This document shows positions 1 to 64,000 of a DNA stretch of 64,000 nucleotides, piece by piece. Origin of the DNA: Trichothermofontia sichuanensis B231 (GTDB taxonomy: Bacteria > Cyanobacteriota > Cyanobacteriia > B231); NCBI RefSeq assembly GCF_026240635.1, contig NZ_CP110848.1:436501-500500 (forward strand), in the 5' to 3' direction. How positions within the stretch are numbered: the stretch's first letter is position 1; every line of letters starts with the position of its first letter. The notes beneath the pieces are model-generated. The model had not been told where the DNA came from. It ran no database searches and saw only the letters and a list, made by a program, of their open reading frames with translations. The position numbers and the translations under genes were made by a program.

Positions 1-237
1 GTGAATGCCCAATTGAGGAATCCAGGTCACCTGCTCAGCCATTTGTAACGCAGGATTACTGAAATCAAAGTTTTGTCCAAAACCAAGGAGCATCAGGGCA
101 AAGTCGGCCAAACCGACGCCGAGGGCGTACCAACGGAGCGTTTTGCTGTGTTGGTCCGGGAGGAAGGGGATTAGTAGGGCCGCAATAAGAGGGAAGAGGA
201 GTATCCCTGACAGCCAGGGGAATTCAGTACCAGACAT
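1..237 (-). CDS. ndhD: NAD(P)H-quinone oxidoreductase subunit 4 (NdhD), 5' part only
   Basis: The minus strand reads from an ATG at 235-237 off the left edge, giving the first 79 residues. The N-terminus has a hydrophobic segment beginning FPWLSGILLFPLIAAL, then a short loop with RWYALGVGLADFAL and a second hydrophobic stretch, ending in VTWIPQLGI. This matches the start of cyanobacterial NdhD, a proton-pumping membrane subunit of thylakoid NDH-1 used in respiration and cyclic electron flow. The final aromatic and proline pattern is typical of the segment before the first antiporter helices. The 3' end lies outside the window, so NdhD1-type and CO2-uptake NdhD3/4-type paralogues cannot be separated. 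Confidence 0.85.
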   Translation of the reverse strand, partial: MSGTEFPWLSGILLFPLIAALLIPFLPDQHSKTLRWYALGVGLADFALMLLGFGQNFDFSNPALQMAEQVTWIPQLGIH

Positions 238-366
238 GACACTAGTGGGGAGAAATACCTATCGCTCATTATATGAACTAAGTTGAACTTTTGATAAGGG
301 TTTTGTCAAAAACCTATTTGGTTAACTTCTGGGATGCTGAGGCAATCTCCCTGATATTAATTCGGC

Positions 367-1641
367 TCAAATCCCTGAAAATAAAAGAGTTTGAATGATA
401 TCAGCCAGTTCCCTGGGGTCCCCATTCTCGTTGTTTAGCATCACAATCATCGTGAGTTGATAATTGCTTATATGTAACATAAGTGTTACAAATCCCCCAA
501 AACGTCCGCCATGACCGATCGCCCGTCCCCAGGGGGTTTCCCAGGTTGTGACGCCTAACCCGTAGCCGATCGGGCGGCTGGTATGGTCGAGGGTCCTGGA
601 TTGGGGTTGGGCCATCAGGGCTTGCAGGTTAGGGGAAAGGAGGCAGTTCTGGACCCAAAGGGCTTGGGCAAAGCGATCGAGATCGGCAGCCGTGCTCACC
701 AGACCACTGTCGCCAAAGCCGTAGGCTTCATTAATATGGGAAAAGTTATCGAGGATGTTGTCGCCATCCCAGTTACCGTAGCCACTGACTAGGAGGTTGG
801 GTTGGGGGGTCGTCTCTAGGGCGGTGTCTTCTAGGCCCAGGGGCGTGAACAGTCGCTCACGCAGGGCGATCGCTAAGGGTTGGCCTGTGCGCACCTCAAT
901 CAGTTTTTGCAGCAATAAATAATTCGTGTTGGCATAGTGAAACTCGCCAGGGTGGGTTTGGGGGGGCTGGGCCACGGCATAGGCCAGCATTTCCCCTAGG
1001 GTCCAGATATGTTGAGGCTGGGCCTGAAGTTGGGCCTCAAAGGCGGGACTATCCCGCACATCGGCTAGGCCACTGGTGTGGCTTAGCAGTTGCCGCACAG
1101 TCAGGCGATCTCCCTGGGGCAGCGATTGGATCAGGTCAGCCGGGAGCCAGTGTTCAAGGCGATCGTCCAGACCCAAGTGTCCTTCCTGCACCAGTTGCAA
1201 AACCACTACGGCCACCCATAGTTTGGTGATACTGCCAATGCGGAAGCGATCGCTGGCCTGTAGGGGCTTCTGAGTCGTCAGATCTTGAACACCCGCAGTC
1301 CCAACCCAAACCGACCTAGGGGTTCTGATCCAGAGGAGGCCACCGGGGAGATTGTGCTCTATTAGGTAGCGATCGAGATGGGCCTGGAGTTGCTGTTGGC
1401 GCTGGGAGGTTAATTCCGGTGACACTGCCAGGGGAGGAGCTGCCGGACGACAGTCGTACTCGTACCGAATGACTGGGGGAGTGATAACGGGAGCACGTAT
1501 TTGGCAGCCCCCTAACCCGGACAAACTCACCCCCGCCAGCCAAGCCAACCCTAGTGCTCTGTCACGCTGAGTTTGAGTCGGTTGGGCCAAACGCCGGGCA
1601 ACCCAACCCAGTAGGCCTATTGGGGCGCGCCAGCTTGACAT
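367..1641 (-). CDS. Serine hydrolase of the beta-lactamase class C / DD-peptidase family, probable lipoprotein
   Basis: The 424-residue protein has the three motifs of the class C beta-lactamase/penicillin-binding superfamily: SITK near residue 137 (SxxK nucleophile and base), YANTN about 100 residues later (YxN) and HGGRFGG near the C-terminus (HxG). These enzymes act on D-alanyl peptides or esters outside the cytoplasm. The N-terminus has a hydrophobic stretch ending LSGLGGC, an imperfect lipobox, so it may be a periplasmic lipoprotein. The frame stays open upstream to 1797, but the ATG at 1641 follows a GGGGGCGG run and puts the signal near the N-terminus, so it is preferred. Substrate is not predictable. 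It stands alone, between ndhD on the same strand and the divergent phycocyanin operon. Confidence 0.8.
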   Translation of the reverse strand: MSSWRAPIGLLGWVARRLAQPTQTQRDRALGLAWLAGVSLSGLGGCQIRAPVITPPVIRYEYDCRPAAPPLAVSPELTSQRQQQLQAHLDRYLIEHNLPGGLLWIRTPRSVWVGTAGVQDLTTQKPLQASDRFRIGSITKLWVAVVVLQLVQEGHLGLDDRLEHWLPADLIQSLPQGDRLTVRQLLSHTSGLADVRDSPAFEAQLQAQPQHIWTLGEMLAYAVAQPPQTHPGEFHYANTNYLLLQKLIEVRTGQPLAIALRERLFTPLGLEDTALETTPQPNLLVSGYGNWDGDNILDNFSHINEAYGFGDSGLVSTAADLDRFAQALWVQNCLLSPNLQALMAQPQSRTLDHTSRPIGYGLGVTTWETPWGRAIGHGGRFGGFVTLMLHISNYQLTMIVMLNNENGDPRELADIIQTLLFSGI

Positions 1642-1799
1642 CAACCGCCCCCGTGACAGAGACCTTCCCCGCAAGGGAGCGCCTTCGCCCCTAAGCAGGG
1701 GACAAAAGTCAGCTAAACCGTGGGGCATTCTGTCGAGCACATAGCCATGCGGACAATTATTAGGACAATGCAACGAAATGTTAAAGAGTATAGACAAGC

Positions 1800-2525
1800 T
1801 GCTCTATTTATGATCAACCCCGTTGCTGGACTAAACCCCTTGTCTAAAGGTCATTCACGTCATCAGCGGCCCCAGAAGTAGGCTAGAAGGCTGCGATCGC
1901 GGCCCTACTAGACTGCCACCAGCCGGCTATCTAGCTCTCCCCAAATGCCTGAAATTAGGGCCAACCCCCTCCCTCTTCTACCCCTTCCCTCCTACAGCTC
2001 GCTAATCCTGAGACAAACCCAGTTCAGACAACGCTCAAGATGAAATCCTCAGAAGGCTTACCATAAAAGGGTTCTAGGCACTTTACTTAGCTAAAGTCGC
2101 TCAAAAACGGCGCCATAATTATTGCGAAATGTAAAGAAATAAGAAGTTGTGATAACTAAAAAAACCAATTGGGAACTATTCGTCTTAGTATAATGAGAGT
2201 TACGGAAGTACAAGAAAACAGAGGTCAGACAACTTAACCGTGTGGGTGAAGTAGTGACTAATAGCTGCTTGTAAAGTGAATCGCTCTGGGTAGATTCATG
2301 AAAGCATTTTTCAAGGCAGGCAGATGTTAGTTAAGCTACTGAAACTGCTAAGGCAATCTGTCTAGCGCTTACAAGGGTGATGTTTGTCTGCATACTGTTA
2401 GCGTTTCCGACTTCCGGTCTTGTGGGTCTAAATTGTCTATAACTGGCTGCCTAGTCGGTTCAGGAATAGAGTCAATCTTCCACACCATCAACACGATTTA
2501 GGAACGATTTAGGAGATTAAAACCA
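1800..2525 (+). promoter_or_regulatory. Long intergenic region and probable leader of the phycocyanin operon
   Basis: No gene is visible in these 726 bases between the divergent hydrolase and cpcB. A good -10 hexamer, TATAAT, lies at 2189-2194; no convincing -35 sits at normal spacing (CAATTG at 2166-2171 is the nearest). Starting there, the transcript would carry a leader of roughly 325 nt, in keeping with the long leaders known for cpc operons. An AGGAG ribosome-binding site at 2511-2515 precedes the cpcB ATG, within a near-duplicate ACGATTTAGGA motif. Light or nutrient control elements are likely here but cannot be read off directly. Confidence 0.5.
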
Positions 2526-3044
2526 ATGCTAGACGCATATACCAGGGTTGTTTCCCAAGCTGATGCTCGTGGCGAATATGTTAGCGCGGCACAGCTTGAT
2601 GCACTGTCCGCCCTTGTTAAGGATGGTCTGAAGCGGGTTGATGTCGTTAACCGGATCACCGGTAACGCTTCCGCGATCGTGGCTAATGCCGCTCGCGCCC
2701 TGTTTGCGGAACAGCCCCAACTGATTGCGCCTGGTGGCAATGCTTATACCAGCCGTCGCATGGCAGCTTGTCTGCGCGACATGGAAATCATCCTGCGCTA
2801 TGTTACCTACGCCGTCTACACCGGTGACGCTAGTGTTCTGGATGATCGTTGCTTGAATGGTCTGCGCGAAACCTACCTCGCCCTGGGTGTGCCGGGTGGT
2901 TCCGTGGCAGCCGGTATTCAAAAGATGAAGGAAGCCGCCATCGCGATCGCCAACGATCCCAACGGCATCACCCGTGGTGATTGCAGCTCCTTGATGTCTG
3001 AATTGGCTGGCTACTTCGATCGCGCGGCGGCTGCGGTTGCCTAG
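2526..3044 (+). CDS. cpcB: C-phycocyanin beta subunit
   Basis: The 172-residue globin-fold protein carries phycocyanobilin and pairs with CpcA in the rods of the phycobilisome on the thylakoid surface. Both chromophore cysteines are present: the central one in [12 protein letters not shown] and the C-terminal one in RGDCSSLM. The methylated asparagine site is intact in [10 protein letters not shown]. Length and ends match the family. PecB was considered because of the MLDAY start and AAAAVA end, but the central region is phycocyanin-type and the partner is clearly CpcA. It is first in the operon, 114 bp before cpcA, with an AGGAG ribosome-binding site 10 bases upstream of its start. Confidence 0.97.
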
Positions 3045-3158
3045 ATCGCATCATCAGACTCCTGGGTGGCTCACTACCCATTACCTGGGTAAGGCGACCA
3101 CACCTTGTCTCAACAAAAACCGATTTGCTAAACCATCAATTAGGGAGATATCAAACCA

Positions 3159-3647
3159 ATGAAAACGCCATTGACTGAAGCAGTTGCCGCTGCAGATTCC
3201 CAAGGTCGCTTCCTGAGCAGCACCGAATTGCAAGTTGCCTTCGGTCGTCTGCGTCAAGCAGGTCCTAGCCTGGAAGCTGCAAAGGTTCTGGCTGCTAAGG
3301 CCAATGATCTGGCAAACGCTGCTGCGAATGCTGTTTACCAGAAGTTCCCCTACACGACCCAAATGCAGGGTTCTAACTTTGCCTCTGATCAACGCGGCAA
3401 GGACAAGTGTGTTCGTGACATCGGCTACTACCTCCGGATGATTCAATACTGCCTGATTGCGGGTGGTACGGGTCCGATGGATGAATACCTGATCGCGGGT
3501 CTGGCTGAAATCAACAGCACCTTTGATCTGTCGCCTAGCTGGTATGTGGAAGCGCTGAAGTATATCAAGGCTAACCACGGTATCACGGGTGATGCGGGCA
3601 CGGAAGCCAACTCCTACATTGACTACGCTATCAATGCGCTGAGCTAG
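3159..3647 (+). CDS. cpcA: C-phycocyanin alpha subunit
   Basis: The 162-residue protein begins MKTPLTEAV and ends DYAINALS, both diagnostic of CpcA. The single phycocyanobilin cysteine is in [14 protein letters not shown]. It forms the alpha/beta monomer with CpcB that assembles into trimers and hexamers of the rod. The chromophore at this cysteine is normally attached by the CpcE/CpcF heterodimer, whose genes lie downstream in the same cluster. A GGGAG ribosome-binding site stands about 13 bases before the ATG. A strong hairpin follows the stop codon. Confidence 0.98.
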
Positions 3648-3660
3648 ATCGCGTTCATGT

Positions 3661-3722
3661 TGCCCGGCAGGGTAATCAGCTCTATGTCGCTTTTAGATAG
3701 GAGTTGATGACCTTACCGGGCA
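3661..3722 (+). terminator. Intergenic hairpin after cpcA, likely attenuator or RNA-stabilising element
   Basis: TGCCCGG at 3661-3667 pairs with CCGGGCA at 3716-3722, and the inner arms (GGTAATCA with TGATGACC) extend the stem. The hairpin is followed by TTTTGCTT, a weak T-rich stretch. In other cyanobacteria such structures between cpcBA and the linker genes lower downstream transcript or stabilise the cpcBA message, giving many more subunits than linkers. A partial terminator role here is inference. Confidence 0.65.
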
Positions 3723-3746
3723 TTTTGCTTAACGCCGACATAACAA

Positions 3747-3782
3747 GATTGGCTAGATTGGCTAGATTGGCTGGATTGGCTA
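3747..3782. repeat. Four tandem 9-bp units (GATTGGCTA)
   Basis: GATTGGCTA occurs four times head to tail, the third copy with one change (GATTGGCTG). It lies 39 bp before the first cpcC start. It looks like replication slippage, and copy number may vary between strains. Confidence 0.9.
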
Positions 3783-3821
3783 ATTCAGTAGTCCAATAAC
3801 AAATCAAGTAGGGGAAACCGT

Positions 3822-4637
3822 ATGGCTGGTGTAAAAGAGTCTGGGCGCCTAGGAATCAGCGCGTTCCAGGAAACTGAACCGACTGAACTTCGTCCACACT
3901 GGACAGATGATGATGTTAATGCAGTGATTCGGGCAGCCTACCGTCAGGTTTTAGGCAACGAACATATTATGCAGAGTGAGCGTCTGACGAGCGCTGAATC
4001 TCTGCTACGCCAGGGGCAAATTACCGTCCGGGATTTTGTGCGTGCGTTGGCCCAGTCTGAACTGTATCGCCGTAAATTTTTCTATCCCAATTTTCAGGTA
4101 CGCTTCATCGAGCTGAACTACAAGCATTTGTTGGGGCGTGCTCCTTATAATGAGGCTGAGATTGCTTATCACGTTGACCTTTATAGCTCTGAAGGCTACG
4201 AAGCTGAGATCAATTCCTATATTGATTCCCTTGAATATCAGCAGAGCTTTGGTGACAACGTGGTTCCTTATTATCGCGATCTGGTAACCACGGGTGTGGG
4301 TCAACAAACAGTTGGGTTTACCCGCTTGTTCCAACTGTATCGGGGATATGCCAATAGCGATCGTGCCCAAGCCCAGACAGCTCCCCGTCTGACGTGGGAA
4401 CTGGCTCGTAACATGGCCTCGCCGATTTCGCCGCCGACGGCTGGTGCGCTGAGCGGCCCCTTGGGAGGGAGTCGAGGTGATGTGTATCGAGTACGGGTTA
4501 TGCAGGGACCTTCTGCGGCTGCACCCAGGATTCGTCGCAGTGCTATTGAACTGTTGGTTTCCTTTGATCAACTGTCGAATAAGCTGCAACAACTCAATCG
4601 GTCTGGTAGCAAGGTTCTGAGCATCCAGCCGGTTTAA
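3822..4637 (+). CDS. cpcC: Phycobilisome rod linker polypeptide (first CpcC)
   Basis: The 271-residue protein has an N-terminal phycobilisome linker domain (about residues 20-150), recognisable by [30 protein letters not shown] and [19 protein letters not shown], followed by a flexible stretch and a C-terminal CpcD-like domain ending [17 protein letters not shown]. This is the standard CpcC layout. It joins phycocyanin hexamers within a rod and tunes their absorption. It is one of two cpcC paralogues in tandem, separated from cpcA by a hairpin. The start follows AGGGGAAACCGT and gives the usual MAG start. Confidence 0.94.
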
Positions 4638-4650
4638 GTTGTGCGACTCG

Positions 4651-4733
4651 GATCAGCGATTGCTGTAGCGCAAGGCTTCACCAACGGCTGGATCACTCAT
4701 TGATTGAAGTTGGATAACGATCGCTGATCTTTT
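4651..4733 (+). terminator. Hairpin with T-rich tail between the two cpcC genes
   Basis: GATCAGCGAT at 4651-4660 is perfectly complementary to ATCGCTGATC at 4720-4729, followed by TTTTCTC. The loop is long (59 nt) with some internal pairing. It resembles a leaky Rho-independent terminator that could lower expression of the downstream linkers. The T-tract is short, so full termination is doubtful. Confidence 0.55.
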
Positions 4734-4758
4734 CTCTTGATGGCCAGCCTCTTCATTC

Positions 4759-4792
4759 CCTGAAAACACTGACTACCTGAAAACACTGACTA
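4759..4792. repeat. Two tandem 17-bp units before the second cpcC
   Basis: The 17-bp unit CCTGAAAACACTGACTA is repeated perfectly at 4759-4775 and 4776-4792. It ends just upstream of the AAGGAGA ribosome-binding site of the second cpcC, which begins with GTG at 4809. Confidence 0.9.
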
Positions 4793-4808
4793 TAAGGAGA
4801 GTATTTCA

Positions 4809-5666
4809 GTGCCTATTACCGCACAAGCGTCCCGACTAGGGACTTCAGCGTTTAGTGATGCTGCCCCCATCGAACTGCGTCCCAATGCGACTGAAGACGA
4901 TGTTAACGCTATTATTCGTGCTGCCTATCGTCAACTATTGGGGAATGACTATTTGATGGCTTCTGAACGCTTGGTCATTCCAGAATCCCTGTTGCGGGAC
5001 GGTAAGATTACGGTTAAAGAGTTTGTCCGTGCCGTAGCTAAATCAGAACTTTACAAGTCGAAGTTTTTCTACAATAACTTCCACAGCCGGGTTACGGAAC
5101 TGAACTACAAGCATCTGTTGGGGCGGGCACCCTACGATCAAACGGAGATCAGCTACCACTTGGATCTGTATGAAGCCAGTGGTTACGAGGCTGACATTGA
5201 TTCCTACCTGGATTCGCCGGAATATCAGGCAGTATTCGGTGAAAATATTGTTCCCTACTATCGGGATTTGGTAACGACGGGTGTGGGCCAGCGGACGGTT
5301 GGTTTTACGCGCTTGTTCCAACTCTATCGGGGGTACGCCACCAGCAGCCGGGGACAATTCCAGGGCAACTATCCGCACTTGGTAATGGAATTGGCTCGGG
5401 GCCAAGCTTCGGCGGTTGTGGCACCGGGAACGCCCTACACTCGTCCGTCTATGCGAGGCGTACCTGTTAACAGCGCCTTTGGTGGCTCGGAAGCTTTTGG
5501 TTCGGGACGTCTGTTCCGGGTGGAAATTGCCGCAGTTTCCAAGCCGGGTTATCCCAGTGTTCGTCGTTCCAATCGGGTTGTGATTATTCCTTATGAGGAG
5601 CTGTCGAACAATATGCAACGGGTACAACGCCAGGGTGGCAAGATTGCTAGCATCACACCTCTATAA
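4809..5666 (+). CDS. cpcC: Phycobilisome rod linker polypeptide (second CpcC)
   Basis: The 285-residue protein is a paralogue of the preceding linker: N-terminal linker domain with [31 protein letters not shown] and [18 protein letters not shown], then a C-terminal CpcD-like domain ending [17 protein letters not shown]. It starts with GTG after a good AAGGAGA site 9 bases upstream; the resulting [11 protein letters not shown] is the normal CpcC beginning. Two tandem CpcC linkers imply rods of up to three phycocyanin discs with distinct linkers at different distances from the core. That is inferred from other cyanobacteria. Confidence 0.94.
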
Positions 5667-5715
5667 GTGGGGGTGTTGACTTTTGCTCATGCCAGCGCTC
5701 TCAATACCCTAGCTA

Positions 5716-5811
5716 AATACCCTATAAGTATGGCAGGGTATTGCGGTGGTTAATTTGATTGTGGGTAATGTCCCCCCAGTTGTGAGGGTTTCCTTCAAAA
5801 TAACCGGGGGG
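5716..5811 (+). terminator. Two hairpins in the cpcC-cpcD gap
   Basis: AATACCCT at 5716-5723 pairs with AGGGTATT at 5735-5742, and CCCCCCAGTT at 5772-5781 pairs with AACCGGGGGG at 5802-5811 (one mismatch). Neither is followed by a long T-tract at once, though the second is followed by AATTTGCCTAGTTTTG. They probably act in attenuation or processing between linker genes, not as full terminators. Confidence 0.5.
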
Positions 5812-5889
5812 AATTTGCCTAGTTTTGTAACTTGTATTGTGTTCGTGTAATTTTTGGTAATTTTTGGACATTTCTGGAGCACAGCGATT

Positions 5890-6108
5890 ATGTTGGGTAC
5901 TCGGTATTTTCGCTATGAAGTCACTGGCCTCCGTCAAAATGAGGAGACGGATCGGATGAATGCCCCTATTCGTTCTAGCGGCAGTATATTCATTACGGTT
6001 CCCTATAGCCGGATGAATGAGGAAATGCAGCGTATTACCCGCATGGGTGGTCAAATTGTTTCGATTTCCCCAATTAGTACGAGTAGTGCTACTGCGGCAG
6101 AAGCTTAG
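5890..6108 (+). CDS. cpcD: Phycobilisome small rod-capping linker CpcD
   Basis: The 72-residue protein, from MLGTRYFRYEVTGL to the end, is the CpcD domain alone: basic, with SSGSIFITVPYSRMNEEMQR and GGQIVSISP. It caps the core-distal end of the phycocyanin rod and limits its length. The frame remains open upstream to 5854, but the ATG at 5890 has GGAG about 10 bases upstream and matches the family's MLG/MFG start, so it is chosen. The gene sits after the two cpcC linkers, the classic order. Confidence 0.93.
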   Translation: MLGTRYFRYEVTGLRQNEETDRMNAPIRSSGSIFITVPYSRMNEEMQRITRMGGQIVSISPISTSSATAAEA

Positions 6109-6154
6109 TTACCAATTGGCGGATGTCCGATCGTAAAGCGATGCTGCGACGCTC

Positions 6155-7003
6155 ATGCAAGGGACTAATTTTGAAAATGCGTCTGACTTGTCACTAGTTG
6201 ATACGGCTAGTGACGAGTCTTCTCTGACCGTAGAGCAGGCGATCGCCAATTTGCGCGGTCCCGATTCAGGGTTGCGTTATTACGCGGCTTGGTGGTTAGG
6301 TCGGTTTCGGGTTGGGACTCCCGAGGCGATCGCAGCCTTGATCGAAAGTTTGGCCGATGATTCTGATCGCACGGCGGAAGGCGGCTATCCCCTACGGCGT
6401 AATGCTGCTCGTGCTTTGGGGAAGTTGGGTGATACCCAGGCAGTTCCGGCTTTGATTGAGTGTCTGGCCTGTGATGATTTTTATGTTCGGGAGGCGGCGG
6501 CGCAGGCCCTAGGGAGCTTGGGCGATCGACGGGCGATCCCCCCGCTGATGGCCTTATTAGACGGTGGGTTAGCTGCCGCTCAACCTCTCGGTGATGGGAT
6601 TCGTCTACGTCATCCCTATGCAGCGATCCTGGAAGCGTTGGGGGAGTTGGAGGCAACGGAAGCCATTGCCTTGATTGAACCCTTTCTTGACCATCCCTTT
6701 GAACTGTTACAATATGCGGCGGCACGGGCTATGTATGCCTTAACCCAGGAGTCAGTCTATGCGGAGCGTTTGGTCCGTGCCCTGTCAGGGGATAAGCTGC
6801 CCTTACGGCGGGCAGCGCTGGCAGACTTGGGAGCGATTGGCTACACACCTGCTGCTACCGCGATTGCCCAAACGCTGGCAGAAAATAGCTTGAAGTTGAT
6901 TGCTCTGAAGGGGCTACTGGAAAAGCAAGTCCAGCAGATCCCTTTGCCCACTCTTTCGGAAGAGGCGAGGCGGATTATGGCTCTTATGGATGAACTCCTA
7001 TAG
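6155..7003 (+). CDS. cpcE: Phycocyanin alpha subunit phycocyanobilin lyase, CpcE subunit
   Basis: The 282-residue protein is built of HEAT-like helical repeats, with the hallmark LRYYAAWWLGRFRVG near residue 40 and repeated ALGKLGD / ALGSLGDRRAIPPL units. With CpcF it forms the heterodimeric lyase that attaches phycocyanobilin to the CpcA cysteine. It follows cpcD by 46 bp and precedes cpcF by 110 bp, the usual arrangement. Length is normal for the family and no defect is visible. Confidence 0.94.
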   Translation: MQGTNFENASDLSLVDTASDESSLTVEQAIANLRGPDSGLRYYAAWWLGRFRVGTPEAIAALIESLADDSDRTAEGGYPLRRNAARALGKLGDTQAVPALIECLACDDFYVREAAAQALGSLGDRRAIPPLMALLDGGLAAAQPLGDGIRLRHPYAAILEALGELEATEAIALIEPFLDHPFELLQYAAARAMYALTQESVYAERLVRALSGDKLPLRRAALADLGAIGYTPAATAIAQTLAENSLKLIALKGLLEKQVQQIPLPTLSEEARRIMALMDELL

Positions 7004-7113
7004 AGGTCCAGGTAAGTGCTGAGATCTGGCCAAGACTGAGAGCATCACGCATGGCTGGATTCAAGGCAGACGCGATGCGATCGCCCAACCGCTAGCATAT
7101 AGGTAGATAGCTC

Positions 7114-7971
7114 ATGACTGTCTTCTCTCCTATCCCTGATGCTGCTGCTATGTCAGATTCCTTGCTTCCCCTGATCCGTGCTGTTGAACAGGCCCATTCT
7201 GCGTCCCAACTCACTCAGGCTGTCCGCGCGCTGGCGGCCACTGGCCAGGAAGGTAGTATTCCTACCTTGATAGCGGTCCTCAGCTATAACAATCCTGGGG
7301 CCGCAGTTGCCGCCGTGGAAGGCTTAATTCAGATTGGGGAGCCAGCGGTTCCCGCCCTTTTAGAGCAGTTAGATCAACACAACTACACGGCTCGGTCGTG
7401 GGCGATTCGTGCGCTGGCAGGCATTGGTGATCCGAGGGGACTAGTGACCCTTTTGGGGGCGGCAACGGCAGACTTTTCTATGAGTGTGCGACGAGCAGCG
7501 GCACGGGGGTTAGGAACGATGAAGTGGCACTGGTTCCCCCAAGATCTGCTCGAGATTGCTCAGGAAGAAGCTCTGGAAGCGTTGCTATTTGTAGCCCAGC
7601 AGGATGAGGAGTGGGTCGTGCGGTATGCGGCGATCGTGGGCTTAGAAACCTTAGCGACCGCGATCGCCCTCGCCTATCCTGACTGGCGAGCGCAAATTCA
7701 AAGCCAGCTTGCCCGGATGACGGATCATGACACCAGTTGGGCGGTGCGAGCGCGGGCTTGTTTGGCTCAACAGCAACTCCAGGCCGGAATCAAGATCATG
7801 CCCACTCCCGCTACGGTGGAACCGTCTCCCCTTTCCGCAACCGACTGGCAGCAGATATTAGACACCCTGTATGCCCGCAAAGCTCAGGAACGTTTAGCCT
7901 TTGGGGAAGGTGATCCCCGCCGGTATCGAGAACTGGCCCTGGCGATCGGGCAACCGGAGGTAAAGCCTTAA
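7114..7971 (+). CDS. cpcF: Phycocyanin alpha subunit phycocyanobilin lyase, CpcF subunit
   Basis: The 285-residue HEAT-repeat protein is the partner of CpcE. It carries LIRAVEQAHSASQL near the N-terminus, AVAAVEGLIQIGEPAVPALL and SWAIRALAGIGDPRG repeats, and MKWHWFP, all typical of CpcF. With CpcE it catalyses, and can reverse, phycocyanobilin attachment to CpcA. The ATG at 7114 follows AGGTAG; an internal ATG at 7150 lacks an upstream site and would trim 12 residues. The C-terminal tail past residue 230 is proline-containing and less conserved. Confidence 0.93.
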   Translation: MTVFSPIPDAAAMSDSLLPLIRAVEQAHSASQLTQAVRALAATGQEGSIPTLIAVLSYNNPGAAVAAVEGLIQIGEPAVPALLEQLDQHNYTARSWAIRALAGIGDPRGLVTLLGAATADFSMSVRRAAARGLGTMKWHWFPQDLLEIAQEEALEALLFVAQQDEEWVVRYAAIVGLETLATAIALAYPDWRAQIQSQLARMTDHDTSWAVRARACLAQQQLQAGIKIMPTPATVEPSPLSATDWQQILDTLYARKAQERLAFGEGDPRRYRELALAIGQPEVKP

Positions 7972-8054
7972 ACTAAGGTGTTGTGGCGATATGATCAACC
8001 TTATCCCCGATTGCCGGGTTAGGAATCACTGTAAGGGCATAGGATAAGACAGCG

Positions 8055-8681
8055 ATGGATGTGATGGCATTTTTTGAGCTAAGTACGGGTAAATGGCGAT
8101 CGCAACGCACAACCCATCACCTTGCCTTTCGGCGTGCGGAGGCTGGCGAATCAGAGATCTACGTCAAAGCCTTACCTGCAGAGGATGCCAGTGTTATTGA
8201 AATTTGCCATCTCCACCAGGTTGACCCACGAACTGCTATTGGGGGGGCCTTTGTGTCCTGGAGTAGTTCTATGGCTTGGGATCAGGATGACGACAACCAT
8301 GAAGGGACAACGGTGTTTGCCCTGATTCCGGATGCGGATAATCCCCGTCAAGGCACCCTACTCCGGGAACGCGGGTATGCAGAGGTTATTCCGGTTGCGG
8401 GTCAGTACTACATGGACGATGAGGATGCCCTCGTCCTGACGACTGAGTATGAAACCATGAGTTCAATCGAGCGGTTTTGGTTTCCTAACCCCAGTCTGCG
8501 GATGCGCACCAGCACAGTCAAACGGTTTGGGGGATTTTCTACAGCGACCTTCTGCACAGAATGGCGGATTGAGACCGATGCTGCCCTGCCTTCTTCCCGG
8601 CCAGCCGCGGGGGATGCCCCAGCCAGCCCACCTCCCCCGACCAGCCCCTCAATACCCTACTTGTCTTTTCTGGGATGGTAG
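8055..8681 (+). CDS. cpcS: CpcS/CpeS-family phycobiliprotein lyase
   Basis: The 208-residue protein has the lipocalin-like fold of S-type bilin lyases. It shows MAFFELSTGKWRSQRTTHHL at the start, GTLLRERGYAEVIPVAGQYY centrally and RMRTSTVKRFGGFSTATFCTEW near residue 170. S-type lyases attach phycocyanobilin to the central beta-subunit cysteine of phycocyanin and to allophycocyanins. The last 35 residues are a Pro/Ser-rich tail not needed for the fold. Its place after cpcEF completes a local set of chromophore lyases for CpcA and for the central CpcB site; no T-type lyase (CpcT) for the C-terminal CpcB site is in the window. The stop codon touches the next start. Subtype (CpcS versus CpcU) is not certain. 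Confidence 0.85.
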   Translation: MDVMAFFELSTGKWRSQRTTHHLAFRRAEAGESEIYVKALPAEDASVIEICHLHQVDPRTAIGGAFVSWSSSMAWDQDDDNHEGTTVFALIPDADNPRQGTLLRERGYAEVIPVAGQYYMDDEDALVLTTEYETMSSIERFWFPNPSLRMRTSTVKRFGGFSTATFCTEWRIETDAALPSSRPAAGDAPASPPPPTSPSIPYLSFLGW

Positions 8682-9296
8682 TTGCCGGTGGTTACGGTCA
8701 TCGTGACAACCCGGACGGATGCTTTTAGTCGGGGCTTAGATTATCTTTATGGCCTGCGGAGCCTCGCCCCCGTTGCCGATCTCATCGGCATCATAGACGA
8801 TCGCGAGGGTCGGGCAGCCGTTTGTACCTGGATTGGGACCCATATCGACAGCATTAACGCCCAACTGGGTGTTTACGTGCAAGCCTGTGATGCCTGCTTT
8901 CTGCCCTGGGAACGGCCCTCTCTGCAAGTATTTGCCACTCCCTTAGCATCTGCATTTCAAGTAGATGGGGTGTGTAACCTCCAAACGCAGCCAATCACCC
9001 TCTTAATCGATGTCGGTCGGCTGATCCCGGCTGACTGGGGTCGGCTGGTGGTGCATGAGTACGCCCATGCCCATGCCCATGCCCCTGGCCACCACGTCGC
9101 CTTTGGGCGATCCCTGACCCACCTTTGTTTAGGATTGGGGTTGCCCCTACCGCCACCCTCGGCTGATGCAGCCACGTTGAGAACCCATCCCGCCTACCGC
9201 TGCACCCCTAATCCACTCGCCTTTTGGCGGGGGGCTGTAGCCGACTGGCAAACCCAGGTAATGGTTCTGGGAGAATTGCCACCCCCTGCTCCGTAA
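8682..9296 (+). CDS. Uncharacterised HExxH-motif protein coupled to cpcS
   Basis: The 204-residue protein is not recognised as a named family. It contains VVHEYAHAHAHAPGHHVAFG near residue 124, a HExxH zinc-metallopeptidase signature embedded in a His-rich run produced by a CCCATG triplication in the DNA. Two CxxC-like pairs are absent, and no signal peptide or membrane helix is evident. The gene begins with TTG at 8682 (or GTG at 8688) directly after the cpcS stop, which suggests translational coupling. Its place between cpcS and cpcG hints at a role in phycobilisome assembly or turnover; that is inference. An alternative is a metal-binding protein without protease activity. Confidence 0.75.
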   Translation: MPVVTVIVTTRTDAFSRGLDYLYGLRSLAPVADLIGIIDDREGRAAVCTWIGTHIDSINAQLGVYVQACDACFLPWERPSLQVFATPLASAFQVDGVCNLQTQPITLLIDVGRLIPADWGRLVVHEYAHAHAHAPGHHVAFGRSLTHLCLGLGLPLPPPSADAATLRTHPAYRCTPNPLAFWRGAVADWQTQVMVLGELPPPAP

Positions 9297-9533
9297 CCGC
9301 CACGCGGGCAGCTACCCCCGCCTCAGGTGTACGCCAACATCCCTCGCTTACCCGCAGAAACCTGTCCAGTTGCGATCGGAGCAATCCCTTACTAGACAAG
9401 CACTTCAGCCGTCTTTGAGCATCAGGTTAAGTTATGTAATTTTTATCAGACTAAATCGAATAATACGACCACCATCCCGATATGATTATGAGTAGTTTTG
9501 TAAGATTTCGTAAGAAAAGGGAGATTTTTAGGC

Positions 9534-10283
9534 GTGGCAATTCCTCTCTTAGAATATCCCCCCGTTTGCCAGAATCAGCGGGTGGTGAATTATGAGGTTC
9601 CGGGGGATGAACAGACCCGGATTTACTCCACCGACAACCTACTTTCCCCATCAGACATGGGAGATCTGATTGAAGCGGCCTACCGTCAGATTTTCTTCCA
9701 TGCCTTTGCCGCGGATCGGGAGCGGTTCTTGGAGTCACAACTGCGTAATGGCCAAATCACCGTTCGGGATTTTATTCGGGGGTTACTGCTGTCCAATACC
9801 TACAAGCGCAGCTTCTATGATCTCAACAGCAATTACCGCTTTGTTGAGCAAACGGTGCAGCGGGTGCTGGGCCGGGATGTTTACAGTGAGCGGGAAAAGA
9901 TTGCTTGGTCGATTGTAGTAGCTACTAAAGGGATTAAGGGGTTTGTCGATCAGCTACTCAACAGCGAAGAGTATCTGCAAGCCTTTGGAGAAAATACGGT
10001 TCCCTATCAACGGCGGCGGATCTTGTCTGGTCGGTCTGTAGGAGAAGTTCCCTTTAATATCAAGTCGCCCCGTTACGATGCTTACTACCGGGCGAAATTG
10101 GGCTTTCCCCAAGCGATTTGGCAAACGACTGTGCGTCGCTATACCAGCTACGACAGACAGCCCCGCCCTGGCAGCCCTGCTCTGTTCCTCGACATGGCGC
10201 GGAGCATCAATCCAAAAGGCAATCAACCTCAGCGGCTGTCGGCGCTCAATATTGATATTGAGAAGTCGGTACCGCGTCGATAG
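9534..10283 (+). CDS. cpcG: Phycobilisome rod-core linker polypeptide CpcG
   Basis: The 249-residue protein starts (GTG) [17 protein letters not shown], the conserved CpcG opening, and has one linker domain with [43 protein letters not shown] and [12 protein letters not shown]. The C-terminal region is not a CpcD domain, as expected for CpcG, and lacks a hydrophobic tail, so it is the rod-core type and not the thylakoid CpcL type. It attaches the phycocyanin rods to the allophycocyanin core. A GGGAGA ribosome-binding site is 9 bases upstream. The 237-bp gap before it could hold its own promoter (TATGAT at 9481-9486). Confidence 0.93.
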
Positions 10284-10417
10284 CCGGGTGCTGGCCTAGG
10301 GCAGTCTGCTTAAGGTCGGGTCGGGTAAGGGGGGCGATCGCGCCATGCGTGCGATCGCTCAATCAACCTAACTAGCTACCCTAACTAACCACACTGATCC
10401 CGTCTATACTGTTCGAT

Positions 10418-10641
10418 TACAGCCTTTACCTCAATCATAAAGTACAGTTTTATAGGGGTAAGATGGGGACAGCCCGCGGGTGCGGCCCTCACTCTAAATT
10501 CTTCTCCCGCTCTGGGAGAGGGGCTTGAAAATCCCGCTCCCCTGCTCCCAAGTGGGGAGAAGGGGTTGGGAGATGAGGGCTGCCGGTCGGATCCAGATCT
10601 AAACCTTAACGGTGTACTGAGTTAATTAGGTAAAGGCTGTA
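10418..10641. mobile_element. MITE-like element, family 2, intact copy
   Basis: The 224-bp element begins TACAGCCTTTACCT and ends with its exact complement AGGTAAAGGCTGTA, a perfect 14-bp terminal inverted repeat. The interior has the palindromic CTCCCGCTCTGGGAG type sequence and no coding frame. A close second copy lies at 61218-61440, a third at 48600-48807 and a broken fourth at 36590-36839. It fills most of the gap between cpcG and the asparaginase gene. The mobilising transposase is not in the window. Confidence 0.8.
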
Positions 10642-10724
10642 GCTGGCAGGCTGATGGTGTAAAATCGCCAAAAAGGGGAGGGGTCGTTGCCCGTTTTGCC
10701 CCTGCTAGTGCTACAGTTTTGTGC

Positions 10725-11678
10725 ATGAACAAGGGAAAACGAACACAGACCCCCGAACTTAAGGTGCAACTGTTGCGGGAGGGGATTGCTGAATCCGTCC
10801 ACTGCGTTGAGGCAGTGGTATGTGACGATCGTGGGCGCGTCCTCTCGATCGCGGGTAATTCGGAAACAACGGCCTTTGCCCGATCAGCGCTCAAGCCCTT
10901 TCAGGCACTAGCGGTGACAACGACGGGGACGCTAGCCCGCTACGGTCTCAACGATCGGGATTTGGCGATTATTTGTAGTTCCCACAAGGGAACCGTTGAG
11001 CAAGCGCGACAGGCCTTTAATGTCCTGTGGCGATCGGATATCGACCCTTCGGCGCTCCAGTGCCCTACGCCACCGGGCAAGCGGAGTCCCCTGGAACACA
11101 ATTGTTCGGGTAAACACGCCGGGATGTTGACGGTGTGTCGGCAGCGGAATTGGCCCTTGAGCAGCTACACGCAATATAAGCACCCGGTTCAGCAGTTGAT
11201 CCTCAGCAAGATTGCCGAACTGTTGCGGATGCCTGCGGCGGAGTTTATTGAGGCGCGGGATGATTGTGGTGCGCCTACCTACTTGTTTCAGATTAGTCAG
11301 ATGGCTTGTCTGTATGCCCAGCTCAGTTCTGGTAACAATCTGGATATGGAGCGGATCATCCGGGCGATGACCAGCCATCCTGATTTAATCGCTGGGGAAG
11401 GCGAGTTTGATACGGTCTTGATGCAACTCACCCAGGGCGAGCTGGTGAGCAAGGGGGGAGCCGAGGGCATCCAGTGCATTGGTCGCGTGGGCGAAGGGAT
11501 GGGGTTGGCGATTAAAGTGCGGGATGGGGCCAAACGGGCGAAGCAGGCGGCGGCGATTCAACTGCTCAAGCAATTGGGTTGGATTACGCCGACGATCGCT
11601 GAGACGCTCGCAGAAACCTTTACCAGCCTCAGCCCTTATAAACGGTTGGAGGTGTTGGGAGAACTGGCACTGCTTTAA
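10725..11678 (+). CDS. Asparaginase II family protein (thermolabile L-asparaginase type)
   Basis: The 317-residue protein matches the asparaginase II family (PF06089) related to the Rhizobium etli inducible asparaginase, distinct from AnsA/AnsB. Recognisable segments are SIAGNSETTAFARSALKPFQ near residue 45, CSSHKGTVEQ, LEHNCSGKHAGML and the C-terminal KGGAEGIQCIGRVGEGMG. The family hydrolyses asparagine to aspartate and ammonia in the cytoplasm. ATG at 10725 is used; a TTG two codons upstream is possible. It is followed closely by a convergent DUF4359 gene, so it is probably monocistronic. Confidence 0.85.
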   Translation: MNKGKRTQTPELKVQLLREGIAESVHCVEAVVCDDRGRVLSIAGNSETTAFARSALKPFQALAVTTTGTLARYGLNDRDLAIICSSHKGTVEQARQAFNVLWRSDIDPSALQCPTPPGKRSPLEHNCSGKHAGMLTVCRQRNWPLSSYTQYKHPVQQLILSKIAELLRMPAAEFIEARDDCGAPTYLFQISQMACLYAQLSSGNNLDMERIIRAMTSHPDLIAGEGEFDTVLMQLTQGELVSKGGAEGIQCIGRVGEGMGLAIKVRDGAKRAKQAAAIQLLKQLGWITPTIAETLAETFTSLSPYKRLEVLGELALL

Positions 11679-11684
11679 CCCTAG

Positions 11685-12185
11685 CTACTTAGCTACGATA
11701 CCTCCGGTGTTTAGGATTAGGAAGGGCATGGATTGGGAGATCCGCCAGTCGAATTGGGCTTCCTGGAAACCTTGCAGCGATCGCAGTTGTTCCCTGGCTC
11801 GGTAGAGATGGAAGGTATTGAAAATCCCGATCGCCTCAGCCTCATAACTTGGTAGGAGATTACTGGGGAGAAACGGCAGGATTTGCTGGGGGGATAATTC
11901 CGTCCGATAGAGACTGAAGAAGAGGTAGTCCTTGCGTTGGGTATTGGCCGCAATAATTTCCTTTAGCTGGGGTTGATGGGTATCGACCAGTTTTTCACAC
12001 TCCGCTTGTAGGGCTGTCCCAATGATTGGCAGTTTGAGGGTACACACCTCCGTTTTGAGGTAGTCCGATAAATGCTTAACTGCAAAGGCATTGTAGTCTG
12101 CCTGGGAGGGATTGGTCATGGCCAATACCACACCACCGCCGACCAAACAGGCTCCGCCGATAATTATGCTTCCTGGCCACTTCAT
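11685..12185 (-). CDS. DUF4359 domain protein, membrane-anchored or secreted
   Basis: The 166-residue protein opens with MKWPGSIIIGGACLVGGGVV, a single hydrophobic helix or signal peptide, followed by AMTNPSQADYNAFAVKHLSDYL, the characteristic DUF4359 motif. Two cysteines (in KTEVCTL and AECEKLV) could form a disulfide outside the cytoplasm. The function is unknown. The ATG at 12185 has an AGAGGG site 7 bases upstream; a longer frame to 12260 adds a basic stretch without support. It converges on the asparaginase gene with only 6 bp between the stops. Confidence 0.75.
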   Translation of the reverse strand: MKWPGSIIIGGACLVGGGVVLAMTNPSQADYNAFAVKHLSDYLKTEVCTLKLPIIGTALQAECEKLVDTHQPQLKEIIAANTQRKDYLFFSLYRTELSPQQILPFLPSNLLPSYEAEAIGIFNTFHLYRAREQLRSLQGFQEAQFDWRISQSMPFLILNTGGIVAK

Positions 12186-12249
12186 GTTTGCCCTCTTCCC
12201 CCCTCCGTGATCTGTACACTTACGGTGATTGCGAGGTCTGGCCCCTGGT

Positions 12250-12472
12250 GGATTGACCAATCTTTTCCCCTTGCGTGAGGAGAGAGGATAGAGCGAGGAA
12301 AGAGAACAGAGATAGTTGCCCAGTTTCCCTCACTTCTCAGTGCTCTATCCTCACTTCTATCTCCCCCAAGGGGTGAAGGGACTTTAACCCCAAACCCTAG
12401 CTCGTGAGCACCTCGCCCGCTCTGGGAGAGGGGTGGGGGTGAGGGCAGTCCGAGTTTTGTCAGTCAATCAGG
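12250..12472. repeat. GC-rich MITE-like element, family 3, copy 1
   Basis: From about 12340 to 12472 this matches, in reverse orientation, the element at 45953-46103: shared segments include the AAGGGG / GAAGGGACTT block, CTAGCTCG, CGCTCTGGGAG and the terminal CGAGTTTTGTCAGT. The other end (GGATTGACCAATCTTTTCCCC at 12250) resembles the partner terminus, with an insert carrying its own GGATAGAGC/GCTCTATCC palindrome. One end lies inside the 3' end of the CPBP gene and supplies its stop codon. Confidence 0.6.
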
Positions 12473-13389
12473 GTCTGGCCCCGATCGCGTTGGGTTATCA
12501 ACCAGAGCAGTAGGGCTAAGCAACCCAGGCCGCTGGCGCCCATTAAGGGATTGTGATCTACCCCCGTTACCCAGGGGGGAACTTGCCCGGTATAGCGTAC
12601 CCACTGGCCAACGCTGACCAGATAATAACCCCAAACTAAGCCCGCATGGAGACCCATACTCAAACCGAGGCGATGATGTGTAGCGCCCTTGGCTCGAATC
12701 ATAATCATGGCCAGCATGACTAATCCCGGAAATTGCCATGCTGTGCGCAGGATTTCTGCCAGTGGCTTGATAAAGTGTAGGGTTGCAAAAATGAGGCTAT
12801 TGACCCACAAACTGATTTTAAACGAGTAATCCCGCCGTAGCTCATCCCAGAGCCAACCGCGAAAAAGCAGTTCCTCTGCAAAGCCGATCGCGCCCCCCAG
12901 CAGTAACCCTTCGGCTATTACCCGCCAACTGGGCGGCGATCGCCAGACTAGCCATCCTAACGCAGCCTGGATGAGGAACAGGCCCAGCAAGCTCCCCAAC
13001 CCTAGGCCCAGTCCCATCAGGTATTCCTGGCCATTGCTGCGGGTCCAAACTAGCCCATATTGCCGGAACAACCCGGATGACTGGTAAACCCGTTTTCCCC
13101 ACCAGGCAACCAGTAGGAGGAATTCCACGTATAACAGGAGCAAGGCAAGGGGGCTGGCCCAAACGGTATGGTGCCCAAAGTAATACAGCGGCAGGGCGAA
13201 GGGAAGCCAGAGCATGGCCAGCAGGAGCACAAAACTGGTAATCCGTTTTGAGGCGGGAGCCTGGGCTAGCTGGGCTAATTGAATGTTCAAGGGGAACGGA
13301 TAAAAATTCGGGTGGGATTCCCCTCTGAGTATAGCGAGGACTCGGTTATGGATCAGTTGGGGAAATTGCCGGTTAATAGAGGGTGTCAC
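12460..13389 (-). CDS. CPBP family intramembrane metalloprotease
   Basis: The 309-residue polytopic membrane protein has the CPBP/Abi signature: GGAIGFAEELLFRGWLWDEL near residue 170 (EExxxR) and later FATLHF, supplying the glutamates and histidine of the intramembrane active site. Seven or more hydrophobic segments are visible. The family is related to CAAX prenyl proteases and includes proteins that handle signals or toxic peptides; the target is unknown. The start is GTG at 13389. The last codons (LID and the TGA stop) lie in the terminus of a repeat element, so the original C-terminus may have been replaced. Confidence 0.85.
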   Translation of the reverse strand: MTPSINRQFPQLIHNRVLAILRGESHPNFYPFPLNIQLAQLAQAPASKRITSFVLLLAMLWLPFALPLYYFGHHTVWASPLALLLLYVEFLLLVAWWGKRVYQSSGLFRQYGLVWTRSNGQEYLMGLGLGLGSLLGLFLIQAALGWLVWRSPPSWRVIAEGLLLGGAIGFAEELLFRGWLWDELRRDYSFKISLWVNSLIFATLHFIKPLAEILRTAWQFPGLVMLAMIMIRAKGATHHRLGLSMGLHAGLVWGYYLVSVGQWVRYTGQVPPWVTGVDHNPLMGASGLGCLALLLWLITQRDRGQTLID

Positions 13390-13398
13390 TAAGCTGAA

Positions 13399-13495
13399 AG
13401 CCCTTACCTCCTAACCCCTTCTCCCAATTTGGGAGAAGAGGGACCTGATCGACCTCTCCTCTCCCCCTTTGGGAGAGGGGCTGGGGGTGAGGGCC
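13399..13495. repeat. GC-rich inverted-repeat unit upstream of the CPBP gene
   Basis: The sequence runs from GCCCTTACCTCCTAACCCC to GGGGCTGGGGGTGAGGGC, with the ends complementary, and has two inner hairpins (CTTCTCCCAATTTGGGAGAAG and CTCCCCCTTTGGGAG types). It resembles the cores of the MITE families elsewhere in the window but lacks their recognised termini. Confidence 0.5.
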
Positions 13496-13637
13496 AGCAG
13501 GGGCACTTATGCTTAATTAGCTTGGTCTGCGTATTAATCAGTAGACTATTAACGAATCAGTAGACTATTAACGATTGGGCAAGTAACGATTGGGCAAGCA
13601 GGATGCTTATCCGGCCAACTGCTATCTTAATCCCAGT

Positions 13638-13919
13638 CTACTCATCCGGCTCGATCGTGCTGGTGAGGCCGTGGTTTTTCAGGGTTTCACAGTAAAATTC
13701 TGCATGTTCGAGGGCGCAGGTAATCACGAGGGCAATCCCATTGGTATGGGCCTCCATCATGATGCTGACTGCTTGCGGCTGGGTCAGGCTGGGAACCGTA
13801 CTCATGAGGACCTGGACCACATATTCCATTGAATTGAAGTCGTCGTTATGCAGCAACACTCGGTAACGAGGGGCGATTTTCCGAACCGTCGATCGTTTTT
13901 CAAGGGTTTCTACAGACAT
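13638..13919 (-). CDS. clpS: ATP-dependent Clp protease adaptor ClpS
   Basis: The 93-residue protein has the ClpS fold signature: YRVLLHNDDFNSMEYVVQVL with the N-degron-binding NDD and Met/Val pocket residues, then VSIMMEAHTNGIALVITCALEHAEFYCE. ClpS delivers N-end-rule substrates to ClpC/ClpA. Cyanobacteria commonly have ClpS1 and ClpS2; the subtype is not assigned. A clear GGAGG ribosome-binding site stands upstream of the ATG at 13919, and a strongly structured segment lies in the likely leader (13944-14043). Confidence 0.93.
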   Translation of the reverse strand: MSVETLEKRSTVRKIAPRYRVLLHNDDFNSMEYVVQVLMSTVPSLTQPQAVSIMMEAHTNGIALVITCALEHAEFYCETLKNHGLTSTIEPDE

Positions 13920-13943
13920 AACGTTATCCTCCTATCTGTACGG

Positions 13944-14043
13944 CTGCCCCCCAGGGGTTCTTCACGGGGCCAGCCGGGACTTGCCGCGGGCCTCAACCTG
14001 AAGCTATAGGCTGGCGTGCCCACCGGTGCTGGCTGGGGGGCAG
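13944..14043. other. Strong nested inverted repeats; candidate structured leader of clpS or small RNA
   Basis: CTGCCCCCCAG at 13944-13954 is perfectly complementary to CTGGGGGGCAG at 14033-14043. Inside, GCCAGCC at 13969-13975 pairs with GGCTGGC at 14009-14015, leaving a roughly 33-nt apical region. Read on the minus strand this hairpin lies 25 bases upstream of the clpS start; on the plus strand it lies 230 bases upstream of grxC. No known riboswitch core or the SRP-RNA GGAAG motif was found. The rest of the 354-bp gap shows no gene. Confidence 0.5.
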
Positions 14044-14273
14044 GGTATGACGTCCGACTCTAGATAGCAGAATCGCGACATTAAGCTAAGCATGGTGCTA
14101 TGGTAGCACGGCTAAAAGCTAGCCTCAGTCAGCACCCTCGCGCCGCAGATGAGTGGCGATTGTTACCATCCAGTGAGTCAATGCAGTTCCAGAGTGCCCC
14201 CGGCACGAACATCCCCTCGTAGAATGGAGGAAACATAACTTAATGGTTTCCCGCATCTTGCGCTTAGGTTCTT

Positions 14274-14540
14274 ATGATGCCAAAAGTTGAGATCTATACC
14301 TGGAGCCGTTGTCCCTTTTGTTTGCGTGCCAAGGCGCTCCTGACCCAGAAAGGGGTTGAGTTTACGGAATACTGTATTGATGGCGACGAGGCGGCCCGAG
14401 AGGTGATGGCGGCACGGGCCAATGGACGACGATCGCTGCCCCAAATTTTTATCAATGACCAACACATTGGCGGCTGTGATGACATCTATGCCCTCAATGC
14501 GGCTGGTAAACTGGATCCCTTATTACAGGCTAGCTCATGA
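14274..14540 (+). CDS. grxC: Glutaredoxin 3 (GrxC)
   Basis: The 88-residue protein has the thioredoxin-fold start VEIYTWSRCPFCLRAKALL with the CPFC dithiol active site, RRSLPQIFINDQHIGGCDD with the cis-proline (LPQ) and glutathione-binding GGCDD. It is a dithiol glutaredoxin that uses glutathione to reduce disulfides. Its last four bases overlap the gshB start (ATGA), so grxC and the glutathione synthetase gene are translationally coupled, a conserved pairing in cyanobacteria. Two adjacent ATGs (14274, 14277) could serve as the start. Confidence 0.95.
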   Translation: MMPKVEIYTWSRCPFCLRAKALLTQKGVEFTEYCIDGDEAAREVMAARANGRRSLPQIFINDQHIGGCDDIYALNAAGKLDPLLQASS

Positions 14541-15532
14541 AATTTGCCTTTATTATTGACCCGATCGCTGACCTAGACCCTGGCCACGATACCAGTGTTG
14601 CCCTGATGGAAGCAGCTCAACTGCGGGGGCATGAGGTCTGGATTACCACGATCGAGGCGCTGAGCGTGGCTGAGGGGAAGGCGTGGGCGAGCTTGCAGCC
14701 TGTGCGTCTCAATCCGGTGTCCTTAGTAGACGGGATCTGGCAAATCCCCCAGCCTTGGTACTGTTTAAACCATACGGGGGCGACCTCCCCGGCTGCACCC
14801 ATACCCATGCCATTGGAAACAATGGACGCGGTTTGGATGCGCACTGATCCCCCCGTGACCATTCCCTACCTGTACGCTACCTACCTGTTGGATTATATCG
14901 ACCCTGCCAAGACCTTGGTGATCAACCAACCCCAGGGGATTCGGGCAGCGAATGAGAAGATGTATGGGTTGCGGTTCAAAACGGCCATGCCGACGACGAT
15001 CGTCAGTCGGGATAAGGCGACAATTCGTCAATTTGTTGAACAGCAGGGGGCTGCTGTCTTGAAACCGCTGGGGGGTAAAGCAGGGGAAGGGATTTTGTTC
15101 CTGACACCGGACGATCGCAATTTTAATTCTCTGGTGGAGATTAGCACCCACCAGGGCAAGGTGCCGGTGATTGTGCAGCAGTATTTACCCGATGCCAAGT
15201 TGGGCGATAAGCGTATCATCCTGCTCAACGGGGAACCGATCGGGGCGGTGAATCGCATTCCCACAGGCCAGGAGTTTCGGGGCAATATGGCTGTGGGTGG
15301 TCGGGTAGCGGTGACGGAAATTACCGATCGCGAGTATGAGATTTGCGCTGCGATCGCGCCAACGTTGCGACAGGACGGTCTCTATTTTGTTGGCATTGAT
15401 GTGATTGGGGGGTATCTGACTGAAGTGAATGTTACCAGCCCCACGGGCATTCGAGAAATCGATCGCCTTACGGGTAGCCAGGTTGCCCATCGCGTGATCG
15501 AGTGGGTGGAGCAGCAACGGGGATCAGTTTGA
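14537..15532 (+). CDS. gshB: Glutathione synthetase
   Basis: The 331-residue ATP-grasp enzyme adds glycine to gamma-glutamylcysteine with ATP. Diagnostic parts are MKFAFIIDPIADLDPGHDTS at the N-terminus, WMRTDPP, AANEKMYGLRF, VLKPLGGKAGEGILFL (ATP-binding loop), DKRIILLNGEPIGAVNRIP and the metal-binding EVNVTSPTGIREIDR. Length is normal. It is coupled to grxC, which uses the product. A MITE begins 35 bp after its stop. Confidence 0.96.
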   Translation: MKFAFIIDPIADLDPGHDTSVALMEAAQLRGHEVWITTIEALSVAEGKAWASLQPVRLNPVSLVDGIWQIPQPWYCLNHTGATSPAAPIPMPLETMDAVWMRTDPPVTIPYLYATYLLDYIDPAKTLVINQPQGIRAANEKMYGLRFKTAMPTTIVSRDKATIRQFVEQQGAAVLKPLGGKAGEGILFLTPDDRNFNSLVEISTHQGKVPVIVQQYLPDAKLGDKRIILLNGEPIGAVNRIPTGQEFRGNMAVGGRVAVTEITDREYEICAAIAPTLRQDGLYFVGIDVIGGYLTEVNVTSPTGIREIDRLTGSQVAHRVIEWVEQQRGSV

Positions 15533-15567
15533 GTTTTAAATTTTTTTGAATTGTGAATTGTGAATGC

Positions 15568-15674
15568 TATAGTCATTGCCATTTAGGCTGAAACAGCCCC
15601 CTCACCCCCCACCCTTCTCCCAGAGCAGCAGAGGGGAGTCAAAAATTGTATCGTTCTTATTTGGATTGACCATA
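15568..15674. mobile_element. MITE-like element, family 1, copy A
   Basis: The 107-bp element starts TATAGTCATTGCCATTTAGG and ends TTATTTGGATTGACCATA. The ends form an imperfect inverted repeat beginning TATRGTCA, and the core holds the GC-rich CTCCCAGAGC palindrome type. It has no coding capacity. It lies between gshB and yraN, ending 14 bp before the yraN GTG start. Confidence 0.8.
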
Positions 15675-15688
15675 CCTACAAGCAGTCT

Positions 15689-16249
15689 GTGGCTAAACAA
15701 ACGGCAATCGTCGGGCAGTTAGGGGAAGCGATCGTGGCCCAGTGGTTACAAGCCCAGGGCTGGGAGGTGCTGGCGCACCGTTGGCATTGTCGCTGGGGGG
15801 AGATTGATCTCATTGTTCGGAGTGGGGCGTTACCCGGTGGCGGTAGTCCGATTTCCCAGGGGAGGTGCGACGGGGATACGGCTGGGCTGAACCCAATGCC
15901 CAACCAGCCAACCCTTGCCTTTGTGGAAGTCAAAACCCGTCAGCAGGGGAATTGGGATGCCAATGGTTTGTTGGCGATCACTCGGCAAAAACAGGCCAAG
16001 CTCTGGAAGGCGGCCCAATTATTTTTAGCGGATGCCCCCCACCTAGCTAACCTGCCCTGTCGGTTTGATGTGGCGTTGATTACCTATGGCCCTGCCCCCC
16101 GGTTGCGGTCTGCACCTGTGCCGGTTTCTGGGGATAGCGAGTCGGCTGGGGAGGGGGCGATCGCCCTGGGACAACCGGTGTATCGAGATGGTTACCGTTT
16201 GACGTTGGCCACCTATCTGCCCCATGCCTTTGTGGGGCTGGAAGTTTAG
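15689..16249 (+). CDS. YraN/UPF0102 family endonuclease-like protein
   Basis: The 186-residue protein has the YraN PD-(D/E)XK-like core: GQLGEAIVAQWLQAQGWEVLA, RWHCRWGEIDLIVRSG (catalytic E and D) and LAFVEVKTRQ (E-x-K). The C-terminal part, CRFDVALITYG, is also typical. The family is thought to act as a structure-specific or Holliday-junction nuclease but is poorly characterised. An insertion of about 30 residues separates the IDLIV and EVKTR motifs. Start is GTG at 15689; the transposable element just upstream may have displaced its native promoter or ribosome-binding site. Confidence 0.83.
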   Translation: MAKQTAIVGQLGEAIVAQWLQAQGWEVLAHRWHCRWGEIDLIVRSGALPGGGSPISQGRCDGDTAGLNPMPNQPTLAFVEVKTRQQGNWDANGLLAITRQKQAKLWKAAQLFLADAPHLANLPCRFDVALITYGPAPRLRSAPVPVSGDSESAGEGAIALGQPVYRDGYRLTLATYLPHAFVGLEV

Positions 16250-16315
16250 GGGTGGTGATCCCCTAAGCTAACGGTATGACTGAACCGTTAGCTCCCAAGT
16301 TTTCTACCCATCTGT

Positions 16316-16421
16316 TATAGTCATTGCCATTTAGGCTGAAACAGCCCCCTCACCCCCAACCCCTCTCCCAGAGCAGGAGAGGGGAGTCAAAAACTGTCTC
16401 GTTCGTATTTGGATTACCATA
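16316..16421. mobile_element. MITE-like element, family 1, copy B
   Basis: The 106-bp copy begins TATAGTCATTGCCATTTAGG and ends TTTGGATTACCATA, with one base missing from the terminal motif. It sits between the convergent yraN and hisC genes, 24 bp from the hisC stop. Confidence 0.8.
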
Positions 16422-16445
16422 TAAATGAAATGAGCTATAAATCAG

Positions 16446-17606
16446 CTATAAATGAGCTAAGGCGATCGCCAGCCGCTCTAAAAAGCGTTGGTTTTCCTCT
16501 GGGGTACCGATCGTCACCCGTAACCCCCCGCTAATCTGCCGTACGAGGGTTCCCTGCCGCTTCAGTAATTCCGTCAGCCGTGCTAATGCCCCATCTGCTG
16601 ATGTTTGAGACACCAGTGCTTCAGGCCGTAATCGTAAATAGACAAAATTAGCCGCACTTGGCCACACTTGCAGTTGAGGATGATGGGCCAAAGTGGCCAG
16701 GATCTGCGATCGCGCCGTCAACATCGATGGAATCACGCTTAACAGTTGCTCTCGGTGTTGTAACGCCACCAACGCTGCCGCCTGGGACGCTGCCGGTAGG
16801 TTATAGGGTAAACGAACTTTTTCCAAAATCACCGTCAACGGTGCCGCCGCGATCGCATACCCCACTCGATGGCTAGCTAACCGTAATGCCTTAGAAAACG
16901 TGCGCAAAATTACCCAGTTAGGATGTTGGGCCAGTTCAGAAACCAGGGTATGCTGACTAAATTCAAAATAGGCCTCGTCGATCACCACCAGGATGTGTTC
17001 TGGTAGCTGCCGTAACCAGGTTATTTCCGCCTCGGTTAGCAGATTAGCCGTGGGGGAATTGGGATGGACAACAAACACCACCCGAATCGGGGGAGCTTGG
17101 GTTTGGACAAGGGCTGATTGGGCAGCGGTTAAATCCATCGCAAAAGTTGTCTCCGATCGCCCCACCGCCACCACTGGAATCCCCAAGGTTTCGGCCAGAA
17201 TCCGATACATAACAAAAGTGGGATCGGCAACCAGGATTGCCCCTTGCCCCCCCAAACAAGTGGCAATCAACAGCGATCGAATTAACTCATCCGAACCATT
17301 GCCTACCGAAATTTGCTCCGCCGTAATAGCGGCTCCAGAGCTTTGCCGCACATAATCAGCGATCGCCTGCTTAAGTGCCGCATGACCACTATCCGGGTAG
17401 CGATTTGTAGCCAGTTCCTGTTGATAGGCCCAAGCGAGCTTTTGCTTCAGTACCAGGGGCAAATCATAGGGCGACTCGTTGGCATTTAACTGATCAAGCG
17501 TCGCTACCGGCGCGAAATCGGGTAGAGTATCAGGTGCGCTTGCCCCTTCCGGGTGGGGGGCATAGGCCACCAATTGAGCTAATTCTGGTCGGATGAACTT
17601 GAGCAT
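16446..17606 (-). CDS. hisC: Histidinol-phosphate aminotransferase
   Basis: The 386-residue fold-type I PLP enzyme converts imidazole-acetol phosphate to histidinol phosphate in histidine synthesis. Features are [68 protein letters not shown] and the PLP lysine in [18 protein letters not shown], with a C-terminal [10 protein letters not shown]-like segment ([14 protein letters not shown]). It starts 9 bp after the gatC stop on the same strand, so the two are probably co-transcribed. Confidence 0.94.
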
Positions 17607-17615
17607 GGCCTCACC

Positions 17616-17906
17616 CTACGCCTCACCCAAAATTTTGGGTACCTTGAAGAAATCATCCTCGCGATCGGGGGCACCTTGTAGGATTAACTCCCGCTCCCGT
17701 TCGGGTTGCACCTCATCTGCACGGGTAACATTAGTTGCCTCAATCGCCCACGCCGTGGGCGGCACATCACTGGTATCCAACTCGCTTAACTGCTCAAAAT
17801 AATCCAGGATATCGTTCAACTGGGTAGTGAATTGGGTTTCTTCGGCTTCAGTTAGCTGGAGACGAGCTAAAAGGGCAACTTTCTGGACCTGTTCGCGATC
17901 GATCAT
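17616..17906 (-). CDS. gatC: Asp-tRNA(Asn)/Glu-tRNA(Gln) amidotransferase subunit C
   Basis: The 96-residue protein begins MIDREQVQKVALLARLQLTE and has FTTQLNDILDYFEQLSELDT and a final REDDFFKVPKILG, the GatC hallmarks. GatC scaffolds the GatCAB amidotransferase, which makes Gln-tRNA (and Asn-tRNA) by transamidation. ATG at 17906 gives the family start; an upstream extension of 10 hydrophobic residues to 17936 is unlikely. Its 9-bp spacing to hisC suggests an operon. Confidence 0.93.
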   Translation of the reverse strand: MIDREQVQKVALLARLQLTEAEETQFTTQLNDILDYFEQLSELDTSDVPPTAWAIEATNVTRADEVQPERERELILQGAPDREDDFFKVPKILGEA

Positions 17907-18120
17907 GCTAAGGATAACAAGGATGATAAAGAACAAAAATGATAAAGAACAAAGTAATTCTGTACCATCAAAGAGCGTTCATCAAGGCGCTCATGTTTCT
18001 GAAATTAGGCTTTGCAGCAACCAAGGATACCAGGACGATCGCCCTGGGGCGGAAGTCACGTCGCATCAAAATTGGGGTTGGTCATCGCTACGGATACCCA
18101 TTGTTAGTCTCATGGTTAGT

Positions 18121-18642
18121 CTAGAAGAATACGTCAATCTGCGATCGCCCGGTAGTTTTGAGCCAATTCTGGGCTTCGATGTAATTGTTGGGGGCCAGGC
18201 GAATGGCTTGGGTCCAGTATTCAGCGGCCTGATCAAATTTCTCTTCGGCTTCCTCCGCTTTACCCGCTTCCTGGAGCCGTTCCCCCTGGTAGTGGTAAAT
18301 CACAGCAATATTGTTCAGGGCTTGAGGCAAACGTGGATTCAGTTCCAAGGCCTGATGGTAGGCTTCCAGGGCCTTATCATGTTCGCCATTACTGGTGTGG
18401 ATGAGGCCAATGTTATAGAGAACATAGGCGCGATCGACGGGGTCCTGCTCTAGCTTTAGCGCTTCCTGATAGTTATCCATTGCCTCGGCATACTCCCCAT
18501 CCGCCTGGGCTGACATCCCATCTCGGTAGTAAGCAAAGGCTTGCTTGGCTTCACGCTTCGTCGGCAACACCTTCAAAATCAGGTCAGCCATGACGGTAAA
18601 GGTCTTGTCAACAAAGTTATCGTTTCGTTGCGATCGTGGCAT
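18121..18642 (-). CDS. ycf3: Photosystem I assembly protein Ycf3
   Basis: The 173-residue protein has three TPR motifs after the conserved start [20 protein letters not shown]. The repeats appear at [40 protein letters not shown] and [20 protein letters not shown]. Ycf3 is a thylakoid-associated chaperone that helps assemble the PsaA/PsaB core of photosystem I. Length and motifs are fully typical. It is flanked by gatC on the same strand, 214 bp away, and a divergent DUF3137 gene. Confidence 0.95.
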
Positions 18643-18866
18643 AGGTAACCCCTTGGGGCATCCAAATTGAGTAGAGACTTTAGTGCAAGTTAGTGCAAGG
18701 GTTGCAGGTGGGTGAACTAACTTCCCTCCAGTGTACCGCTACTCCGGACCGGCCTGACCCCCAGTGATTCGGAATCTAGGCGATCGCCCCATCCAGGAAT
18801 CGCTACCCCTGCCTCCCAAGAAATTTCCGGGCATACTAGTAGTGTCAGCATTATGGGTTAACCGTC

Positions 18867-20000
18867 ATGGAGCAGAATCCATCTCGAACCCAATCCCACA
18901 GCCAGTCACTAGGCCATCTCTACCGCAGTGAATTGAACAATATTCTAAGCCAGTTAGAAAAACAACGACGGGCCATTTTCAAACAGGCAGGTATAAATGC
19001 GCTCTGGACCCTGGGGGGGATCGTGGTCGGTCTGGCTATCAGTAATTTGCTAGGCTTGGGGATTGGACTATGGATAATACTGGGCGGGATTGTTGTCTGG
19101 TTTGCCTTATTAACTGAACCGATCGATCGGTATCGGAAAAACTTTAAGGAGCAGATTATCCAGCGTCTTGTTAAACTTTATGATCCTAGTTTGTCGTACA
19201 ATCCGACCGGTGGTATTAGTCAGCAGGAGTTTGAGAAAAGTCGGATTTTCCGACAATCGGTCGATCGCTATGCAGCAGAAGACCTGATCTACGGCTTACT
19301 GGGCAAAACCGCAGCGCGTTTTTCTGAGGTTAAAGCCGAATACAAAACGACGCGAACAGACTCGCAAGGGCGAGAGGAAGTCGAATGGCATCTTATTTTC
19401 AAGGGGATCTTCTTTATTGCGGATTTTAACAAACACTTTCAGGGCATGACGTTCATTTATCCGGATCATCTGGAAAGTGAGTGGGGAGGCCTGGGTTCCT
19501 GGTTTCAATCGCTCACGGCTAAGAAGCAGAAGATTGGCTCAACCCGATGTGAATTAGTCAAGCTGGCTCTTCTGAGTTTATGGTGGGGGCGCGTAGCGCC
19601 CCCACCATAAACTCAGCATTTGCGATCGTTTATTTGTAGCTGCTGATACTGCTTACCCCAAAATCCCAGAAGAACCGTCAAGCTAGAGGATCCAAAGTTT
19701 GAACGCTTATTTGCCGTCTATTCTACTGATCAGATCGAAGCTCGCTATATCCTTTCAACCAGTTTAATGCAGCGTTTGGTCGACTTCCACGATCGCGTTG
19801 GTAAACCCGTTACTACATCCTTTATTGACTCTAAAGTCCATATTGCGATTCCGAATGATAAGAACCTGTTTGAACCCCCCTGGTTTAAGTCTGCCCTGCT
19901 GACGCTAGCGGAAGTCGAAGCCTATTTTAATGATGTTAAGCTGGCTGCTGCCATTGTGGAAGATCTCAACCTGAATCGGCGGATTTGGACCAAGCAGTAG
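18867..20000 (+). pseudogene. DUF3137 membrane protein interrupted by a small transposable element
   Basis: The first part (18867-19564) encodes a coiled N-terminus, two adjacent hydrophobic segments near residues 45-85 (ALWTLGGIVVGLAIS and LWIILGGIVVWFALL) and the start of the DUF3137 domain, down to STRCELVKL. A 112-bp element at 19565-19676 then brings in a stop at 19608. After it, VKLEDPKFERLFAVYSTDQI and YILSTSLMQRLVDFHD continue the same domain to a stop at 19998-20000. Removing the insert and one copy of the 8-bp target duplication restores a single 337-residue frame. Gene function is unknown; whether the truncated 247-residue product is made is uncertain. Confidence 0.88.
19565..19676. 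mobile_element. ISL3-like MITE (112 bp) inside the DUF3137 gene
   Basis: The insert begins GGCTCTTCTGAG and ends CCCAGAAGAACC, an imperfect 12-bp terminal inverted repeat (10 of 12 match), and is flanked by the direct repeat GTCAAGCT (19557-19564 and 19677-19684). An 8-bp target duplication with GGYTCTTC ends is the known signature of the ISL3 family. An inner palindrome runs from CTGAGTTTATGGTGGGGGC to its complement. No transposase is encoded, so it is a non-autonomous derivative. Confidence 0.87.
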
Positions 20001-20385
20001 CAACCTCCTGTGGGCAGACCTGGCGTAGGCTAACAGCAAGGGATCAAGGAGCAGCCATGCGTGGGGATTGGGAGGGATATCCACGTCACACCTCAGGGAA
20101 GGCAGCATTGACGGACAAGATCGGGGTGCAACATTTGATGAACCTGCCCCTGCTCACGTTACACCCCAGAGAAGGCAGCATTGACAGCGTAAATCTGACC
20201 CGACATTCAGCAGCGCCCTCGGTAAAATGATTGATAATGTTGAATAGTGTCATTTAGGAATTGCCAATCCTAGCTTGGGCTGGTAAGTGAAGCGGCTGGT
20301 GTACAGCCGAGAACAGGCAATCAGGCACTATCATTAATCGCAAATCGCATTAAGCAAATCGCATTAATCGAACATCATCGTCAGT
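20001..20385. other. Gene-free gap with imperfect 31-bp direct repeats
   Basis: No convincing gene is present. A 31-bp segment at 20082-20112 recurs at 20155-20185 with three mismatches; both share GAAGGCAGCATTGAC. Near 20338-20368 the unit GCAAATCGCATTAA appears twice. The gap precedes the large sensor kinase and probably contains its promoter, but no clear -35/-10 pair is seen. Confidence 0.5.
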
Positions 20386-23300
20386 ATGGGTAAGCGGCGA
20401 TCAGTGCAATCCTCCAGCCGCCAACGATTGCAGCCAGATCCGGCGGTGCCAAGCGATCGTTATCATGTGGCCTGCTTTGAAGTGGCGATCGATGCCATGC
20501 TGATTGCTGACGATTGGGGATATTATGTAGACGCTAATCCAGCAGCCTGTGCATTATTTGGTCTGCCTAAGGAAGCCTTGCTCGGTTGTTGTATTGCAGA
20601 CTTTGCCCAGACGGAATTTGACTTTGAGCAGGCTTGGCAAGCCTTTCTGGCTCAGGGGCAAGAGCGGGGTGAGTTTGCCCTAGTGCGTCCGGATGGCAGT
20701 GTGCGGGAGGTGGAGTATGCTGCCACAGCCAATATTGCCCCCCACTACCATTTATCGATTCTGCGGGATGTGACGGAGCGCAAGCAGTTAGAACACCAGG
20801 TGCGGCAACTGAACCAGGAGCTAGAGCAACGGGTGGCCCAACGAACCGCCGAACTGGAACAGGCGAATCAGGCCTTGCAAGTCACCAATCAACGGCTGGC
20901 CGCTGAAATTCAACAGCGGGAGCGGGCGGAAATTGCCCTGGCCTGTGCTGAGGATGGGATGTGGGATTGGAATGTGGAGACGAATGCGGTCTATTTCTCC
21001 CCCCAATGGAAGGCAATGTTGGGCTATGCCGATGACGAAATTGGCCAGACGTTGGAGGAATGGGAGCGCCGAATTCACCCAGAGGATCGCGATCGCGTCT
21101 ATGCTGCCCTCCAAGAACATTTCAACCGGCAAACGCCTATTTATCAAAGTGAACACCGCCTCCTGGCTAAGGATGGCACCTGGAAATGGTTTCTCGATCG
21201 CGGCAAAGTTGTGGCCTGGAAACCTGATGGAACCCCTTTGCGGGTGATTGGTACCCATGTTGATATTACGGCCCGCAAACAACTGGAACAGGCATTAGAA
21301 GCCTCTAGAGCCGAACTCACTTCGATTCTAAACAATTCTTTTGCCAGTATTGCCAAATTTCGTCTATTTTCAGATAGCACGCTTATTTGTGACTACTACT
21401 CACCTCAGAGTGAAGTTATTTATGGCTATTCACCTCAGGAATTACTGGAAAATTCAGATCTGTGGCGATCGCGGGTATTACCTGAAGACTGGGAAACAAT
21501 CCTTTCCCCAATGATCTCAGCGGTGTTTGCGGGACAAACCCAGTTTACGTTGGAATATCGGTTCCGCCATCGGGATGGCTCAGTGCGTTGGCTGCGGGAG
21601 GTCGCAACTGCCGAATGGCAGGCATACCAAAATGCCTGGGTGCTCACTACCCTAGTCACAGATATCACCGATCGCAAACAGTTAGAACAATCGTTACAAG
21701 CATCAGAAGCCCGGTTCCGGGCCATCTTTGAGCAGGCCAAACTCGGCATTGGCTTAATTACCTTGGAAGGACGGTTTTTCGAGGTGAACCCTGGATTTTG
21801 TCACTTGGTAGGCTATACCGAAGCAGAACTGAAAACCCTCACCTATCAGCAGATTACCCATCCTGATGACCTGGAGCTTAACCTGGCCTATACCCAGAAA
21901 ATGCTGGCTGGGGAGTTAACCAGTTTTTCTCTAGAAAAACGTTACATTCGCAAAGATGGCCAGATCAAATGGGTGAATCTTATGGCTTCTAGCATTCTGG
22001 ATGAGCAGGGTAATCTGCAATATTTCCTGGGTATCATCACTGATATTAGCGATCGCAAACAAGCCGATAATGCCCTGCGGGAAAGCGAAGAACGCCTGCG
22101 ATTGGCCCTGGAATCAGCCCAGATGGGCTATTGGGATTGGAACCTTACCACGAATGAGGTGATCTGGTCGGCCAGTCTGGAACAACTCATGGGCCTCGCC
22201 CCAGGGACGTTCGATCAACGGTTTGAAACGGTTGCTGCAATGATGCACCCTGACGATCGCCCACGGGTGTTCGCTGCCATCAATCGCAGTGTGGAAACAG
22301 GTGAGCCTTACGACATTGAATTTCGCTTTATTAAACCCGATGGGACAATCCGCTGGGCTGCAGGGCGCGGCAATGTGCTGCGAGATGCGACCGGTCAGGC
22401 TGTGCGCATGATGGGCGTGGATATGGACATTACCGATCGTAAGGAAGCCGAAGCCCAACTTCGGGAGCGGGAGGCTGAATTCCGTGCCCTTGCCGAAAAT
22501 ATCCCCGACTATATTGTGCGCTGCGATCGCCAGTTGCGTTACTTATATGCCAATCCCGTTTTTGCCCGTATCAATCACTTACCGGCCAATGCGATCGTGG
22601 GGAAAACCGCCCAAGATCTAGGCTGGCCAGAACATCTGGTGCATGGCTGGCATAGCGAACTCGAACAGGTATTTAGGAGTGGCCAGCCCCGTTCCTTGGA
22701 AGCCACCCTACCCCTACCCACGGGAGAGCTAATCCTGGATGCCCGGATTATGCCGGAATTTGATGCCGAGGGGGAAGTCACTTCGGTCTTGGTGGTTGCC
22801 CGCGATATTACTCCCCTCAAACAGGCTCAACTCATCCTGCTCCAACAGGCAGAACGGGAGCGCATTCTCCGGCAGATTACTCAACATATTCGTGAGTCTT
22901 TAGAACTAGATGAAGTCCTAAACACCACTGTCCAAGAGGTACGCCAATTATTGCAGGTCGATCGGGTTTTAATTTATCGTTTCTGTCCCGATGGGAGTGG
23001 TGACGTCATCGCTGAGTCCGTTGCCCAACCGTGGCAGGCGGTCTTGGGAAGCCATATCCACGATCCCTGTTTTCAAGGTGATTTGATTACCCAATATCGT
23101 CACGGCAGAATCAATCAAATCGATGATATTCGTACCAGCAATCTTCCCCTTTGCCACCTAGATCTGTTAGGTAGCTTTGAGGTTCGTGCTAACCTTGTCA
23201 TTCCGATTTCCCATCAGGATCGGCTTTGGGGGTTGTTGTGTGTTCATTACTGCCGAGAACCCCATACCTGGCAGACTTGGGAAGTAGATATCCTCAAACA

Positions 23301-24633
23301 AATTACCGATCAGTTAGCGATCGCTGTTCAGCAATCCGAATTACACCAACAGCTTCAGGCATGGGCCACAACCCTGGAACAACAGGTACAAGAACGCACT
23401 GCCGAAATTCAGCGAAACCTGGATTTAGAAGCAATGCTGCAACGGCTCAGCGAACGGGTACGCAACAGCCTCGATGAGCAGCAAATTCTGGAAACCGTTG
23501 TCCAAGAATTGGGAAAAGTTTTAGATCTCGAATGTTGTGACACGGGCATCTATAGCGCCGATCGCAGCACCTCTACGATTACCCATGAATTTACGCGATC
23601 GCTTCAGCCAGCCAAAGGAACAACCTTTACCATTATAGATGCTCCACACTACAACATTTATACCTCACTGTTCCAAGGGCTAGCCGTACAATTCTGTGAT
23701 CTCATCCCCTGTACATTTCGCGATAATGCCCAATATCTCACAATCCTTGCCTGCCCAATTATGGATGATCAACAGAGCTTGGGGGATTTATGGCTTTACC
23801 GACGCACCACCTTTACCCCCGCAGAGGTGCGATTCGTACAACAGGTTAGTAATCAATGCGCGATCGCCCTACGCCAGTCTCGTCTCTATCAAGCTGCCCA
23901 AGCGCAGGTCATTGAACTAGAACGTCTTAACCGCCTCAAAGATGACTTTCTCAGTACGGTTTCCCATGAACTGCGGACACCCATGTCTAACATCAAAATG
24001 GCAACCCAAATGCTAGAGATTAGCTTAAATTATTTGGGCATTTTGACGGATGAGACTAGCTCGATTAATCGCTATTTCAATATCCTGCGGGAAGAAAGCC
24101 AACGGGAGATTAATTTAATCAACGATTTGCTAGATTTAACCCGCATGGATACTGGCATGGAAACACTCAATTTCACCACGATTGACCTCCATCTGTACCT
24201 GCCCCCCTTAACCAGACCGTTTGCCGAACGAAGTCGCCAGCAAGATCAACAGTTCGTCCTCGAGATTCCTACAGATCTCCCCCCCCTAACAGCGGATCTC
24301 TCCTACCTGGATCGCATTTTCACCGAACTGTTGCAAAACGCCTGTAAGTACACCCCTCCCCACGAGACGATTACCCTCTCAGCCCAAGTCACATCCGCCT
24401 CATTAACCATTCGCGTCAGTAATTCGGGGGTTGAAATTCCTGCCTCTGAGCATAACCGCGTGTTCGATCGCTTCTACCGTATTCCTAACAACGATCCCTG
24501 GAAGCATGGCGGTACGGGTCTCGGCCTAGCACTCGTGAAAAAATTAGTTGAGCGCTTGGGGGGAACGATTAGCATTGAAAGTGGTAACGACCAAACGACC
24601 TTTGTTCTGACGTTCCCCTTACATTCTACCTAA
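20386..24633 (+). CDS. Multi-PAS sensor histidine kinase with a cyanobacteriochrome-type GAF domain
   Basis: The 1415-residue protein has no membrane segment. Six PAS/PAC units fill about residues 25-815, each ending in a D-I-T/S-D-R-K motif, with a coiled coil after the first. GAF1 (about 830-990) carries DPCF at 893-896 and LCHLDLL with Cys923-His924, then ANLVIPI and LWGLLCVH. These match the DXCF and canonical Cys-His chromophore motifs of cyanobacteriochromes, so a bilin is probably bound. GAF2 (about 1010-1180) lacks them. HisKA has SHELRTPMSN with the phosphorylatable His1194, and the ATPase domain ends in GTGLGLALVKKL. It is a cytosolic light and redox/ligand sensor kinase; no response regulator is adjacent. 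Confidence 0.92.
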   Translation: MGKRRSVQSSSRQRLQPDPAVPSDRYHVACFEVAIDAMLIADDWGYYVDANPAACALFGLPKEALLGCCIADFAQTEFDFEQAWQAFLAQGQERGEFALVRPDGSVREVEYAATANIAPHYHLSILRDVTERKQLEHQVRQLNQELEQRVAQRTAELEQANQALQVTNQRLAAEIQQRERAEIALACAEDGMWDWNVETNAVYFSPQWKAMLGYADDEIGQTLEEWERRIHPEDRDRVYAALQEHFNRQTPIYQSEHRLLAKDGTWKWFLDRGKVVAWKPDGTPLRVIGTHVDITARKQLEQALEASRAELTSILNNSFASIAKFRLFSDSTLICDYYSPQSEVIYGYSPQELLENSDLWRSRVLPEDWETILSPMISAVFAGQTQFTLEYRFRHRDGSVRWLREVATAEWQAYQNAWVLTTLVTDITDRKQLEQSLQASEARFRAIFEQAKLGIGLITLEGRFFEVNPGFCHLVGYTEAELKTLTYQQITHPDDLELNLAYTQKMLAGELTSFSLEKRYIRKDGQIKWVNLMASSILDEQGNLQYFLGIITDISDRKQADNALRESEERLRLALESAQMGYWDWNLTTNEVIWSASLEQLMGLAPGTFDQRFETVAAMMHPDDRPRVFAAINRSVETGEPYDIEFRFIKPDGTIRWAAGRGNVLRDATGQAVRMMGVDMDITDRKEAEAQLREREAEFRALAENIPDYIVRCDRQLRYLYANPVFARINHLPANAIVGKTAQDLGWPEHLVHGWHSELEQVFRSGQPRSLEATLPLPTGELILDARIMPEFDAEGEVTSVLVVARDITPLKQAQLILLQQAERERILRQITQHIRESLELDEVLNTTVQEVRQLLQVDRVLIYRFCPDGSGDVIAESVAQPWQAVLGSHIHDPCFQGDLITQYRHGRINQIDDIRTSNLPLCHLDLLGSFEVRANLVIPISHQDRLWGLLCVHYCREPHTWQTWEVDILKQITDQLAIAVQQSELHQQLQAWATTLEQQVQERTAEIQRNLDLEAMLQRLSERVRNSLDEQQILETVVQELGKVLDLECCDTGIYSADRSTSTITHEFTRSLQPAKGTTFTIIDAPHYNIYTSLFQGLAVQFCDLIPCTFRDNAQYLTILACPIMDDQQSLGDLWLYRRTTFTPAEVRFVQQVSNQCAIALRQSRLYQAAQAQVIELERLNRLKDDFLSTVSHELRTPMSNIKMATQMLEISLNYLGILTDETSSINRYFNILREESQREINLINDLLDLTRMDTGMETLNFTTIDLHLYLPPLTRPFAERSRQQDQQFVLEIPTDLPPLTADLSYLDRIFTELLQNACKYTPPHETITLSAQVTSASLTIRVSNSGVEIPASEHNRVFDRFYRIPNNDPWKHGGTGLGLALVKKLVERLGGTISIESGNDQTTFVLTFPLHST

Positions 24634-24648
24634 CATCATTAGCCTGGC

Positions 24649-24758
24649 GGTTCTTCTGAGATTTTGGTGTAAATAGCATAAGCGACTAACCATAAATGAT
24701 CGGAAACACTGAGTTTATAGTGGGCACTACGCGCCCCCACTATAAACTCAAGAGAGCG
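24649..24758. mobile_element. ISL3-like MITE, second copy
   Basis: The ~110-bp sequence begins GGTTCTTCTGAGATTTTGG and contains GAGTTTATAGTGGGC followed by its complement CCCCCACTATAAACTC. Read in this direction it matches the reverse complement of the element in the DUF3137 gene almost throughout. The right end (AAGAGAGC) is degraded, and no clear target duplication is seen. It lies 16 bp after the kinase stop. The remaining bases to 25131 hold no recognised gene. Confidence 0.75.
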
Positions 24759-25131
24759 CATGGCTCCTTCTGAGTCGGGTGATGGTTGTCGGGTGATGAT
24801 TACCCGTCATGCCCAGTCCTGTCTATATGACACTTTATGATTAATTCTTAAGAAAATGATCAGTGGTCAGTAGCCTCTATGAGTTTTTACGTGCTAAAGG
24901 CACGATCGGGTGATCGTGGGTACTCGATTTTAGGTAAGGTTTTAAGCAATAAAATCTTACAGCATAAGACGCTTGATTTCAGTTGGCAAGATCCTGTAGA
25001 TTACTATTAAGCAACATTAAATCCATGCCTGATGTCTTGTTATCGAATCAGCCATTGGCAGCCATGTTGCCCCCAATGTCCTTACGGGACAATGCTGAAA
25101 TTCGTTATTCACTGTGGGAGTGAAACGATCT

Positions 25132-25581
25132 ATGGTGTCAATTCGTGAAATGAAGTGGGCGGGAGTAGCCCTAGCGCTGCTCGCACCAGCCATCCTGGCC
25201 GCGCCTGCATCCGCCATCCCTGCTGCCGTGCGGGGGATTGTGACGGAGATTGATGAGGAGGCTAATAAGGTCACCTTGGAACAACCCTGGGGCGAACCGA
25301 TCACGATCGATGTGTCTTACTGGCGGCGTAATCGTCCGGGTCCCTTTGACCCCCTGATGGTGGGTACGGATACTGCGATCGTCCTGATGAAGGATATGGA
25401 CTCACCGGTGGCGAAGAAGGTTTGCACCTGTGTGGCTCCTATTCCTGCTTTTGTGGCGGTAGAACCGATCGCCATGCCGAGCTTGCCAGCGCGGCAACCG
25501 TTTACTGAGCCACCCCTGACTCCCCGACCCGTTGCTCCCCGTCCTGCACCTGGGCCGGCACCGGTTCCGGCACTTTGGTAA
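25132..25581 (+). CDS. Small secreted proline-rich protein of unknown function
   Basis: The 149-residue product starts MVSIREMKWAGVALALLAPA and has a signal peptide ending near ASAIPA. The mature part has a small beta-rich region (VRGIVTEIDEEANKVTLEQ, then IDVSYWRRNRPG), resembling an OB-like or DUF5666-type short domain, and a C-terminal Pro/Ala-rich tail. Two cysteines lie in KKVCTCV. An in-frame GTG at 25114 is possible; the ATG at 25132, about 11 bases after GGGAG, gives a better signal peptide. No family is assigned with confidence. Confidence 0.65.
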   Translation: MVSIREMKWAGVALALLAPAILAAPASAIPAAVRGIVTEIDEEANKVTLEQPWGEPITIDVSYWRRNRPGPFDPLMVGTDTAIVLMKDMDSPVAKKVCTCVAPIPAFVAVEPIAMPSLPARQPFTEPPLTPRPVAPRPAPGPAPVPALW

Positions 25582-25668
25582 GCTGATCACCAGTATAGGG
25601 GTGGGACCTAGCTACCACCTCTATCGCGGGGTATACATCTAGGTCAAGTTCTCCTCACACTTCCCCCA

Positions 25669-26319
25669 TTATTGTCCCAGTGATTGTTCCAGGGTCGGTG
25701 CGCCAGGGATCTCAGCCACGGTTACGGATGGACTCCAAGCCAGATAGGGTAAACGGGCTGCCGTCATCCGAATTTGCTCGGTGTGGCTGACCAACTGACC
25801 GCAGGCATCCCAGGTGCCACTTAAAAACATCTGACGTGCCCCTTCAGGCAGGTGAAGTGCCACCGTCAGATCTCCATAGGTTGCTTGCAGGGTTTCCACA
25901 TTCACCGTCAGCAACTGGTGGGGGTGGGCTACAATACGGGCCTGCAACTGGGCCACTACTTCGGCCTTAGCCGTTAGGCAGGGAATGCCCAGCGCGACGC
26001 AGTTCCCAAAGAAAATCTCGGCAAAACTTTCGCCAATGATTGCTCGAATGCCCCATTTGGCTAGGGCTTGAGGCGCGTGTTCGCGGGAGGAACCACAGCC
26101 AAAGTTGCGGTTGACTACGAGAATTTCTGCCCCTTGGTATTGGGGTTGATCGAAGGGATGATCCCCCTTGAGGGCGGCGCGATCGTCGGCAAAGACATTG
26201 GCTCCTAGGCCGTCAAAGGTGACACAGCGTAGGAAGCGGGCGGGGATGATGCGATCGGTGTCAATGTCGTTGCCTACCAGGGGAATGGCGCGTCCAGAGA
26301 GTTGCCGAACCTGACTCAT
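25669..26319 (-). CDS. leuD: 3-isopropylmalate dehydratase small subunit
   Basis: The 216-residue protein has [19 protein letters not shown] at the start, [19 protein letters not shown] and [19 protein letters not shown], the diagnostic LeuD/aconitase-swivel motifs. It pairs with LeuC to isomerise 2- to 3-isopropylmalate in leucine synthesis. ATG at 26319 is chosen; the frame is open further upstream but without family similarity. leuC is not in the window. It lies 122 bp downstream of the aldehyde dehydrogenase gene on the same strand. Confidence 0.93.
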
Positions 26320-26441
26320 AGCGGTTGGGGGAATCACGTTTGTCTTAACAGCATAGCGTACCTGTTTCAACCAACGGTGTGGGATTGGGCGGTTGATCGA
26401 GATGGCTGGTTGGCAGCCACCCTTTTCGGAACAACCCGCCC

Positions 26442-27830
26442 CTACCTGATCCAGACGGTTTTGATGTTGACGAATTCTAGAATGCCCTCGCGGCTGAGTT
26501 CCCGGCCATAGCCCGATCGCTTGATGCCGCCAAAGGGTAAACGGGGGTCTGATTTGACCATACCGTTGATGAATACCGATCCAGCCTCCAACTCCCGCAG
26601 GCACCGTTCCACTTCGCTGGGTACCTGGGTCCAAGCACTGGCTCCCAAACCATAGGGGGAGCAATTGGCCAACCCGATCGCACTGTCAAGATCTGGCACG
26701 CGGAACAGCAAAGCGACCGGGCCAAAGAACTCCTCATCATAGGCCGGGCAGCCGACGGGTAAATTCGTGAGGATCGTGGGGGGATAGAAATAGCCTTTTG
26801 CTAGGGGGGAATCGGGATGGGTTTGGGCATAGGGTTGGCCACCACAAAGTGCCGTTGCCCCCTGTTGCAGGCAAGCTTTTACTAGGCGATCGAGGTCGGC
26901 CAGGATAGTTGCTGTAGCCAGGGGACCCAAGTCTGTCTCTGGTAACATCGGATCGCCCACTTTAAGGGTTTGGTACTTGGCCAGTAGCTTTTGTTCAAAT
27001 TCGTCTGCGATCGCCTCAGCCACAATAAAGCGCTTTGCGGCAATACAGGACTGGCCCGTGTTAATCATTCGGGCTGTTACCGCCGTGGCTACCGCCGTTT
27101 CCAGATCGGCACTGGGCATAACAATGAATGGATCGCTGCCCCCCAACTCCAACACCGTTTTCTTCAGGTTTTTACCTGCCGCCTGGGCTAAACTCGCGCC
27201 TGCGGGTTCACTGCCGGTCAAGGTTGCGGCCTTAATTCGTTCATCGGCTATCAGGGGAGCCACCCGATCGGCCCCAATCAGCAGGGTTTGGAACGCGCCC
27301 GCTGGAAAGCCGGCTGCCGCCAGGATATCGGCGATCGCCAGAGCACACTGGGGAACATTCGAGGCATGTTTGAGTAACCCCACATTCCCTGCCATCAGGG
27401 CTGGCGCGGCAAAGCGAAACACCTGCCAGAAGGGGAAATTCCAGGGCATGACGGCTAGGATTACCCCCAGGGGTTGGTAGCACACAAAACTTTGGCTAGC
27501 GTCGGTCGCAATCGGCACATCCGCCAGCATCCTCGCTGCCTCATCGGCGTAGAAACGGCAGACGAGGGCGCACTTTTCCACTTCCGCGATCGCCGCCTTG
27601 AGGGGTTTACCCATTTCCAGGGTGATCAACTGGCCATAGGCTTCGCGATCGCGCTCAAGAATCGCTGCCGCTGCCCGTAGCCAAGTGGCCCGTTGTTCAA
27701 AACTGGTATGGCGATAGGTTTCAAAGGTGGTGGCCGCGGCGGTGAGTTTTGCCTCCAACTCGGCATCGCTCAAGGGGGTAAAGGTTTTCAGGACTTCGCC
27801 AGTGGCCGGATTGAGGGTTGCGATCGCCAT
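26442..27830 (-). CDS. gabD: NAD(P)-dependent succinate-semialdehyde dehydrogenase
   Basis: The 462-residue aldehyde dehydrogenase has [46 protein letters not shown] with the general base Glu, and the catalytic Cys in [25 protein letters not shown] and [19 protein letters not shown] complete the pattern, which is that of succinate-semialdehyde dehydrogenases. In cyanobacteria this enzyme closes the modified TCA cycle by making succinate. Length is normal. Cofactor preference cannot be decided here. Confidence 0.88.
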
Positions 27831-28139
27831 AGGACTTCCTTACACAGCAGGGTGGAAGGGCGATGAGCCAGTCTCTTTGAGGCCGATCGCCTTTCCCCGT
27901 TATACCGCTAGTCTGGGGGACCACTGACAAAAACTTAGCCATTGTTCACCAAAGCCAGGGGCCAACAGGTAAGAATAGAACAGTAAGAATCGAACAAGAT
28001 AAGAATCGAACAAGCGGGGATTCATCCCACCCCATAGGGTTACTGCCCACGACCCCAGGGTAGGGGTTGTCCAGTGGGCTAGACCTGATAGACCTAATAG
28101 ACCTGATAGACCTGAATACAGAGGAGGACAACGATCGAT
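27831..28139. other. Intergenic region with short tandem repeats
   Basis: The 309-bp divergent gap holds no gene. Near 27971-28015 the AAGAATCGAACAAG unit is repeated with variation. At 28081-28116 the 9-bp unit AGACCTGAT is present four times with small changes. A GGAGG ribosome-binding site for the L,D-transpeptidase follows at about 28121. Confidence 0.75.
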
Positions 28140-28844
28140 ATGGTGAGGCGTCTTTGGCCATCTAGCTGTGTTGGCCACTGGTATCACCTGCTCGGCTCCA
28201 GCCTTCTGGCCGTCCTGTTGGCAGCACCCGCCCTAGCCCAATCGCCGGAAGTGGGGTCTGCGACCCCTTCCCTGCCAGCAACAACAGCGTTCGAGGGCGG
28301 ATTGCCGACGCTCCCTCCCGATGCTAACGCCACTGGTTCTCCAGCCGCGCCCCTCGCCCCGGTTCCAAGGACGACCACCTTTAATACCACCGTTACCCTG
28401 CTCGATCAACCGGCTCTACCCCAACTAGGGGATCCGCGGGACTTTCTGCCGGATGAGGCCCGCACTCGGTTAGTTTTGCGTCTCAACGATCGTCGGGTTT
28501 ATGTCTACCGAGGGGATGAGACCGTGGCCAGTTATCCCGTCGCGATCGGGCGGGCGGGTTGGGAAACCCCTAAGGGTAGCTATGAAGTCATACAAATGAT
28601 TAAAGATCCGTCGTGGCGGCATCCCTGGGAGGGGTACGTGATTCCCCCCGGCCCAGATAATCCCCTGGGTAACCGCTGGATTGGTTTCTGGACGGATGGC
28701 AAGAACTTTATTGGCTTCCACGGCACGCCCAATGAAAGCTTGATTGGTCAGGCAGTGTCCCACGGCTGTGTGCGGATGCGCAATCAGGATATTCAGGCCC
28801 TCTTTGCTCAGGTGGAAATGGGAACGCCCGTGGTGGTGGAGTAA
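28140..28844 (+). CDS. L,D-transpeptidase (YkuD domain), exported
   Basis: The 234-residue protein has an N-terminal signal peptide (hydrophobic LLGSSLLAVLLAAPALA), a Pro/Thr-rich linker, and a YkuD catalytic domain from about residue 110. The domain includes RLVLRLNDRRVYVYRGDE, FIGFHGTPNESLIG and SHGCVRMRNQD with the catalytic Cys in SHGC. Such enzymes make 3-3 cross-links in peptidoglycan or attach proteins to it in the periplasm. A strong GGAGG site precedes the ATG. It converges with the TPR gene. Confidence 0.92.
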   Translation: MVRRLWPSSCVGHWYHLLGSSLLAVLLAAPALAQSPEVGSATPSLPATTAFEGGLPTLPPDANATGSPAAPLAPVPRTTTFNTTVTLLDQPALPQLGDPRDFLPDEARTRLVLRLNDRRVYVYRGDETVASYPVAIGRAGWETPKGSYEVIQMIKDPSWRHPWEGYVIPPGPDNPLGNRWIGFWTDGKNFIGFHGTPNESLIGQAVSHGCVRMRNQDIQALFAQVEMGTPVVVE

Positions 28845-28916
28845 TCCTGGGGCAAGGGGGGCCAACCGATCGCTCCCCTGCCGCTGTGGGCTGGACAATC
28901 AGAGGGGCATTCCCCC

Positions 28917-31670
28917 TCACACGCCCTCATTCCAGCCGGTGACATCTTGACCCAGCAGCGTTTCCACCCGTTCAGCCAAGGCCGACTGTCCCTGTTCTTC
29001 AAACAGGGTGGCGGCAGTGCGCAGATCGGCGGTGGCCTCGGCGTAGTCTCGCAACGCGAGCCTGACCTTGCCCCGTTCCAGATAGGCGATCGCGGACTCC
29101 GGTTGTTGTTCGAGCACAGCATCCAAATCGGCGATCGCCCCCTGGGGATCACCCAATAGTGCCCGGACTCGCCCGCGCTCACGCTGGGCTGTGAGCGGGT
29201 CAAGACCTTGAGTAACCAGGGCCTGCAAATCCGCCGCTGCCGCTTCAGGTTGGCCCAGTTGCAGATAGATCGCGCTGCGGCCTAACCGTGCCCGCTGGGA
29301 ATCCGGATGCAGGGTTAACACCTGATTGAAATCGGCTAAGGCAGCTTCCAGATCGGGTTGATTGGCCAGCAGATATGCCCGCTCCAGGAAACCCATAATC
29401 AACCCTGGCTTCAACCAGAGGCCATAGTTCAGATCGGTCAAAGCTGCTGCCTGATCCCCCAGTTGGGCCTGGGCTAAGCCCCGCTCCACATAGGCATCGG
29501 CTAGATTGGGGTTTAACCAGAGGGCATAGTTGTAATCTGCGATCGCCGCCTCCAGGTTGCCCAATTGCCGCTGGGCCATGCCGCGTCCCAGGAAATCCAG
29601 GGCGGAACTCACTTCCATGCGAATGACCCGTTGCCAATCCTGCATCGCCGCCTCCCGATAGCGGGGATCAGCGTCCAGGGCCTCGCCACGTTGGGCCAGT
29701 AACAGCCCCCGATAAACATAAGCACTTAACAGATGGGGCCGCAGGTGGATTACCTGTTCAATATCCTGTTGGGCGGCCTCCCACTGCTCTAGCTCCATCT
29801 GCACCATCCCCCGGTGGAGGTAGGCAAGGGCGGCATTGGGATGACTGGCCAACACTTGGTTGAAGTCGGCGATCGCAGCGGGTTTATCCCCTAAGGCCGA
29901 ATGGGTCATCCCCCGGTGCAGATAGGCCAGCATCCAGTCGGGTTTGTGGGCCAAGGCTTGATTAAAATCGGCGATCGCCTCGCTCAAGCGTCCCAGTTGC
30001 ATCAACACTTGCCCCCGCTCCAGGTAGGCATGACTGGCCTGGGGATCAATGGCAAAGACCGCCGTGTAGTCAGCAACGGCCCTTTCCAAATCGCCTAATT
30101 GCCACCGCAGATGCCCGCGACTGCTATAGACACTGCTTTGGTTACTATCGAGGGCCATAACCTGTTGTAAATCGGCGGTGGCCCCCGACTCATCTCCAAT
30201 CTTTGCCCGGATCGCACTACGACTCAGGTAGGCTTCTGCCGAGTGGGGATCGACGGCTAAAACAGCTTCCAGATCCGCCAGCGCACCCTCGGTATCGCCC
30301 AAGGCGGCACGGGCTGTACTCCGGCTCAAGTGGGCCAGGGTGGAATCTGGATCAATGGCTAGGGCATCGTCAAAATCATCCAGGGCACCCTGGGGGTCCC
30401 CCAGGAGCGATCGCGTCATCCCCCGCTGGAGGTGGGCCACGACCGAATTGGGACTCAGCCGCAGGGCACGGTTAAAGTCCTCTAGGGCTTCGCGGCGATC
30501 GCCCAATTGGGCACGAATCATCCCCCGTCCGAGATAGGCATCTACCGGCGTGGCACTGAGTTGTAAGGCACGGCTGAAGTCCTCATAGGCACCCTCGCGA
30601 TCGCCCATTTCTGCCCGCACAGCACTGCGATCGAGATAGGCCTCCGCCAGATTCGGTGACAACTGCAACGCCTGGTTAAAATCGCTCAGAGCACCCTGGT
30701 AATTCTCCAACTCCGCCCGCACAATCCCCCGGTGGAGATAGGCTTCCGTCAGGCTGGGGTTGAGCTTAATCGCCTGCTCCAGATCGGCGAGGGCCTCTTC
30801 CTGCTGCTCAGCAGCCAGACGGAGTTTGCCGCGTTCCAGGTAAGCTGAGGCCAGGGGTTGCAGTTGAATCGCCTGATCGAAATCGGCCATTGCCCCCAAG
30901 CGATCGCCCATCAGCCCATGCATCAGACCCCGTTGGTAATAGACCTCCGCCGCCCGTGGGTTAAGTTGCAGCGCCTGGGAAAAATCAGCCATTGCCGCCG
31001 GGAAATCCTTCAGTTGGGCGTGGACACTCCCCCGTTGAACATAGGCAGGCAGAGAGTGGGGCTGTAATTTGAGTGCCTGATCTAAATCTGCAAGGGCCGC
31101 CTGCAAGTCCCCCAGTTCACGCCAGAGCATACCCCGTTGGAGATAGACCAGCGGTGAGTCAGGCTGTTGTTCCAAAGCCTGATTGAAATCATCCAATGCG
31201 CCAGTGGGATCACCTGTGCTAGCCCGCACCATTCCCCGCTGGATCAAGGCCGCGATCGCGTGGGGGTTCAGCGCCAAGGCTTGATCAAAATCGGCGATCG
31301 CCCCCTGATGATCGCCTTGCTTCGCCCGCAACATGCCGCGTTGAATATAGGCCGCCCCCGCATTCGGTCGTAATTGTAGGGCTTGGTCAAAATCCGCCAT
31401 TGCCCCTGTGCGATCGCCCAACCGCACCCGTAGTTTCCCCCGCTCCAGATAAGCATCATAGGCATTGGGGTTGAGCTGGATCACCTGGCTCAAGTCCCGT
31501 ACCGCTTCTGGGAACTTGCCCTTAGCTACTAGAGCCAGCGCCCGCTGCCAAAAGGCCGCCGCAAATTTGGGATAAAGCTGGATCGCCTCCGTAAAGCTCG
31601 CGATCGCGCCGTCATAATCTTTAGTTTTAAACTGAGTTAAGCCTTGATTAAAGCAGGTTTCAGCATTCAT
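28917..31670 (-). CDS. 917-residue protein made almost wholly of TPR repeats
   Basis: The protein begins MNAETCFNQGLTQFKTKDYD and consists of about 26 consecutive 34-residue TPR units, most of the form AYLxRGxxRAxLGDxxGALADF-xQALxLxPxxx. No signal peptide, membrane segment or enzymatic domain is visible. It probably folds into a long superhelix acting as a protein scaffold, with unknown partners. The high internal similarity reflects repeat expansion, also visible as recurring DNA motifs. The start ATG at 31670 fits a TPR beginning within the first residues. Confidence 0.87.
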   Translation of the reverse strand: MNAETCFNQGLTQFKTKDYDGAIASFTEAIQLYPKFAAAFWQRALALVAKGKFPEAVRDLSQVIQLNPNAYDAYLERGKLRVRLGDRTGAMADFDQALQLRPNAGAAYIQRGMLRAKQGDHQGAIADFDQALALNPHAIAALIQRGMVRASTGDPTGALDDFNQALEQQPDSPLVYLQRGMLWRELGDLQAALADLDQALKLQPHSLPAYVQRGSVHAQLKDFPAAMADFSQALQLNPRAAEVYYQRGLMHGLMGDRLGAMADFDQAIQLQPLASAYLERGKLRLAAEQQEEALADLEQAIKLNPSLTEAYLHRGIVRAELENYQGALSDFNQALQLSPNLAEAYLDRSAVRAEMGDREGAYEDFSRALQLSATPVDAYLGRGMIRAQLGDRREALEDFNRALRLSPNSVVAHLQRGMTRSLLGDPQGALDDFDDALAIDPDSTLAHLSRSTARAALGDTEGALADLEAVLAVDPHSAEAYLSRSAIRAKIGDESGATADLQQVMALDSNQSSVYSSRGHLRWQLGDLERAVADYTAVFAIDPQASHAYLERGQVLMQLGRLSEAIADFNQALAHKPDWMLAYLHRGMTHSALGDKPAAIADFNQVLASHPNAALAYLHRGMVQMELEQWEAAQQDIEQVIHLRPHLLSAYVYRGLLLAQRGEALDADPRYREAAMQDWQRVIRMEVSSALDFLGRGMAQRQLGNLEAAIADYNYALWLNPNLADAYVERGLAQAQLGDQAAALTDLNYGLWLKPGLIMGFLERAYLLANQPDLEAALADFNQVLTLHPDSQRARLGRSAIYLQLGQPEAAAADLQALVTQGLDPLTAQRERGRVRALLGDPQGAIADLDAVLEQQPESAIAYLERGKVRLALRDYAEATADLRTAATLFEEQGQSALAERVETLLGQDVTGWNEGV

Positions 31671-31737
31671 CCGCTGGCATCCCCCAACAGTAACCGCAAA
31701 TTTTGTAACCGCACCCCACCCGTTACCTGTTACCTCT

Positions 31738-31840
31738 TATAGTCATTTCAAGTGAGGCTGAAACAGCCCCCTCACCTCCAACCCCTCTCCCACAGGGGGA
31801 GAGGGGCTTAGACATCTCTTGCTAATCTGAAATAACTATA
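31738..31840. mobile_element. MITE-like element, family 1, copy C (variant right end)
   Basis: The 103-bp copy begins TATAGTCATTTCAAGTGAGG and ends CTAATCTGAAATAACTATA. Its ends are a better inverted repeat (TATAGTCATTTCA versus TATAGTTATTTCA) than those of most copies. The right third differs from the common form and is shared only with the copy at 39279-39381. Confidence 0.8.
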
Positions 31841-31969
31841 CCTATTACCTATGACCTAGCAGAGATCACCTCATACGATCGAGTATTGACTGGTGAGGGA
31901 GTTATACGGGTACTGCGCAATTTAGTTTTACAAAACAAGGGACTACCATTAAATTTCTATTAAATTTCT

Positions 31970-32005
31970 AAAAAAAAGGAACGGTGGCTGTTAAACCACG
32001 GTTCC
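31970..32005 (-). terminator. Rho-independent terminator on the minus strand
   Basis: Read on the minus strand, GGAACCGTGG and CCACCGTTCC form a 10-bp stem with one mismatch and an 8-nt loop, followed by a run of eight T. It would end transcription from the Cys-rich gene (stop at 32383), about 375 nt upstream of the hairpin, or from an unannotated RNA in between. Confidence 0.75.
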
Positions 32006-32382
32006 AGATGGAAGTTAGTTGGAGCTGACAGAACGTTAGGGAAGGGCAAAGCCCGGTTACCCACTTGATCACAAAGTCAATATCGTGAGTCGATAGGTGT
32101 CATTCAACCAAAGAACCCTCACTCACTTTCCCCTTCGCCCAAGCTGGGAGAACAAGCTGGGAGAAGCGAAACTGAACTGGCTTCCCTTCATCTTCCTAAA
32201 TCCCGTTTGCAGGGGACTGGGGAGTCGGACACTGCCCCTGCACAATCCAGCGCCAGTAGTGCTCGTTTGGTGGTGCTCGTTTGGTTTAATGAGCAGAGTC
32301 ACTGCTCAATAGCAGATATCAGTAGCAGATAAACAAGAAAATATAAGTAGACTTATCGAAGTCGAACTCACAAAATTTTTTC
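32006..32382. other. Gene-free region upstream of a minus-strand terminator
   Basis: No coding gene is convincing. There is a GC-rich hairpin (GCAGGGGAC at about 32210 with GCCCCTGC at about 32234), two AAGCTGGGAGAA units near 32151 and two GTGCTCGTTTGGT units near 32259. It could be a long 3' untranslated region of the Cys-rich gene or an independent minus-strand RNA. Confidence 0.4.
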
Positions 32383-32727
32383 TTAAGCCGCGGAAGAATC
32401 GGTAAGGGGTTCCCGTAAACGGCCTAGTCCGGCTGGGATGGCTTCGCGCATCATGGTTGCCGAGGTCAAGACCCTTGAGTTTGGGGCTTCGTGAGCCACT
32501 GCCTCGACCAAATGCGGATGGATATCGTCCGCTGACCAGTAGGTGAACTGGGGCAGCCGCTCTGGCCGTGGGGTAAATGATAGGGTTCCTAACGCACACG
32601 CTCGCCAACACCCCTGTACCCTCACATTTAAGAGTTGGCAATGACCGCCCCGGCGTCCCTCTGGAGTATAGGACTGGCAATGCCGACAGGCAAAGGCAGA
32701 ACCAGGTGGCATTTCCGAGGTGCTCAT
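32383..32727 (-). CDS. Conserved cysteine-rich cyanobacterial hypothetical protein
   Basis: The 114-residue protein has a clustered cysteine region: CRHCQSYTPEGRRGGHCQLL and then QGCWRACALG, five or six cysteines in about 36 residues. This suggests a metal- or cluster-binding knuckle. The remaining part, with SRVLTSATMMREAI, is less distinctive. There is no signal peptide. I recall similar short proteins in many cyanobacteria but no assigned function. It is monocistronic, with a probable terminator downstream at 31970-32005. Confidence 0.7.
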   Translation of the reverse strand: MSTSEMPPGSAFACRHCQSYTPEGRRGGHCQLLNVRVQGCWRACALGTLSFTPRPERLPQFTYWSADDIHPHLVEAVAHEAPNSRVLTSATMMREAIPAGLGRLREPLTDSSAA

Positions 32728-33013
32728 TGTTTGGTGTCCCCCAAGCGTAGGTAGTAACTTCTATCATCCCCTACCGCTTCTGAGACATCTGTCTTTCTCA
32801 AAACCCCCTAAACCCTTCTCTCTTCTACTTTCGAGCGATCCCAAAGCAAACTGGAAACCCGATCATCTCTTTATTTTCTCTTTAGAAAGCAACCTGATTT
32901 TTGTTAAGAAATTTCATCACGTTCCGGTCGACATTGATGGCAGCGATCGGAAATCTCGTTAGGGATCACGTTAAACTTGAAGCCAGAAAAGTTAAAAAAA
33001 TGTTAGGAGCCGC

Positions 33014-33580
33014 CTACGTTTGACGGAATAGGATATCCGATTGGCGGGCACACAGGGAGCAAACGGTCCAACGAGCCAACTCTCCGGGCGGGGTTGGACA
33101 CTGGCATTGGGGACAGCGGGGAAACTGCTGTCGCTGCTGCTGGAGAGACTGTTGCCACCGCTCAAAGGCGCGATCGGGAGTAGTGGGAGCGACCATTGTT
33201 GTGGTTGCGTCTGGGGTGGGGGCTGACGGTGTGAAGCTCGGATGCGCCTCCCCCTCACTGCGATCCGTGTGGGTATTGAGCGGTACCTCAGACCATTGGG
33301 CGGTGGAAAAGTGGATATCTGTTAGGGGTTGGGCAAGATAAGGGTTAAGTTTGGCCAGAATGCGTTGGCGTTCAAAACTGAGATTTTGCGCCCAAACGGC
33401 ACTGGCGGTGGCCACCGACAGGACCCCACGCCGCAGCGCGATCGGGCGGGTGTGTTGGGCCACCAGTTCCCCCACAACCATTGGCCAATGGCGCAACACC
33501 CGCTGGAAATGGGCGTGCGATTGCCAGGTAGGCTGCTGTTCAAGGTGCTGGAGTAGGGAAGGTAGGGATTGCCAGGTCAT
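33014..33580 (-). CDS. DUF721 (DciA-like) protein with C-terminal zinc ribbon
   Basis: The 188-residue protein has an N-terminal DUF721 domain: HFQRVLRHWPMVVGELVAQH, LRRGVLSVATASAVWAQNLS and RQRILAKLNPYL. DciA proteins of this family load or assist the replicative helicase DnaB. After a Thr/Pro-rich linker, the C-terminus has CPQCQCPTPPGEL and CSLC, a zinc-ribbon-like four-cysteine knuckle often seen in cyanobacterial members. The cellular role here is inferred from the family. Confidence 0.82.
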   Translation of the reverse strand: MTWQSLPSLLQHLEQQPTWQSHAHFQRVLRHWPMVVGELVAQHTRPIALRRGVLSVATASAVWAQNLSFERQRILAKLNPYLAQPLTDIHFSTAQWSEVPLNTHTDRSEGEAHPSFTPSAPTPDATTTMVAPTTPDRAFERWQQSLQQQRQQFPRCPQCQCPTPPGELARWTVCSLCARQSDILFRQT

Positions 33581-33937
33581 GAGCGGCCAGTTGAGGGAAT
33601 ACCAGTTGCCAAGAGACGGCTATGCAGGTGGCAAATTTAGATTCTGCTGTTAGGCTATGGGCCGATCCAATCGCCGCGATCAGGGGCGATCGCCGTTGTA
33701 GCCATCACTTTACTGCCTCTACAGCCAAAATCAACGATGGAGGTCCAGTTAAGGCCAGGTTAGCGATAGGGAGATAAGCGTCGGATCAGGGTAAGTCTAG
33801 GGGCTGTCCCCGTGCAAGACCCGTTGCGGGAGCCATCGTTGTGGCTGTGGTTATGGCTGGCTGTGGCCGCTCTTGCGATCGTGATTGGGGCAGTGATTAG
33901 CCCTTGGTGAGGTTATTCAGTACTCCGGTTGTTCACT
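33581..33937. other. Intergenic region with one possible small membrane ORF
   Basis: The divergent gap between the DUF721 gene and the SPOR gene contains no long frame. Only the 32-codon reading frame at 33812-33910 stands out; it is listed separately. HIP1-like GGCGATCGCC sites occur near 33690. Confidence 0.6.
33812..33910 (+). CDS. Possible 32-residue single-helix membrane peptide
   Basis: A GTG at 33812 opens a frame encoding MQDPLREPSLWLWLWLAVAA followed by LAIVIGAVISPW and a TGA stop. One hydrophobic helix fills the second half. An AGGGG sequence stands about 8 bases before the start. It ends 27 bases before the SPOR gene start and could be its upstream partner. The size is like that of small photosynthetic membrane subunits, but I do not recognise it; it may be chance. 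Confidence 0.35.
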   Translation: MQDPLREPSLWLWLWLAVAALAIVIGAVISPW

Positions 33938-35530
33938 ATGCGTCAAAGTTCTGTTACCCACACTAACCCAGCCGCACCCACTCAGGGGTTAAAACCTACC
34001 CTGCAAGCGGTTCTGGGCTGTTTGGACCTCCAGCTAGAAGAAGAGTTAGCCCGGTATCGTCGCCTTAAAGCGGGGTATTCAGCCCCTCCCCGTCGGGTTT
34101 TGGGGCAACGTTCACCCACCCCGTCCCCTGTTGATTGGTCTCAACCCTCAGCGGTTCCCTCCCCTCGCCCTACGGCAGCCGCCACACCGGTCCCCACCGT
34201 TACCCCGCCGCTAGGCTCGCCTGCTTCATTCGCTAGCCCGTCCCCGATCGCAACTCCCAGCCCTATCCCGACTCCCCCCGCCGCGTCACCGGCACCCTCA
34301 AGTCCTGTCGGTCCTTCGCCCACACCAGTTAGGCATCCATCGACAGCAGGTTCCCCGATTGCCGCACCGTCCGCATCCCCTGTTACCCCTCCCTTAACGA
34401 CCGAGGCCATCTCCTCCGCTGCTCAAGTGCCTACTGACGCGTCAGTTCCTGCCGCTCCCTCGACTGTGTCCTGTGCCCTGACGGTCGTTCCTGCCCCTCC
34501 TGCCGTTCCCCCTGTGGATACGGTCCTGGCTCCGGCTGCCCCCCCGGTTCCAGAAACCCCATTACCGGATGACTACCTGGCTTCGTCTGAAGCTTTGTTG
34601 AAAAGTCTGGCCGAGGAGGAGGTCCAGGCAGATACCCTGGACCCCAGCCAAGTCAAGACCCACGGGGGCCTACTATCGCCGCTCGGGATTGGTTCGCTGC
34701 TATTGTTGCTCCTGTCTAGTCTCAGTATTGGCTATGCATTGCTGAATCCCACCAGGCTGCACTTCCTGAATCCCAGTCTGCAAGGCGAGGCCTCCCCCCA
34801 ACCGGGCGAGTCACCAACCCCGAAACCGCTGCCCAATGTGCCCAATCTGGCTACAGAGGAGTTTGTTGATCTCAAACTGGATACCCTGGGAACGCTAGCT
34901 GTGCCGTCCCCCTCGCCCACCGGGTCACCCAGCGCCAGTCCATCGCCCAGTGCCAGTCCATCGCCCAGTGCCAGTCCATCGCCCAGTAGCAGTTCGTCAC
35001 CGAGTCCTGGCGCTCATCCCGTGCTCACGCCCAGCGCCGCCAGTGTGCCACCGATCGAGACCATTCCCCTGCGTGTGGTGCAACCGCCGACCCGTTCCCA
35101 AAGTTTGGCGCCAGCCCCGATCGCGCCTCGACCCCCAGCAGTTCCGGCCCCGCCCCGCCCCAGCACACCTACCAGTGCCTTACCCCGCCTGCCGGTTCCC
35201 GCGACGACAGCCCCAACTCCCCCCCGATTACCGGTGGTTACGCCAACTGTCCCCAGCCCTAGTCACTCCTCAGCAGTGGGTGGCAACGCCATGCAATCTT
35301 CTAGTGCTAACCCAACCCGATCGCAGCCGGAGATCTACAATGTGGTGACCGAATACCGGGGCAACGACTCGCTGGCGCAGTTACAGCAGGTAGCACCTGG
35401 GGCTTATCTGCGCAATTTCAACGATGGCATTCGGGTACAGTTGGGGACGTTTGACGATCGCGCCAGTGCTGAGGAAATGGTGGAACAACTCAATCAACAG
35501 GGGATTGCTGCTCGGATCCAGGCTGAGTAG
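33938..35530 (+). CDS. Pro/Ser-rich single-pass membrane protein with C-terminal SPOR-like domain
   Basis: The 530-residue protein has a short conserved N-terminal part (LQAVLGCLDLQLEEELARYR, then RLKAGYSAPPRRVLGQR), a long Pro/Ala/Ser/Thr linker, one transmembrane helix near residues 250-270 (LGIGSLLLLLLSSLSIGYAL), another low-complexity region with SPSASPSPSASPSPSS, and a final domain with GAYLRNFNDGIRVQLGTFDD and AEEMVEQLNQQGIAARIQ. That last part resembles SPOR, which binds denuded peptidoglycan at septa. A role in cell division or the envelope is likely. An 18-bp DNA unit is repeated near 34935-34985. Confidence 0.75.
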   Translation: MRQSSVTHTNPAAPTQGLKPTLQAVLGCLDLQLEEELARYRRLKAGYSAPPRRVLGQRSPTPSPVDWSQPSAVPSPRPTAAATPVPTVTPPLGSPASFASPSPIATPSPIPTPPAASPAPSSPVGPSPTPVRHPSTAGSPIAAPSASPVTPPLTTEAISSAAQVPTDASVPAAPSTVSCALTVVPAPPAVPPVDTVLAPAAPPVPETPLPDDYLASSEALLKSLAEEEVQADTLDPSQVKTHGGLLSPLGIGSLLLLLLSSLSIGYALLNPTRLHFLNPSLQGEASPQPGESPTPKPLPNVPNLATEEFVDLKLDTLGTLAVPSPSPTGSPSASPSPSASPSPSASPSPSSSSSPSPGAHPVLTPSAASVPPIETIPLRVVQPPTRSQSLAPAPIAPRPPAVPAPPRPSTPTSALPRLPVPATTAPTPPRLPVVTPTVPSPSHSSAVGGNAMQSSSANPTRSQPEIYNVVTEYRGNDSLAQLQQVAPGAYLRNFNDGIRVQLGTFDDRASAEEMVEQLNQQGIAARIQAE

Positions 35531-35556
35531 GCTGAGTTAATCGTCCTTGTCAGGAG

Positions 35557-35663
35557 TATGGTCATTGTAATTTAGGCTGAAACAGCCCCCTCACCCCCCA
35601 CCCCTCTCCCAGAGCGGGAGAGGGGAGCCAAAAATTGTATCGTTCTTATTTGGATTGACCATA
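35557..35663. mobile_element. MITE-like element, family 1, copy D
   Basis: The 107-bp copy starts TATGGTCATTGTAATTTAGG and ends TTATTTGGATTGACCATA. It lies 26 bp after the SPOR gene stop and 220 bp before pspA. Confidence 0.8.
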
Positions 35664-35882
35664 AGTCCTTAGTCAATCGTCCTTAGGTCAATTGTCCTTT
35701 GACCATTGCTCCCCTGCGTCAGGTCAGGTTTGCTATTGATGGCCAATCCCTAGGCTCTGGAAGCAGGTGCGATAGGATAATGGGTAACAATAGTGGAAAA
35801 GGCCGGTTGATTTAGGATCAATACACCCTACACCGCCAGGTTTTCCACAAGGACTTGCTGCCGTTCAGCCAGGGAGGAGGGC

Positions 35883-36575
35883 ATGGGGTTGTTCGATCGC
35901 ATCTCACGGGTAGTCAAGGCTAGCATCAATGCCCTTGTCAGTGAGGCGGAGGACCCAGAGCGGGTCCTGGAGCAGGCGATAGCCGAGATGCAGGATGAAC
36001 TGATTCAACTGCGGCAGGCCGTTGCCCAGGCGATCGCGACCCAAAAGCGCACCGAGCGTCAATGCAATCAGGCAAAGGCCACGGCTGACGAGTGGTATCG
36101 GCGGGCGGAACTGGCCCTGCAAGCGGGGGACGAAGCCTTGGCCAGGGATGCCCTCACCCGCCGCAAGAGCTACCAGGAAACAGCGCAACTCATGCAGAGC
36201 CAAATCGATCGGCAGACGACGATCGTCGAGAAACTCAAACGCGATATGGTAACCCTGGAAAGCAAAATTGCCGATGCCCGCACCCGTAAAGATCTGTACA
36301 TCGCCCGTGCCCGCTCAGCCCAAGCCTCCCAACGCCTGCACGCGATGCTAGACCAGATGAATCCCCAGGGAGCGATGCAAAGCTTTGCGCGGATGGAGCA
36401 AAAGGTGGCTGAGCTAGAGGCCCGCTCAGCGGCGATCGCCGAGTTGGGACAGGACGATCTGGAACGACGCTTTGCCACCCTAGAACAGGGCAGTGAGATC
36501 GAAGCCGATCTGGCCACCTTGAAACGTCGCCTCGCCTCCCAACAAGAACCAGGGGAACCGCGTCATGAGTCTTGA
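35883..36575 (+). CDS. PspA/IM30 family protein (shorter paralogue)
   Basis: The 230-residue protein starts MGLFDRISRVVKASINALVS with the amphipathic membrane-binding helix, then EDPERVLEQAIAEMQDELIQ and long coiled coils. It ends at LASQQEPGEPRHES without the C-terminal extension of Vipp1. PspA proteins polymerise on damaged membranes and preserve their integrity. It is followed, after transposable elements, by a longer paralogue in the same direction. An AGGGAGGAGGGC sequence precedes the ATG as a strong ribosome-binding site. Confidence 0.9.
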   Translation: MGLFDRISRVVKASINALVSEAEDPERVLEQAIAEMQDELIQLRQAVAQAIATQKRTERQCNQAKATADEWYRRAELALQAGDEALARDALTRRKSYQETAQLMQSQIDRQTTIVEKLKRDMVTLESKIADARTRKDLYIARARSAQASQRLHAMLDQMNPQGAMQSFARMEQKVAELEARSAAIAELGQDDLERRFATLEQGSEIEADLATLKRRLASQQEPGEPRHES

Positions 36576-36589
36576 GGCGAGGAAAACGA

Positions 36590-36839
36590 GGCGAAGGGGA
36601 TCTCGATTGTTCAGTCCCTCTCTTGCTCTGGGAGCAGGATTTATAGTTATTGCAATTTAAGCTGAAACACCACCCTCACCCCCCGCCCCTCTCCCAGCGC
36701 GGGAGAAGGGAGTGAAAAACTGTATCGTTCTTATTTGGATTGACTATAGGGTGAGGGGTGCACGAGGGGGATACCCCCAGCCTACCCACGTAAAGTTGTA
36801 CTTTATGATTGCGGTAAAATGATTGAAGTAAAGGCTGTA
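36590..36839. mobile_element. MITE-like element, family 2, degraded copy split by a family 1 element
   Basis: The right end reads TACTTTATGATTGCGGTAAA and ends AAGTAAAGGCTGTA, a variant of the family 2 terminus. Left of the split, AAGGGGATCTCGATTGTTCA aligns with the copy at 48600-48807. Joining GGATT at 36641 with TAGGGTGAG at 36747 rebuilds the uninterrupted sequence. The outer left terminus is not preserved. Confidence 0.65.
36642..36748. mobile_element. MITE-like element, family 1, copy E, nested in a family 2 element
   Basis: The 107-bp copy starts TATAGTTATTGCAATTTAAG and ends TATTTGGATTGACTATA. Flanking bases show insertion at TA with duplication of TA: GGATT-TA on the left and TA-GGGTGAG on the right, where the related uninterrupted sequence at 48730 has CATTTAGGGTG. 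This gives direct evidence for a TA target, as in IS630/Tc1-type transposition. The gap to vipp1 holds no gene. Confidence 0.8.
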
Positions 36840-37091
36840 TATGGACTCCAACTCTATTGACAACTCTATTTACAACCATTCATAACTCCATTCAGAATTC
36901 AGAGTAGAGGGGAGGGCGGGTCGTCGAGTAAGCTAACCTAGTAGTGAGGTTAGCCCTGCTGCTTGCCCCTAGCCTGAAGGCGAACGCTTTTACTCAGGAC
37001 AGGAAAGGTTCTTTGAGGGGGCTGTAGGGGTGGGTACGATCGGTGCTAGCCGGACCGACTGACCAGCCTAGTGACCAGCAAGGACACCATC

Positions 37092-37865
37092 ATGGGACTA
37101 TTCGACCGTGTTAGCCGCGTAATTCGCTCCAATCTGAATGCCCTCGTGAGTGCTGCCGAAGATCCAGAAAAGATGCTGGAGCAGGCAGTCATTGATATGC
37201 AGGAGGACATGGTGCAAATGCGACAGGCGGTTGCCAATGCGATCGCCAGTCAGAAGCGGACGGAACAGCAATACAACCAGGCCATTAACGAAGCCAATAC
37301 TTGGCATCAACGCGCCCAATTGGCTCTACAAAAGGGAAATGAGAATTTGGCGCGGGAGGCTCTGAACCGTAAGAAGGTGAATACGGAGACGGCAAACGCC
37401 CTGAAGGCTCAGTTGGATCAACAAACGGCTCAGGTTGAGACCCTCAAGCGCAGCTTGGTCGCCCTAGAAGGGAAGCTGTCGGAGGCCAAGACGAAGAAGG
37501 ATATGCTCAAGGCACGGGCTAGTGCCGCTAAGGCGAATGAACAATTGCAAAGTACCCTGGGACGGATGGGGACCAGTAGTGCGATGGGGGCCTTTGAGCG
37601 TATGGAGGAAAAGGTCCTGCAAATGGAAGCCCGCTCCCAAGCGGCAGCGGAACTGGCTGGGGCTGATCTCGAAAGCCAATTTTTGGCGCTGGAGTCCAGT
37701 GATGTTGACCTAGAACTGGAGGCCATGAAGGCCCAACTGCTGGGACCCGCAACTGCACCCAACCAGGCCCAATTACCGGCGGCAGCGAAAAGTCCTGCCG
37801 AGCCACGGGATGCAGCGATCGACGCTGAGATGGAAGACCTGGCCCGGGAATTGGACAAGCTGTAA
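37092..37865 (+). CDS. vipp1: Vipp1 (IM30), ESCRT-III-like thylakoid membrane protein
   Basis: The 257-residue protein starts MGLFDRVSRVIRSNLNALVS and has EDPEKMLEQAVIDMQEDMVQ, then a long coiled coil. The C-terminal extension beyond the PspA core, with a Pro/Ala linker and a final helix AEMEDLARELDKL, is the Vc feature separating Vipp1 from PspA. Vipp1 forms rings and rods needed for thylakoid biogenesis and membrane repair. The ATG at 37092 gives the conserved start; an upstream in-frame start at 37071 is unlikely. It converges with gntR, 14 bp between stops. Confidence 0.92.
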   Translation: MGLFDRVSRVIRSNLNALVSAAEDPEKMLEQAVIDMQEDMVQMRQAVANAIASQKRTEQQYNQAINEANTWHQRAQLALQKGNENLAREALNRKKVNTETANALKAQLDQQTAQVETLKRSLVALEGKLSEAKTKKDMLKARASAAKANEQLQSTLGRMGTSSAMGAFERMEEKVLQMEARSQAAAELAGADLESQFLALESSDVDLELEAMKAQLLGPATAPNQAQLPAAAKSPAEPRDAAIDAEMEDLARELDKL

Positions 37866-37879
37866 GGCTCTCTATCTAG

Positions 37880-38869
37880 TTACGTGAGGCCGAGTTCTCG
37901 CTTGAGCAGACTGATTGAGTGGCTGCCGACATAGCTTTGGGCCACCACGATCTGGGGCGATCGTATTAATTCATCCCGTGACGCTTGGATGGCTGCCCGG
38001 ACTTGAGTTGCCGTTGCCTCGCGATCGCAGATAATCGTCTGTGCCCGTCGCACCACCGCATTCAATCGATAGGGATCATTCACCTGAGCCGTAATTACCA
38101 GCAAGTCATCCCCCCGCAAGCTATGGATAATCACCTCTGCTGCCCGCAAAATCCCTGGGCTGAGACTGACTAACCCCAGACAGGCGTTATTAGGCAACTC
38201 TAGGACTAATTGCGCTTCCTGGGCATAGTCATAAATATCCACTGGGATCACCCGGACAGCGTTTGGACCCGCCAGCGCCTCTGCCTCACTGATAAAATAG
38301 CGGGTGGTCACGACGGTTGCTGAGCGCGTCTGGGCGAGGACAGGACCCAATTCTTCCAGCGGTACCAACTGTACGGGGATTTGCAACGCCTGCTCCAATT
38401 CCTGAGTAATTAACTCCCCAGCCCCAATATCGTAGGCTGGAGCCGTAACCAGGACCCGCGCGCTACAGCGCAACCGCCAGTCTACTTCAGCCAGAAATAA
38501 CTCCCGCGATTCGGTGAGTGAGCACCCTTGTTTAAGCAATTGATCGAGGGTTTGTTTGACAAGGGCATGGGCATCGGGGTACTTCTGTGAGAGGACCGAT
38601 TGGGACGGACGGGTTCCCCCTTCGTCGCCCTGTGCTCGCACGTAGATCCCGGACCCGGCTTGAGACTCAACGACGCCATCTTCTTCTAATTGCCGATACA
38701 CGCGGCTGATGGTGTTGCGGTGCAGGCCCGTTTGCATGGCCAGTTGTCGTGTACTGGGCAGGCGGTGTCCAGGGGGAAACTGGCGCGAGGCGATCGCAAA
38801 GCGGATCTGGTTATAAAGTTGGGTAGATGCTGGGATTTCGCTGTCGGGCTGGATGTGAAATCGGACCAT
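37880..38869 (-). CDS. GntR-family transcriptional regulator
   Basis: The 329-residue protein starts MVRFHIQPDSEIPASTQLYN and has a winged helix with QIRFAIASRQFPPGHRLPST, RQLAMQTGLHRNTISRVYRQ and EDGVVESQAGSGIYV, the GntR DNA-binding signature. The C-terminal two-thirds is a regulatory domain not matching the aminotransferase (MocR) or UTRA types I know; it shows alternating beta/alpha segments as in periplasmic-binding-like folds. An alternative start at 38893 adds eight residues. The regulon is unknown; its neighbour is vipp1. Confidence 0.85.
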   Translation of the reverse strand: MVRFHIQPDSEIPASTQLYNQIRFAIASRQFPPGHRLPSTRQLAMQTGLHRNTISRVYRQLEEDGVVESQAGSGIYVRAQGDEGGTRPSQSVLSQKYPDAHALVKQTLDQLLKQGCSLTESRELFLAEVDWRLRCSARVLVTAPAYDIGAGELITQELEQALQIPVQLVPLEELGPVLAQTRSATVVTTRYFISEAEALAGPNAVRVIPVDIYDYAQEAQLVLELPNNACLGLVSLSPGILRAAEVIIHSLRGDDLLVITAQVNDPYRLNAVVRRAQTIICDREATATQVRAAIQASRDELIRSPQIVVAQSYVGSHSISLLKRELGLT

Positions 38870-39067
38870 GCGATCGTCTCCAGAAGTGCTCAAGCGTCAG
38901 GGATAGTTGCGCTCGTTGCCTTAGTTATACTGCTTATCGTTGCCAATGGCTGCGGTCATTCTAAACCCAAACCAAATTCAACACACCAAATCCAATAAGG
39001 AGTTGCCCATCTAGAACCGATCGGCGGGCTAATATGCCTCCATTTCAACTCTATTTGACGTTTTGTT
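38870..39067. other. Intergenic region upstream of gntR
   Basis: No gene is seen. With the following stretch up to the dsbA-like start it forms a 590-bp region, most of which is taken by two family 1 elements. The 104 bp between them (39175-39278) also holds no recognisable feature. Confidence 0.6.
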
Positions 39068-39174
39068 TATAGTCATTGCCATTTAGGTTGAAACACCCCC
39101 CTCACCCCCAGCTCTTTTCCCACAGAGGGAGAGGGGAGTTAAAAACTGTATCGTTCTTATTTGGATTGACTATA
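39068..39174. mobile_element. MITE-like element, family 1, copy F
   Basis: The 107-bp copy begins TATAGTCATTGCCATTTAGG and ends TTATTTGGATTGACTATA, the cleanest termini of the common subtype. Confidence 0.82.
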
Positions 39175-39278
39175 ACATCAACTCTGTTGCAACGCTGTGC
39201 TTGAGCCGTGTTGCAGTAGGAGCATTGCCGTATCTTTTGTGCTATCACTTCTGGGTGATACCGTTCCTCCCGCAAGCA

Positions 39279-39381
39279 TATAGTCATTGCCATTTAGGCT
39301 GAAACAGTCCCCTCACCCCCAACCCCTCTCCCAGAGCGGGAGAGGGGCTTAGACATCTCTTTCTAATCTGAAATAACTATA
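39279..39381. mobile_element. MITE-like element, family 1, copy G (variant right end)
   Basis: The 103-bp copy begins TATAGTCATTGCCATTTAGG but ends CTAATCTGAAATAACTATA, like the copy at 31738-31840. It is 104 bp from copy F in the same orientation. Confidence 0.8.
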
Positions 39382-39460
39382 AAGTACAGTTTTACCTGGG
39401 TAGGCTGGGAACCTGGAGTAGGATGGGAAAATTGCAAGCATTGTCACGAGGGGGACGATC

Positions 39461-40270
39461 GTGGGATTACGCGGGGTATTCACCGGGATATTCACCAAAG
39501 TCAACTCTTGCAGGACTGGGTTCTCAACTGTCACGACTCTAGTAGCAGCCTGTCTCTGTTTTACCCTGGTTGGTTGTGCGGATGGCGTCCAGGCCGATAG
39601 CCGCATTGACCCCAAGCTCGAAGCCCAGGTCCTGCAAATTATTCGCGAATATCCAGAGGCCATCCTGGACTCCCTGCAGCAGTACCAGCAAGCCCAAGAG
39701 GCCAAACAACAACAGGCCCGCCGCGAGTTCCTCACGCAGATGCAGACTAACCCCCGCCAGATCATTGGCCAGTCTCCCCCGCAAGGAGTTGCTGCCCAAA
39801 CGATCGTGCTTGTCGAATTTTCCGACTTCCAGTGTCCCTACTGCGCCAAGGTTAGTGAAGCCATCCGCGCCTTTATGGCCAAACATGGCGACGAAGTGAC
39901 TTTTGTCTACAAACATTTCCCCCTGACTGCTATCCATGATCAGGCCCTCCCTGCTGCAAAAGCCGCTTGGGCCGCCCAACAACAAGGTAAATTCTGGGAG
40001 TTTCACGATGCCCTCTTTGCCGAGCAGAATCAGTTAGGCGATGAGCTTTATCATGCGATCGCCCAGCGCTTAAACCTGGATCTGGCTCGCTTTGATCGCG
40101 ATCGTGCCCGTGCCGGGGCAGGACTCCAAGCCGACCTTGACCTTGCCGAGAGCTTGGGCCTATCCGGCATCCCTGTCTTGTTTATGAATGGCGAGGTACT
40201 GACCGGAGCAGTTGCCGTGGAAGCGTTGGAAGCGGTGCTGGAGCGGGTGCGTAAGACGGCTGCTCGCTGA
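39461..40270 (+). CDS. DsbA-family thiol:disulfide oxidoreductase, probable lipoprotein
   Basis: The 269-residue protein has a hydrophobic N-terminus ending CFTLVGCADG, a plausible lipobox (LVGC), a helical linker rich in Gln, then a DsbA-like thioredoxin domain with VLVEFSDFQCPYCAKVSEAI (CPYC active site), FVYKHFPLTAIHDQALPAAK, EFHDALFAEQN and SGIPVLFMNGEVLTG with the cis-proline. It forms or isomerises disulfides outside the cytoplasm. The start is GTG at 39461. The domain is close to the Thioredoxin_4/DSBA group of cyanobacteria. Confidence 0.88.
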   Translation: MGLRGVFTGIFTKVNSCRTGFSTVTTLVAACLCFTLVGCADGVQADSRIDPKLEAQVLQIIREYPEAILDSLQQYQQAQEAKQQQARREFLTQMQTNPRQIIGQSPPQGVAAQTIVLVEFSDFQCPYCAKVSEAIRAFMAKHGDEVTFVYKHFPLTAIHDQALPAAKAAWAAQQQGKFWEFHDALFAEQNQLGDELYHAIAQRLNLDLARFDRDRARAGAGLQADLDLAESLGLSGIPVLFMNGEVLTGAVAVEALEAVLERVRKTAAR

Positions 40271-40389
40271 GGGGGACCACGCCGGGAGGGTTAATTGCGT
40301 TAACCGGCTGGTCGGGTAGGCCGCTTGTCTCTCCCGACTCGCCGGTTTGCCCCCGGCGATCCCGCTTGTCCACGCGGGCGGGAGTGGGA

Positions 40390-41928
40390 ATGTCACAATG
40401 GGAGTGTTGTTATCGCCTGTCTGAGCTAACCTTGACTGAGCCATCTGTAACCGCGCCATCTGCCCCTGCTGCGCCTGCTGCTTATCCTCAGCGCCAGTCT
40501 CCTGTTCAGCGGCTGGGGGAACGGGCGCGAATGAGTGTGCGGCGACTGATTACGCGGTGTCAGCAACGCCTGCGCACTGATGATTTGCCTGCCACCGAGG
40601 CGGAGGTTACCCGCTTTACCCAAACCCTCCAGCAGGCGATCGCCCACCTAACCACGGTCAATGAACACCTTGAGCAACAACGGGTACGGATTGCGGCCTT
40701 TGGGCTGGTCAGTCGGGGAAAATCGGCAGTTCTCAATGCACTGGTGGGGGAGAAACGGCTCCCGACGGGTCCCCTGAATGGCGTCACCCAGGAGCCACAA
40801 TCGCTCTTTTGGCATTTACCCGTTACCGAGGCGCATCCTTGGCCCAGCGTCATTGAATTGATTGATACCCCTGGCCTGGATGAAATTGAAGGACAGGCAC
40901 GGGCGGAAATGGCCCAACGGGTTGCGCAGCAGGCCGATCTGATCCTATTTGTGGTGGCCGGAGATATTACCCGAACCGAGTACCAGGCATTACTGGAATT
41001 GCGCCAGGCCCACAAGCCCCTGTTGCTGGTCTTTAACAAAATTGACCTCTATCCCGACGCCGATCGCGCCAGCATTTACCAAAAACTCCAGACCCTCGGC
41101 CAATCCGTCGCACCCGATGCGCAACCGGACGCCCCACCTTCTACTCCTACTGCTGGGTCCCCTAATTCCCTTTTCCCCTTACTAACCCCTGACGAAATCG
41201 TGCTTGTCATGGCGGACCCTGTTCCCCTGCCGATGCGCATTGAATGGCAGAACCAGGCTGTCACCTATACCTGGGATCAGCCTCAGCCCAATGTGGAACC
41301 CCTGCGCCAAAAAATTTTGCAAATCCTACAGCGGGAAGGCATGGCCCTCCTAGCCGTGAACGCGCTGCAACAAGCCCGCCGGACGGAACAGACGATCGCC
41401 CGTACGACCCTGACGGCTTATCAAGACCGGGCAGAGCAATTGGTGTGGAATTATGCCAAGTACAAGGCGATCGCCGTTGCCCTGAACCCGATCGGCTTGC
41501 TGGATGTGTTCGGCGGTTCCCTGATCGACCTACTGTTGATCCGTGCCCTGGCCCGCCTCTATGGTTTACCCATTACTGGGCATGAGGCGGGGAAAGTGTG
41601 TCAAACCTTGGGCTTGAGCGCTGGGGGCTTGTTGCTGGCGGAGGTGGCCAGCAGTACCGTCTTGGGTCTGGGTAAAAGTGCGCTCAGCCTGGGGGCAGCC
41701 GGCTTAGGTGATGTGGCCACGGGCCTCTTCAGTTATCTATCGCTGGGGGCAGGGCAAGGGGCAATGGCCGGGTATGGGACCTATCTGGTGGGGCGGGCAA
41801 CCCAGGTCTATCTGGAGCAGGGGTGTACCTGGGAACCACTCGGTCCCGATCGCGTGTTGCGGGAAATTTTGGCCCAGGTCGATCGGCAAACGGTGCTCGA
41901 TCGCCTGCGCCAGGAGTTAACCTTATAG
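40390..41928 (+). CDS. Era-like GTPase with DUF697-type C-terminus
   Basis: The 512-residue protein has a Ser/Pro/Ala-rich N-terminus and a GTPase domain: GLVSRGKSAVLNAL (P-loop), PLNGVTQEP (switch I), IELIDTPGLDEIEG (G3), LLLVFNKIDLY (G4), then a C-terminal region with NPIGLLDVFGGSLIDLLLIR and GLSAGGLLLAEVASSTVLGL, hydrophobic and glycine-rich, as in DUF697 proteins that sit at membranes. The role is unknown. ATG at 40390 is chosen; a TTG frame begins at 40366. It is 18 bp before the Uma2 pseudogene. Confidence 0.83.
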   Translation: MSQWECCYRLSELTLTEPSVTAPSAPAAPAAYPQRQSPVQRLGERARMSVRRLITRCQQRLRTDDLPATEAEVTRFTQTLQQAIAHLTTVNEHLEQQRVRIAAFGLVSRGKSAVLNALVGEKRLPTGPLNGVTQEPQSLFWHLPVTEAHPWPSVIELIDTPGLDEIEGQARAEMAQRVAQQADLILFVVAGDITRTEYQALLELRQAHKPLLLVFNKIDLYPDADRASIYQKLQTLGQSVAPDAQPDAPPSTPTAGSPNSLFPLLTPDEIVLVMADPVPLPMRIEWQNQAVTYTWDQPQPNVEPLRQKILQILQREGMALLAVNALQQARRTEQTIARTTLTAYQDRAEQLVWNYAKYKAIAVALNPIGLLDVFGGSLIDLLLIRALARLYGLPITGHEAGKVCQTLGLSAGGLLLAEVASSTVLGLGKSALSLGAAGLGDVATGLFSYLSLGAGQGAMAGYGTYLVGRATQVYLEQGCTWEPLGPDRVLREILAQVDRQTVLDRLRQELTL

Positions 41929-41946
41929 GGAACAGGAGCACAAACC

Positions 41947-42655
41947 ATGACCACCCTCATCAAAACGCGTGCTGATTCAAAGGTTATCTATCCTACTAGT
42001 GACAGCGAACCAGTTGCAGAAACCTACACCCATCTCTACGCAATTACGACGACGCTAGAGGTATTAAAACAATACCTAGAAGGACAACGGGCGACGGTGC
42101 TAGCCAACCAATTTCTGTCAATTTCTGTATTATATCCAGGGGAATCCTAGGGCCAGGGTTGCTCCAGATGTGATGGTCATTTTCAATGTGGCCCCTGGTG
42201 GGCGGGACGCCTACAAAATTTGGGAGGAAGGGGAGGTCCCCAGGGTGATTTTTGAGATGACTTCTGCTTCAACGAAAGCGATTGATCAGGAGTTTAAGAA
42301 GCGGCTCTATGCTCAATTGGGGGTAGAAGAATACTGGCTATTTGACCCCAAAGAAGAATGGCAGCAGCCTGCGTTAGTGGGTTACCGTTTGGTGGAAGAA
42401 GACTATCAGCCTTTGCCTGATCTGTGCAGTGGAGCGTTGGGGCTACGGTTGGCGGTCCAGGATCACCTCATTGCCTTTTATCGCCTGGATACGGGAGAGA
42501 AGTTATTAATGCCAGGGGAATTGGCCACTGCCCTCAACGAAACGCAGCAGGCCCTCAATCAGACGCAGCAAGCATTGGAGGTGGAAAAACAGCGAGCAGC
42601 AGCATTGGAAGCTCAATTGGCCCAGTATCGCGATCGATTTGGCACCTTATCCTAG
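41947..42655 (+). pseudogene. Uma2-family endonuclease gene, frameshifted by a 10-bp tandem duplication
   Basis: Reading from ATG at 41947 gives a typical Uma2 start (MTTLIKTRADSKVIYPTSD) but ends at a TAG at 42148. The 10-bp unit CAATTTCTGT is present twice head to tail at 42109-42128. Deleting one copy joins the frames into 232 residues through ANQFLYYIQGNPRARVAPD, followed by VMVIFNVAPGGRD, VPRVIFEMTSASTK and YAQLGVEEYWLFDP. These are the PD-(D/E)XK nuclease motifs of Uma2 (DUF820). The C-terminus is a Gln-rich coiled coil. Such genes are highly multiplied in cyanobacteria; decay is common. Confidence 0.87.
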
Positions 42656-42718
42656 CTCCCAAGGTAGATTCTGGCTGTTTACCCTATCGTTAGTTGCGGC
42701 AGTGCAACTGCGCCCATG

Positions 42719-45478
42719 CTAATTCATCGAGGTGCCTAATAATTTTTCCCGCTGGGGTTGCAGGAGCTGATCGAACTCCGGGAAATAGGATAAAGACGGA
42801 AATAGCTCTGGGAAGACATCAACGATCGCCCGGTTTTCCACGACCACTAAAAAGTCAACTGGGGCAGGCCCATCAATATGGCGGTTGAGGATACCGAAAC
42901 CCGTCCGAGTGCGTCGGAGTTCGCGCACGGGAGCGGCTTGCTTGAGCCAGGTGTCGAAACTGGGGGCAGCATTCATACTGATAAGGGCGTCCTTAATCAG
43001 GGTGGGGTCGGGCAGGGCACGGGTGCCCCGAATCCAGGCTTGCAGGAGCAGATCCTGACGTTGGTCGGGGGTTAACCAGGCGGCGATCGCGTGGCTGGCG
43101 GCGCTCAGGGGTAAGGTGGGCAGTTGCGCCCGTACTTGGGCCTCATCTCCCACCGCCAGCGCTAACACCTGTTGACTGACCCAATTCCCCGCAGTTTGCC
43201 AATCTACCTGGGCGGCGGCTAAATCCCCCCGCCACCAGCGCAGGGCACCGCGACACTGGTGCAGATAGGCGGTTAGTCGCGCCGACAGTCCTGGCGTTTG
43301 CAGCCATTCGGTATAGGACTGCTCCAGGGCATCCAGTAAATCGGCGTAGATGGTCGCCAATGGCTCCCTCTGCCAGACGGGACTGGTCAGGAGCACGGGG
43401 TCTCGGAGGATTTCTAACCTAAAGGCGGCGATCGCTGCTTCCCGTTTCCCTTGGACCAACCAGGCCACGCCGAGGGCATACCAGCCCCCCCGTTTCGCTG
43501 GGACCAATTGCACCGATCGCCGAAACGCCTGTTCCGCTTGTGCCGGATTTTGGGTCAGCCACAGCCAGCCTAGGGTGGTATACCCAAACTCCTGGTAGGG
43601 GGATATCTGGGTGCCGGTTTGCAGGGCCGTTATGCCTTGCTGAATGAGGGCCTGCTGTTCAATGCGATCGTTCGTTTTTAGGCTGAAATTGCCTAGGTTC
43701 CAGCCTAACTGGTACGGATAGTAGGCATCCCAGGGGGCTAGGGTGTGGGCCTGGGTTAGTAGTCTGGCAAACGTGGTGATCAAGTCTCGCCGTTCCTGGG
43801 AATCGGCGGCCTCGGCGATCGCGTCCAGCAACAAAAATGCCTGACTGGACGATTGCCATGCCCGGTGGATGGGAACTAACCAGAGCACGATCGCGAGTAT
43901 GCTCCCACTGATCATCAGAACGAGTGCCTGTAACCAACGTTCCCCCTGGGTTAGGGACAGCAACCATGCCGGTTGGGGAAATCGCTGCCTCACCCTGCAC
44001 CACCAGCCGGGGCCAGACACTGGGTTCCTCGCCCCCCCAGCGATGGCTTGGGGGGGTAAATCCCGGGCGATCGCCGCCAAACAGGCCAGATAAATCACTA
44101 ACGTGCCGCTAATCCCCACAATGTCGAGTTGGTAATCTAGCCCGCTATTCACCCCATAGCCCAGCAGACCCAAGCCCAGACTGACGACAAAAATCCCATC
44201 TCGCCGGGAGAGGGCACGACCGTGTTGCCGTTGCCAGGACCAGAGCGCGCGACCCAGCAGACCGATCGCCCCTAGGGGCAACACCCATCCCCAGATCCCT
44301 AGCTCTGCCCACAGGTGCGCCGGGGTATTGTGCAATTGGAACATCAGTTCAGCTTCCCGACCCGCCCAAAAGGGCCGATAGCGCTGAAACAGGGGGAGTA
44401 CAGAACCGGGTCCTGACCCTGTCCAGGGGTGGGCCAGTCCCATCCGCCAACCGATCGTCGTGGTAATCAACCGATAGCCCAGTTCATCCCCCCCCTCGCC
44501 ACGGGCGATCGCGCTCAAGGTCATCTGCAACCGGGTACTAGCCACCCCAAACACCAGAAGAATGCCGATACCAGCCGTCACCGTGCCGCCTAACCAGCAC
44601 CGGGACCCTCGCCAGGACCAAGCCAAGCCGCCCAGCCCAACGCCTAAGATCACGACTAACCCCAGCCAACCCGCTCGTGATTGGGTGGTATAGAGATCCA
44701 GCAAGCCTAGGGCAACCCCTGCGATCCAGATCCCCCGTCGCCATCCCGTTTGCAGGTAGGCTAGGCCGCCCAGCAGGGGCAGGGCCAGGAGTAAATAACC
44801 CGCGACGTAGTTCTGATGACCGATCGGTGCCCAATTGCGCAGAGTAATCTGACTAAAGTCGTAGGGCAAATCCACGCCATAGGAGCGCAGCACAGCCAGC
44901 CGCGCCAGTTCCGGTTGCCAGGTTTGGCTAGCCCAGAGGATCAGACTCAAGCCAATAAAGGCCAGATTCAAATAGCCCTGCCCGATGAGCAACTGCATCC
45001 GTTGCTGCGGTGTTTGCAACCACTGGGCAATCGCATACAGGGCGGCCAAGAATCCAACCCCTACCCAGGTATAGCAGCGGGCAACTTCGGCAAACTCCGC
45101 CTGGGCCGTGGCGATCAACACCATGACGATCGCCGCACCCATCACCCAGTCCAGCCCATGCCCTAACCCCTGTATCCGGCTGTGTCGCCTCTCGGCCAGC
45201 CCATCGGAGCTCTCTACCGGAACACCTGCCTTGGCGTGAGCAACCCCATCCTGACTTTCATCCCTAGCCTCAGCCTTGGCCCCCATTGGCCAGATCAACC
45301 CCAACCACCACAACACAGGACACAGGAGTGCCACCTGCCAGAGCAAGACCCAAGGCCACTGGAGAACCAGGGTACTGCTGTCAGGCAGGAGGGTAAACAG
45401 GGCGTAGAAACCCGCAACCAGGAGACCGAGCAGGCGTCCGCGTGGAGATGGATGGGGCGATGGCAACCGGGAGGACAT
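42719..45478 (-). CDS. O-antigen ligase-like membrane protein with C-terminal TPR region
   Basis: The 919-residue protein has about 12 hydrophobic segments in residues 10-500, with the Wzy/WaaL-type large loop signature (HQNYVAGYLLLALPLLGGL and FQLHNTPAHLWAELGIWGW). The remaining C-terminal region is soluble, with TPR-like units (LGWLWLTQNPAQAEQAFRRS, then GVAWLVQGKREAAIAAFRLE). Such proteins polymerise or ligate surface polysaccharides in the inner membrane. The specific polymer is unknown, and no other polysaccharide gene is nearby. It converges with the Uma2 pseudogene. Confidence 0.83.
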   Translation of the reverse strand: MSSRLPSPHPSPRGRLLGLLVAGFYALFTLLPDSSTLVLQWPWVLLWQVALLCPVLWWLGLIWPMGAKAEARDESQDGVAHAKAGVPVESSDGLAERRHSRIQGLGHGLDWVMGAAIVMVLIATAQAEFAEVARCYTWVGVGFLAALYAIAQWLQTPQQRMQLLIGQGYLNLAFIGLSLILWASQTWQPELARLAVLRSYGVDLPYDFSQITLRNWAPIGHQNYVAGYLLLALPLLGGLAYLQTGWRRGIWIAGVALGLLDLYTTQSRAGWLGLVVILGVGLGGLAWSWRGSRCWLGGTVTAGIGILLVFGVASTRLQMTLSAIARGEGGDELGYRLITTTIGWRMGLAHPWTGSGPGSVLPLFQRYRPFWAGREAELMFQLHNTPAHLWAELGIWGWVLPLGAIGLLGRALWSWQRQHGRALSRRDGIFVVSLGLGLLGYGVNSGLDYQLDIVGISGTLVIYLACLAAIARDLPPQAIAGGARNPVSGPGWWCRVRQRFPQPAWLLSLTQGERWLQALVLMISGSILAIVLWLVPIHRAWQSSSQAFLLLDAIAEAADSQERRDLITTFARLLTQAHTLAPWDAYYPYQLGWNLGNFSLKTNDRIEQQALIQQGITALQTGTQISPYQEFGYTTLGWLWLTQNPAQAEQAFRRSVQLVPAKRGGWYALGVAWLVQGKREAAIAAFRLEILRDPVLLTSPVWQREPLATIYADLLDALEQSYTEWLQTPGLSARLTAYLHQCRGALRWWRGDLAAAQVDWQTAGNWVSQQVLALAVGDEAQVRAQLPTLPLSAASHAIAAWLTPDQRQDLLLQAWIRGTRALPDPTLIKDALISMNAAPSFDTWLKQAAPVRELRRTRTGFGILNRHIDGPAPVDFLVVVENRAIVDVFPELFPSLSYFPEFDQLLQPQREKLLGTSMN

Positions 45479-45952
45479 GGTGGCAACCGTAGAGCGTGAG
45501 TTGGGATTTTAAATTTGAAGGGTACCTTGAAAAAACGAGAGCCTGCTCCGACGACCAGCGTTGTCCGGTCGGTAGGGACAGTTGAACGGCTCGCTCCCAG
45601 CTTAATCGAGGTCTGGCGCGCTATAGCTTCCTTGATCCGCTGTTACTGGACAGTTGAACGGCTCGCTCCCAGCTTAATCGAGGTCCCCTAAATTTTGAAT
45701 CGAGGATTAGGCGGGGCGGAGCCAAGGGCGGGGGATAGGGAAAATGTCCGGAGTCTTGGCGGTGCAATCCGTATCCTCAAGGTAGTGCAGACTGCTAGTT
45801 TTGGACATCAGCTTGCAACAGAAACTGGGGGGCGTTAGCGGGGGAGCCTTAGCTGGGGAAGTCACCCCTAGGCATCTGTGTAGAAGTCCAGATTTGCAGT
45901 CCAGATTGAGGGCGCAGGGGGCATGATCGCGTCAATCCTAGCCTTAACCCCT
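45479..45952. other. Gene-free region containing a CRISPR-like repeat pair
   Basis: No coding gene is convincing between the O-antigen ligase-like gene and the family 3 element. The only notable structure is the pair of 38-bp repeats listed separately. Short G-rich stretches occur near 45715-45740 and 45830-45860. Confidence 0.55.
45576..45685. repeat. Perfect 38-bp direct repeat pair with 34-bp spacer (CRISPR-like minimal unit)
   Basis: The unit from GGACAGTTGAACGGCTCG to CAGCTTAATCGAGGTC is identical at 45576-45613 and 45648-45685. The spacing is 34 bp of unrelated sequence (45614-45647). Repeat and spacer lengths fit CRISPR arrays, but there are only two repeats, inner dyad symmetry is weak (CTCG/CGAG), and no cas gene or leader is in the window. 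It may be an orphan array remnant or a simple duplication. Confidence 0.4.
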
Positions 45953-46103
45953 GATTAACTGACAAAACTCGAACGGCCTTCACCCCAACCCCCCTCCCAG
46001 AGCGAGCGAGGTGCGCATCGAGCTAGTTTTTGCGGCTCAAGTCCCTTCGCCCCTTGTGGGAGAAGGGATTTAGGGATGAGGGGCAAAGATTTGTCGGTCA
46101 ACC
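45953..46103. repeat. GC-rich MITE-like element, family 3, copy 2
   Basis: The 151-bp element begins TGATTAACTGACAAAACTCG and ends AAAGATTTGTCGGTCAACC. Its ends form an inverted repeat with TTRACYGACAAA. It shares its core with the reversed copy at 12250-12472. No reading frame is conserved. Confidence 0.6.
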
Positions 46104-46242
46104 ATGACCCCACGCACCAATTGGTCTCTCTCGAAGTAAGGCGCTACGATCCAGACAGCAGCTTAACGCATTGTTAGCGCAATACCTTGTCAATTCAGCC
46201 ATTGCCCATCATAAAATTGCCAATCACAAGGAGTTTTTAGTC

Positions 46243-47484
46243 ATGCGCGTGGGTCTTAAGGTCGCCCTTAGCGATGCCAATCTCGACTTAAAGCAAGCCA
46301 GCAATCAGCGCCAGCTCTCGATCGCGATCGCGGCCCTGACTCCTGAAGGTGCCCGCACGGCACCGCTCAATCTCTGCCTGGTTCTGGATCACAGTGGCTC
46401 CATGCAGGGACGTCCCCTGGAAACGGTGAAGCAAGCGGCCTATCGTCTCCTGGAACAACTGACCCCCGGCGATCGCATTTCAGTCGTGGCGTTTGATCAC
46501 CATGCCAAGGTTTTGATTCCCAACCAACCGGTGGATAACCTGACGGCCCTTAAGTTTGAAATTGGGCGGCTGACGGCGGATGGGGGGACGGCGATCGATG
46601 AGGGGCTGAAACTGGGGATTGAAGAACTGGCCCGTGGGCGGCAAAATACGGTCTCGCAGATTCTGTTGCTCACAGATGGCGAAAATGAACATGGGGATAA
46701 TGATCGCTGTCTGAAGCTGGCCGAACTCGCTGCCCGTCAGAATTTCACGGTAAATACCCTGGGCTTTGGCAACCATTGGAACCAAGATGTGCTGGAAAAA
46801 CTGGCGGATGCCGGGGGTGGTGCCCTCGCCTATATCCAACGCCCAGAAGCCGCCATTGAAGAATTCAGTCGGTTGTTTAACCGGATGCAGTCGGTGAGTC
46901 TCACCAACGCCCATCTGATCCTGTCCCTGTCCAACCGTGCCCGTCTGGCGGAACTCAAACCCATTGCCCAGGTCTTGCCGGAGGTGATTGAACTGACACC
47001 CCAAATTGAAACGGATAAAGTGATTGTGCGACTGGGGGATTTGATGATCGATGCGCCACGGGTTGTCCTCGTCAACCTCTACCTCTCCCAATTGCAGGAG
47101 GGTCCCCAAGTCCTGGGCTGGGTGCAGGTGCGTTACGACGATCCGGCCCTCGGCCAGACCCATCTGCTGTCTGAAAGTGTGGCGGTGGAGGCGATCGGGA
47201 TGCGGCAGTACCAACCTCACCCCAATCCAGAAGTGCAAACCCATATTCTGGCCCTGGCTAAGTATCGCCAGACCCAAATTGCCGAAACCCGCCTGCAACA
47301 GGGCGATCGCGCCGGGGCAGTCACCTTGCTCCAGTCAGCCGCTAAAACAGCCCTGCAAATGGGCGATCGCAATGCCGCAACGGTACTCCAGGAAAATGCT
47401 ACCCGCTTGCAAACGGGTGAGGAACTCTCGGAAGCCGATCGCAAAAAGACCCGCATTGTGTCTAAAACGATCCTCCAACCCTGA
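46243..47484 (+). CDS. VWA-domain protein
   Basis: The 413-residue protein begins MRVGLKVALSDANLDLKQAS and has a von Willebrand A domain with the MIDAS motif LVLDHSGSMQG near residue 45, TADGGTAIDEGLKLG (the conserved Thr loop) and ILLLTDGENEHGD. The C-terminal half has a beta-rich domain and helical tail. It lacks a signal peptide, so it is probably cytosolic. The metal-ion site usually binds a protein ligand. ATG at 46243 has AAGGAG nine bases upstream, favouring it over the longer frame from 46171. Confidence 0.86.
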   Translation: MRVGLKVALSDANLDLKQASNQRQLSIAIAALTPEGARTAPLNLCLVLDHSGSMQGRPLETVKQAAYRLLEQLTPGDRISVVAFDHHAKVLIPNQPVDNLTALKFEIGRLTADGGTAIDEGLKLGIEELARGRQNTVSQILLLTDGENEHGDNDRCLKLAELAARQNFTVNTLGFGNHWNQDVLEKLADAGGGALAYIQRPEAAIEEFSRLFNRMQSVSLTNAHLILSLSNRARLAELKPIAQVLPEVIELTPQIETDKVIVRLGDLMIDAPRVVLVNLYLSQLQEGPQVLGWVQVRYDDPALGQTHLLSESVAVEAIGMRQYQPHPNPEVQTHILALAKYRQTQIAETRLQQGDRAGAVTLLQSAAKTALQMGDRNAATVLQENATRLQTGEELSEADRKKTRIVSKTILQP

Positions 47485-47518
47485 GCAGCCTGAGCCAATT
47501 AAACGGCAGCATCGCCGA

Positions 47519-47571
47519 TTACCCTCACCCCCAGTTCCTCTCCCAGAACGGGAGAGGAGCGAGATCACTCG
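47519..47571. repeat. GC-rich hairpin remnant
   Basis: ACCCTCACCCCCAGTTCCTC is followed by CTCCCAGAACGGGAG, matching the core palindrome of the family 1 and family 2 elements but without recognised ends. It lies 35 bp after the VWA gene stop and may be a decayed element. Confidence 0.5.
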
Positions 47572-47666
47572 TCTGAGGTTGTCGTGACGACTTTAGTCGT
47601 CTCAAACGGCTTCTAACACCCCTGCAAGTTTCCAAGCCATTGCCCGCCAGATTACCCCCGCTACCA

Positions 47667-48599
47667 ATGTCCATGAGTGTTTCTCCAGTCCCTCGCGCCT
47701 TGACCCTAGCGATCGTTGGGGATGTCCATGAGGCTTGGGAACCAGAGGATGGGTTAGCATTGCAGCACTTAGGGGTGGATCTCGTGCTGTTGGTCGGGGA
47801 TTTTGGCAATGAGTCGGTGGCAACCGTGGGTGCGATCGCCCAAGTGCCCCTCTCGAAGGCCATTGTGCTGGGCAACCACGACGCCTGGTATACCGCCACT
47901 GACTGGGGGCGCAAAAAGTGCCCCTACGATCGCACCCAAGAGGATCGGGTTCAACAGCAACTTGACCTGCTGGGGGAGGCGCATGTGGGCTACGGTTATC
48001 GTGACTTTCCTGAACTCGGTGTGAGCGTAGTGGGGGGACGCCCCTTTAGTTGGGGAGGCCCCCAGTGGCAGCATCAGCGTTTCTACTGCGATCGCTATGG
48101 CATCACAGATTTTGAAACGTCCACCGCTAAAATCCTGGAAGCTGTCCAGCAGACCGCCACCTCGATCCTGATTTTCCTGAGCCATTGTGGCCCCCAGGGA
48201 CTCGGCGATCGCCCGGAAGATCCCTGTGGTCGCGATTGGAAACCCCTGGGGGGAGACTTTGGGGATCCGGACCTAGCAGCGGCCATTATCACTACTCAAC
48301 AGATGGGGAAACGAGTCCCCCTAGTTGCCTTTGGCCACATGCACCATCAGCTGCGTCATACTCAGCAACGCACCCGCCGGATGACCCATGTGGATGAAGC
48401 GGGGACAGTTTATGTCAATGCTGCCTGGGTACCTCGCATTGTCAAAACGCCTGGCGAAAGTCGGCGTAATTTTTCCCTGATCCGCCTGCAAGGAGAAACG
48501 GTGACGGAGGTGGCCGTAGTCTGGGTAACCGCAAAAGGCACGATCGTGAGTAAGCAGATTCTTTACCGGGCTACGATCGCCACCTCACAAAGTGCTTGA
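47667..48599 (+). CDS. Metallophosphoesterase, TIGR04168 type
   Basis: The 310-residue protein has the calcineurin-like motifs LAIVGDVHEAWE, LLVGDFGNES, IVLGNHDAWY, LIFLSHCGPQGLG and VAFGHMHHQL. The sequence between, with TDWGRKKCPYDRTQEDRVQQ and VVGGRPFSWGG, is of the cyanobacterial and plant TIGR04168 group. These are dimetal phosphatases of unknown substrate. ATG at 47667 or 47673 is the likely start. A family 2 element begins right at its stop codon. Confidence 0.86.
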   Translation: MSMSVSPVPRALTLAIVGDVHEAWEPEDGLALQHLGVDLVLLVGDFGNESVATVGAIAQVPLSKAIVLGNHDAWYTATDWGRKKCPYDRTQEDRVQQQLDLLGEAHVGYGYRDFPELGVSVVGGRPFSWGGPQWQHQRFYCDRYGITDFETSTAKILEAVQQTATSILIFLSHCGPQGLGDRPEDPCGRDWKPLGGDFGDPDLAAAIITTQQMGKRVPLVAFGHMHHQLRHTQQRTRRMTHVDEAGTVYVNAAWVPRIVKTPGESRRNFSLIRLQGETVTEVAVVWVTAKGTIVSKQILYRATIATSQSA

Positions 48600-48807
48600 G
48601 GTTAGTCAAATGACGCCACCGTTTTGGACTCGATCCGACCGGCAGCCCTCATCCCCCAACCCCTTCTCCCCACTTGGGAGAAGGGGAGCCTGATTTTCAA
48701 GTCCCCCGCCCGTTCTAGGAGAGGCATTTAGGGTGAAAGTCGCACCAAGGGAATGTAACCATCCTACCCCTGTAAAACTGTACTTTATGATTGAGGTAAA
48801 GGCTGTA
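48600..48807. mobile_element. MITE-like element, family 2, third copy
   Basis: The right end reads GTACTTTATGATTGAGGTAAA and closes with GGTAAAGGCTGTA, the family terminus. The interior has GACCGGCAGCCCTCATCCCC, matching intact copies in reverse. The left terminus is degenerate. It fills the whole gap between the metallophosphoesterase stop (48599) and the GGDEF-EAL stop (48812). Confidence 0.7.
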
Positions 48808-48811
48808 TAGA

Positions 48812-51427
48812 TTAGAGGTAAAATGCATAGGGAGGATTAGGTGCATTTCCCTGACCGATCGCGTGGAGATAATGATAGACTGTATTCGCATCACTAGGTT
48901 TAGCAAAAAGGTAACCCTGACCATATTCACAGCCCATCGCTTCTAACCGTTGTTGCTGGTCTACAGTCTCAATACCTTCAGCAACAACCTTTAGCCCTAG
49001 AAAATGGGCCAAGTTGATGATAGCCTTAACAAATTCTTGATTGCGTTGACTCTCCTGCATTTTATTAACAAAAGAATAATCAATTTTGAGAATGTCGATC
49101 GGCAGACTTTGGAGGCGAGCTAGGGAAGAATGCCCTGTTCCAAAATCATCGATCGCAACTTGAATACCTAATTCTCGAAGGTGCTCTAATTGTGCGATCG
49201 CTACATCCATATTCTCGACGATTGTACTTTCGGTCACTTCAATGTGGAGAGTACTGGGTGATAGCTCAGTCTCTTCAAGAATACTTTGAATTTGATCAAT
49301 CAATTCGAGTTGGGTAAATTGCACCCCCGAAACATTCACACTCACACTGAGATCGGGTGGGGCAATATTCGCGATTTGCCACTGACGGAGTTGGTAGCAG
49401 GCGCTGCGGACAATCCATAGTCCTAGGGGAATAATCAATCCCGTTGCTTCAGCGATCGGAATAAACTCGGCAGGCGAGATTAATCCGCGTTCCGGATGTT
49501 GCCAACGAACTAAGGTTTCAAAACCATAAAGTTTGCCAGTTTGTAGTGAAATAATTGGTTGGTAATAAAGACGTAATTCTGAACCCTGGAGTGCGTGTCT
49601 TAATTGATTTTCCAAATTCAAGCGATTTAGAAAATCTCGTTGCATATTGTGATCAAACACTGCATATCTGGCTCTTCCAGCAGATTTTGCCTGGTACATA
49701 GCCATATCAGCATCACGGATAAGATCAGATAGATTCTCATAACTCTGGTAGTTTTCATGACACCCATTGATAGCAATACCAATGCTGGCACTAATAAAAA
49801 ATTCCTGCCCCCTAATTCTCAAGGGACGTGACAGTACTGATTGGACCCGTTCGGCAATCAGGGTAGCATCAGCTCTCGTTTTAATCCCGTCAACGAGGAT
49901 CGCGAATTCATCCCCTCCCATCCGAGCCAAAACATCTTTAGAATTAATACAGGTTTGTAATCTGACTGCAATTTGTACTAATAATTGGTCACCGGTAGTA
50001 TGACCCATACTATCATTAATAGTCTTAAACTGATCAATATCAATAAATAAAACGGCAAAGGAATGTTTGGAATCGGCCTTATTTTTCTTTAGAGAGATAC
50101 CTAATCGATTCATAAAGTAACTACGATTCGGCAAGCCTGTTAGGGTGTCATAGAAGGTATTACGAATAAGTTTTTCTTCAATTTGTTTGACATTTGTAAT
50201 ATCCCGTGCAAAGCCGTAGTATTTATTTTCTTGCAAAACAGGCATTAAACTCCAGACAAGCCAATGATAATTGCCTGACTGCGATCGCCAGCGACTTTCA
50301 AAGTTATGTTTTTCAATACCCTGTTGGAGTTCCTGTTGGATTGCTTTCATCTCCTCCAGATTTTCTGGATGAATCAATGTGATCAACGATTTGCCTACTA
50401 AATCTTGCAAATCATAGCCTAACGTATCCATCCAGCTACGGTTAATTTGTTGAAAGTGAAAATCTTGATCAAAAATGGCCAGGAGGTCTGTTGTGTGATG
50501 AAAGAGGCGATCGCGTTCGGCTTGGACCTCCTGTAAGAGCACCTCACGAACATAGATACAATGTGTCATCGACTCAAAAATACGAGCAAGATGCGTAATT
50601 TCATCCTCAAATTGTTGACAAGTAATATTGGATAAATCCAGATTATAATTACCTTGGCTTACCTGCTGTAGGCTGGATCTCAATTGTATAAGTGGATGTA
50701 CTAATATCCCGGTTATAAAATAGATTAAAAGTGATAGGAAAGCATAGGAAAGTAAAAAAATGATGCCAAAGCGATAGCGAATTTTCCGTTGGATATCCAG
50801 GATATAATTAGCTTCAATATCTGCTCCTAACACAGCTACCACTTCCTGCTTGCGGTTGCGGATAGGGCTATACACTGTGATCCAGGTACCCCACTGATCT
50901 TGATGCAGATCGCGGAAGGTGACCGCACCCGCCAGTGCCTGTAAATGGGCAGGTGTCCCCACAGCGGGTTCCAGGAATTTGGCACTTTTGCTTGGGTCAT
51001 AGCGTGCCCAAACATCAACCAGATAAATGATTTCAGCCGGACCCATTGCCGGACCCACCCGCCGGGTATCGGGTTGATTCCCCTGGACAAAGGTAAACAT
51101 CCACACCTGTGGCAAGGTTTGGTGAATCTGATCCAGCCATGCCAGTTGGCGGTGATAGCGCGGATCATCGGAAAAACCCACCTGATTCCGCGTCCCTTCC
51201 CGATAAAGGGTCAGTAACTCCTCGGCATTGATCATTTGGGCTGCTCCGATCGCCGCGGCCTGAAGATTATCCTTTACCTGACGGCTAATTCGGTCGATCG
51301 TGAGGGTGTAAATCCAGTAATAGGTGCCCGCAGAAACGATACTGAAAACGATCGTGAAGCCAACCAGGAGTTTTACCCGCAGGCTGCTGAATCTAGGAAC
51401 TAGCTGTGCACGGGGAAGGATGGGCAT
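48812..51427 (-). CDS. Membrane-bound GGDEF-EAL protein with HAMP and PAS domains
   Basis: The protein (871 residues from ATG 51427) has an N-terminal membrane helix, an extracytoplasmic sensor of about 180 residues, a second helix (IIFLLSYAFLSLLIYFITG), a HAMP-like linker, a PAS domain ending FARDITNVKQ, GGDEF with RMGGDEFAILV, and EAL with GFETLVRWQHPERG and AIDDFGTGHSSLARL. Cyclase and phosphodiesterase motifs look intact (ETL in place of EAL is a common variant), so it could make or break cyclic di-GMP. Base composition is less GC-rich than neighbouring genes. A start at 51475 is possible. Confidence 0.9.
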   Translation of the reverse strand: MPILPRAQLVPRFSSLRVKLLVGFTIVFSIVSAGTYYWIYTLTIDRISRQVKDNLQAAAIGAAQMINAEELLTLYREGTRNQVGFSDDPRYHRQLAWLDQIHQTLPQVWMFTFVQGNQPDTRRVGPAMGPAEIIYLVDVWARYDPSKSAKFLEPAVGTPAHLQALAGAVTFRDLHQDQWGTWITVYSPIRNRKQEVVAVLGADIEANYILDIQRKIRYRFGIIFLLSYAFLSLLIYFITGILVHPLIQLRSSLQQVSQGNYNLDLSNITCQQFEDEITHLARIFESMTHCIYVREVLLQEVQAERDRLFHHTTDLLAIFDQDFHFQQINRSWMDTLGYDLQDLVGKSLITLIHPENLEEMKAIQQELQQGIEKHNFESRWRSQSGNYHWLVWSLMPVLQENKYYGFARDITNVKQIEEKLIRNTFYDTLTGLPNRSYFMNRLGISLKKNKADSKHSFAVLFIDIDQFKTINDSMGHTTGDQLLVQIAVRLQTCINSKDVLARMGGDEFAILVDGIKTRADATLIAERVQSVLSRPLRIRGQEFFISASIGIAINGCHENYQSYENLSDLIRDADMAMYQAKSAGRARYAVFDHNMQRDFLNRLNLENQLRHALQGSELRLYYQPIISLQTGKLYGFETLVRWQHPERGLISPAEFIPIAEATGLIIPLGLWIVRSACYQLRQWQIANIAPPDLSVSVNVSGVQFTQLELIDQIQSILEETELSPSTLHIEVTESTIVENMDVAIAQLEHLRELGIQVAIDDFGTGHSSLARLQSLPIDILKIDYSFVNKMQESQRNQEFVKAIINLAHFLGLKVVAEGIETVDQQQRLEAMGCEYGQGYLFAKPSDANTVYHYLHAIGQGNAPNPPYAFYL

Positions 51428-51564
51428 GAAGTCTGAAGAAACAATACTACACTCTGGGAACAGACAACACCGCATTACCCCCTGTCAACAAGCTGCAGCC
51501 TGAAGACAGCCTGGCCAGATGAGTGTAGCCTTTTTGTAACATAGTGAGCACTGCCTGTATATCA

Positions 51565-51598
51565 CTTGTCAACCTTGTCAACTGTCAACCTTGTCAAC
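51565..51598. repeat. Tandem 9-bp CTTGTCAAC units
   Basis: CTTGTCAAC occurs at 51565-51573, 51574-51582 and 51590-51598, with a truncated TGTCAAC between. It lies in the divergent gap between the GGDEF-EAL gene and the MBL-fold gene. Confidence 0.85.
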
Positions 51599-51750
51599 AA
51601 AGACGTTACCGCTAGCGAGAGACCCGGAAAAACCCGACTAGCGATGACCCTCTGTGCCTCTGCCAGGAGGAGAACCAATTCCCCTAGTCGTACAGGATAT
51701 CTTTACAATTATTGAAAAAGATGCGGTTATTCTAAAGGTTGGGCCGATCC

Positions 51751-52530
51751 ATGATGTATCTCACCTGGTTAGACAGTAACACTTGGCTGGTTGAAATTGC
51801 AGGTCAGCGGCTTTTGCTGGATCCCTGGCTGGTCGGTCCCTTAACCTTTGGGCAGGCGGACTGGCTCTTCAAGGCAACCCGTACCCACGATCGCCCGATT
51901 CCCGACGCGATCGACCTCATCCTCCTGTCCCAGGGACTACCCGATCATGCCCATGTCCCCACGCTGAAAACCCTCGATCGCCAGATCCCCATCGTAGGGT
52001 CAGTCAAGGCGGCCAAGGTGGCCCAATCCCTTGGCTATACCCAGGTAACCGCCCTGGCACCGGGTGAAACCCATCTTGTCGCCGAACGTTTGGAGATTCG
52101 AGCGACGCGTGGTGCGCTCGTCGGACCAACGGCGGTGGAAAATGGCTATGTCCTGCGCGATCGTACCCAAGGGGAGACGCTCTATTACGAGCCGCATGGG
52201 TTTAATGACCCTGATATCCAGAATCTGGCGCCGATCGACGTGGTGATTACCCCGATCGTGGACATGAAACTGCCCCTGTTGGGACCGATTATTCGGGGCA
52301 AGCAAAGCGCTCAGGAATTGGCCCAGTGGTTGCACCCCCAAGTGTTACTGCCAACTGCCGCCGGCGGCGATATTCAGATGACGGGATTGCTCGATCGCCT
52401 GCTGACCTTTGAGGGCAGTGCCGACGAATTACGCCAGACCCTGGCCACCCAGGGTAGCCGCACCCAGGTCCTGGAACCCACCCCAGGGGAACGCTTGGCC
52501 GTGCCGTTGACCACGCCGGTCGGTTCGTAA
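51751..52530 (+). CDS. MBL-fold metallohydrolase-like protein
   Basis: The 259-residue protein begins MMYLTWLDSNTWLVEIAGQR and has LLLDPWLVGPLTFGQADWL, then ILLSQGLPDHAHVPTLK in the place of the HxHxDH motif, where only DHAH remains. VVITPIVDMKLPLLGP and LLPTAAGGDI follow. The layout resembles the UlaG/RomA-like beta-lactamase fold, but the metal site is reduced, so catalysis is doubtful. ATG at 51751 is chosen; a TTG at 51739 is in frame. It converges with cpdA. Confidence 0.78.
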   Translation: MMYLTWLDSNTWLVEIAGQRLLLDPWLVGPLTFGQADWLFKATRTHDRPIPDAIDLILLSQGLPDHAHVPTLKTLDRQIPIVGSVKAAKVAQSLGYTQVTALAPGETHLVAERLEIRATRGALVGPTAVENGYVLRDRTQGETLYYEPHGFNDPDIQNLAPIDVVITPIVDMKLPLLGPIIRGKQSAQELAQWLHPQVLLPTAAGGDIQMTGLLDRLLTFEGSADELRQTLATQGSRTQVLEPTPGERLAVPLTTPVGS

Positions 52531-52550
52531 GGTGCTGGGGGTTGCCGAGG

Positions 52551-53300
52551 TTAGCGCGTCAGGGGCACCCACTCAATCCCGGTGGCCCAGGTGCCGTCGG
52601 GGTGAAGCTCTAACCAACGATAACCAGGCGGTAGGTCATCCAGGGCAAAGCGGGGGACTTTGGGTTTGAATTGAATACAGGTGGAGGGGGCTGCTAAAAA
52701 GGTGATGCCCTGGGCCTCGGCTTGGAATTCCTGATGGATGTGGCCGAAAATCACCAGCCGCACGTGGGGATAGGGGCGTAGACGCGCCAGCAATTCCTCC
52801 CCATTGATCAGGGCGATCGCATCGGCCCACTCGGAATGCACGGAACAGGGGGGATGGTGCAGCGCAATCAGGGTGGGGAGCGTACCGGTTTGCAGTTGGG
52901 TATCTAGCCAGTTGAGGCTAGCGTCGCTTAAATAGCCCGCCACCTCACCTGGGCGGCTGGAGTCGAGGAGGAGGATTTGCCAACCCCCTTGATGGATGGC
53001 TTTGGCCGATCGCAGCGGCGGGCGATCGAGACATTGTGCCATCGTGGCCGGGTGGTCGTGGTTACCGGGCAGCCAGTAGCTCGGAATAGCGAGGGGGGTC
53101 AGCAGGTCAACCAGGCGATCGTAGGATTGGGGCGACGCATCCTGGGACACGTCCCCCGTTAGTAAGAGGAGGTCAGGTTGATCAGGTTGCGCTTGTAAGT
53201 GGGTCAGGACCGCCTGCAAACTGGCCGTAGTCGCGATCCCCTTCAGGAGTGCCTGGTCATCAGCTAGTAAATGAATATCTGTGAGTTGTACCACGCGCAT
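52551..53300 (-). CDS. cpdA: CpdA/Icc-type metallophosphoesterase
   Basis: The 249-residue protein has all five calcineurin-like motifs: QLTDIHLLAD, LLTGDVSQDAS, LPGNHDHPATM, IALHHPPCSVHS and VIFGHIHQEF, in the spacing of the CpdA/Icc (class III cyclic-nucleotide phosphodiesterase) family. It may hydrolyse 3',5'-cAMP, a known cyanobacterial messenger, but family members vary in substrate. The pentapeptide gene lies 18 bp upstream on the same strand, suggesting joint transcription. Confidence 0.82.
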   Translation of the reverse strand: MRVVQLTDIHLLADDQALLKGIATTASLQAVLTHLQAQPDQPDLLLLTGDVSQDASPQSYDRLVDLLTPLAIPSYWLPGNHDHPATMAQCLDRPPLRSAKAIHQGGWQILLLDSSRPGEVAGYLSDASLNWLDTQLQTGTLPTLIALHHPPCSVHSEWADAIALINGEELLARLRPYPHVRLVIFGHIHQEFQAEAQGITFLAAPSTCIQFKPKVPRFALDDLPPGYRWLELHPDGTWATGIEWVPLTR

Positions 53301-53318
53301 AGGGAGAGCCTGCCATAC

Positions 53319-53933
53319 CTACTTGCCACTGGGACACATCCGACGCACCATAAAGCCACTGGGCAAAATGGCATTGCACCAATTCACCCCATCCAGATGC
53401 GTGTGACTGAGGTTAGCGCCGCTCAAATTGGCACCACTCAGGTTGGCCCCCCGCAGATCCGCATGACTGAGATCAACACGCCGCAAATCCGCACTGCTGA
53501 GGTCAGCCCCGCGTAAAACACTGGTGGTCAGTTTGGCATCCCGCAGATTGGTATAGGTGAGGTTGGCCTCGGTCAAATTGGCACCACTCAGATCAGCGCC
53601 TAGCAGATCCGTCCCACTCAGGTCGAGTTTACTGAGGTTGACCTGGCGCAGGTAGCAATTGTGGCATTGGCGGGTATCGAGAAGCTGGCGGAGCTGGCGG
53701 GTGAGGGGGGCTGGCCCGGTGGCGGCACTGCTGTTGAGAACGGGAGGTTGACAAACCCCGCTGAGCAGCTCTGATCGCCCAGTGCGAGGATTTGTCCAAA
53801 AGCAACCATGTCGCTCTTGGGCAAGGCTTGACAGGGCTGCCAGGGTTCCTCCCAAGCCTAGGCAAATCCCCAGCAGCAGTAGGGAATGTTGGGGGAGCAA
53901 GGCAAACCGTGGATACGGGGAGAATAAGTTCAT
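53319..53933 (-). CDS. Exported pentapeptide-repeat protein
   Basis: The 204-residue protein starts MNLFSPYPRFALLPQHSLLL with a signal peptide or anchor and has a conserved cysteine segment (HGCFWTNPRTGRSEL, SGVCQPP, TRQCHNCYLRQVNL). From about residue 110 it has 16 or so A(D/N)LXX pentapeptides (GTDLLGADLSGANLTEANLT and more), forming a right-handed beta helix. It ends in CNAILPSGFMVRRMCPSGK. Function is unknown; such proteins are numerous in cyanobacteria and are often lumenal. A longer start at 53990 is possible. Confidence 0.85.
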   Translation of the reverse strand: MNLFSPYPRFALLPQHSLLLLGICLGLGGTLAALSSLAQERHGCFWTNPRTGRSELLSGVCQPPVLNSSAATGPAPLTRQLRQLLDTRQCHNCYLRQVNLSKLDLSGTDLLGADLSGANLTEANLTYTNLRDAKLTTSVLRGADLSSADLRRVDLSHADLRGANLSGANLSGANLSHTHLDGVNWCNAILPSGFMVRRMCPSGK

Positions 53934-54150
53934 AGTCAGCAGCTTCGTAAAGCGGGTAATGGATAGCATCCGGACCGAAGGTTTGGCCAAGGGAGCAGCG
54001 CCCAGGGTTAACCTCGGCGGCTAGGACTTAGGGGTTTAGAGAGTTTGCTTCCAGGTTAACTGAAGGGTTTAGCTTTGACGAGATGGGACCGGACGGGATG
54101 ACTCTTGGGTAACCAGCAGCCCTCATCCCCCACCCCCTTCTCCCATTACT

Positions 54151-54257
54151 TATAGTCATTACAATTGAGGCTGCAACAGCACCCTCACCCTCAGCCCCTC
54201 TTCCAGAGCGGGAGAGGGGAGTGAAAAACTGTATCGTTCTTATTTGGATTGACTATA
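54151..54257. mobile_element. MITE-like element, family 1, copy H
   Basis: The 107-bp copy begins TATAGTCATTACAATTGAGG and ends TTATTTGGATTGACTATA. It lies 24 bp beyond the stop of the J-TPR-WD40 gene. The preceding 54130 region has more GC-rich repeat fragments. Confidence 0.8.
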
Positions 54258-54280
54258 ATCCATCTTTAATGAAAAATTAA

Positions 54281-55807
54281 TCAATCCTTATGCAATCGCC
54301 ATACCTGGATCGTCTGATCGAAACTGCTGCTCAACAGGGTTTTGCCATCGGGGCTGAAGGCGAGGGCGGTCACAACATCTGTATGTCCCGTGAGGGTGTT
54401 CACTGCTTGACCGGTTTTCAGATGCCATAGCTTGACCGTATAGTCCTCACTGCCACTGGCGAGCAGCGTATGTTTGGGGCTAAAGGCCAGGGTGCGGATG
54501 GGCTGGCGATGACCGTGCAGGGTTTGTTGGGGCTGGGGCGAAGGGACAACGACATTGGACCAGAGATGAATTTGACCGGTGCGATCGCCTGTCGCAAGGT
54601 AGTACCCGTCGGCACTAGCTACCAAGCTAGCGATCGGTTGATCTTGAGCGATGGGTAAGTGAAGCGGTTCGCTAGTCCGCCAGTGATAGATACCGATCAG
54701 GGCATCTTCCCCCCCGCTATAGGCCACCTGCTTATCAGGGCTGATGGCCACTGCCCCAACCGGTCCCTGGTGGCTTTTCGCCATGCGGATGCGCTTACCC
54801 GCACTTAAATTCCAGAAGCAGACCTTACCCTCCGCATCACCACTAATCAGGACTTTGCAATCGGGACTGATGGCCAGCGTCTGAATCGAGCTGTTGTGCC
54901 CCGTCAGGGTCCGAATCAAACTGCTATCCCGGACATACCACAGCTTAATCGTGCCGTCCTTTCCCGCACTCGCGAGGATTTGACCATCCGGACTAAAGGC
55001 CACGCTCCACACCTGATCGCTATGCCCCGCAAGGGTAAAGAAGGGCTGCCCCGTTTGCAGATTCCACAGATACACCTGGGTATCCCAACTGCCACTGGCC
55101 AGAATCTTGCCATTCGGACTCAGGGCGATCGCGGCAATGCGATCGCGGTGTCCCAGTAAGGTTTGCACATTCCGCCAAACGCTTGGGGGCGGTGCAGGCG
55201 GCGGGGGTGGGGAAGTAGGGGGCGAGGGGCGAGTCTGAGCTTGTGCAGAAGTGTCTGGGGGAGCCGGGTTGCGTGATCGTTGCGGCTTGCTCGCTTTAGA
55301 TTTGGCCCAGCCTGGGTTTGCCGTGGTTTTACCGGCTTGCTTAGCGAGTTGTTGGGCCTTCTGGAAATCTTCAGTTGCCCCTAATTCAAACCCCAACATC
55401 GAGTGAATAAATCCCCGAAAGGTATACGCTCTAGCATAGTTAGGATCAAGCCGAATCGCAGCGCTCAACGCCGCCAGCGCCTCTTCATAGCGCCCCGCCT
55501 TGACGAGAACGACACCCCGTTGGTACCAAGCCTCAGCCCCACCCGCCTGGGTTGTAACCTGGGTGTGGGTTGGGTCGGGGATGGTTGCTTCTGGTTCAGG
55601 CAGGTGATAGGTCCGTAGCTGTTCATAGGCTGCATTGATCACTTTCAGCTTGGCCTCGGCCTGCTTTTGCAGTACCGCATCATGGGGGAAGCGATCGGGG
55701 TGCCAAGTTCGGACGAGTCGGCGATAGGCGTGTTTGATTTCGCTTAGGGAGGCACCGGGCTGAAGCTCAAGGACGGCGTAGTAGGAACGGATTTGGGCAG
55801 TTAACAT
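54281..55807 (-). CDS. DnaJ-domain, TPR and WD40 fusion protein
   Basis: The 508-residue protein has an N-terminal J domain (YYAVLELQPGASLSEIKHAY, then RTWHPDRFPHD with the HPD motif), two TPR-like units (GVVLVKAGRYEEALAALSAA), a basic Pro-rich linker, and seven WD40 repeats from about residue 215 (for example TLLGHRDRIAAIALSPNGKI and LAFSPDGKTLLSSSFDQTI). The J domain would recruit a DnaK-type Hsp70 to clients held by the propeller. Start ATG is at 55807. It is not in an evident operon. Confidence 0.88.
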   Translation of the reverse strand: MLTAQIRSYYAVLELQPGASLSEIKHAYRRLVRTWHPDRFPHDAVLQKQAEAKLKVINAAYEQLRTYHLPEPEATIPDPTHTQVTTQAGGAEAWYQRGVVLVKAGRYEEALAALSAAIRLDPNYARAYTFRGFIHSMLGFELGATEDFQKAQQLAKQAGKTTANPGWAKSKASKPQRSRNPAPPDTSAQAQTRPSPPTSPPPPPAPPPSVWRNVQTLLGHRDRIAAIALSPNGKILASGSWDTQVYLWNLQTGQPFFTLAGHSDQVWSVAFSPDGQILASAGKDGTIKLWYVRDSSLIRTLTGHNSSIQTLAISPDCKVLISGDAEGKVCFWNLSAGKRIRMAKSHQGPVGAVAISPDKQVAYSGGEDALIGIYHWRTSEPLHLPIAQDQPIASLVASADGYYLATGDRTGQIHLWSNVVVPSPQPQQTLHGHRQPIRTLAFSPKHTLLASGSEDYTVKLWHLKTGQAVNTLTGHTDVVTALAFSPDGKTLLSSSFDQTIQVWRLHKD

Positions 55808-55964
55808 GGGCAACTGGCAGCGGTAGTTCAGAGGCAGAACATGCTTGTCTCAGCATTCCCTCTTGAGAGGTGTCACTACCAAGTGCCACTACCACCCGTT
55901 TCCAGGAACGCCTCTCTGCCAACGATTCCCTCGTGTATTTCTCGGGTGTTCAGCTGTCAGAGGC

Positions 55965-56295
55965 CGATCGCCTTAGTGATGCAGGGCGGTGCTGAAAGGC
56001 TTACGGTGTTTACCGTCTTAGCTGAGACAGGGGCTAGCCAGGCGGGAGGATACCCTGAGACGCGTTAGCCTGACCACAACTGTGTTCCCTGCCACGTCCT
56101 CATCCGCCCCCGGCTTATGCGTCGCAATGTCAGCGTCAGGTGTTAGACTGCCAGACTGAGTTTGCAAACGGCCTGCAATTTTCACCCTCAGACCATCTTG
56201 GGTTTTCTACACCCCTAAGACGGCGCCACAGCAAACTCGGTATACTGCCTCATCTTAGGCTCATGGAATGCCAACACGATATCCTCTTGGGGAAC
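55965..56295. repeat. 331-bp direct repeat, copy 1 (includes the xisI 3' end)
   Basis: This segment recurs at 57976-58306 with a single base difference (C at 56231 versus T at 58242). It holds the last 81 bases of xisI plus 250 bases downstream, including an imperfect GGCTAGCC/GGGTTAGCC-type dyad near 56030-56070. The repeats bound a 2011-bp unit that carries xisI, xisH and the NurA-like gene. Confidence 0.95.
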
Positions 56296-56562
56296 ACCTT
56301 CACCAATTAAATCAGTCGCAATACCGTTTTCAGTCCAATCTTCTTCGATCCAAAATTTACCATCCCGAATCCGAACATAGACTGTCATCCCAGTAATACG
56401 TTCCCCATTCTGCCAACCAAGGTTCATCCAGATATAGTGAGCTTTAGCCTGATCTACAATCAAAAACGTTTCAATATCTGGATTAGGGCGACGTTTAGTC
56501 AACTCCACGTATTCAGTCAGAATACGTTCAATTAACTTTTGATACTTTGTTAATTTATCCAT
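56215..56562 (-). CDS. xisI: XisI, fdxN element excision controlling factor
   Basis: The 115-residue protein starts MDKLTKYQKLIERILTEYVE and has DIETFLIVDQAKAHYIWMNL, GWQNGERITGMTVYVRIRDG, KFWIEEDWTENGIATDLIGE and VPQEDIVLAFHEPKMR, the XisI pattern (PF08869). With XisH it controls excision of the fdxN element in heterocyst formers, yet xisHI pairs are spread widely in genomes without that element, so the real role is unclear. It overlaps xisH by 13 bp. Its last 26 codons lie in the direct repeat. Confidence 0.92.
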   Translation of the reverse strand: MDKLTKYQKLIERILTEYVELTKRRPNPDIETFLIVDQAKAHYIWMNLGWQNGERITGMTVYVRIRDGKFWIEEDWTENGIATDLIGEGVPQEDIVLAFHEPKMRQYTEFAVAPS

Positions 56563-56966
56563 CGCAGAATTTCCTCCATTTCTATATCTACAACAATGAT
56601 GGGAAGTTGATGTTTATTGAGAATGAGTTGAGTCACATCCTGAGTAAAAAAAGTATTGTATGCAACTTTATTGACAGCAACATACAACTTACGATCTGGG
56701 GCTATTTCCTCTAAAAGATAGCGGTATATATCATACTGACCCAGAGCCTCTTTCAAATCTTGAATCTTAGACGCTCCAACAAAGCTTTTTACCTCCACAA
56801 CTAGCTTCTGCCCATTTCGTTCAACCGCGATCGGACGTTCAGCACCCAGATCAGCATATAGCACGGTTCTGCGGTATTGAATGATGTAAGGATCATCTGT
56901 AACCCACCAGCCATCCTTAATCAAGGCATTTTTTACAGCATTGTGGATAATATCTAGTTTGGGCAT
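56550..56966 (-). CDS. xisH: XisH, fdxN element excision controlling factor
   Basis: The 138-residue protein starts MPKLDIIHNAVKNALIKDGW and has LYADLGAERPIAVERNGQKL, VVEVKSFVGASKIQDLKEAL and YDIYRYLLEEIAPDRKLYVA, the XisH signature (PF08814). The D...E-x-K arrangement (AERP...VEVKSF) fits a PD-(D/E)XK nuclease fold. It is co-transcribed with xisI (overlap) and lies just after the NurA-like gene. Its AT content is higher than that of neighbouring housekeeping genes, in line with horizontal gain. Confidence 0.92.
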   Translation of the reverse strand: MPKLDIIHNAVKNALIKDGWWVTDDPYIIQYRRTVLYADLGAERPIAVERNGQKLVVEVKSFVGASKIQDLKEALGQYDIYRYLLEEIAPDRKLYVAVNKVAYNTFFTQDVTQLILNKHQLPIIVVDIEMEEILRWIN

Positions 56967-57034
56967 AAATTAAGTATATTTCAGGCTCTTATTGGTCAGG
57001 GTACAACTCCAGTTTAGTTTGCAAATTATCAAGT

Positions 57035-57628
57035 CTAGGAGTGACCCACCTCTCGTGCAATGAAATCCCCTGGCTTTGTTTCTGTTAAGTTGACAATTTC
57101 TAAGACAAGTGAAATTTCTAGTACTTCTTGGCAAAATCCCAAGAGCGTTGACAGATTTGTGCAAATTTGTTCCTTCTTGTACGAAAATATTTCTTCTGGC
57201 TTCTCGCCTAAAAAGTCGATTAATTGTTTTACTGGTTCTAAAGTTAAAAACTCATCATAAATAGCAACCAGATGTTCTTGATGGGTAATTAGAATATTTT
57301 GTGGATAATACGCTTTACCCAATATGACTGGATCATCCAGTGAGTTCATCCGGATCTGCTGACCTCTATGAAAGCAGATATAGCCCGCCGCATAGATAGC
57401 AATACATAAACCGTTGTAAAACTGCTCACTGTTATAGCTACCATCAATCGCGTAGAACCGGCGATCGCTATCATCGATTTGATCGAATGGAATAATCTCA
57501 AAGATTTGGGGAATCTCTATATTCTCCTTGTGCCCAACTACGGGAATACCATAATTTTTGTTGCTTCTTGCGTTGATATGTTTAGCAACTAACTCAATGG
57601 CGTTGTCAGGAATCTCTTTTCTGGGCAT
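57035..57628 (-). CDS. NurA-like nuclease-domain protein, probably frameshifted near its C-terminus
   Basis: The 197-residue frame starts MPRKEIPDNAIELVAKHINA and has FYAIDGSYNSEQFYNGLCIA near residue 58, resembling the DGS motif of NurA nucleases, then IYAAGYICFHRGQQ and LLGFCQEVLEISLVLEIV. It stops after FIAREVGHS, but a shift of one base in the GGTGGG run (about 57046-57051) continues as WVTPRLDNLQTKLELYPDQ to a stop at 56989-56991. The longer reading looks more natural, so a one-base insertion is suspected. NurA assignment rests on one motif. The gene lies upstream of xisH in the same direction. Confidence 0.6.
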   Translation of the reverse strand: MPRKEIPDNAIELVAKHINARSNKNYGIPVVGHKENIEIPQIFEIIPFDQIDDSDRRFYAIDGSYNSEQFYNGLCIAIYAAGYICFHRGQQIRMNSLDDPVILGKAYYPQNILITHQEHLVAIYDEFLTLEPVKQLIDFLGEKPEEIFSYKKEQICTNLSTLLGFCQEVLEISLVLEIVNLTETKPGDFIAREVGHS

Positions 57629-57975
57629 ACTTTGTTTTCAGCACTTTTATCTGCAGCAATTGTATCCAATAGCTTTGAATTGATGTACATCTAGAAGTCT
57701 TATATACCTCAGCTTTATCATATCATCCCTAACTATGTAACCCTACTAGCAGGTTTGAGATGTAACCTGATCACCCTGTTTTCATGCCTACTGTGCTCTG
57801 ACTATTAACGGGTATGCCTTGGGTTGTGACCTCACTATTGACCCAGCAGGCTAATGTCTGAATTCATCCGCCATTTTAGCCTATTCCCCAGCATCAGACA
57901 CCTTTGGTTGGTCGGTTGCAATGAGGTGTAATGATTTGTTATACCCCGATTGCCTCTTAACCATTGCCTCCTAGG
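57629..57975. other. AT-rich upstream region of the NurA-like/xisHI cassette
   Basis: No gene is seen. The region probably carries the minus-strand promoter of the cassette; TATGAT-like hexamers occur near 57715-57725 (minus strand), but no well-spaced -35 was found. Its base composition is closer to that of the cassette than to the flanking nadE. Confidence 0.5.
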
Positions 57976-58306
57976 CGATCGCCTTAGTGATGCAGGGCGG
58001 TGCTGAAAGGCTTACGGTGTTTACCGTCTTAGCTGAGACAGGGGCTAGCCAGGCGGGAGGATACCCTGAGACGCGTTAGCCTGACCACAACTGTGTTCCC
58101 TGCCACGTCCTCATCCGCCCCCGGCTTATGCGTCGCAATGTCAGCGTCAGGTGTTAGACTGCCAGACTGAGTTTGCAAACGGCCTGCAATTTTCACCCTC
58201 AGACCATCTTGGGTTTTCTACACCCCTAAGACGGCGCCACAGTAAACTCGGTATACTGCCTCATCTTAGGCTCATGGAATGCCAACACGATATCCTCTTG
58301 GGGAAC
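57976..58306. repeat. 331-bp direct repeat, copy 2
   Basis: It is identical to 55965-56295 except for one base. It ends 148 bp before the nadE start. Because it includes the tail of an xisI gene, it must derive from a second cassette or from the junction of an integrated circle. Confidence 0.95.
58226..58306 (-). pseudogene. 3' fragment of a second xisI
   Basis: These 81 bases on the minus strand encode the last 26 residues of XisI (VPQEDIVLAFHEPKMRQYTE and onward) with one substitution (Ala to Thr near the end) and its stop codon. The upstream part of the gene is missing: the sequence changes abruptly to unrelated DNA at 58307. Confidence 0.85.
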
Positions 58307-58454
58307 CCTGTTGGGGGATGGGGGACTGCCTGGTTGCCAAACTGGGGCGCTTCCGGCCTATTGTCTCGAAGATCAAGGGCCACTTTCAAGCGTCGGTCCG
58401 GTGCTGGGCACAATCCCGCTCCCCCTATACACCGTAAGAAGAAAATTACGCGAC

Positions 58455-60176
58455 ATGAAAATTGCGATCGCTCAACTGAATCCCACCATCGGTGATCTGG
58501 CCGGTAATGCCCAGCGAATTTTGCAGGCTGCCCAACAGGGGGCCGATCGCCAGGTGCGGCTTCTCCTCACCCCGGAACTCTCCCTTTGTGGTTATCCCCC
58601 CAGGGATTTGTTGCTCAATCCCGGTTTTATCCAGGCTATCCAGACCACCCTGGCCCAGTTAGCCAGAGACCTTCCTCCCAAGGTGGCGGTGCTCGTTGGT
58701 GCGGTGCATCCTAATCCCCTTTGCGCCCAAGATGGCGGTAAACCCCTGTTTAATAGCATTGCCCTGCTACAAGACGGGGAAATCCAGCAACACTTTCACA
58801 AACGGCTATTGCCTACCTATGACGTGTTTGATGAAGCTCGCTACTTCACCCCTGGCCAAACCCCGAACTGCTTTGAGCTAGATGGCCTGCGGATTGGGGT
58901 CACAATTTGTGAAGATCTCTGGAATGACGAGGAATTCTGGGGCCAGCGACGTTACCTCCATAACCCGATTCAGGACCTGGCGGCGATCGGGGTTGATATA
59001 ACGATTAATTTATCGGCTTCACCCTATACGGTTGGAAAGCAGAAAATTCGGGAAGCGATGCTGGGACACTTGGCACGTCGTTATGATCAGCCGCTCCTGT
59101 ATGCCAACCAGGTAGGGGGAAATGATGACCTGATTTTTGATGGTAGCAGCGTGGCCGTTAACCGCCAGGGGAAGTTAGTGGGTCGGGCTGCCGCCTTTGC
59201 CCCTGATTGGCTGGAATTGGAGTTTGACCCGACGCAGCGGGACCTGGTACCCGGCATCCTGGCCCCAGCCCCGGAACATGAAACAGCGGAAATCTGGCAG
59301 GCCCTGGTGTTGGGGGTGCGGGACTACGCCCTCAAATGTGGCTTTCGCAACATTGTGGTGGGTCTCAGTGGGGGGATTGATTCAGCGCTGGTGGCCGCGA
59401 TCGCGGTGGCGGCATTGGGACCTGACCACGTGTTGGGCGTGCTGATGCCCTCTCCCTACAGTTCCGAACATTCGGTGACAGACGCCTTGGCTCTGGTTAA
59501 AAATCTGGGGATAGCCCACCAAATTTTGCCGATCGCGGATCTTATGCAGGGGTTTGATCGCACTCTGGCCCCGCTCTTCGGCGATTGCCCCCCCGATATC
59601 ACCGAAGAGAATATCCAATCCCGGATTCGGGGCACCTTACTCATGGCAATCTCTAATAAGTTGGGGCACCTGCTGCTCTCGACCGGCAATAAGTCAGAGA
59701 TGGCGGTGGGGTATTGCACCCTCTATGGCGATATGGATGGCGGGCTAGCCGCGATCGCCGATGTGCCAAAGATGCAGGTCTATGCCCTATGCCAATGGTT
59801 AAACCAGGGGGGATGGCATACCGGGGAGGGGCACCCCCAAGCGGTGATTCCTGAAAATATCCTGACCAAGGCACCCAGTGCCGAACTGCGTCCCAACCAA
59901 ATGGATACGGATTCCCTCCCCCCCTACCCGATCCTGGATGATATTCTGGCGCGTTTAATTGAAGCCCATCAGTCTCTAGAGGAGATTGTGGCCGCCGGCC
60001 ATGAAGCGGCGATCGTGGAAAAAGTTGCCCGGTTAGTCGATCGCTCAGAATTTAAACGCAGACAAGCCCCCCCCGGCCTGAAAATTACCGATCGGGCCTT
60101 TGGGACAGGTTGGCGGATGCCGATCGCCCAACGGTGGCAGCGTACTCGCCAAACGTCAGCGACCAGGGTATCGTAA
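58455..60176 (+). CDS. nadE: Glutamine-hydrolysing NAD+ synthase
   Basis: The 573-residue protein has an N-terminal nitrilase-type amidase domain (MKIAIAQLNPTIGDLAGNAQ, LTPELSLCGYPPRDLL, HKRLLPTYDVFDEARYF and the nucleophile Cys in GVTICEDLWND) and a C-terminal synthetase with the PP-loop IVVGLSGGIDSALVAA, LLSTGNKSEMAVGYC and EFKRRQAPPGLKIT. It converts deamido-NAD to NAD with ammonia from glutamine in the cytoplasm. ATG at 58455 gives the conserved start. A family 1 element begins at the base after its stop codon. Confidence 0.96.
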   Translation: MKIAIAQLNPTIGDLAGNAQRILQAAQQGADRQVRLLLTPELSLCGYPPRDLLLNPGFIQAIQTTLAQLARDLPPKVAVLVGAVHPNPLCAQDGGKPLFNSIALLQDGEIQQHFHKRLLPTYDVFDEARYFTPGQTPNCFELDGLRIGVTICEDLWNDEEFWGQRRYLHNPIQDLAAIGVDITINLSASPYTVGKQKIREAMLGHLARRYDQPLLYANQVGGNDDLIFDGSSVAVNRQGKLVGRAAAFAPDWLELEFDPTQRDLVPGILAPAPEHETAEIWQALVLGVRDYALKCGFRNIVVGLSGGIDSALVAAIAVAALGPDHVLGVLMPSPYSSEHSVTDALALVKNLGIAHQILPIADLMQGFDRTLAPLFGDCPPDITEENIQSRIRGTLLMAISNKLGHLLLSTGNKSEMAVGYCTLYGDMDGGLAAIADVPKMQVYALCQWLNQGGWHTGEGHPQAVIPENILTKAPSAELRPNQMDTDSLPPYPILDDILARLIEAHQSLEEIVAAGHEAAIVEKVARLVDRSEFKRRQAPPGLKITDRAFGTGWRMPIAQRWQRTRQTSATRVS

Positions 60177-60280
60177 TCTAGTCATGGCAATTTAGACTGA
60201 GACAGCACCCTCACCTTTAGCCCCTCTCCCAGAGCGGGGGGGAGTGAAAAACTGTATCGTTCTTATTTGGATTGACCATA
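60177..60280. mobile_element. MITE-like element, family 1, copy I
   Basis: The ~104-bp copy begins TCTAGTCATGGCAATTTAGA and ends TTATTTGGATTGACCATA. It directly follows the nadE stop codon (60174-60176). The first base pair has drifted from the TATA consensus. Confidence 0.75.
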
Positions 60281-60361
60281 GATCCCTGTCGGCTGAAAAA
60301 CCGGCAACTGATATCAGTACCTCCCCCGCCATCACGCCCAGCGTCGTGCACTCCCCCTCAC

Positions 60362-61003
60362 CTACCGCAGCGAGAATGGGAAACTCATCGTTTCATTATT
60401 GTTGTCAACACTGCCTTCGAGATCTTGCACCTGGCCTTTGACTAAAATTCTTAACCGGAAGGGAATCGGGCCGCGTTCGGGGCGACAGCGGGTAAAGAGG
60501 TTGACCTTGGCCACATAGTCACCCGGAACACCCCGATTTGGGGGCCAAAAAACATTCTCGACCGGGTTAGTCCGCGGTTCCGTGCAGTCTGCATTAGCGT
60601 CCACATCCAACGTGCCACCGGACGGAACACTACGGTTCATATAGGAAACCGTTTGGCCTTGGGAATCCGTCACGGCCAGATCGAGATCGTCAATTGTGGC
60701 CCAACGCAGCGTGACTTGTACATCCCCTGTTCCCAGCACAGGTTCATCAGGACTAGCAGCAACAGGGGTATTGGAAATACAAAAAACGCCCAGATCAATC
60801 AGTTCACCCCTTGCGGTCCGCATGTAGCAGACCAAGCGATCGGCTTCGCTTTCGGAAACAATAGGATACCCTAGGCGCTCAGCCGGCACTTGGGCGACAG
60901 CCACAGGAATCCCCATGCAAAGTACCGGAGCAGATAGCAGTGTCAGTGCAACCGCAGTCAGTCCCCGGCGCAAGGATGCGTCATGCAGAGAGGGAAAGAG
61001 CAT
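60362..61003 (-). CDS. Exported protein with DUF2135-like domain
   Basis: The 213-residue protein has a signal peptide (LRRGLTAVALTLLSAPVLCM) and a C-terminal beta-sandwich region with VTLRWATIDDLDLAVTDSQG, GGTLDVDANADC, ENVFWPPNRGVPGDYVAKVN and FRLRILVKGQVQ. This is the pattern of DUF2135/YfaP-like domains (L-W-x(n)-D-L-D-L and G-x-L-D-x-D-x-N). Several cysteines may form disulfides. It is likely periplasmic or surface-located; function is unknown. Confidence 0.75.
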   Translation of the reverse strand: MLFPSLHDASLRRGLTAVALTLLSAPVLCMGIPVAVAQVPAERLGYPIVSESEADRLVCYMRTARGELIDLGVFCISNTPVAASPDEPVLGTGDVQVTLRWATIDDLDLAVTDSQGQTVSYMNRSVPSGGTLDVDANADCTEPRTNPVENVFWPPNRGVPGDYVAKVNLFTRCRPERGPIPFRLRILVKGQVQDLEGSVDNNNETMSFPFSLR

Positions 61004-61217
61004 GGCAGCAGTACCAATTTCATTACCTCTAGCGTACTCAATAACCCCGTCTGCATCTATTAAGTTTATAGCTCTAAGTTTAAATTTATAGCTCTAAGTT
61101 TTGCGCAGCTCAGCCCCAACCCCCCCTAACAATCCCTCAGGCCAGCACACAGACTCCGTCATCATACATTATCGACAACTCTCCTGAGTTGATGGGGGGG
61201 AGGCTACTCCGATCGTT
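61004..61217. other. Intergenic region
   Basis: No gene is seen. TTTATAGCTCTAAGTTT is present twice (about 61065 and 61086). Together with the following family 2 element and 61441-61645 it forms a 640-bp gene-free interval. Confidence 0.6.
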
Positions 61218-61440
61218 TACAGCCTTTACCTCAATCATAAGGTACAGTTTTACCGGGGTAGGCTGGGGGCAACCCGCGGGTGTGGCCCTCACCCTCAATC
61301 CCTATCCCAGAGCCGGAGAGGAATTGAGGGTGAGGGTTTGCTTCTCCCAAGTGGGGAGAAGGAACTGGGGGATGAGGGCTGCCGGTCGGATCCAGAGCCA
61401 AACCTTAACGGTGTACTGAGTAAATTAGGTAAAAGCTGTA
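61218..61440. mobile_element. MITE-like element, family 2, intact copy
   Basis: The 223-bp element begins TACAGCCTTTACCT and ends AGGTAAAAGCTGTA. It is close to the copy at 10418-10641 along its whole length, including CCCGCGGGTG and GATGAGGGCTGCCGGTCGG. It has no coding frame. Confidence 0.8.
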
Positions 61441-61645
61441 ACATCAGTCGGTAGCCGACAAGGGCAATGTTTCCCCTAATGCCCTGTCAGGCTAGCCCAT
61501 GCGGTTAGTCAGGAAAGGGGAGTTGTTCTTTAAAGCTCTTGTCAAATTTAGATAAAGTTCCAGTGATCCCGTCTAACCCCTGAAATTGCTATGGAAAGCT
61601 GAAACTAGGGAGCACTGCTAGGCACTCAGACTCCAGGTGAAATCC

Positions 61646-62722
61646 ATGTTGCATCTAGCCATACCTAAAAGCCTTAGCCAGTTTAATGAGGCTCTGCTTA
61701 AGAACCTGGAAACAGCAACAACTGTGATCTTTGTAGCCGGGGTGGGCCTAACCCTCCTAACGCAACAATGGCTTTACCTCGTTGTTGCGTTAGGACTGAT
61801 GTTCTGGCTGAGCCAACGGGAACAGCGACGCCTTGCTCAGACCTTAGAGCAGTTACAGAATCATTACAACGTCTTTGCTAGCGCGATCGCGACGACCCGT
61901 GATCGCCTGGATCGGGTCGAGCGGGATACCTTGACGCTCCGCACTATCCAATCCGAGCACCATACCACCCATCAAGCTGTAACTTCCCTAACGGACGCCT
62001 ACTACAGCACCCTTCGCCGCCTCATGGCTCTGGAAGATTGTGTGGGTGAGGTGCAATCCCGGCAAGACGATTGCATCCTGATGCTTGACAGTTTCCAACG
62101 CAGTCTAGAAATTATCCAGGACTTTTATGGCCACACGACTGACCTGAAGATTGAGGCGGCGATCTCCCAGCACTGGGAGCGGATTGAAGCAGCCCTCAGT
62201 GCGTTAGAGCGGCAGGCAGATTACCACTTACTCAAGGGCTATGAGGCTAACCGGACGGCTCTAGTGAGTGCCCTGGAACAGGTAGAAAGCCGGTTGACAA
62301 TGGCTTGTCCCTGTCTGGCAGACTCACCGATCGACGAGGCGATCATTGCCAAATTGGAGCAGCTTCTGGCCAACGGTAAACAGATTGAAATTGGTTGGGG
62401 GCTAATGCGTGGGATTCACCCCAATCCCCATAGTGAGAGTGAAGGTCCTCTCTACAGTGCCTTACCGAAATTACGGGCTTTACAACACGCCTACCCGACC
62501 CAACTGACCCTGAGGTTGATCAGCACTCACGACAAGTTCCTAGTCTGTGATCATCACGTTGCTCTGGTCGGTAGTCATCATTTCCTGGCTTCTAGCAGTG
62601 CCTTCCCAGAGCATGAACTGGGTCTCCAGACGACTGATCCAGCGATCGTTCATAACCTGCTGCAATATTTTGCTCAGGCTCCAGAACTCAAACAACTGGT
62701 CCGACGGCGATCGGTTGCTTAG
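61646..62722 (+). CDS. Membrane-anchored coiled-coil protein with a single phospholipase-D-type motif
   Basis: The 358-residue protein has a short N-terminus, two adjacent membrane helices (about residues 28-60, TTVIFVAGVGLTLLT and LYLVVALGLMFWL), a long coiled coil (about 65-220) and a C-terminal domain with KLEQLLANGKQIEIGWGL, SALPKLRAL and STHDKFLVCDHHVALVGSHH. The HDKFLVCD segment matches one HxKxxxxD half of the PLD active site, so a dimer would be needed for catalysis. ATG at 61646 is chosen; an in-frame GTG at 61637 is possible. I do not know a named family with this architecture. Confidence 0.78.
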   Translation: MLHLAIPKSLSQFNEALLKNLETATTVIFVAGVGLTLLTQQWLYLVVALGLMFWLSQREQRRLAQTLEQLQNHYNVFASAIATTRDRLDRVERDTLTLRTIQSEHHTTHQAVTSLTDAYYSTLRRLMALEDCVGEVQSRQDDCILMLDSFQRSLEIIQDFYGHTTDLKIEAAISQHWERIEAALSALERQADYHLLKGYEANRTALVSALEQVESRLTMACPCLADSPIDEAIIAKLEQLLANGKQIEIGWGLMRGIHPNPHSESEGPLYSALPKLRALQHAYPTQLTLRLISTHDKFLVCDHHVALVGSHHFLASSSAFPEHELGLQTTDPAIVHNLLQYFAQAPELKQLVRRRSVA

Positions 62723-62734
62723 GAGTCAGCATTA

Positions 62735-62840
62735 GTAGTCAATCCAAATAAGAACGATACAGTTTTTCACTCCCCTCTCCCGCTCTGGGAGAGGGGCTGG
62801 GGGTGAGGGGGCCGTTTCAGCCTAAATTGCAATGACTATA
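62735..62840. mobile_element. MITE-like element, family 1, copy J (reverse orientation)
   Basis: It starts GTAGTCAATCCAAATAAG and ends TAAATTGCAATGACTATA, the reverse complement of the other copies. It lies 12 bp after the PLD-motif gene stop. Confidence 0.78.
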
Positions 62841-63109
62841 GGCTAGGGTTCCCATCACCGAGCGACATCATATTAGGCGCACACATCCCGTCGAGCACCC
62901 ATCCGAAGGAATCTCAAACGGGGGGGAACTGTCCCGGCTGTTGTGGAGGCAGGCGGGATACTGGCCCACTTGATGCCAGGTCGATCACGATACTGCAATC
63001 GACGGAGCTTGTGTCGGGCAGACAATGACAGTTGGTAACATTCTGCGGTAATGGGCGTGTGCAACTTTGAGAAAGTGGGTTATCGTAACTCCGTGGCTAA
63101 TGGCCGCAT
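62841..63109. other. Gene-free stretch
   Basis: No convincing gene on either strand. A 63-codon minus-strand frame (62873-63064) has no recognised similarity and atypical composition, so it is not called. Confidence 0.5.
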
Positions 63110-63132
63110 AAAAAAACCCGCCTTTGGGCGGG
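63110..63132 (-). terminator. Rho-independent terminator of the candidate small RNA
   Basis: CCCGCC pairs with GGCGGG around a four-base loop, followed on the minus strand by TTTTTTT. It is the clearest intrinsic terminator in the window. Confidence 0.85.
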
Positions 63133-63180
63133 AGTTGATGTGAGAAGAGAGCGGTTGAACCCTGCATCTGTTCGACCGCT
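63110..63180 (-). ncRNA. Candidate small RNA with Yfr1-like architecture
   Basis: On the minus strand, AGCGGTCGAAC and GTTCAACCGCT (63180-63150) make an 11-bp stem with one mismatch; then comes the unpaired CTCTTCTCACATCAACT (63149-63133) and a terminator hairpin CCCGCC/GGCGGG with seven T (63132-63110). A -10 box TATAGA at 63190-63185 places the start at about 63180-63178, giving about 71 nt. Yfr1 has the same order: hairpin, a conserved unpaired CTCCTCACAC-type motif, terminator. The motif here is similar but not identical, so it may be a diverged Yfr1 or a different RNA. Confidence 0.55.
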
Positions 63181-63866
63181 TATTTCTATACTCTTACGTT
63201 TCCCCGTTCTGCGCTAGTCCCCTAGCAACATTTATTTGAAAAATGGCTAGAATTTTGCGGCTACGATCGCCTCTCAACGCGCCCAAGGCGAGCTTTTCTC
63301 CACCTTCTGCCTTCGGCGTCGCCTGCCCCCAATGATTTCCCAGCCACCCTGGCTCAACCTTTCCCGCTAGCAGGATGTCCCACATCACGATCAGCACTGT
63401 TGAGGGGAGCCGATTCCCTGGCGGGAATGTGCAGCAAACGACAATCAGATCCCCTTGCCAAGAGCGTGGGGTCACCGGGAACGGCTCCGTTTGGGTTTTG
63501 GCAGGTCAGCACCCTAATGCTTACCCTTGGCTATCGTCCTAGCCGCGATCGTCCTGCTGGGCCAGGTTTGGCACAAACGCTTGGTGTGCGGGGGAGGCTA
63601 GGCTCATTTGCAGCGGATTCAGAGAGGGGTGCGTCGGGAGCAGGGGGACGGTTGCAGCGATGATCGGGTTCTGGCTGGCGATCGCCAAAATCGCCTGGGT
63701 TTGCCCTGCCCGTTGCGCAAAGAGATCTTCCGGTTGGGAGGTGAGCTGGGGTGAAAAGTGGGTGGCAAACCCCAGGCAATGACAACCTTGCCTTGAGCCA
63801 ACCTTGCCTTGAGCATCCGTTCTGGCCGGCGAGGGAACGACAACCGTTAGGATCAATACCGAAGTT
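63181..63866. other. Region without a convincing gene
   Basis: Several overlapping open frames exist on both strands (for example 63194-63475 and 63539-63907, both minus) but none shows family motifs, a good ribosome-binding site or normal composition. Minus-strand 63539-63907 has a signal-peptide-like start (RSFTTSVLILTVVVPSPA) and could be an exported protein or a decayed gene; it is not called. Confidence 0.45.
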
Positions 63867-63887
63867 GTGAACGACCTTACGAAGCTG

Positions 63888-64000
63888 ATGCCGCGACCGA
63901 TTGTCATTCTGCCCGGATATTTTGCCGGCGCCGAGACCTATCAAGCCCTCGCGCAAGACCTGCGCGAGCGGGGTTTTACCCCCACGATCGTGCCACTCCA
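63888..64000 (+). CDS. Alpha/beta hydrolase (lipase/esterase-like), 5' part only
   Basis: From ATG 63888 the frame reads MPRPIVILPGYFAGAETYQA and continues LAQDLRERGFTPTIVPL off the right edge. The VILPGYFAG strand-loop is the oxyanion-hole region of alpha/beta hydrolases, and the Y-x(n)-L-x(n)-G-F pattern fits lipase class 2/PGAP1-like proteins common in cyanobacteria. A GTG at 63867 is an alternative start. Catalytic residues lie outside the window. Confidence 0.65.
   Translation, partial: MPRPIVILPGYFAGAETYQALAQDLRERGFTPTIVPL

What the first reader, a model, noticed from the sequence alone, without database searches (positions are those of the whole stretch)
36590..36839. Nested insertion proves TA target duplication for the 105-bp element
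A family 1 element interrupts a family 2 element. The related uninterrupted copy at 48600-48807 shows that only one TA was present, while here TA stands on both sides. This fixes the element ends and links it to IS630/Tc1-type transposition. It also shows that family 2 arrived before this family 1 copy.
Basis: seen in the sequence. Interest (0 to 1): 0.6.

Follow-up and report, generated by a model that had tools for sequence, protein, structure and literature searches.

The report
Nested mobile repeats with TA duplication
A 103-base non-coding mobile element has jumped into an older repeat in a cyanobacterial chromosome and copied a two-base TA target, which marks it as a small relative of a well-studied bacterial transposon of the IS630/Tc1-mariner kind; it is well supported but of a known sort.

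Summary
Family 1 (36642-36748: TA + 103 bp + TA) interrupts a left-truncated family 2 copy (about 36584-36839). With one TA kept, the joined flanks align gapless in 62 of 64 spanning matches (52 with TA at the site); with no TA or both TAs kept, 0 of 59 and 0 of 60 do. Eight further family 1 copies fit one TA as clearly.

Family 1 is an IS630/Tc1-mariner MITE with ISY100-type ends, about 370 full copies by extrapolation. Its left end matches the end of the Synechocystis element taken to be ISY100 at 21/27, and a broken ISY100-type IS630 in the same chromosome (G000:C1:1822910-1823817) matches the family 1b right end at 23/27. Family 2 is a second TA-flanked MITE with ends like the other resident IS630 type.

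Corrections: the element is 103 bp (105 includes one TA). 'Family 2 first' holds only here, since one family 2 copy lies inside a family 1b copy. Both families share a palindromic core found without these ends elsewhere. Kind: new member of a known kind.

The parts
36644..36746 (+). family 1a MITE, 103 bp, in the finding
36642..36643 (.). left TA of the target duplication
36747..36748 (.). right TA of the target duplication
36644..36668 (+). left terminal inverted repeat (read with the TA: TATAGTTATTGCAATTTAAGCTGAAAC), ISY100-type
36722..36746 (-). right terminal inverted repeat (reverse complement with the TA: TATAGTCAATCCAAATAAGAACGATAC)
36584..36641 (+). left part of the interrupted family 2 copy (its own left end is missing; start approximate)
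36749..36839 (+). right part of the interrupted family 2 copy, ending GGCTGTA, with 14 extra bp
48622..48807 (+). uninterrupted family 2 copy (left end degraded, start approximate), one TA at the site
10418..10641 (-). family 2 copy with both ends
61218..61440 (-). family 2 copy with both ends
39279..39381 (+). family 1b copy nested in a family 2 remnant: a second nested TA insertion in the window
   Evidence: one TA kept: 5 of 5 gapless, 4 with TA
15568..15674 (+). family 1a copy
16316..16420 (+). family 1a copy
31738..31840 (+). family 1b copy
35557..35663 (+). family 1a copy
39068..39174 (+). family 1a copy
54151..54257 (+). family 1a copy beside a family 2 fragment (54116-54144)
60179..60280 (+). 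family 1a copy, left end damaged
62736..62840 (-). family 1a copy, right TA not seen

Best explanation
Family 1 is a non-autonomous IS630/Tc1-mariner MITE (103 bp, no gene) whose ends are of the ISY100 type. An ISY100-like transposase, supplied in trans, cut it out at its ends and joined its 3' ends to a TA, and repair duplicated the TA. Here the TA lay inside an older family 2 copy. Shown: the ends, the TA duplication in several nested copies, a symmetric A-N-T-[TA]-A-N-T target lean, end similarity to ISY100-type IS630s, and a broken ISY100-type IS630 in the same chromosome. Inferred: that this IS or a lost sister supplied the transposase, and the cut-and-paste steps, taken from ISY100 biochemistry (PMC2170065). 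Family 2 (224 bp with both TAs) is a second MITE, probably moved by the other resident IS630 type, whose ends share the TACAGCCTTT...GTACA register.
For: Empty-site test: of 107 full copies, 21 had spanning repeat matches; nine fit one TA clearly (gapless/spanning 62/64, 55/59, 5/5, 54/54, 55/55, 53/56, 60/64, 50/52, 35/36); for these nine the no-TA reading gave 0 gapless except 8 of 56 and 1 of 33, and the two-TA reading 0 throughout. Flanks are TA/TA in 91 of 108 full copies; target bases T-1 50%, A+1 48%, A-3 41%, T+3 44%. Both ends of the Synechocystis 6803 element taken to be ISY100 and of three relatives are 20-23/27 identical to the best F1 end; of 82,755 TA-starting host 27-mers 7 reach 19/27 or more. 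Relic IS630 at G000:C1:1822910-1823817: transposase pieces 61, 62 and 70% identical to the Microcystis FD4 transposase, right end 23/27 with F1b. That transposase passes NF033545 IS630, PF01710 and PF13358. Mini-ISY100 with 30 bp of each end moves as well as full ISY100 (PMC2170065, passages); slight A/T preference in the 3 bases either side of the TA (PMC6400869, passages).
Against: No intact ISY100-type transposase was found in the chromosome, so present mobility is not shown. The relic's left end is only 17-18/27 identical to F1 ends, and F1 left and right ends are just 18/27 alike. Of the 21 copies with spanning matches, five give weak or mixed support (j5 6 of 27, j63 1 of 1 with CA, j75 1 of 2, j76 4 of 9, j80 19 of 22 but with TT or TG, not TA, in the uninterrupted copies) and seven are uninformative, one of which (j48) has a single gapless match with no TA kept. 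One of the nine clear copies (j67) itself reads TC instead of TA on its right. 17 of 108 copies are not TA/TA. That the 6803 element is ISY100 rests on organism, length (946 against 947 bp) and ends; the published end sequences are in a figure not held. Plasmids of this organism, if any, are not in the one-contig assembly.
Confidence: 0.93

Rival explanations
1. Family 1 is a MITE of another TA-duplicating family, for example an IS5-type (IS427-like) element, and the TATAG tip is coincidental.
For: TA duplication alone is not unique to IS630 (recalled, not tested). IS4/IS5-type transposases do occur here: 5 PF01609 and 3 PF13586 matches.
Against: None of these loci has F1 ends on both sides of the transposase; L217, L220 and L221 show a single F1 left end each (L217 and L221 overlap, their end lies near the border of the held stretch). 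Similarity to ISY100-type ends runs through 27 bp at IS borders, and a same-genome IS630 relic has such ends.
Confidence: 0.03
2. The junction at 36642-36748 arose by recombination between repeats or by slippage, not transposition.
For: Family 1 and family 2 share the palindromic core, which could align and recombine.
Against: The ends of F1 recur in hundreds of places, and the empty sites close with one TA at several different positions in family 2 and in another repeat.
Confidence: 0.02
3. Family 1 was moved by the other resident IS630 type (ends TACAGCCTTTCCC...), not by an ISY100-type enzyme.
For: Those IS630s are more numerous in this chromosome and also lie between TAs.
Against: No F1 end was found within their ~3.3-kb loci at <=8 mismatches; their left ends resemble the family 2 right end instead (7 mismatches of 29, with GTACA in register).
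Confidence: 0.05

Closest known systems
ISY100 (ISTcSa), IS630/Tc1-mariner family, Synechocystis PCC 6803
   Same: TATAGTCATTTCAATT-type ends (element in L246, L252 taken to be ISY100), TA target duplicated, A/T-rich surroundings of the TA
   Different: 947 bp with a 282-aa transposase (PMC2170065, passages); family 1 is 103 bp without a gene, 21/27 in the left end
ISY100-type IS630 of Microcystis aeruginosa FD4 plasmid p1FD4 (WP_158199409.1)
   Same: right end 23/27 with F1b and 22/27 with F1a; transposase 61-70% identical to the relic pieces
   Different: autonomous element with an annotated transposase gene
Type II MITEs of cyanobacteria, e.g. Anabaena sp. 90 (147 complete or partial, 77-541 bp; PMC3542288, passages)
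   Same: small, mostly intergenic, terminal inverted repeats
   Different: there no evident similarity to the ends of resident ISs was found; here both families resemble ends of resident IS630 types
   Same: both ends and core, 76% over query positions 1-103

Membership tests
MITE of the IS630/Tc1-mariner superfamily (family 1) | short, non-coding, multi-copy, fixed ends | tested here: met
   103 bp (F1a) or 99 bp (F1b) between the TAs; 72 full copies in 864 kb; 311 and 394 end matches genome-wide
MITE of the IS630/Tc1-mariner superfamily (family 1) | terminal inverted repeats | tested here: met
   imperfect, left against right 18/27 for both F1a and F1b
MITE of the IS630/Tc1-mariner superfamily (family 1) | TA target, duplicated | tested here: met
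   (nine clear copies of 21 with spanning matches); flanks 91 of 108 TA/TA
MITE of the IS630/Tc1-mariner superfamily (family 1) | ends shared with an element that encodes an IS630 transposase | tested here: met
MITE of the IS630/Tc1-mariner superfamily (family 1) | mobilised in trans by that transposase | not testable with these tools
   needs a bench assay; no intact partner found in the chromosome
MITE of the IS630/Tc1-mariner superfamily (family 2) | ends like an IS630 and duplicated TA target | tested here: met
   TA/TA in 31 of 37 full copies; one TA kept: 16 of 19 gapless for one copy (no TA 2 of 19, two TAs 1 of 18) and 33 of 35 for another (0 of 35 and 0 of 35, but its uninterrupted copies mostly read GA); F2 right end 7 mismatches of 29 from resident IS630 left ends
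ISY100 proper | 947 bp with an intact transposase gene | tested here: not met
   family 1 has no gene; only broken relatives are resident

The most novel reading that the evidence does not exclude
Two MITE families of one genome, with ends of two different IS630 types, have each taken up the same palindromic repeat, as a single hairpin (family 1) and as a twin hairpin (family 2), that is otherwise spread without those ends through cyanobacteria and some other bacteria, sometimes in frame inside a gene. IS630 MITEs would then act as vehicles that multiply a widespread palindromic repeat.
Probability: 0.45. Interest if true: 0.45.

Novelty: new member of a known kind. Interest (0 to 1): 0.3.

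Why it matters
It fixes the borders and target rule of an abundant repeat (about 370 full copies by extrapolation) and ties it to a biochemically tractable transposase family. Nested copies serve as internal empty sites where no close relative was found among the genomes searched. The shared palindromic core suggests a way for a widespread repeat to be carried by unrelated transposon ends.

Tried and rejected
Autonomous partner through PF13358 in the own genome: 12 matches in 7 places, none with F1 ends at <=8 mismatches; this search missed the relic, which tblastn with an ISY100-type transposase found. Larger elements bounded by F1 ends in the 1.04 Mb held (<=7 mismatches): one pair only, 103 bp apart, at the F1b copy that a family 2 copy interrupts. 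IS4/IS5-type partners: none with paired F1 ends. PF13358 in six genomes including G263 and G008: of the 30 loci held (not all matches), only L118 had an F1-type end. Plasmid search with the Phormidium MITE: only weak Ligilactobacillus matches. Folding of the whole element as single-stranded DNA is not better than shuffles (z -0.84). No Rfam family reached its gathering score in the window. Literature: the core letters occur in 43 papers, of which 10 were listed, none on bacterial repeats by title; a four-term search for in-frame palindromic repeats in cyanobacteria gave none. These cover open-licence PMC papers only, and I make no claim that the family is unpublished.

Full report
What is there. 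The window is bases 436501-500500 of a 4,436,989-base one-contig cyanobacterial chromosome; every other genome listed is only of the same class. At 36642-36748 stands TA, 103 bp beginning TAGT and ending ACTA, and TA. The surroundings align to family 2 from about 36584 to 36839. The uninterrupted family 2 copy at 48600 has one TA at the site, and so has the family 2 consensus (GGGATTTAGGGTGAGGG).

Empty-site test. Of 108 full family 1 copies, 107 had 120-bp flanks. I joined the flanks keeping no, one or both TAs and aligned them to the 1,041,173 bases held. 21 copies had matches spanning the junction. Nine fit one TA clearly. The copy of the finding gives 62 of 64 gapless (52 TA) against 0 of 59 and 0 of 60. 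The other eight give 55/59, 5/5, 54/54, 55/55, 53/56, 60/64, 50/52 and 35/36 gapless, with TA at the site in 49, 4, 49, 50, 46, 53, 46 and 34 of those; for them no TA kept gives 0 gapless except 8 of 56 and 1 of 33, and two TAs kept gives 0. One of the eight reads TC on its own right side. The nine fall at several TA positions of family 2 plus one in another repeat (windows printed), five are F1a and four F1b. Five further copies gave weak or mixed support: 6 of 27, 1 of 1 (CA), 1 of 2, 4 of 9, and 19 of 22 gapless but with TT or TG in the uninterrupted copies; among these five the other readings gave at most 1 gapless each. Seven were uninformative, one with a single gapless match when no TA was kept. 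The repeat copies are related by descent, so the counts are not independent trials; the independent units are the F1 insertions.

Flanks and target. 91 of 108 full copies have TA on both sides. The bases outside lean to A at -3, T at -1, A at +1 and T at +3 (41%, 50%, 48%, 44%; host A and T about 23% each). For ISY100 a slight A/T preference in the three bases either side of TA is reported (PMC6400869, passages).

Copy number and place. The sample of the window plus 40 spaced 20-kb stretches (864 kb) holds 72 full copies, 60 F1a and 12 F1b, which extrapolates to about 370. Whole-genome pattern counts are 311 right ends of F1a at <=2 mismatches and 394 left ends at <=3, with 0 for the reversed patterns. 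0 of the 72 have their midpoint in a mechanical six-frame ORF of 200 aa or more, against 70.5% of random positions; selection after insertion would give the same. Mean identity to consensus is 93.3% for F1a (92 copies), 93.7% for F1b (16) and 90.3% for F2 (37), so F2 may be older on average.

Who moved it. Seven IS630 regions on plasmids were fetched and scanned for TA-bounded end pairs of 24 bp. Synechocystis PCC 6803 (pSYSA and pSYSG), Microcystis aeruginosa FD4, Oscillatoria nigro-viridis PCC 7112 and Stanieria cyanosphaera PCC 7437 have TATAGT-type pairs about 0.95 kb apart, 19-22 of 24 alike; Synechocystis PCC 6714 has a diverged pair (17 of 24) and Candidatus Magnetococcus only 16 of 24, which other chance pairs in the same scan also reach. 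The 6803 element is taken to be ISY100 from organism, length and ends. The two ends of each of these four kinds are 20-23/27 identical to the best F1 end. In held host DNA with F1 and the relic masked, 7 of 82,755 TA-starting 27-mers reach 19/27 or more. tblastn with the Microcystis transposase found a broken ISY100-type IS630 in this chromosome at 1822983-1823786 (pieces 61, 62 and 70% identical, stops inside) with ends at 1822910 and 1823817, and a smaller remnant at 880006-880267 beside an F1 copy. The relic's right end is 23/27 with the F1b right end; its left end is 17-18/27 with F1 ends. In an alphaproteobacterial MAG all 22 PF13358 loci carry a TATAGTTATTSCAATTAA end near the transposase fragment (three read in full), so this end type goes with IS630-like transposases outside cyanobacteria too; those fragments are under the Pfam cut-off. 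[quoted passage not shown] For family 1 these steps are inferred.

Family 2. It is a 224-bp element counting both TAs, TA/TA in 31 of 37 full copies, with an A-N-W-[TA]-W-N-T lean. Its right end (TACAGCCTTTACC...GTACA read inwards) differs by 7 of 29 from the left ends of the resident IS630s L031, L033, L034 and L035, with GTACA in the same register. Its own empty-site test is thinner: 16 of 19 gapless with one TA for one copy (2 of 19 and 1 of 18 for the others), 33 of 35 for another whose uninterrupted copies mostly read GA. One family 2 copy (4109799-4110022) lies in an F1b copy: left flank ...TAATCTGAAA, right flank after the TA ACTATA, as in the F1b consensus; the automatic count did not score it as gapless because its one match has a gap a few bases to the right of the junction.

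Shared core. The middle of F1 occurs without F1 ends in other cyanobacteria: 67 of 145 genomes searched, the own one among them, match at E <= 1e-6, nearly all listed matches lying within query positions 20-94. In 29 loci taken from that search there are 47 core sites in 28 loci, 0 with an F1-like end nearby, 16 of them in twin units; the 29th, L084, is the F1b-like element, its core beyond the 2 mismatches allowed. Fifteen twin units are 68.5-84.4% identical to the interior of family 2 (the search pattern itself selects for likeness). In L101 the core lies in frame in a copper-ATPase-like gene; on plasmids, including some of Cupriavidus, Sulfitobacter, Vitreoscilla and Prevotella, it matches too, in five of 18 records under genes annotated as DNA methyltransferase, DUF559 or DUF1156, where the frame was not tested. 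MITEs of Phormidium sp. FACHB-1136 have ISY100-type ends and a different middle. This is the part with most room for novelty.

Noticed in passing
G000:C1:4109799-4110022 (L051 1456-1679): A family 2 copy sits inside a family 1b copy, the reverse of the nesting in the finding.
   Followed up: partly
L101 around 1501; plasmid hits H13, H14, H16, H17, H20: The palindromic core of F1 occurs without F1 ends inside genes, in L101 in frame in a copper-ATPase-like gene of another cyanobacterium; for the plasmid hits the frame was not tested.
   Followed up: partly
G000:C1:1822910-1823817 (L191 7910-8817): Broken ISY100-type IS630, the likely former partner of family 1 or a sister of it; missed by the Pfam DDE_3 search.
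   Followed up: yes
39279-39381: Second nested insertion in the window: F1b in a family 2 remnant, one TA kept 5 of 5 gapless.
   Followed up: yes
L175 3374-3523: Alphaproteobacterial MAG (Dive96_bin3.293) has a MITE with ISY100-like ends and 22 IS630-like fragments with the same end type.
   Followed up: partly
L173 6818-6911, L174 2235-2328: Phormidium sp. FACHB-1136 has a 94-bp MITE with ISY100-type ends and another middle.
   Followed up: no
G000:C1:3931713-3931816: A family 1 copy lies in a further multi-copy repeat (TTTATTTGTAGTTGCTGA around the site), not studied.
   Followed up: no
36820-36833: 14 extra bp, a near repeat of the stretch before it, near the right end of the interrupted family 2 copy; absent from the three other window copies aligned.
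   Followed up: no

Follow-up and report, generated by a model that had tools for sequence, protein, structure and literature searches.

The XisH and XisI proteins were named after one excision event and are widespread in cyanobacteria, and to our knowledge they have no settled function. Several known kinds of system bear comparison with the locus described here. Integron gene cassettes require just the integrase IntI and attC sites for their movement. In HerA-nuclease defence and HerA–NurA end resection, a HerA ATPase adjoins a NurA nuclease, and DruA is known from Druantia. Type II toxin–antitoxin pairs are small overlapping gene pairs that include one enzyme, spread horizontally and show partner asymmetry, in that the enzyme gene is not kept without its partner. 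The fdxN element of Anabaena combines XisF with XisH and XisI, with XisH viewed as an endonuclease and XisI as a directionality factor (Hwang et al. 2014, as cited in a passage of PMC4853749). XisHI is not named in a 2009 toxin–antitoxin survey (PMC2701414). In the literature searched, which mostly did not include subscription journals, no paper was found that joins NurA, HerA or DruA with xisHI or that puts xisHI in integron cassettes; integron cassettes, HerA-nuclease systems, Druantia and nuclease–inhibitor pairs are all known kinds, but no account of their being combined, or of xisHI as integron cargo, turned up there.

The locus lies in a 64,000-nucleotide stretch (the window) of the genome of Trichothermofontia sichuanensis B231, which alone represents its genus and family in the genome sample. 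A nurA-like gene, xisH and xisI are flanked there by two direct repeats, and the features are as follows, with G numbers denoting sampled genomes.

55965–56295, minus strand: repeat copy 1, the 3'-terminal 81 bases of xisI and the 250 bp that follow
55971–56030, no strand assigned: remnant of an insertion-sequence end in copy 1, 75% identical over 60 bp to a transposon end in G047
56215–56562, minus strand: xisI, intact, 115 aa, 13-bp overlap with xisH (PF08869, 1.1e-42)
56550–56966, minus strand: xisH, intact, 138 aa, predicted PD-(D/E)XK nuclease (PF08814, 1.3e-53)
56992–57057, minus strand: what is left of druA, its last 22 codons (73% tblastn match to DruA residues 337–358)
57035–57628, minus strand: nurA', the 5' part of nurA, the first 193 of its 410 codons followed by 4 foreign ones, ORF of 197 aa, by homology to 410-aa NurA proteins
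57051–57058, minus strand: putative nurA/druA deletion junction with ACGA microhomology, where homology to G192 and G164 switches from nurA to druA
57849–57934, minus strand: degenerate attC, left cassette boundary, directly upstream of nurA' (covariance model R1, 25.6 bits, E 6.9e-5)
57976–58306, minus strand: repeat copy 2, same content as copy 1
57982–58041, no strand assigned: insertion-sequence terminal remnant in copy 2, identical in sequence to that in copy 1
58226–58306, minus strand: xisI stub in repeat copy 2, the final 27 codons including the stop (blastn match to the xisI 3' ends of relatives)

An earlier note on this DNA had proposed a functional cassette of three genes, the third being NurA-like. 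The homology was borne out, with residues 1–193 of nurA' sharing 85–88% identity with 410-aa homologues, but the gene is not intact. Its reading frame ends before the conserved RDGTL motif (the second acidic motif) and so lacks the full NurA domain, and the Pfam NurA model, which scores the intact 410-aa relatives, gives nothing for the window ORF. Because the relatives run to 410 aa and the window ORF stops short at residue 193, nurA' is a stump, and the idea of a functional three-gene cassette is not supported, since HerA and almost the whole of DruA are missing too.

What the cassette once held can be read from its relatives. The closest relatives of the window xisHI pair, in G192 (XisH 97%) and G164, form the end of an operon of the order NurA-HerA-DruA-XisH-XisI, where DruA is of the PF14236 family, and at intact NurA loci a HerA-type ATPase and then DruA follow NurA. 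The window matches G192 and G164 through nurA to about 57051 and resumes in druA from about 57058; the passage from one match to the other, with its ACGA overlap, argues that a single deletion made the present structure, joining nurA to the end of druA and taking out herA. The suggestion that NurA is linked to xisHI elsewhere also held, in G192, G164 and two strains with different deletion products: Anabaena azotica, where nurA 1–261 adjoins xisH, and Nostoc NMS4, with nurA 1–164, druA 85–353 and xisHI. Tails of druA stand ahead of xisH in G134 and G329. The five genes are nowhere intact together among the sampled loci: herA and druA carry insertions in G192, and in G164 xisH is broken and xisI carries a stop codon. 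NurA of the window type was found in 9 of 390 genomes, the host included, and this rare and scattered occurrence fits horizontal transfer. NurA-HerA-DruA also occurs without xisHI, in G017, G019 and at three further loci (L104–L106), and DruA is missing beside most xisHI pairs. The operon thus resembles HerA-nuclease systems in that HerA adjoins NurA, but differs in having DruA as a third gene; it shares DruA with Druantia, but here DruA stands beside NurA and HerA, and the window itself keeps just the NurA stump and the last 22 DruA codons. Neither XisH nor XisI nor the window-type NurA is modelled in PADLOC. At L105 (Deltaproteobacteria) and L106 (Chloroflexi), NurA-HerA occurs with a distant DruA, and an attC-like palindrome was seen by eye on one side of each locus.

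The boundaries of the cassette were recognized with covariance model R1, trained on 12 attC sites with the window excluded, which gave a single match in the 64-kb window, that upstream of nurA'. A common attC-shaped tail follows the xisI stop in G192, G164 and G134, and these tails are related to the attC sites of arrays that adjoin the G192 and G134 integron integrases. The G164 operon lies between two attC sites (L110 3267–3352 and 8276–8360). Among genomes outside the training set, attC lies about 20 bp or less from the xisI stop in G023 (83 bits), G168 (44.6), G157 (28.4), G329 (26.2) and G119 (21.8), and G168, G119 and G023 hold attC-bounded xisHI mini-cassettes. The model finds no match at most xisHI pairs. 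The attC helices covary: 8 pairs were changed on both sides and none of 500 shuffles scored as high, for pairs that were chosen by hand on the same alignment and among related sequences, which inflates such counts. Folding the attC tails one sequence at a time gave no information (z −1.4 to 0.9), leaving covariation as the useful test, and a regular-expression attC scan was unsuccessful.

An integron integrase (TIGR02249) scores above the cut-off in five genomes that carry the window xisHI clade (G192, G134, G329, G168 and G253), and attC arrays adjoin the integrases where the loci were examined. The host genome has 11 attC matches in total, three of them beside an intI gene that is a pseudogene, and therefore no active integrase was found in it. 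The upstream attC is the only boundary site left to the window cassette. This single degenerate site, the failure to find an active host integrase and the large size of the ancestral unit (five genes, about 5 kb) are unlike a typical integron gene cassette, whereas the attC at the window boundary, the sites on both sides in G164 and the integrases of related genomes are like one, and the locus is very probably a decayed integron gene cassette. The earlier suggestion of a mobile, nuclease-linked module is upheld.

Several observations were made beside these integrases. The host intI pseudogene and its three attC sites lie at L252 2013–4364 (G000:C1 2142000–2150000), and a PIN-domain gene among these sites is likely part of a toxin–antitoxin cassette. 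Beside the G134 integrase stands an array (L240 4834–10703) of some 14 near-identical units about 308 bp long, with attC sites; the units look too short for typical genes. G192 has internally deleted intI copies of which only the ends are kept (about residues 1–34 and 229–314), at C1 1004067–1004376, 1685491–1685825, 1964121–1964454, 3585572–3585906 and 4234133–4234467; of these, one precedes the five-gene operon by about 500 bp.

The repeats were confirmed by coordinates as first reported, at 331 bp with one mismatch (56232 C, 58243 T), 2011 bp apart and each with 81 bases of xisI, an identity that cannot be chance. It breaks off at 56296/58307. Beyond the xisI stop, homology of the region to relatives ends after 3 nt, and the 250 bp that follow the stop in each copy end in a remnant resembling a DDE-type insertion sequence, then CGATCG in both copies, then unrelated sequence. 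G058 has a similar insertion-sequence end, and its transposase has a DDE domain; an Rfam search over the region returned only a chance match far below the cut-off. A multicopy element was considered and rejected, as there are just two copies and no further one in the whole 4,436,989-bp (4.44-Mb) single-contig genome. Nor is variation in copy number, as had been supposed, evident in this host: there is one xisH, one xisI and one xisI stub. The stub in copy 2 holds the end of xisI with a single derived base, the relatives sharing the base of the intact xisI. The earlier view of a recent event, with the right copy as the stump of another cassette copy, is upheld. The repeat is known from one assembly, so an assembly error might be suspected, but this is very improbable: the one-base difference makes sense as a mutation in a dead copy, the copies have different outer flanks, and the single-contig genome is 99.76% complete.

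It had also been proposed that a 2011-bp circle, integrated by recombination, was the natural mobile unit. A repeat of 331 bp can recombine, a single-crossover integration would be expected to leave the end of xisI with its flank on both sides, and excision of a circle by recombination between the repeats is possible. As the origin of the repeats, however, the circle is distinctly doubtful, since it requires an earlier xisI stump at the site, the mobile unit of the relatives differs, with other boundaries set by attC, and the common CGATCG motif at which both repeats end also fits illegitimate duplication. The attC on both sides in G164, the attC in the window and the integrases in related genomes argue that the cassette moved as an attC gene cassette and not as the circle.

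Tandem duplication between the CGATCG motifs, followed by loss of most of one copy, would be the simplest account of the repeats, and tandem duplication with later deletion is their probable origin. The order of events that we infer begins with an ancestral cassette, NurA-HerA-DruA-XisH-XisI, as one operon between two attC sites. This cassette would have arrived horizontally, after which a deletion at a short microhomology may have brought nurA, cut at codon 193, up against the end of druA. The attC after xisI would then have been lost, and an insertion-sequence remnant beside CGATCG would have become the end of the region. The shortened unit was presumably duplicated in tandem, perhaps through the 6-bp CGATCG common to both repeat borders, and deletion of the nadE-side copy save the end of its xisI would have left the 331-bp repeats. 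A gene for a DnaJ-TPR-WD40 protein adjoins the cassette (window 54281–55813). In none of the nadE loci examined was a DnaJ-WD40 gene found within the adjoining 1.5 kb, and therefore no ancestral empty site was recovered.

The function of XisHI was approached through the company that the two genes keep, in 70 XisH-anchored and 70 XisI-anchored loci taken as the best-ranked matches of each list, a sample of relatives of the window genes rather than of all xisHI. Intact XisH genes stood beside an intact XisI in 65 of 67 cases, the two exceptions being technical (in one, about 1.9 kb is inserted between the genes and xisI is intact; the other is at a contig end). Of 68 intact XisI genes, 35 had an intact XisH beside them, 22 a broken one and 11 none (Fisher p 3e-10). 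The loci share ancestry, for which clustering at 70% identity is a partial correction, and after it the pairing was 18/19 for XisH-anchored vs 11/23 for XisI-anchored loci. By hand comparison of the match lists at the genome level, XisI occurs alone in 12 genomes and XisH alone in 4, and a Thiomargarita genome, with four xisH and seven xisI (PMC4853749), points in the same direction. This asymmetry agrees with a nuclease that does harm when its partner is missing. XisH had been taken for a PD-(D/E)XK nuclease, and the prediction stands, with D39, E58, K60, Q77 and Y81 (D, E-x-K, Q-xxx-Y) all kept in the window protein and invariant in 77 sequences; its structural model resembles restriction enzymes, such as PaqCI, with modest scores.

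The pairing asymmetry, the invariant nuclease residues, the restriction-enzyme-like model and the Thiomargarita counts incline us, by a modest degree, to see in XisH a nuclease that cuts DNA and in XisI its obligate inhibitor or immunity partner; XisH would be toxic and XisI would restrain it. Like type II toxin–antitoxin pairs, they are a small overlapping gene pair with a predicted enzyme, horizontal spread and partner asymmetry, but a PDB search found no known antitoxin or immunity protein that resembles XisI in fold. The one-sided pairing makes such a role directly testable. Alternatively, XisHI could be helpers of a site-specific recombinase, with XisI as directionality factor as for the fdxN element, and the cassette location would reflect a role in DNA excision. 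The families are the same as in fdxN, the cited roles of endonuclease and directionality factor agree, and the window xisHI clade does reside in integron cassettes. This reading is nevertheless unlikely, since IntI and attC suffice for cassette movement, a two-part helper would not predict that XisH is practically always with XisI while XisI is often solitary, no XisF was seen in the cassette, where the partners are NurA, HerA and DruA, and xisHI is present without xisF in Beggiatoa (PMC4853749).

A decayed cassette, duplication and deletion, and a nuclease–inhibitor pair together form what we hold, with reasonable confidence, to be the best explanation of the locus. The five-gene cassette ties XisH and XisI to HerA, NurA and DruA, and NurA-HerA-DruA would most likely be an anti-invader complex of a HerA translocase and a NurA nuclease, with DruA as in Druantia. 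More tentatively, all five genes may constitute an undescribed integron-borne cyanobacterial anti-invader system that the XisHI nuclease–inhibitor pair stabilises or arms, in which case a solitary XisI could be protective against it. XisH was not found in phage records, and plasmid records gave one weak xisI match only. Among 11 loci with solitary XisI, no shared alternative partner was found; at L159 and L154, a solitary XisI adjoins genes resembling PIN and RelE-type toxins.
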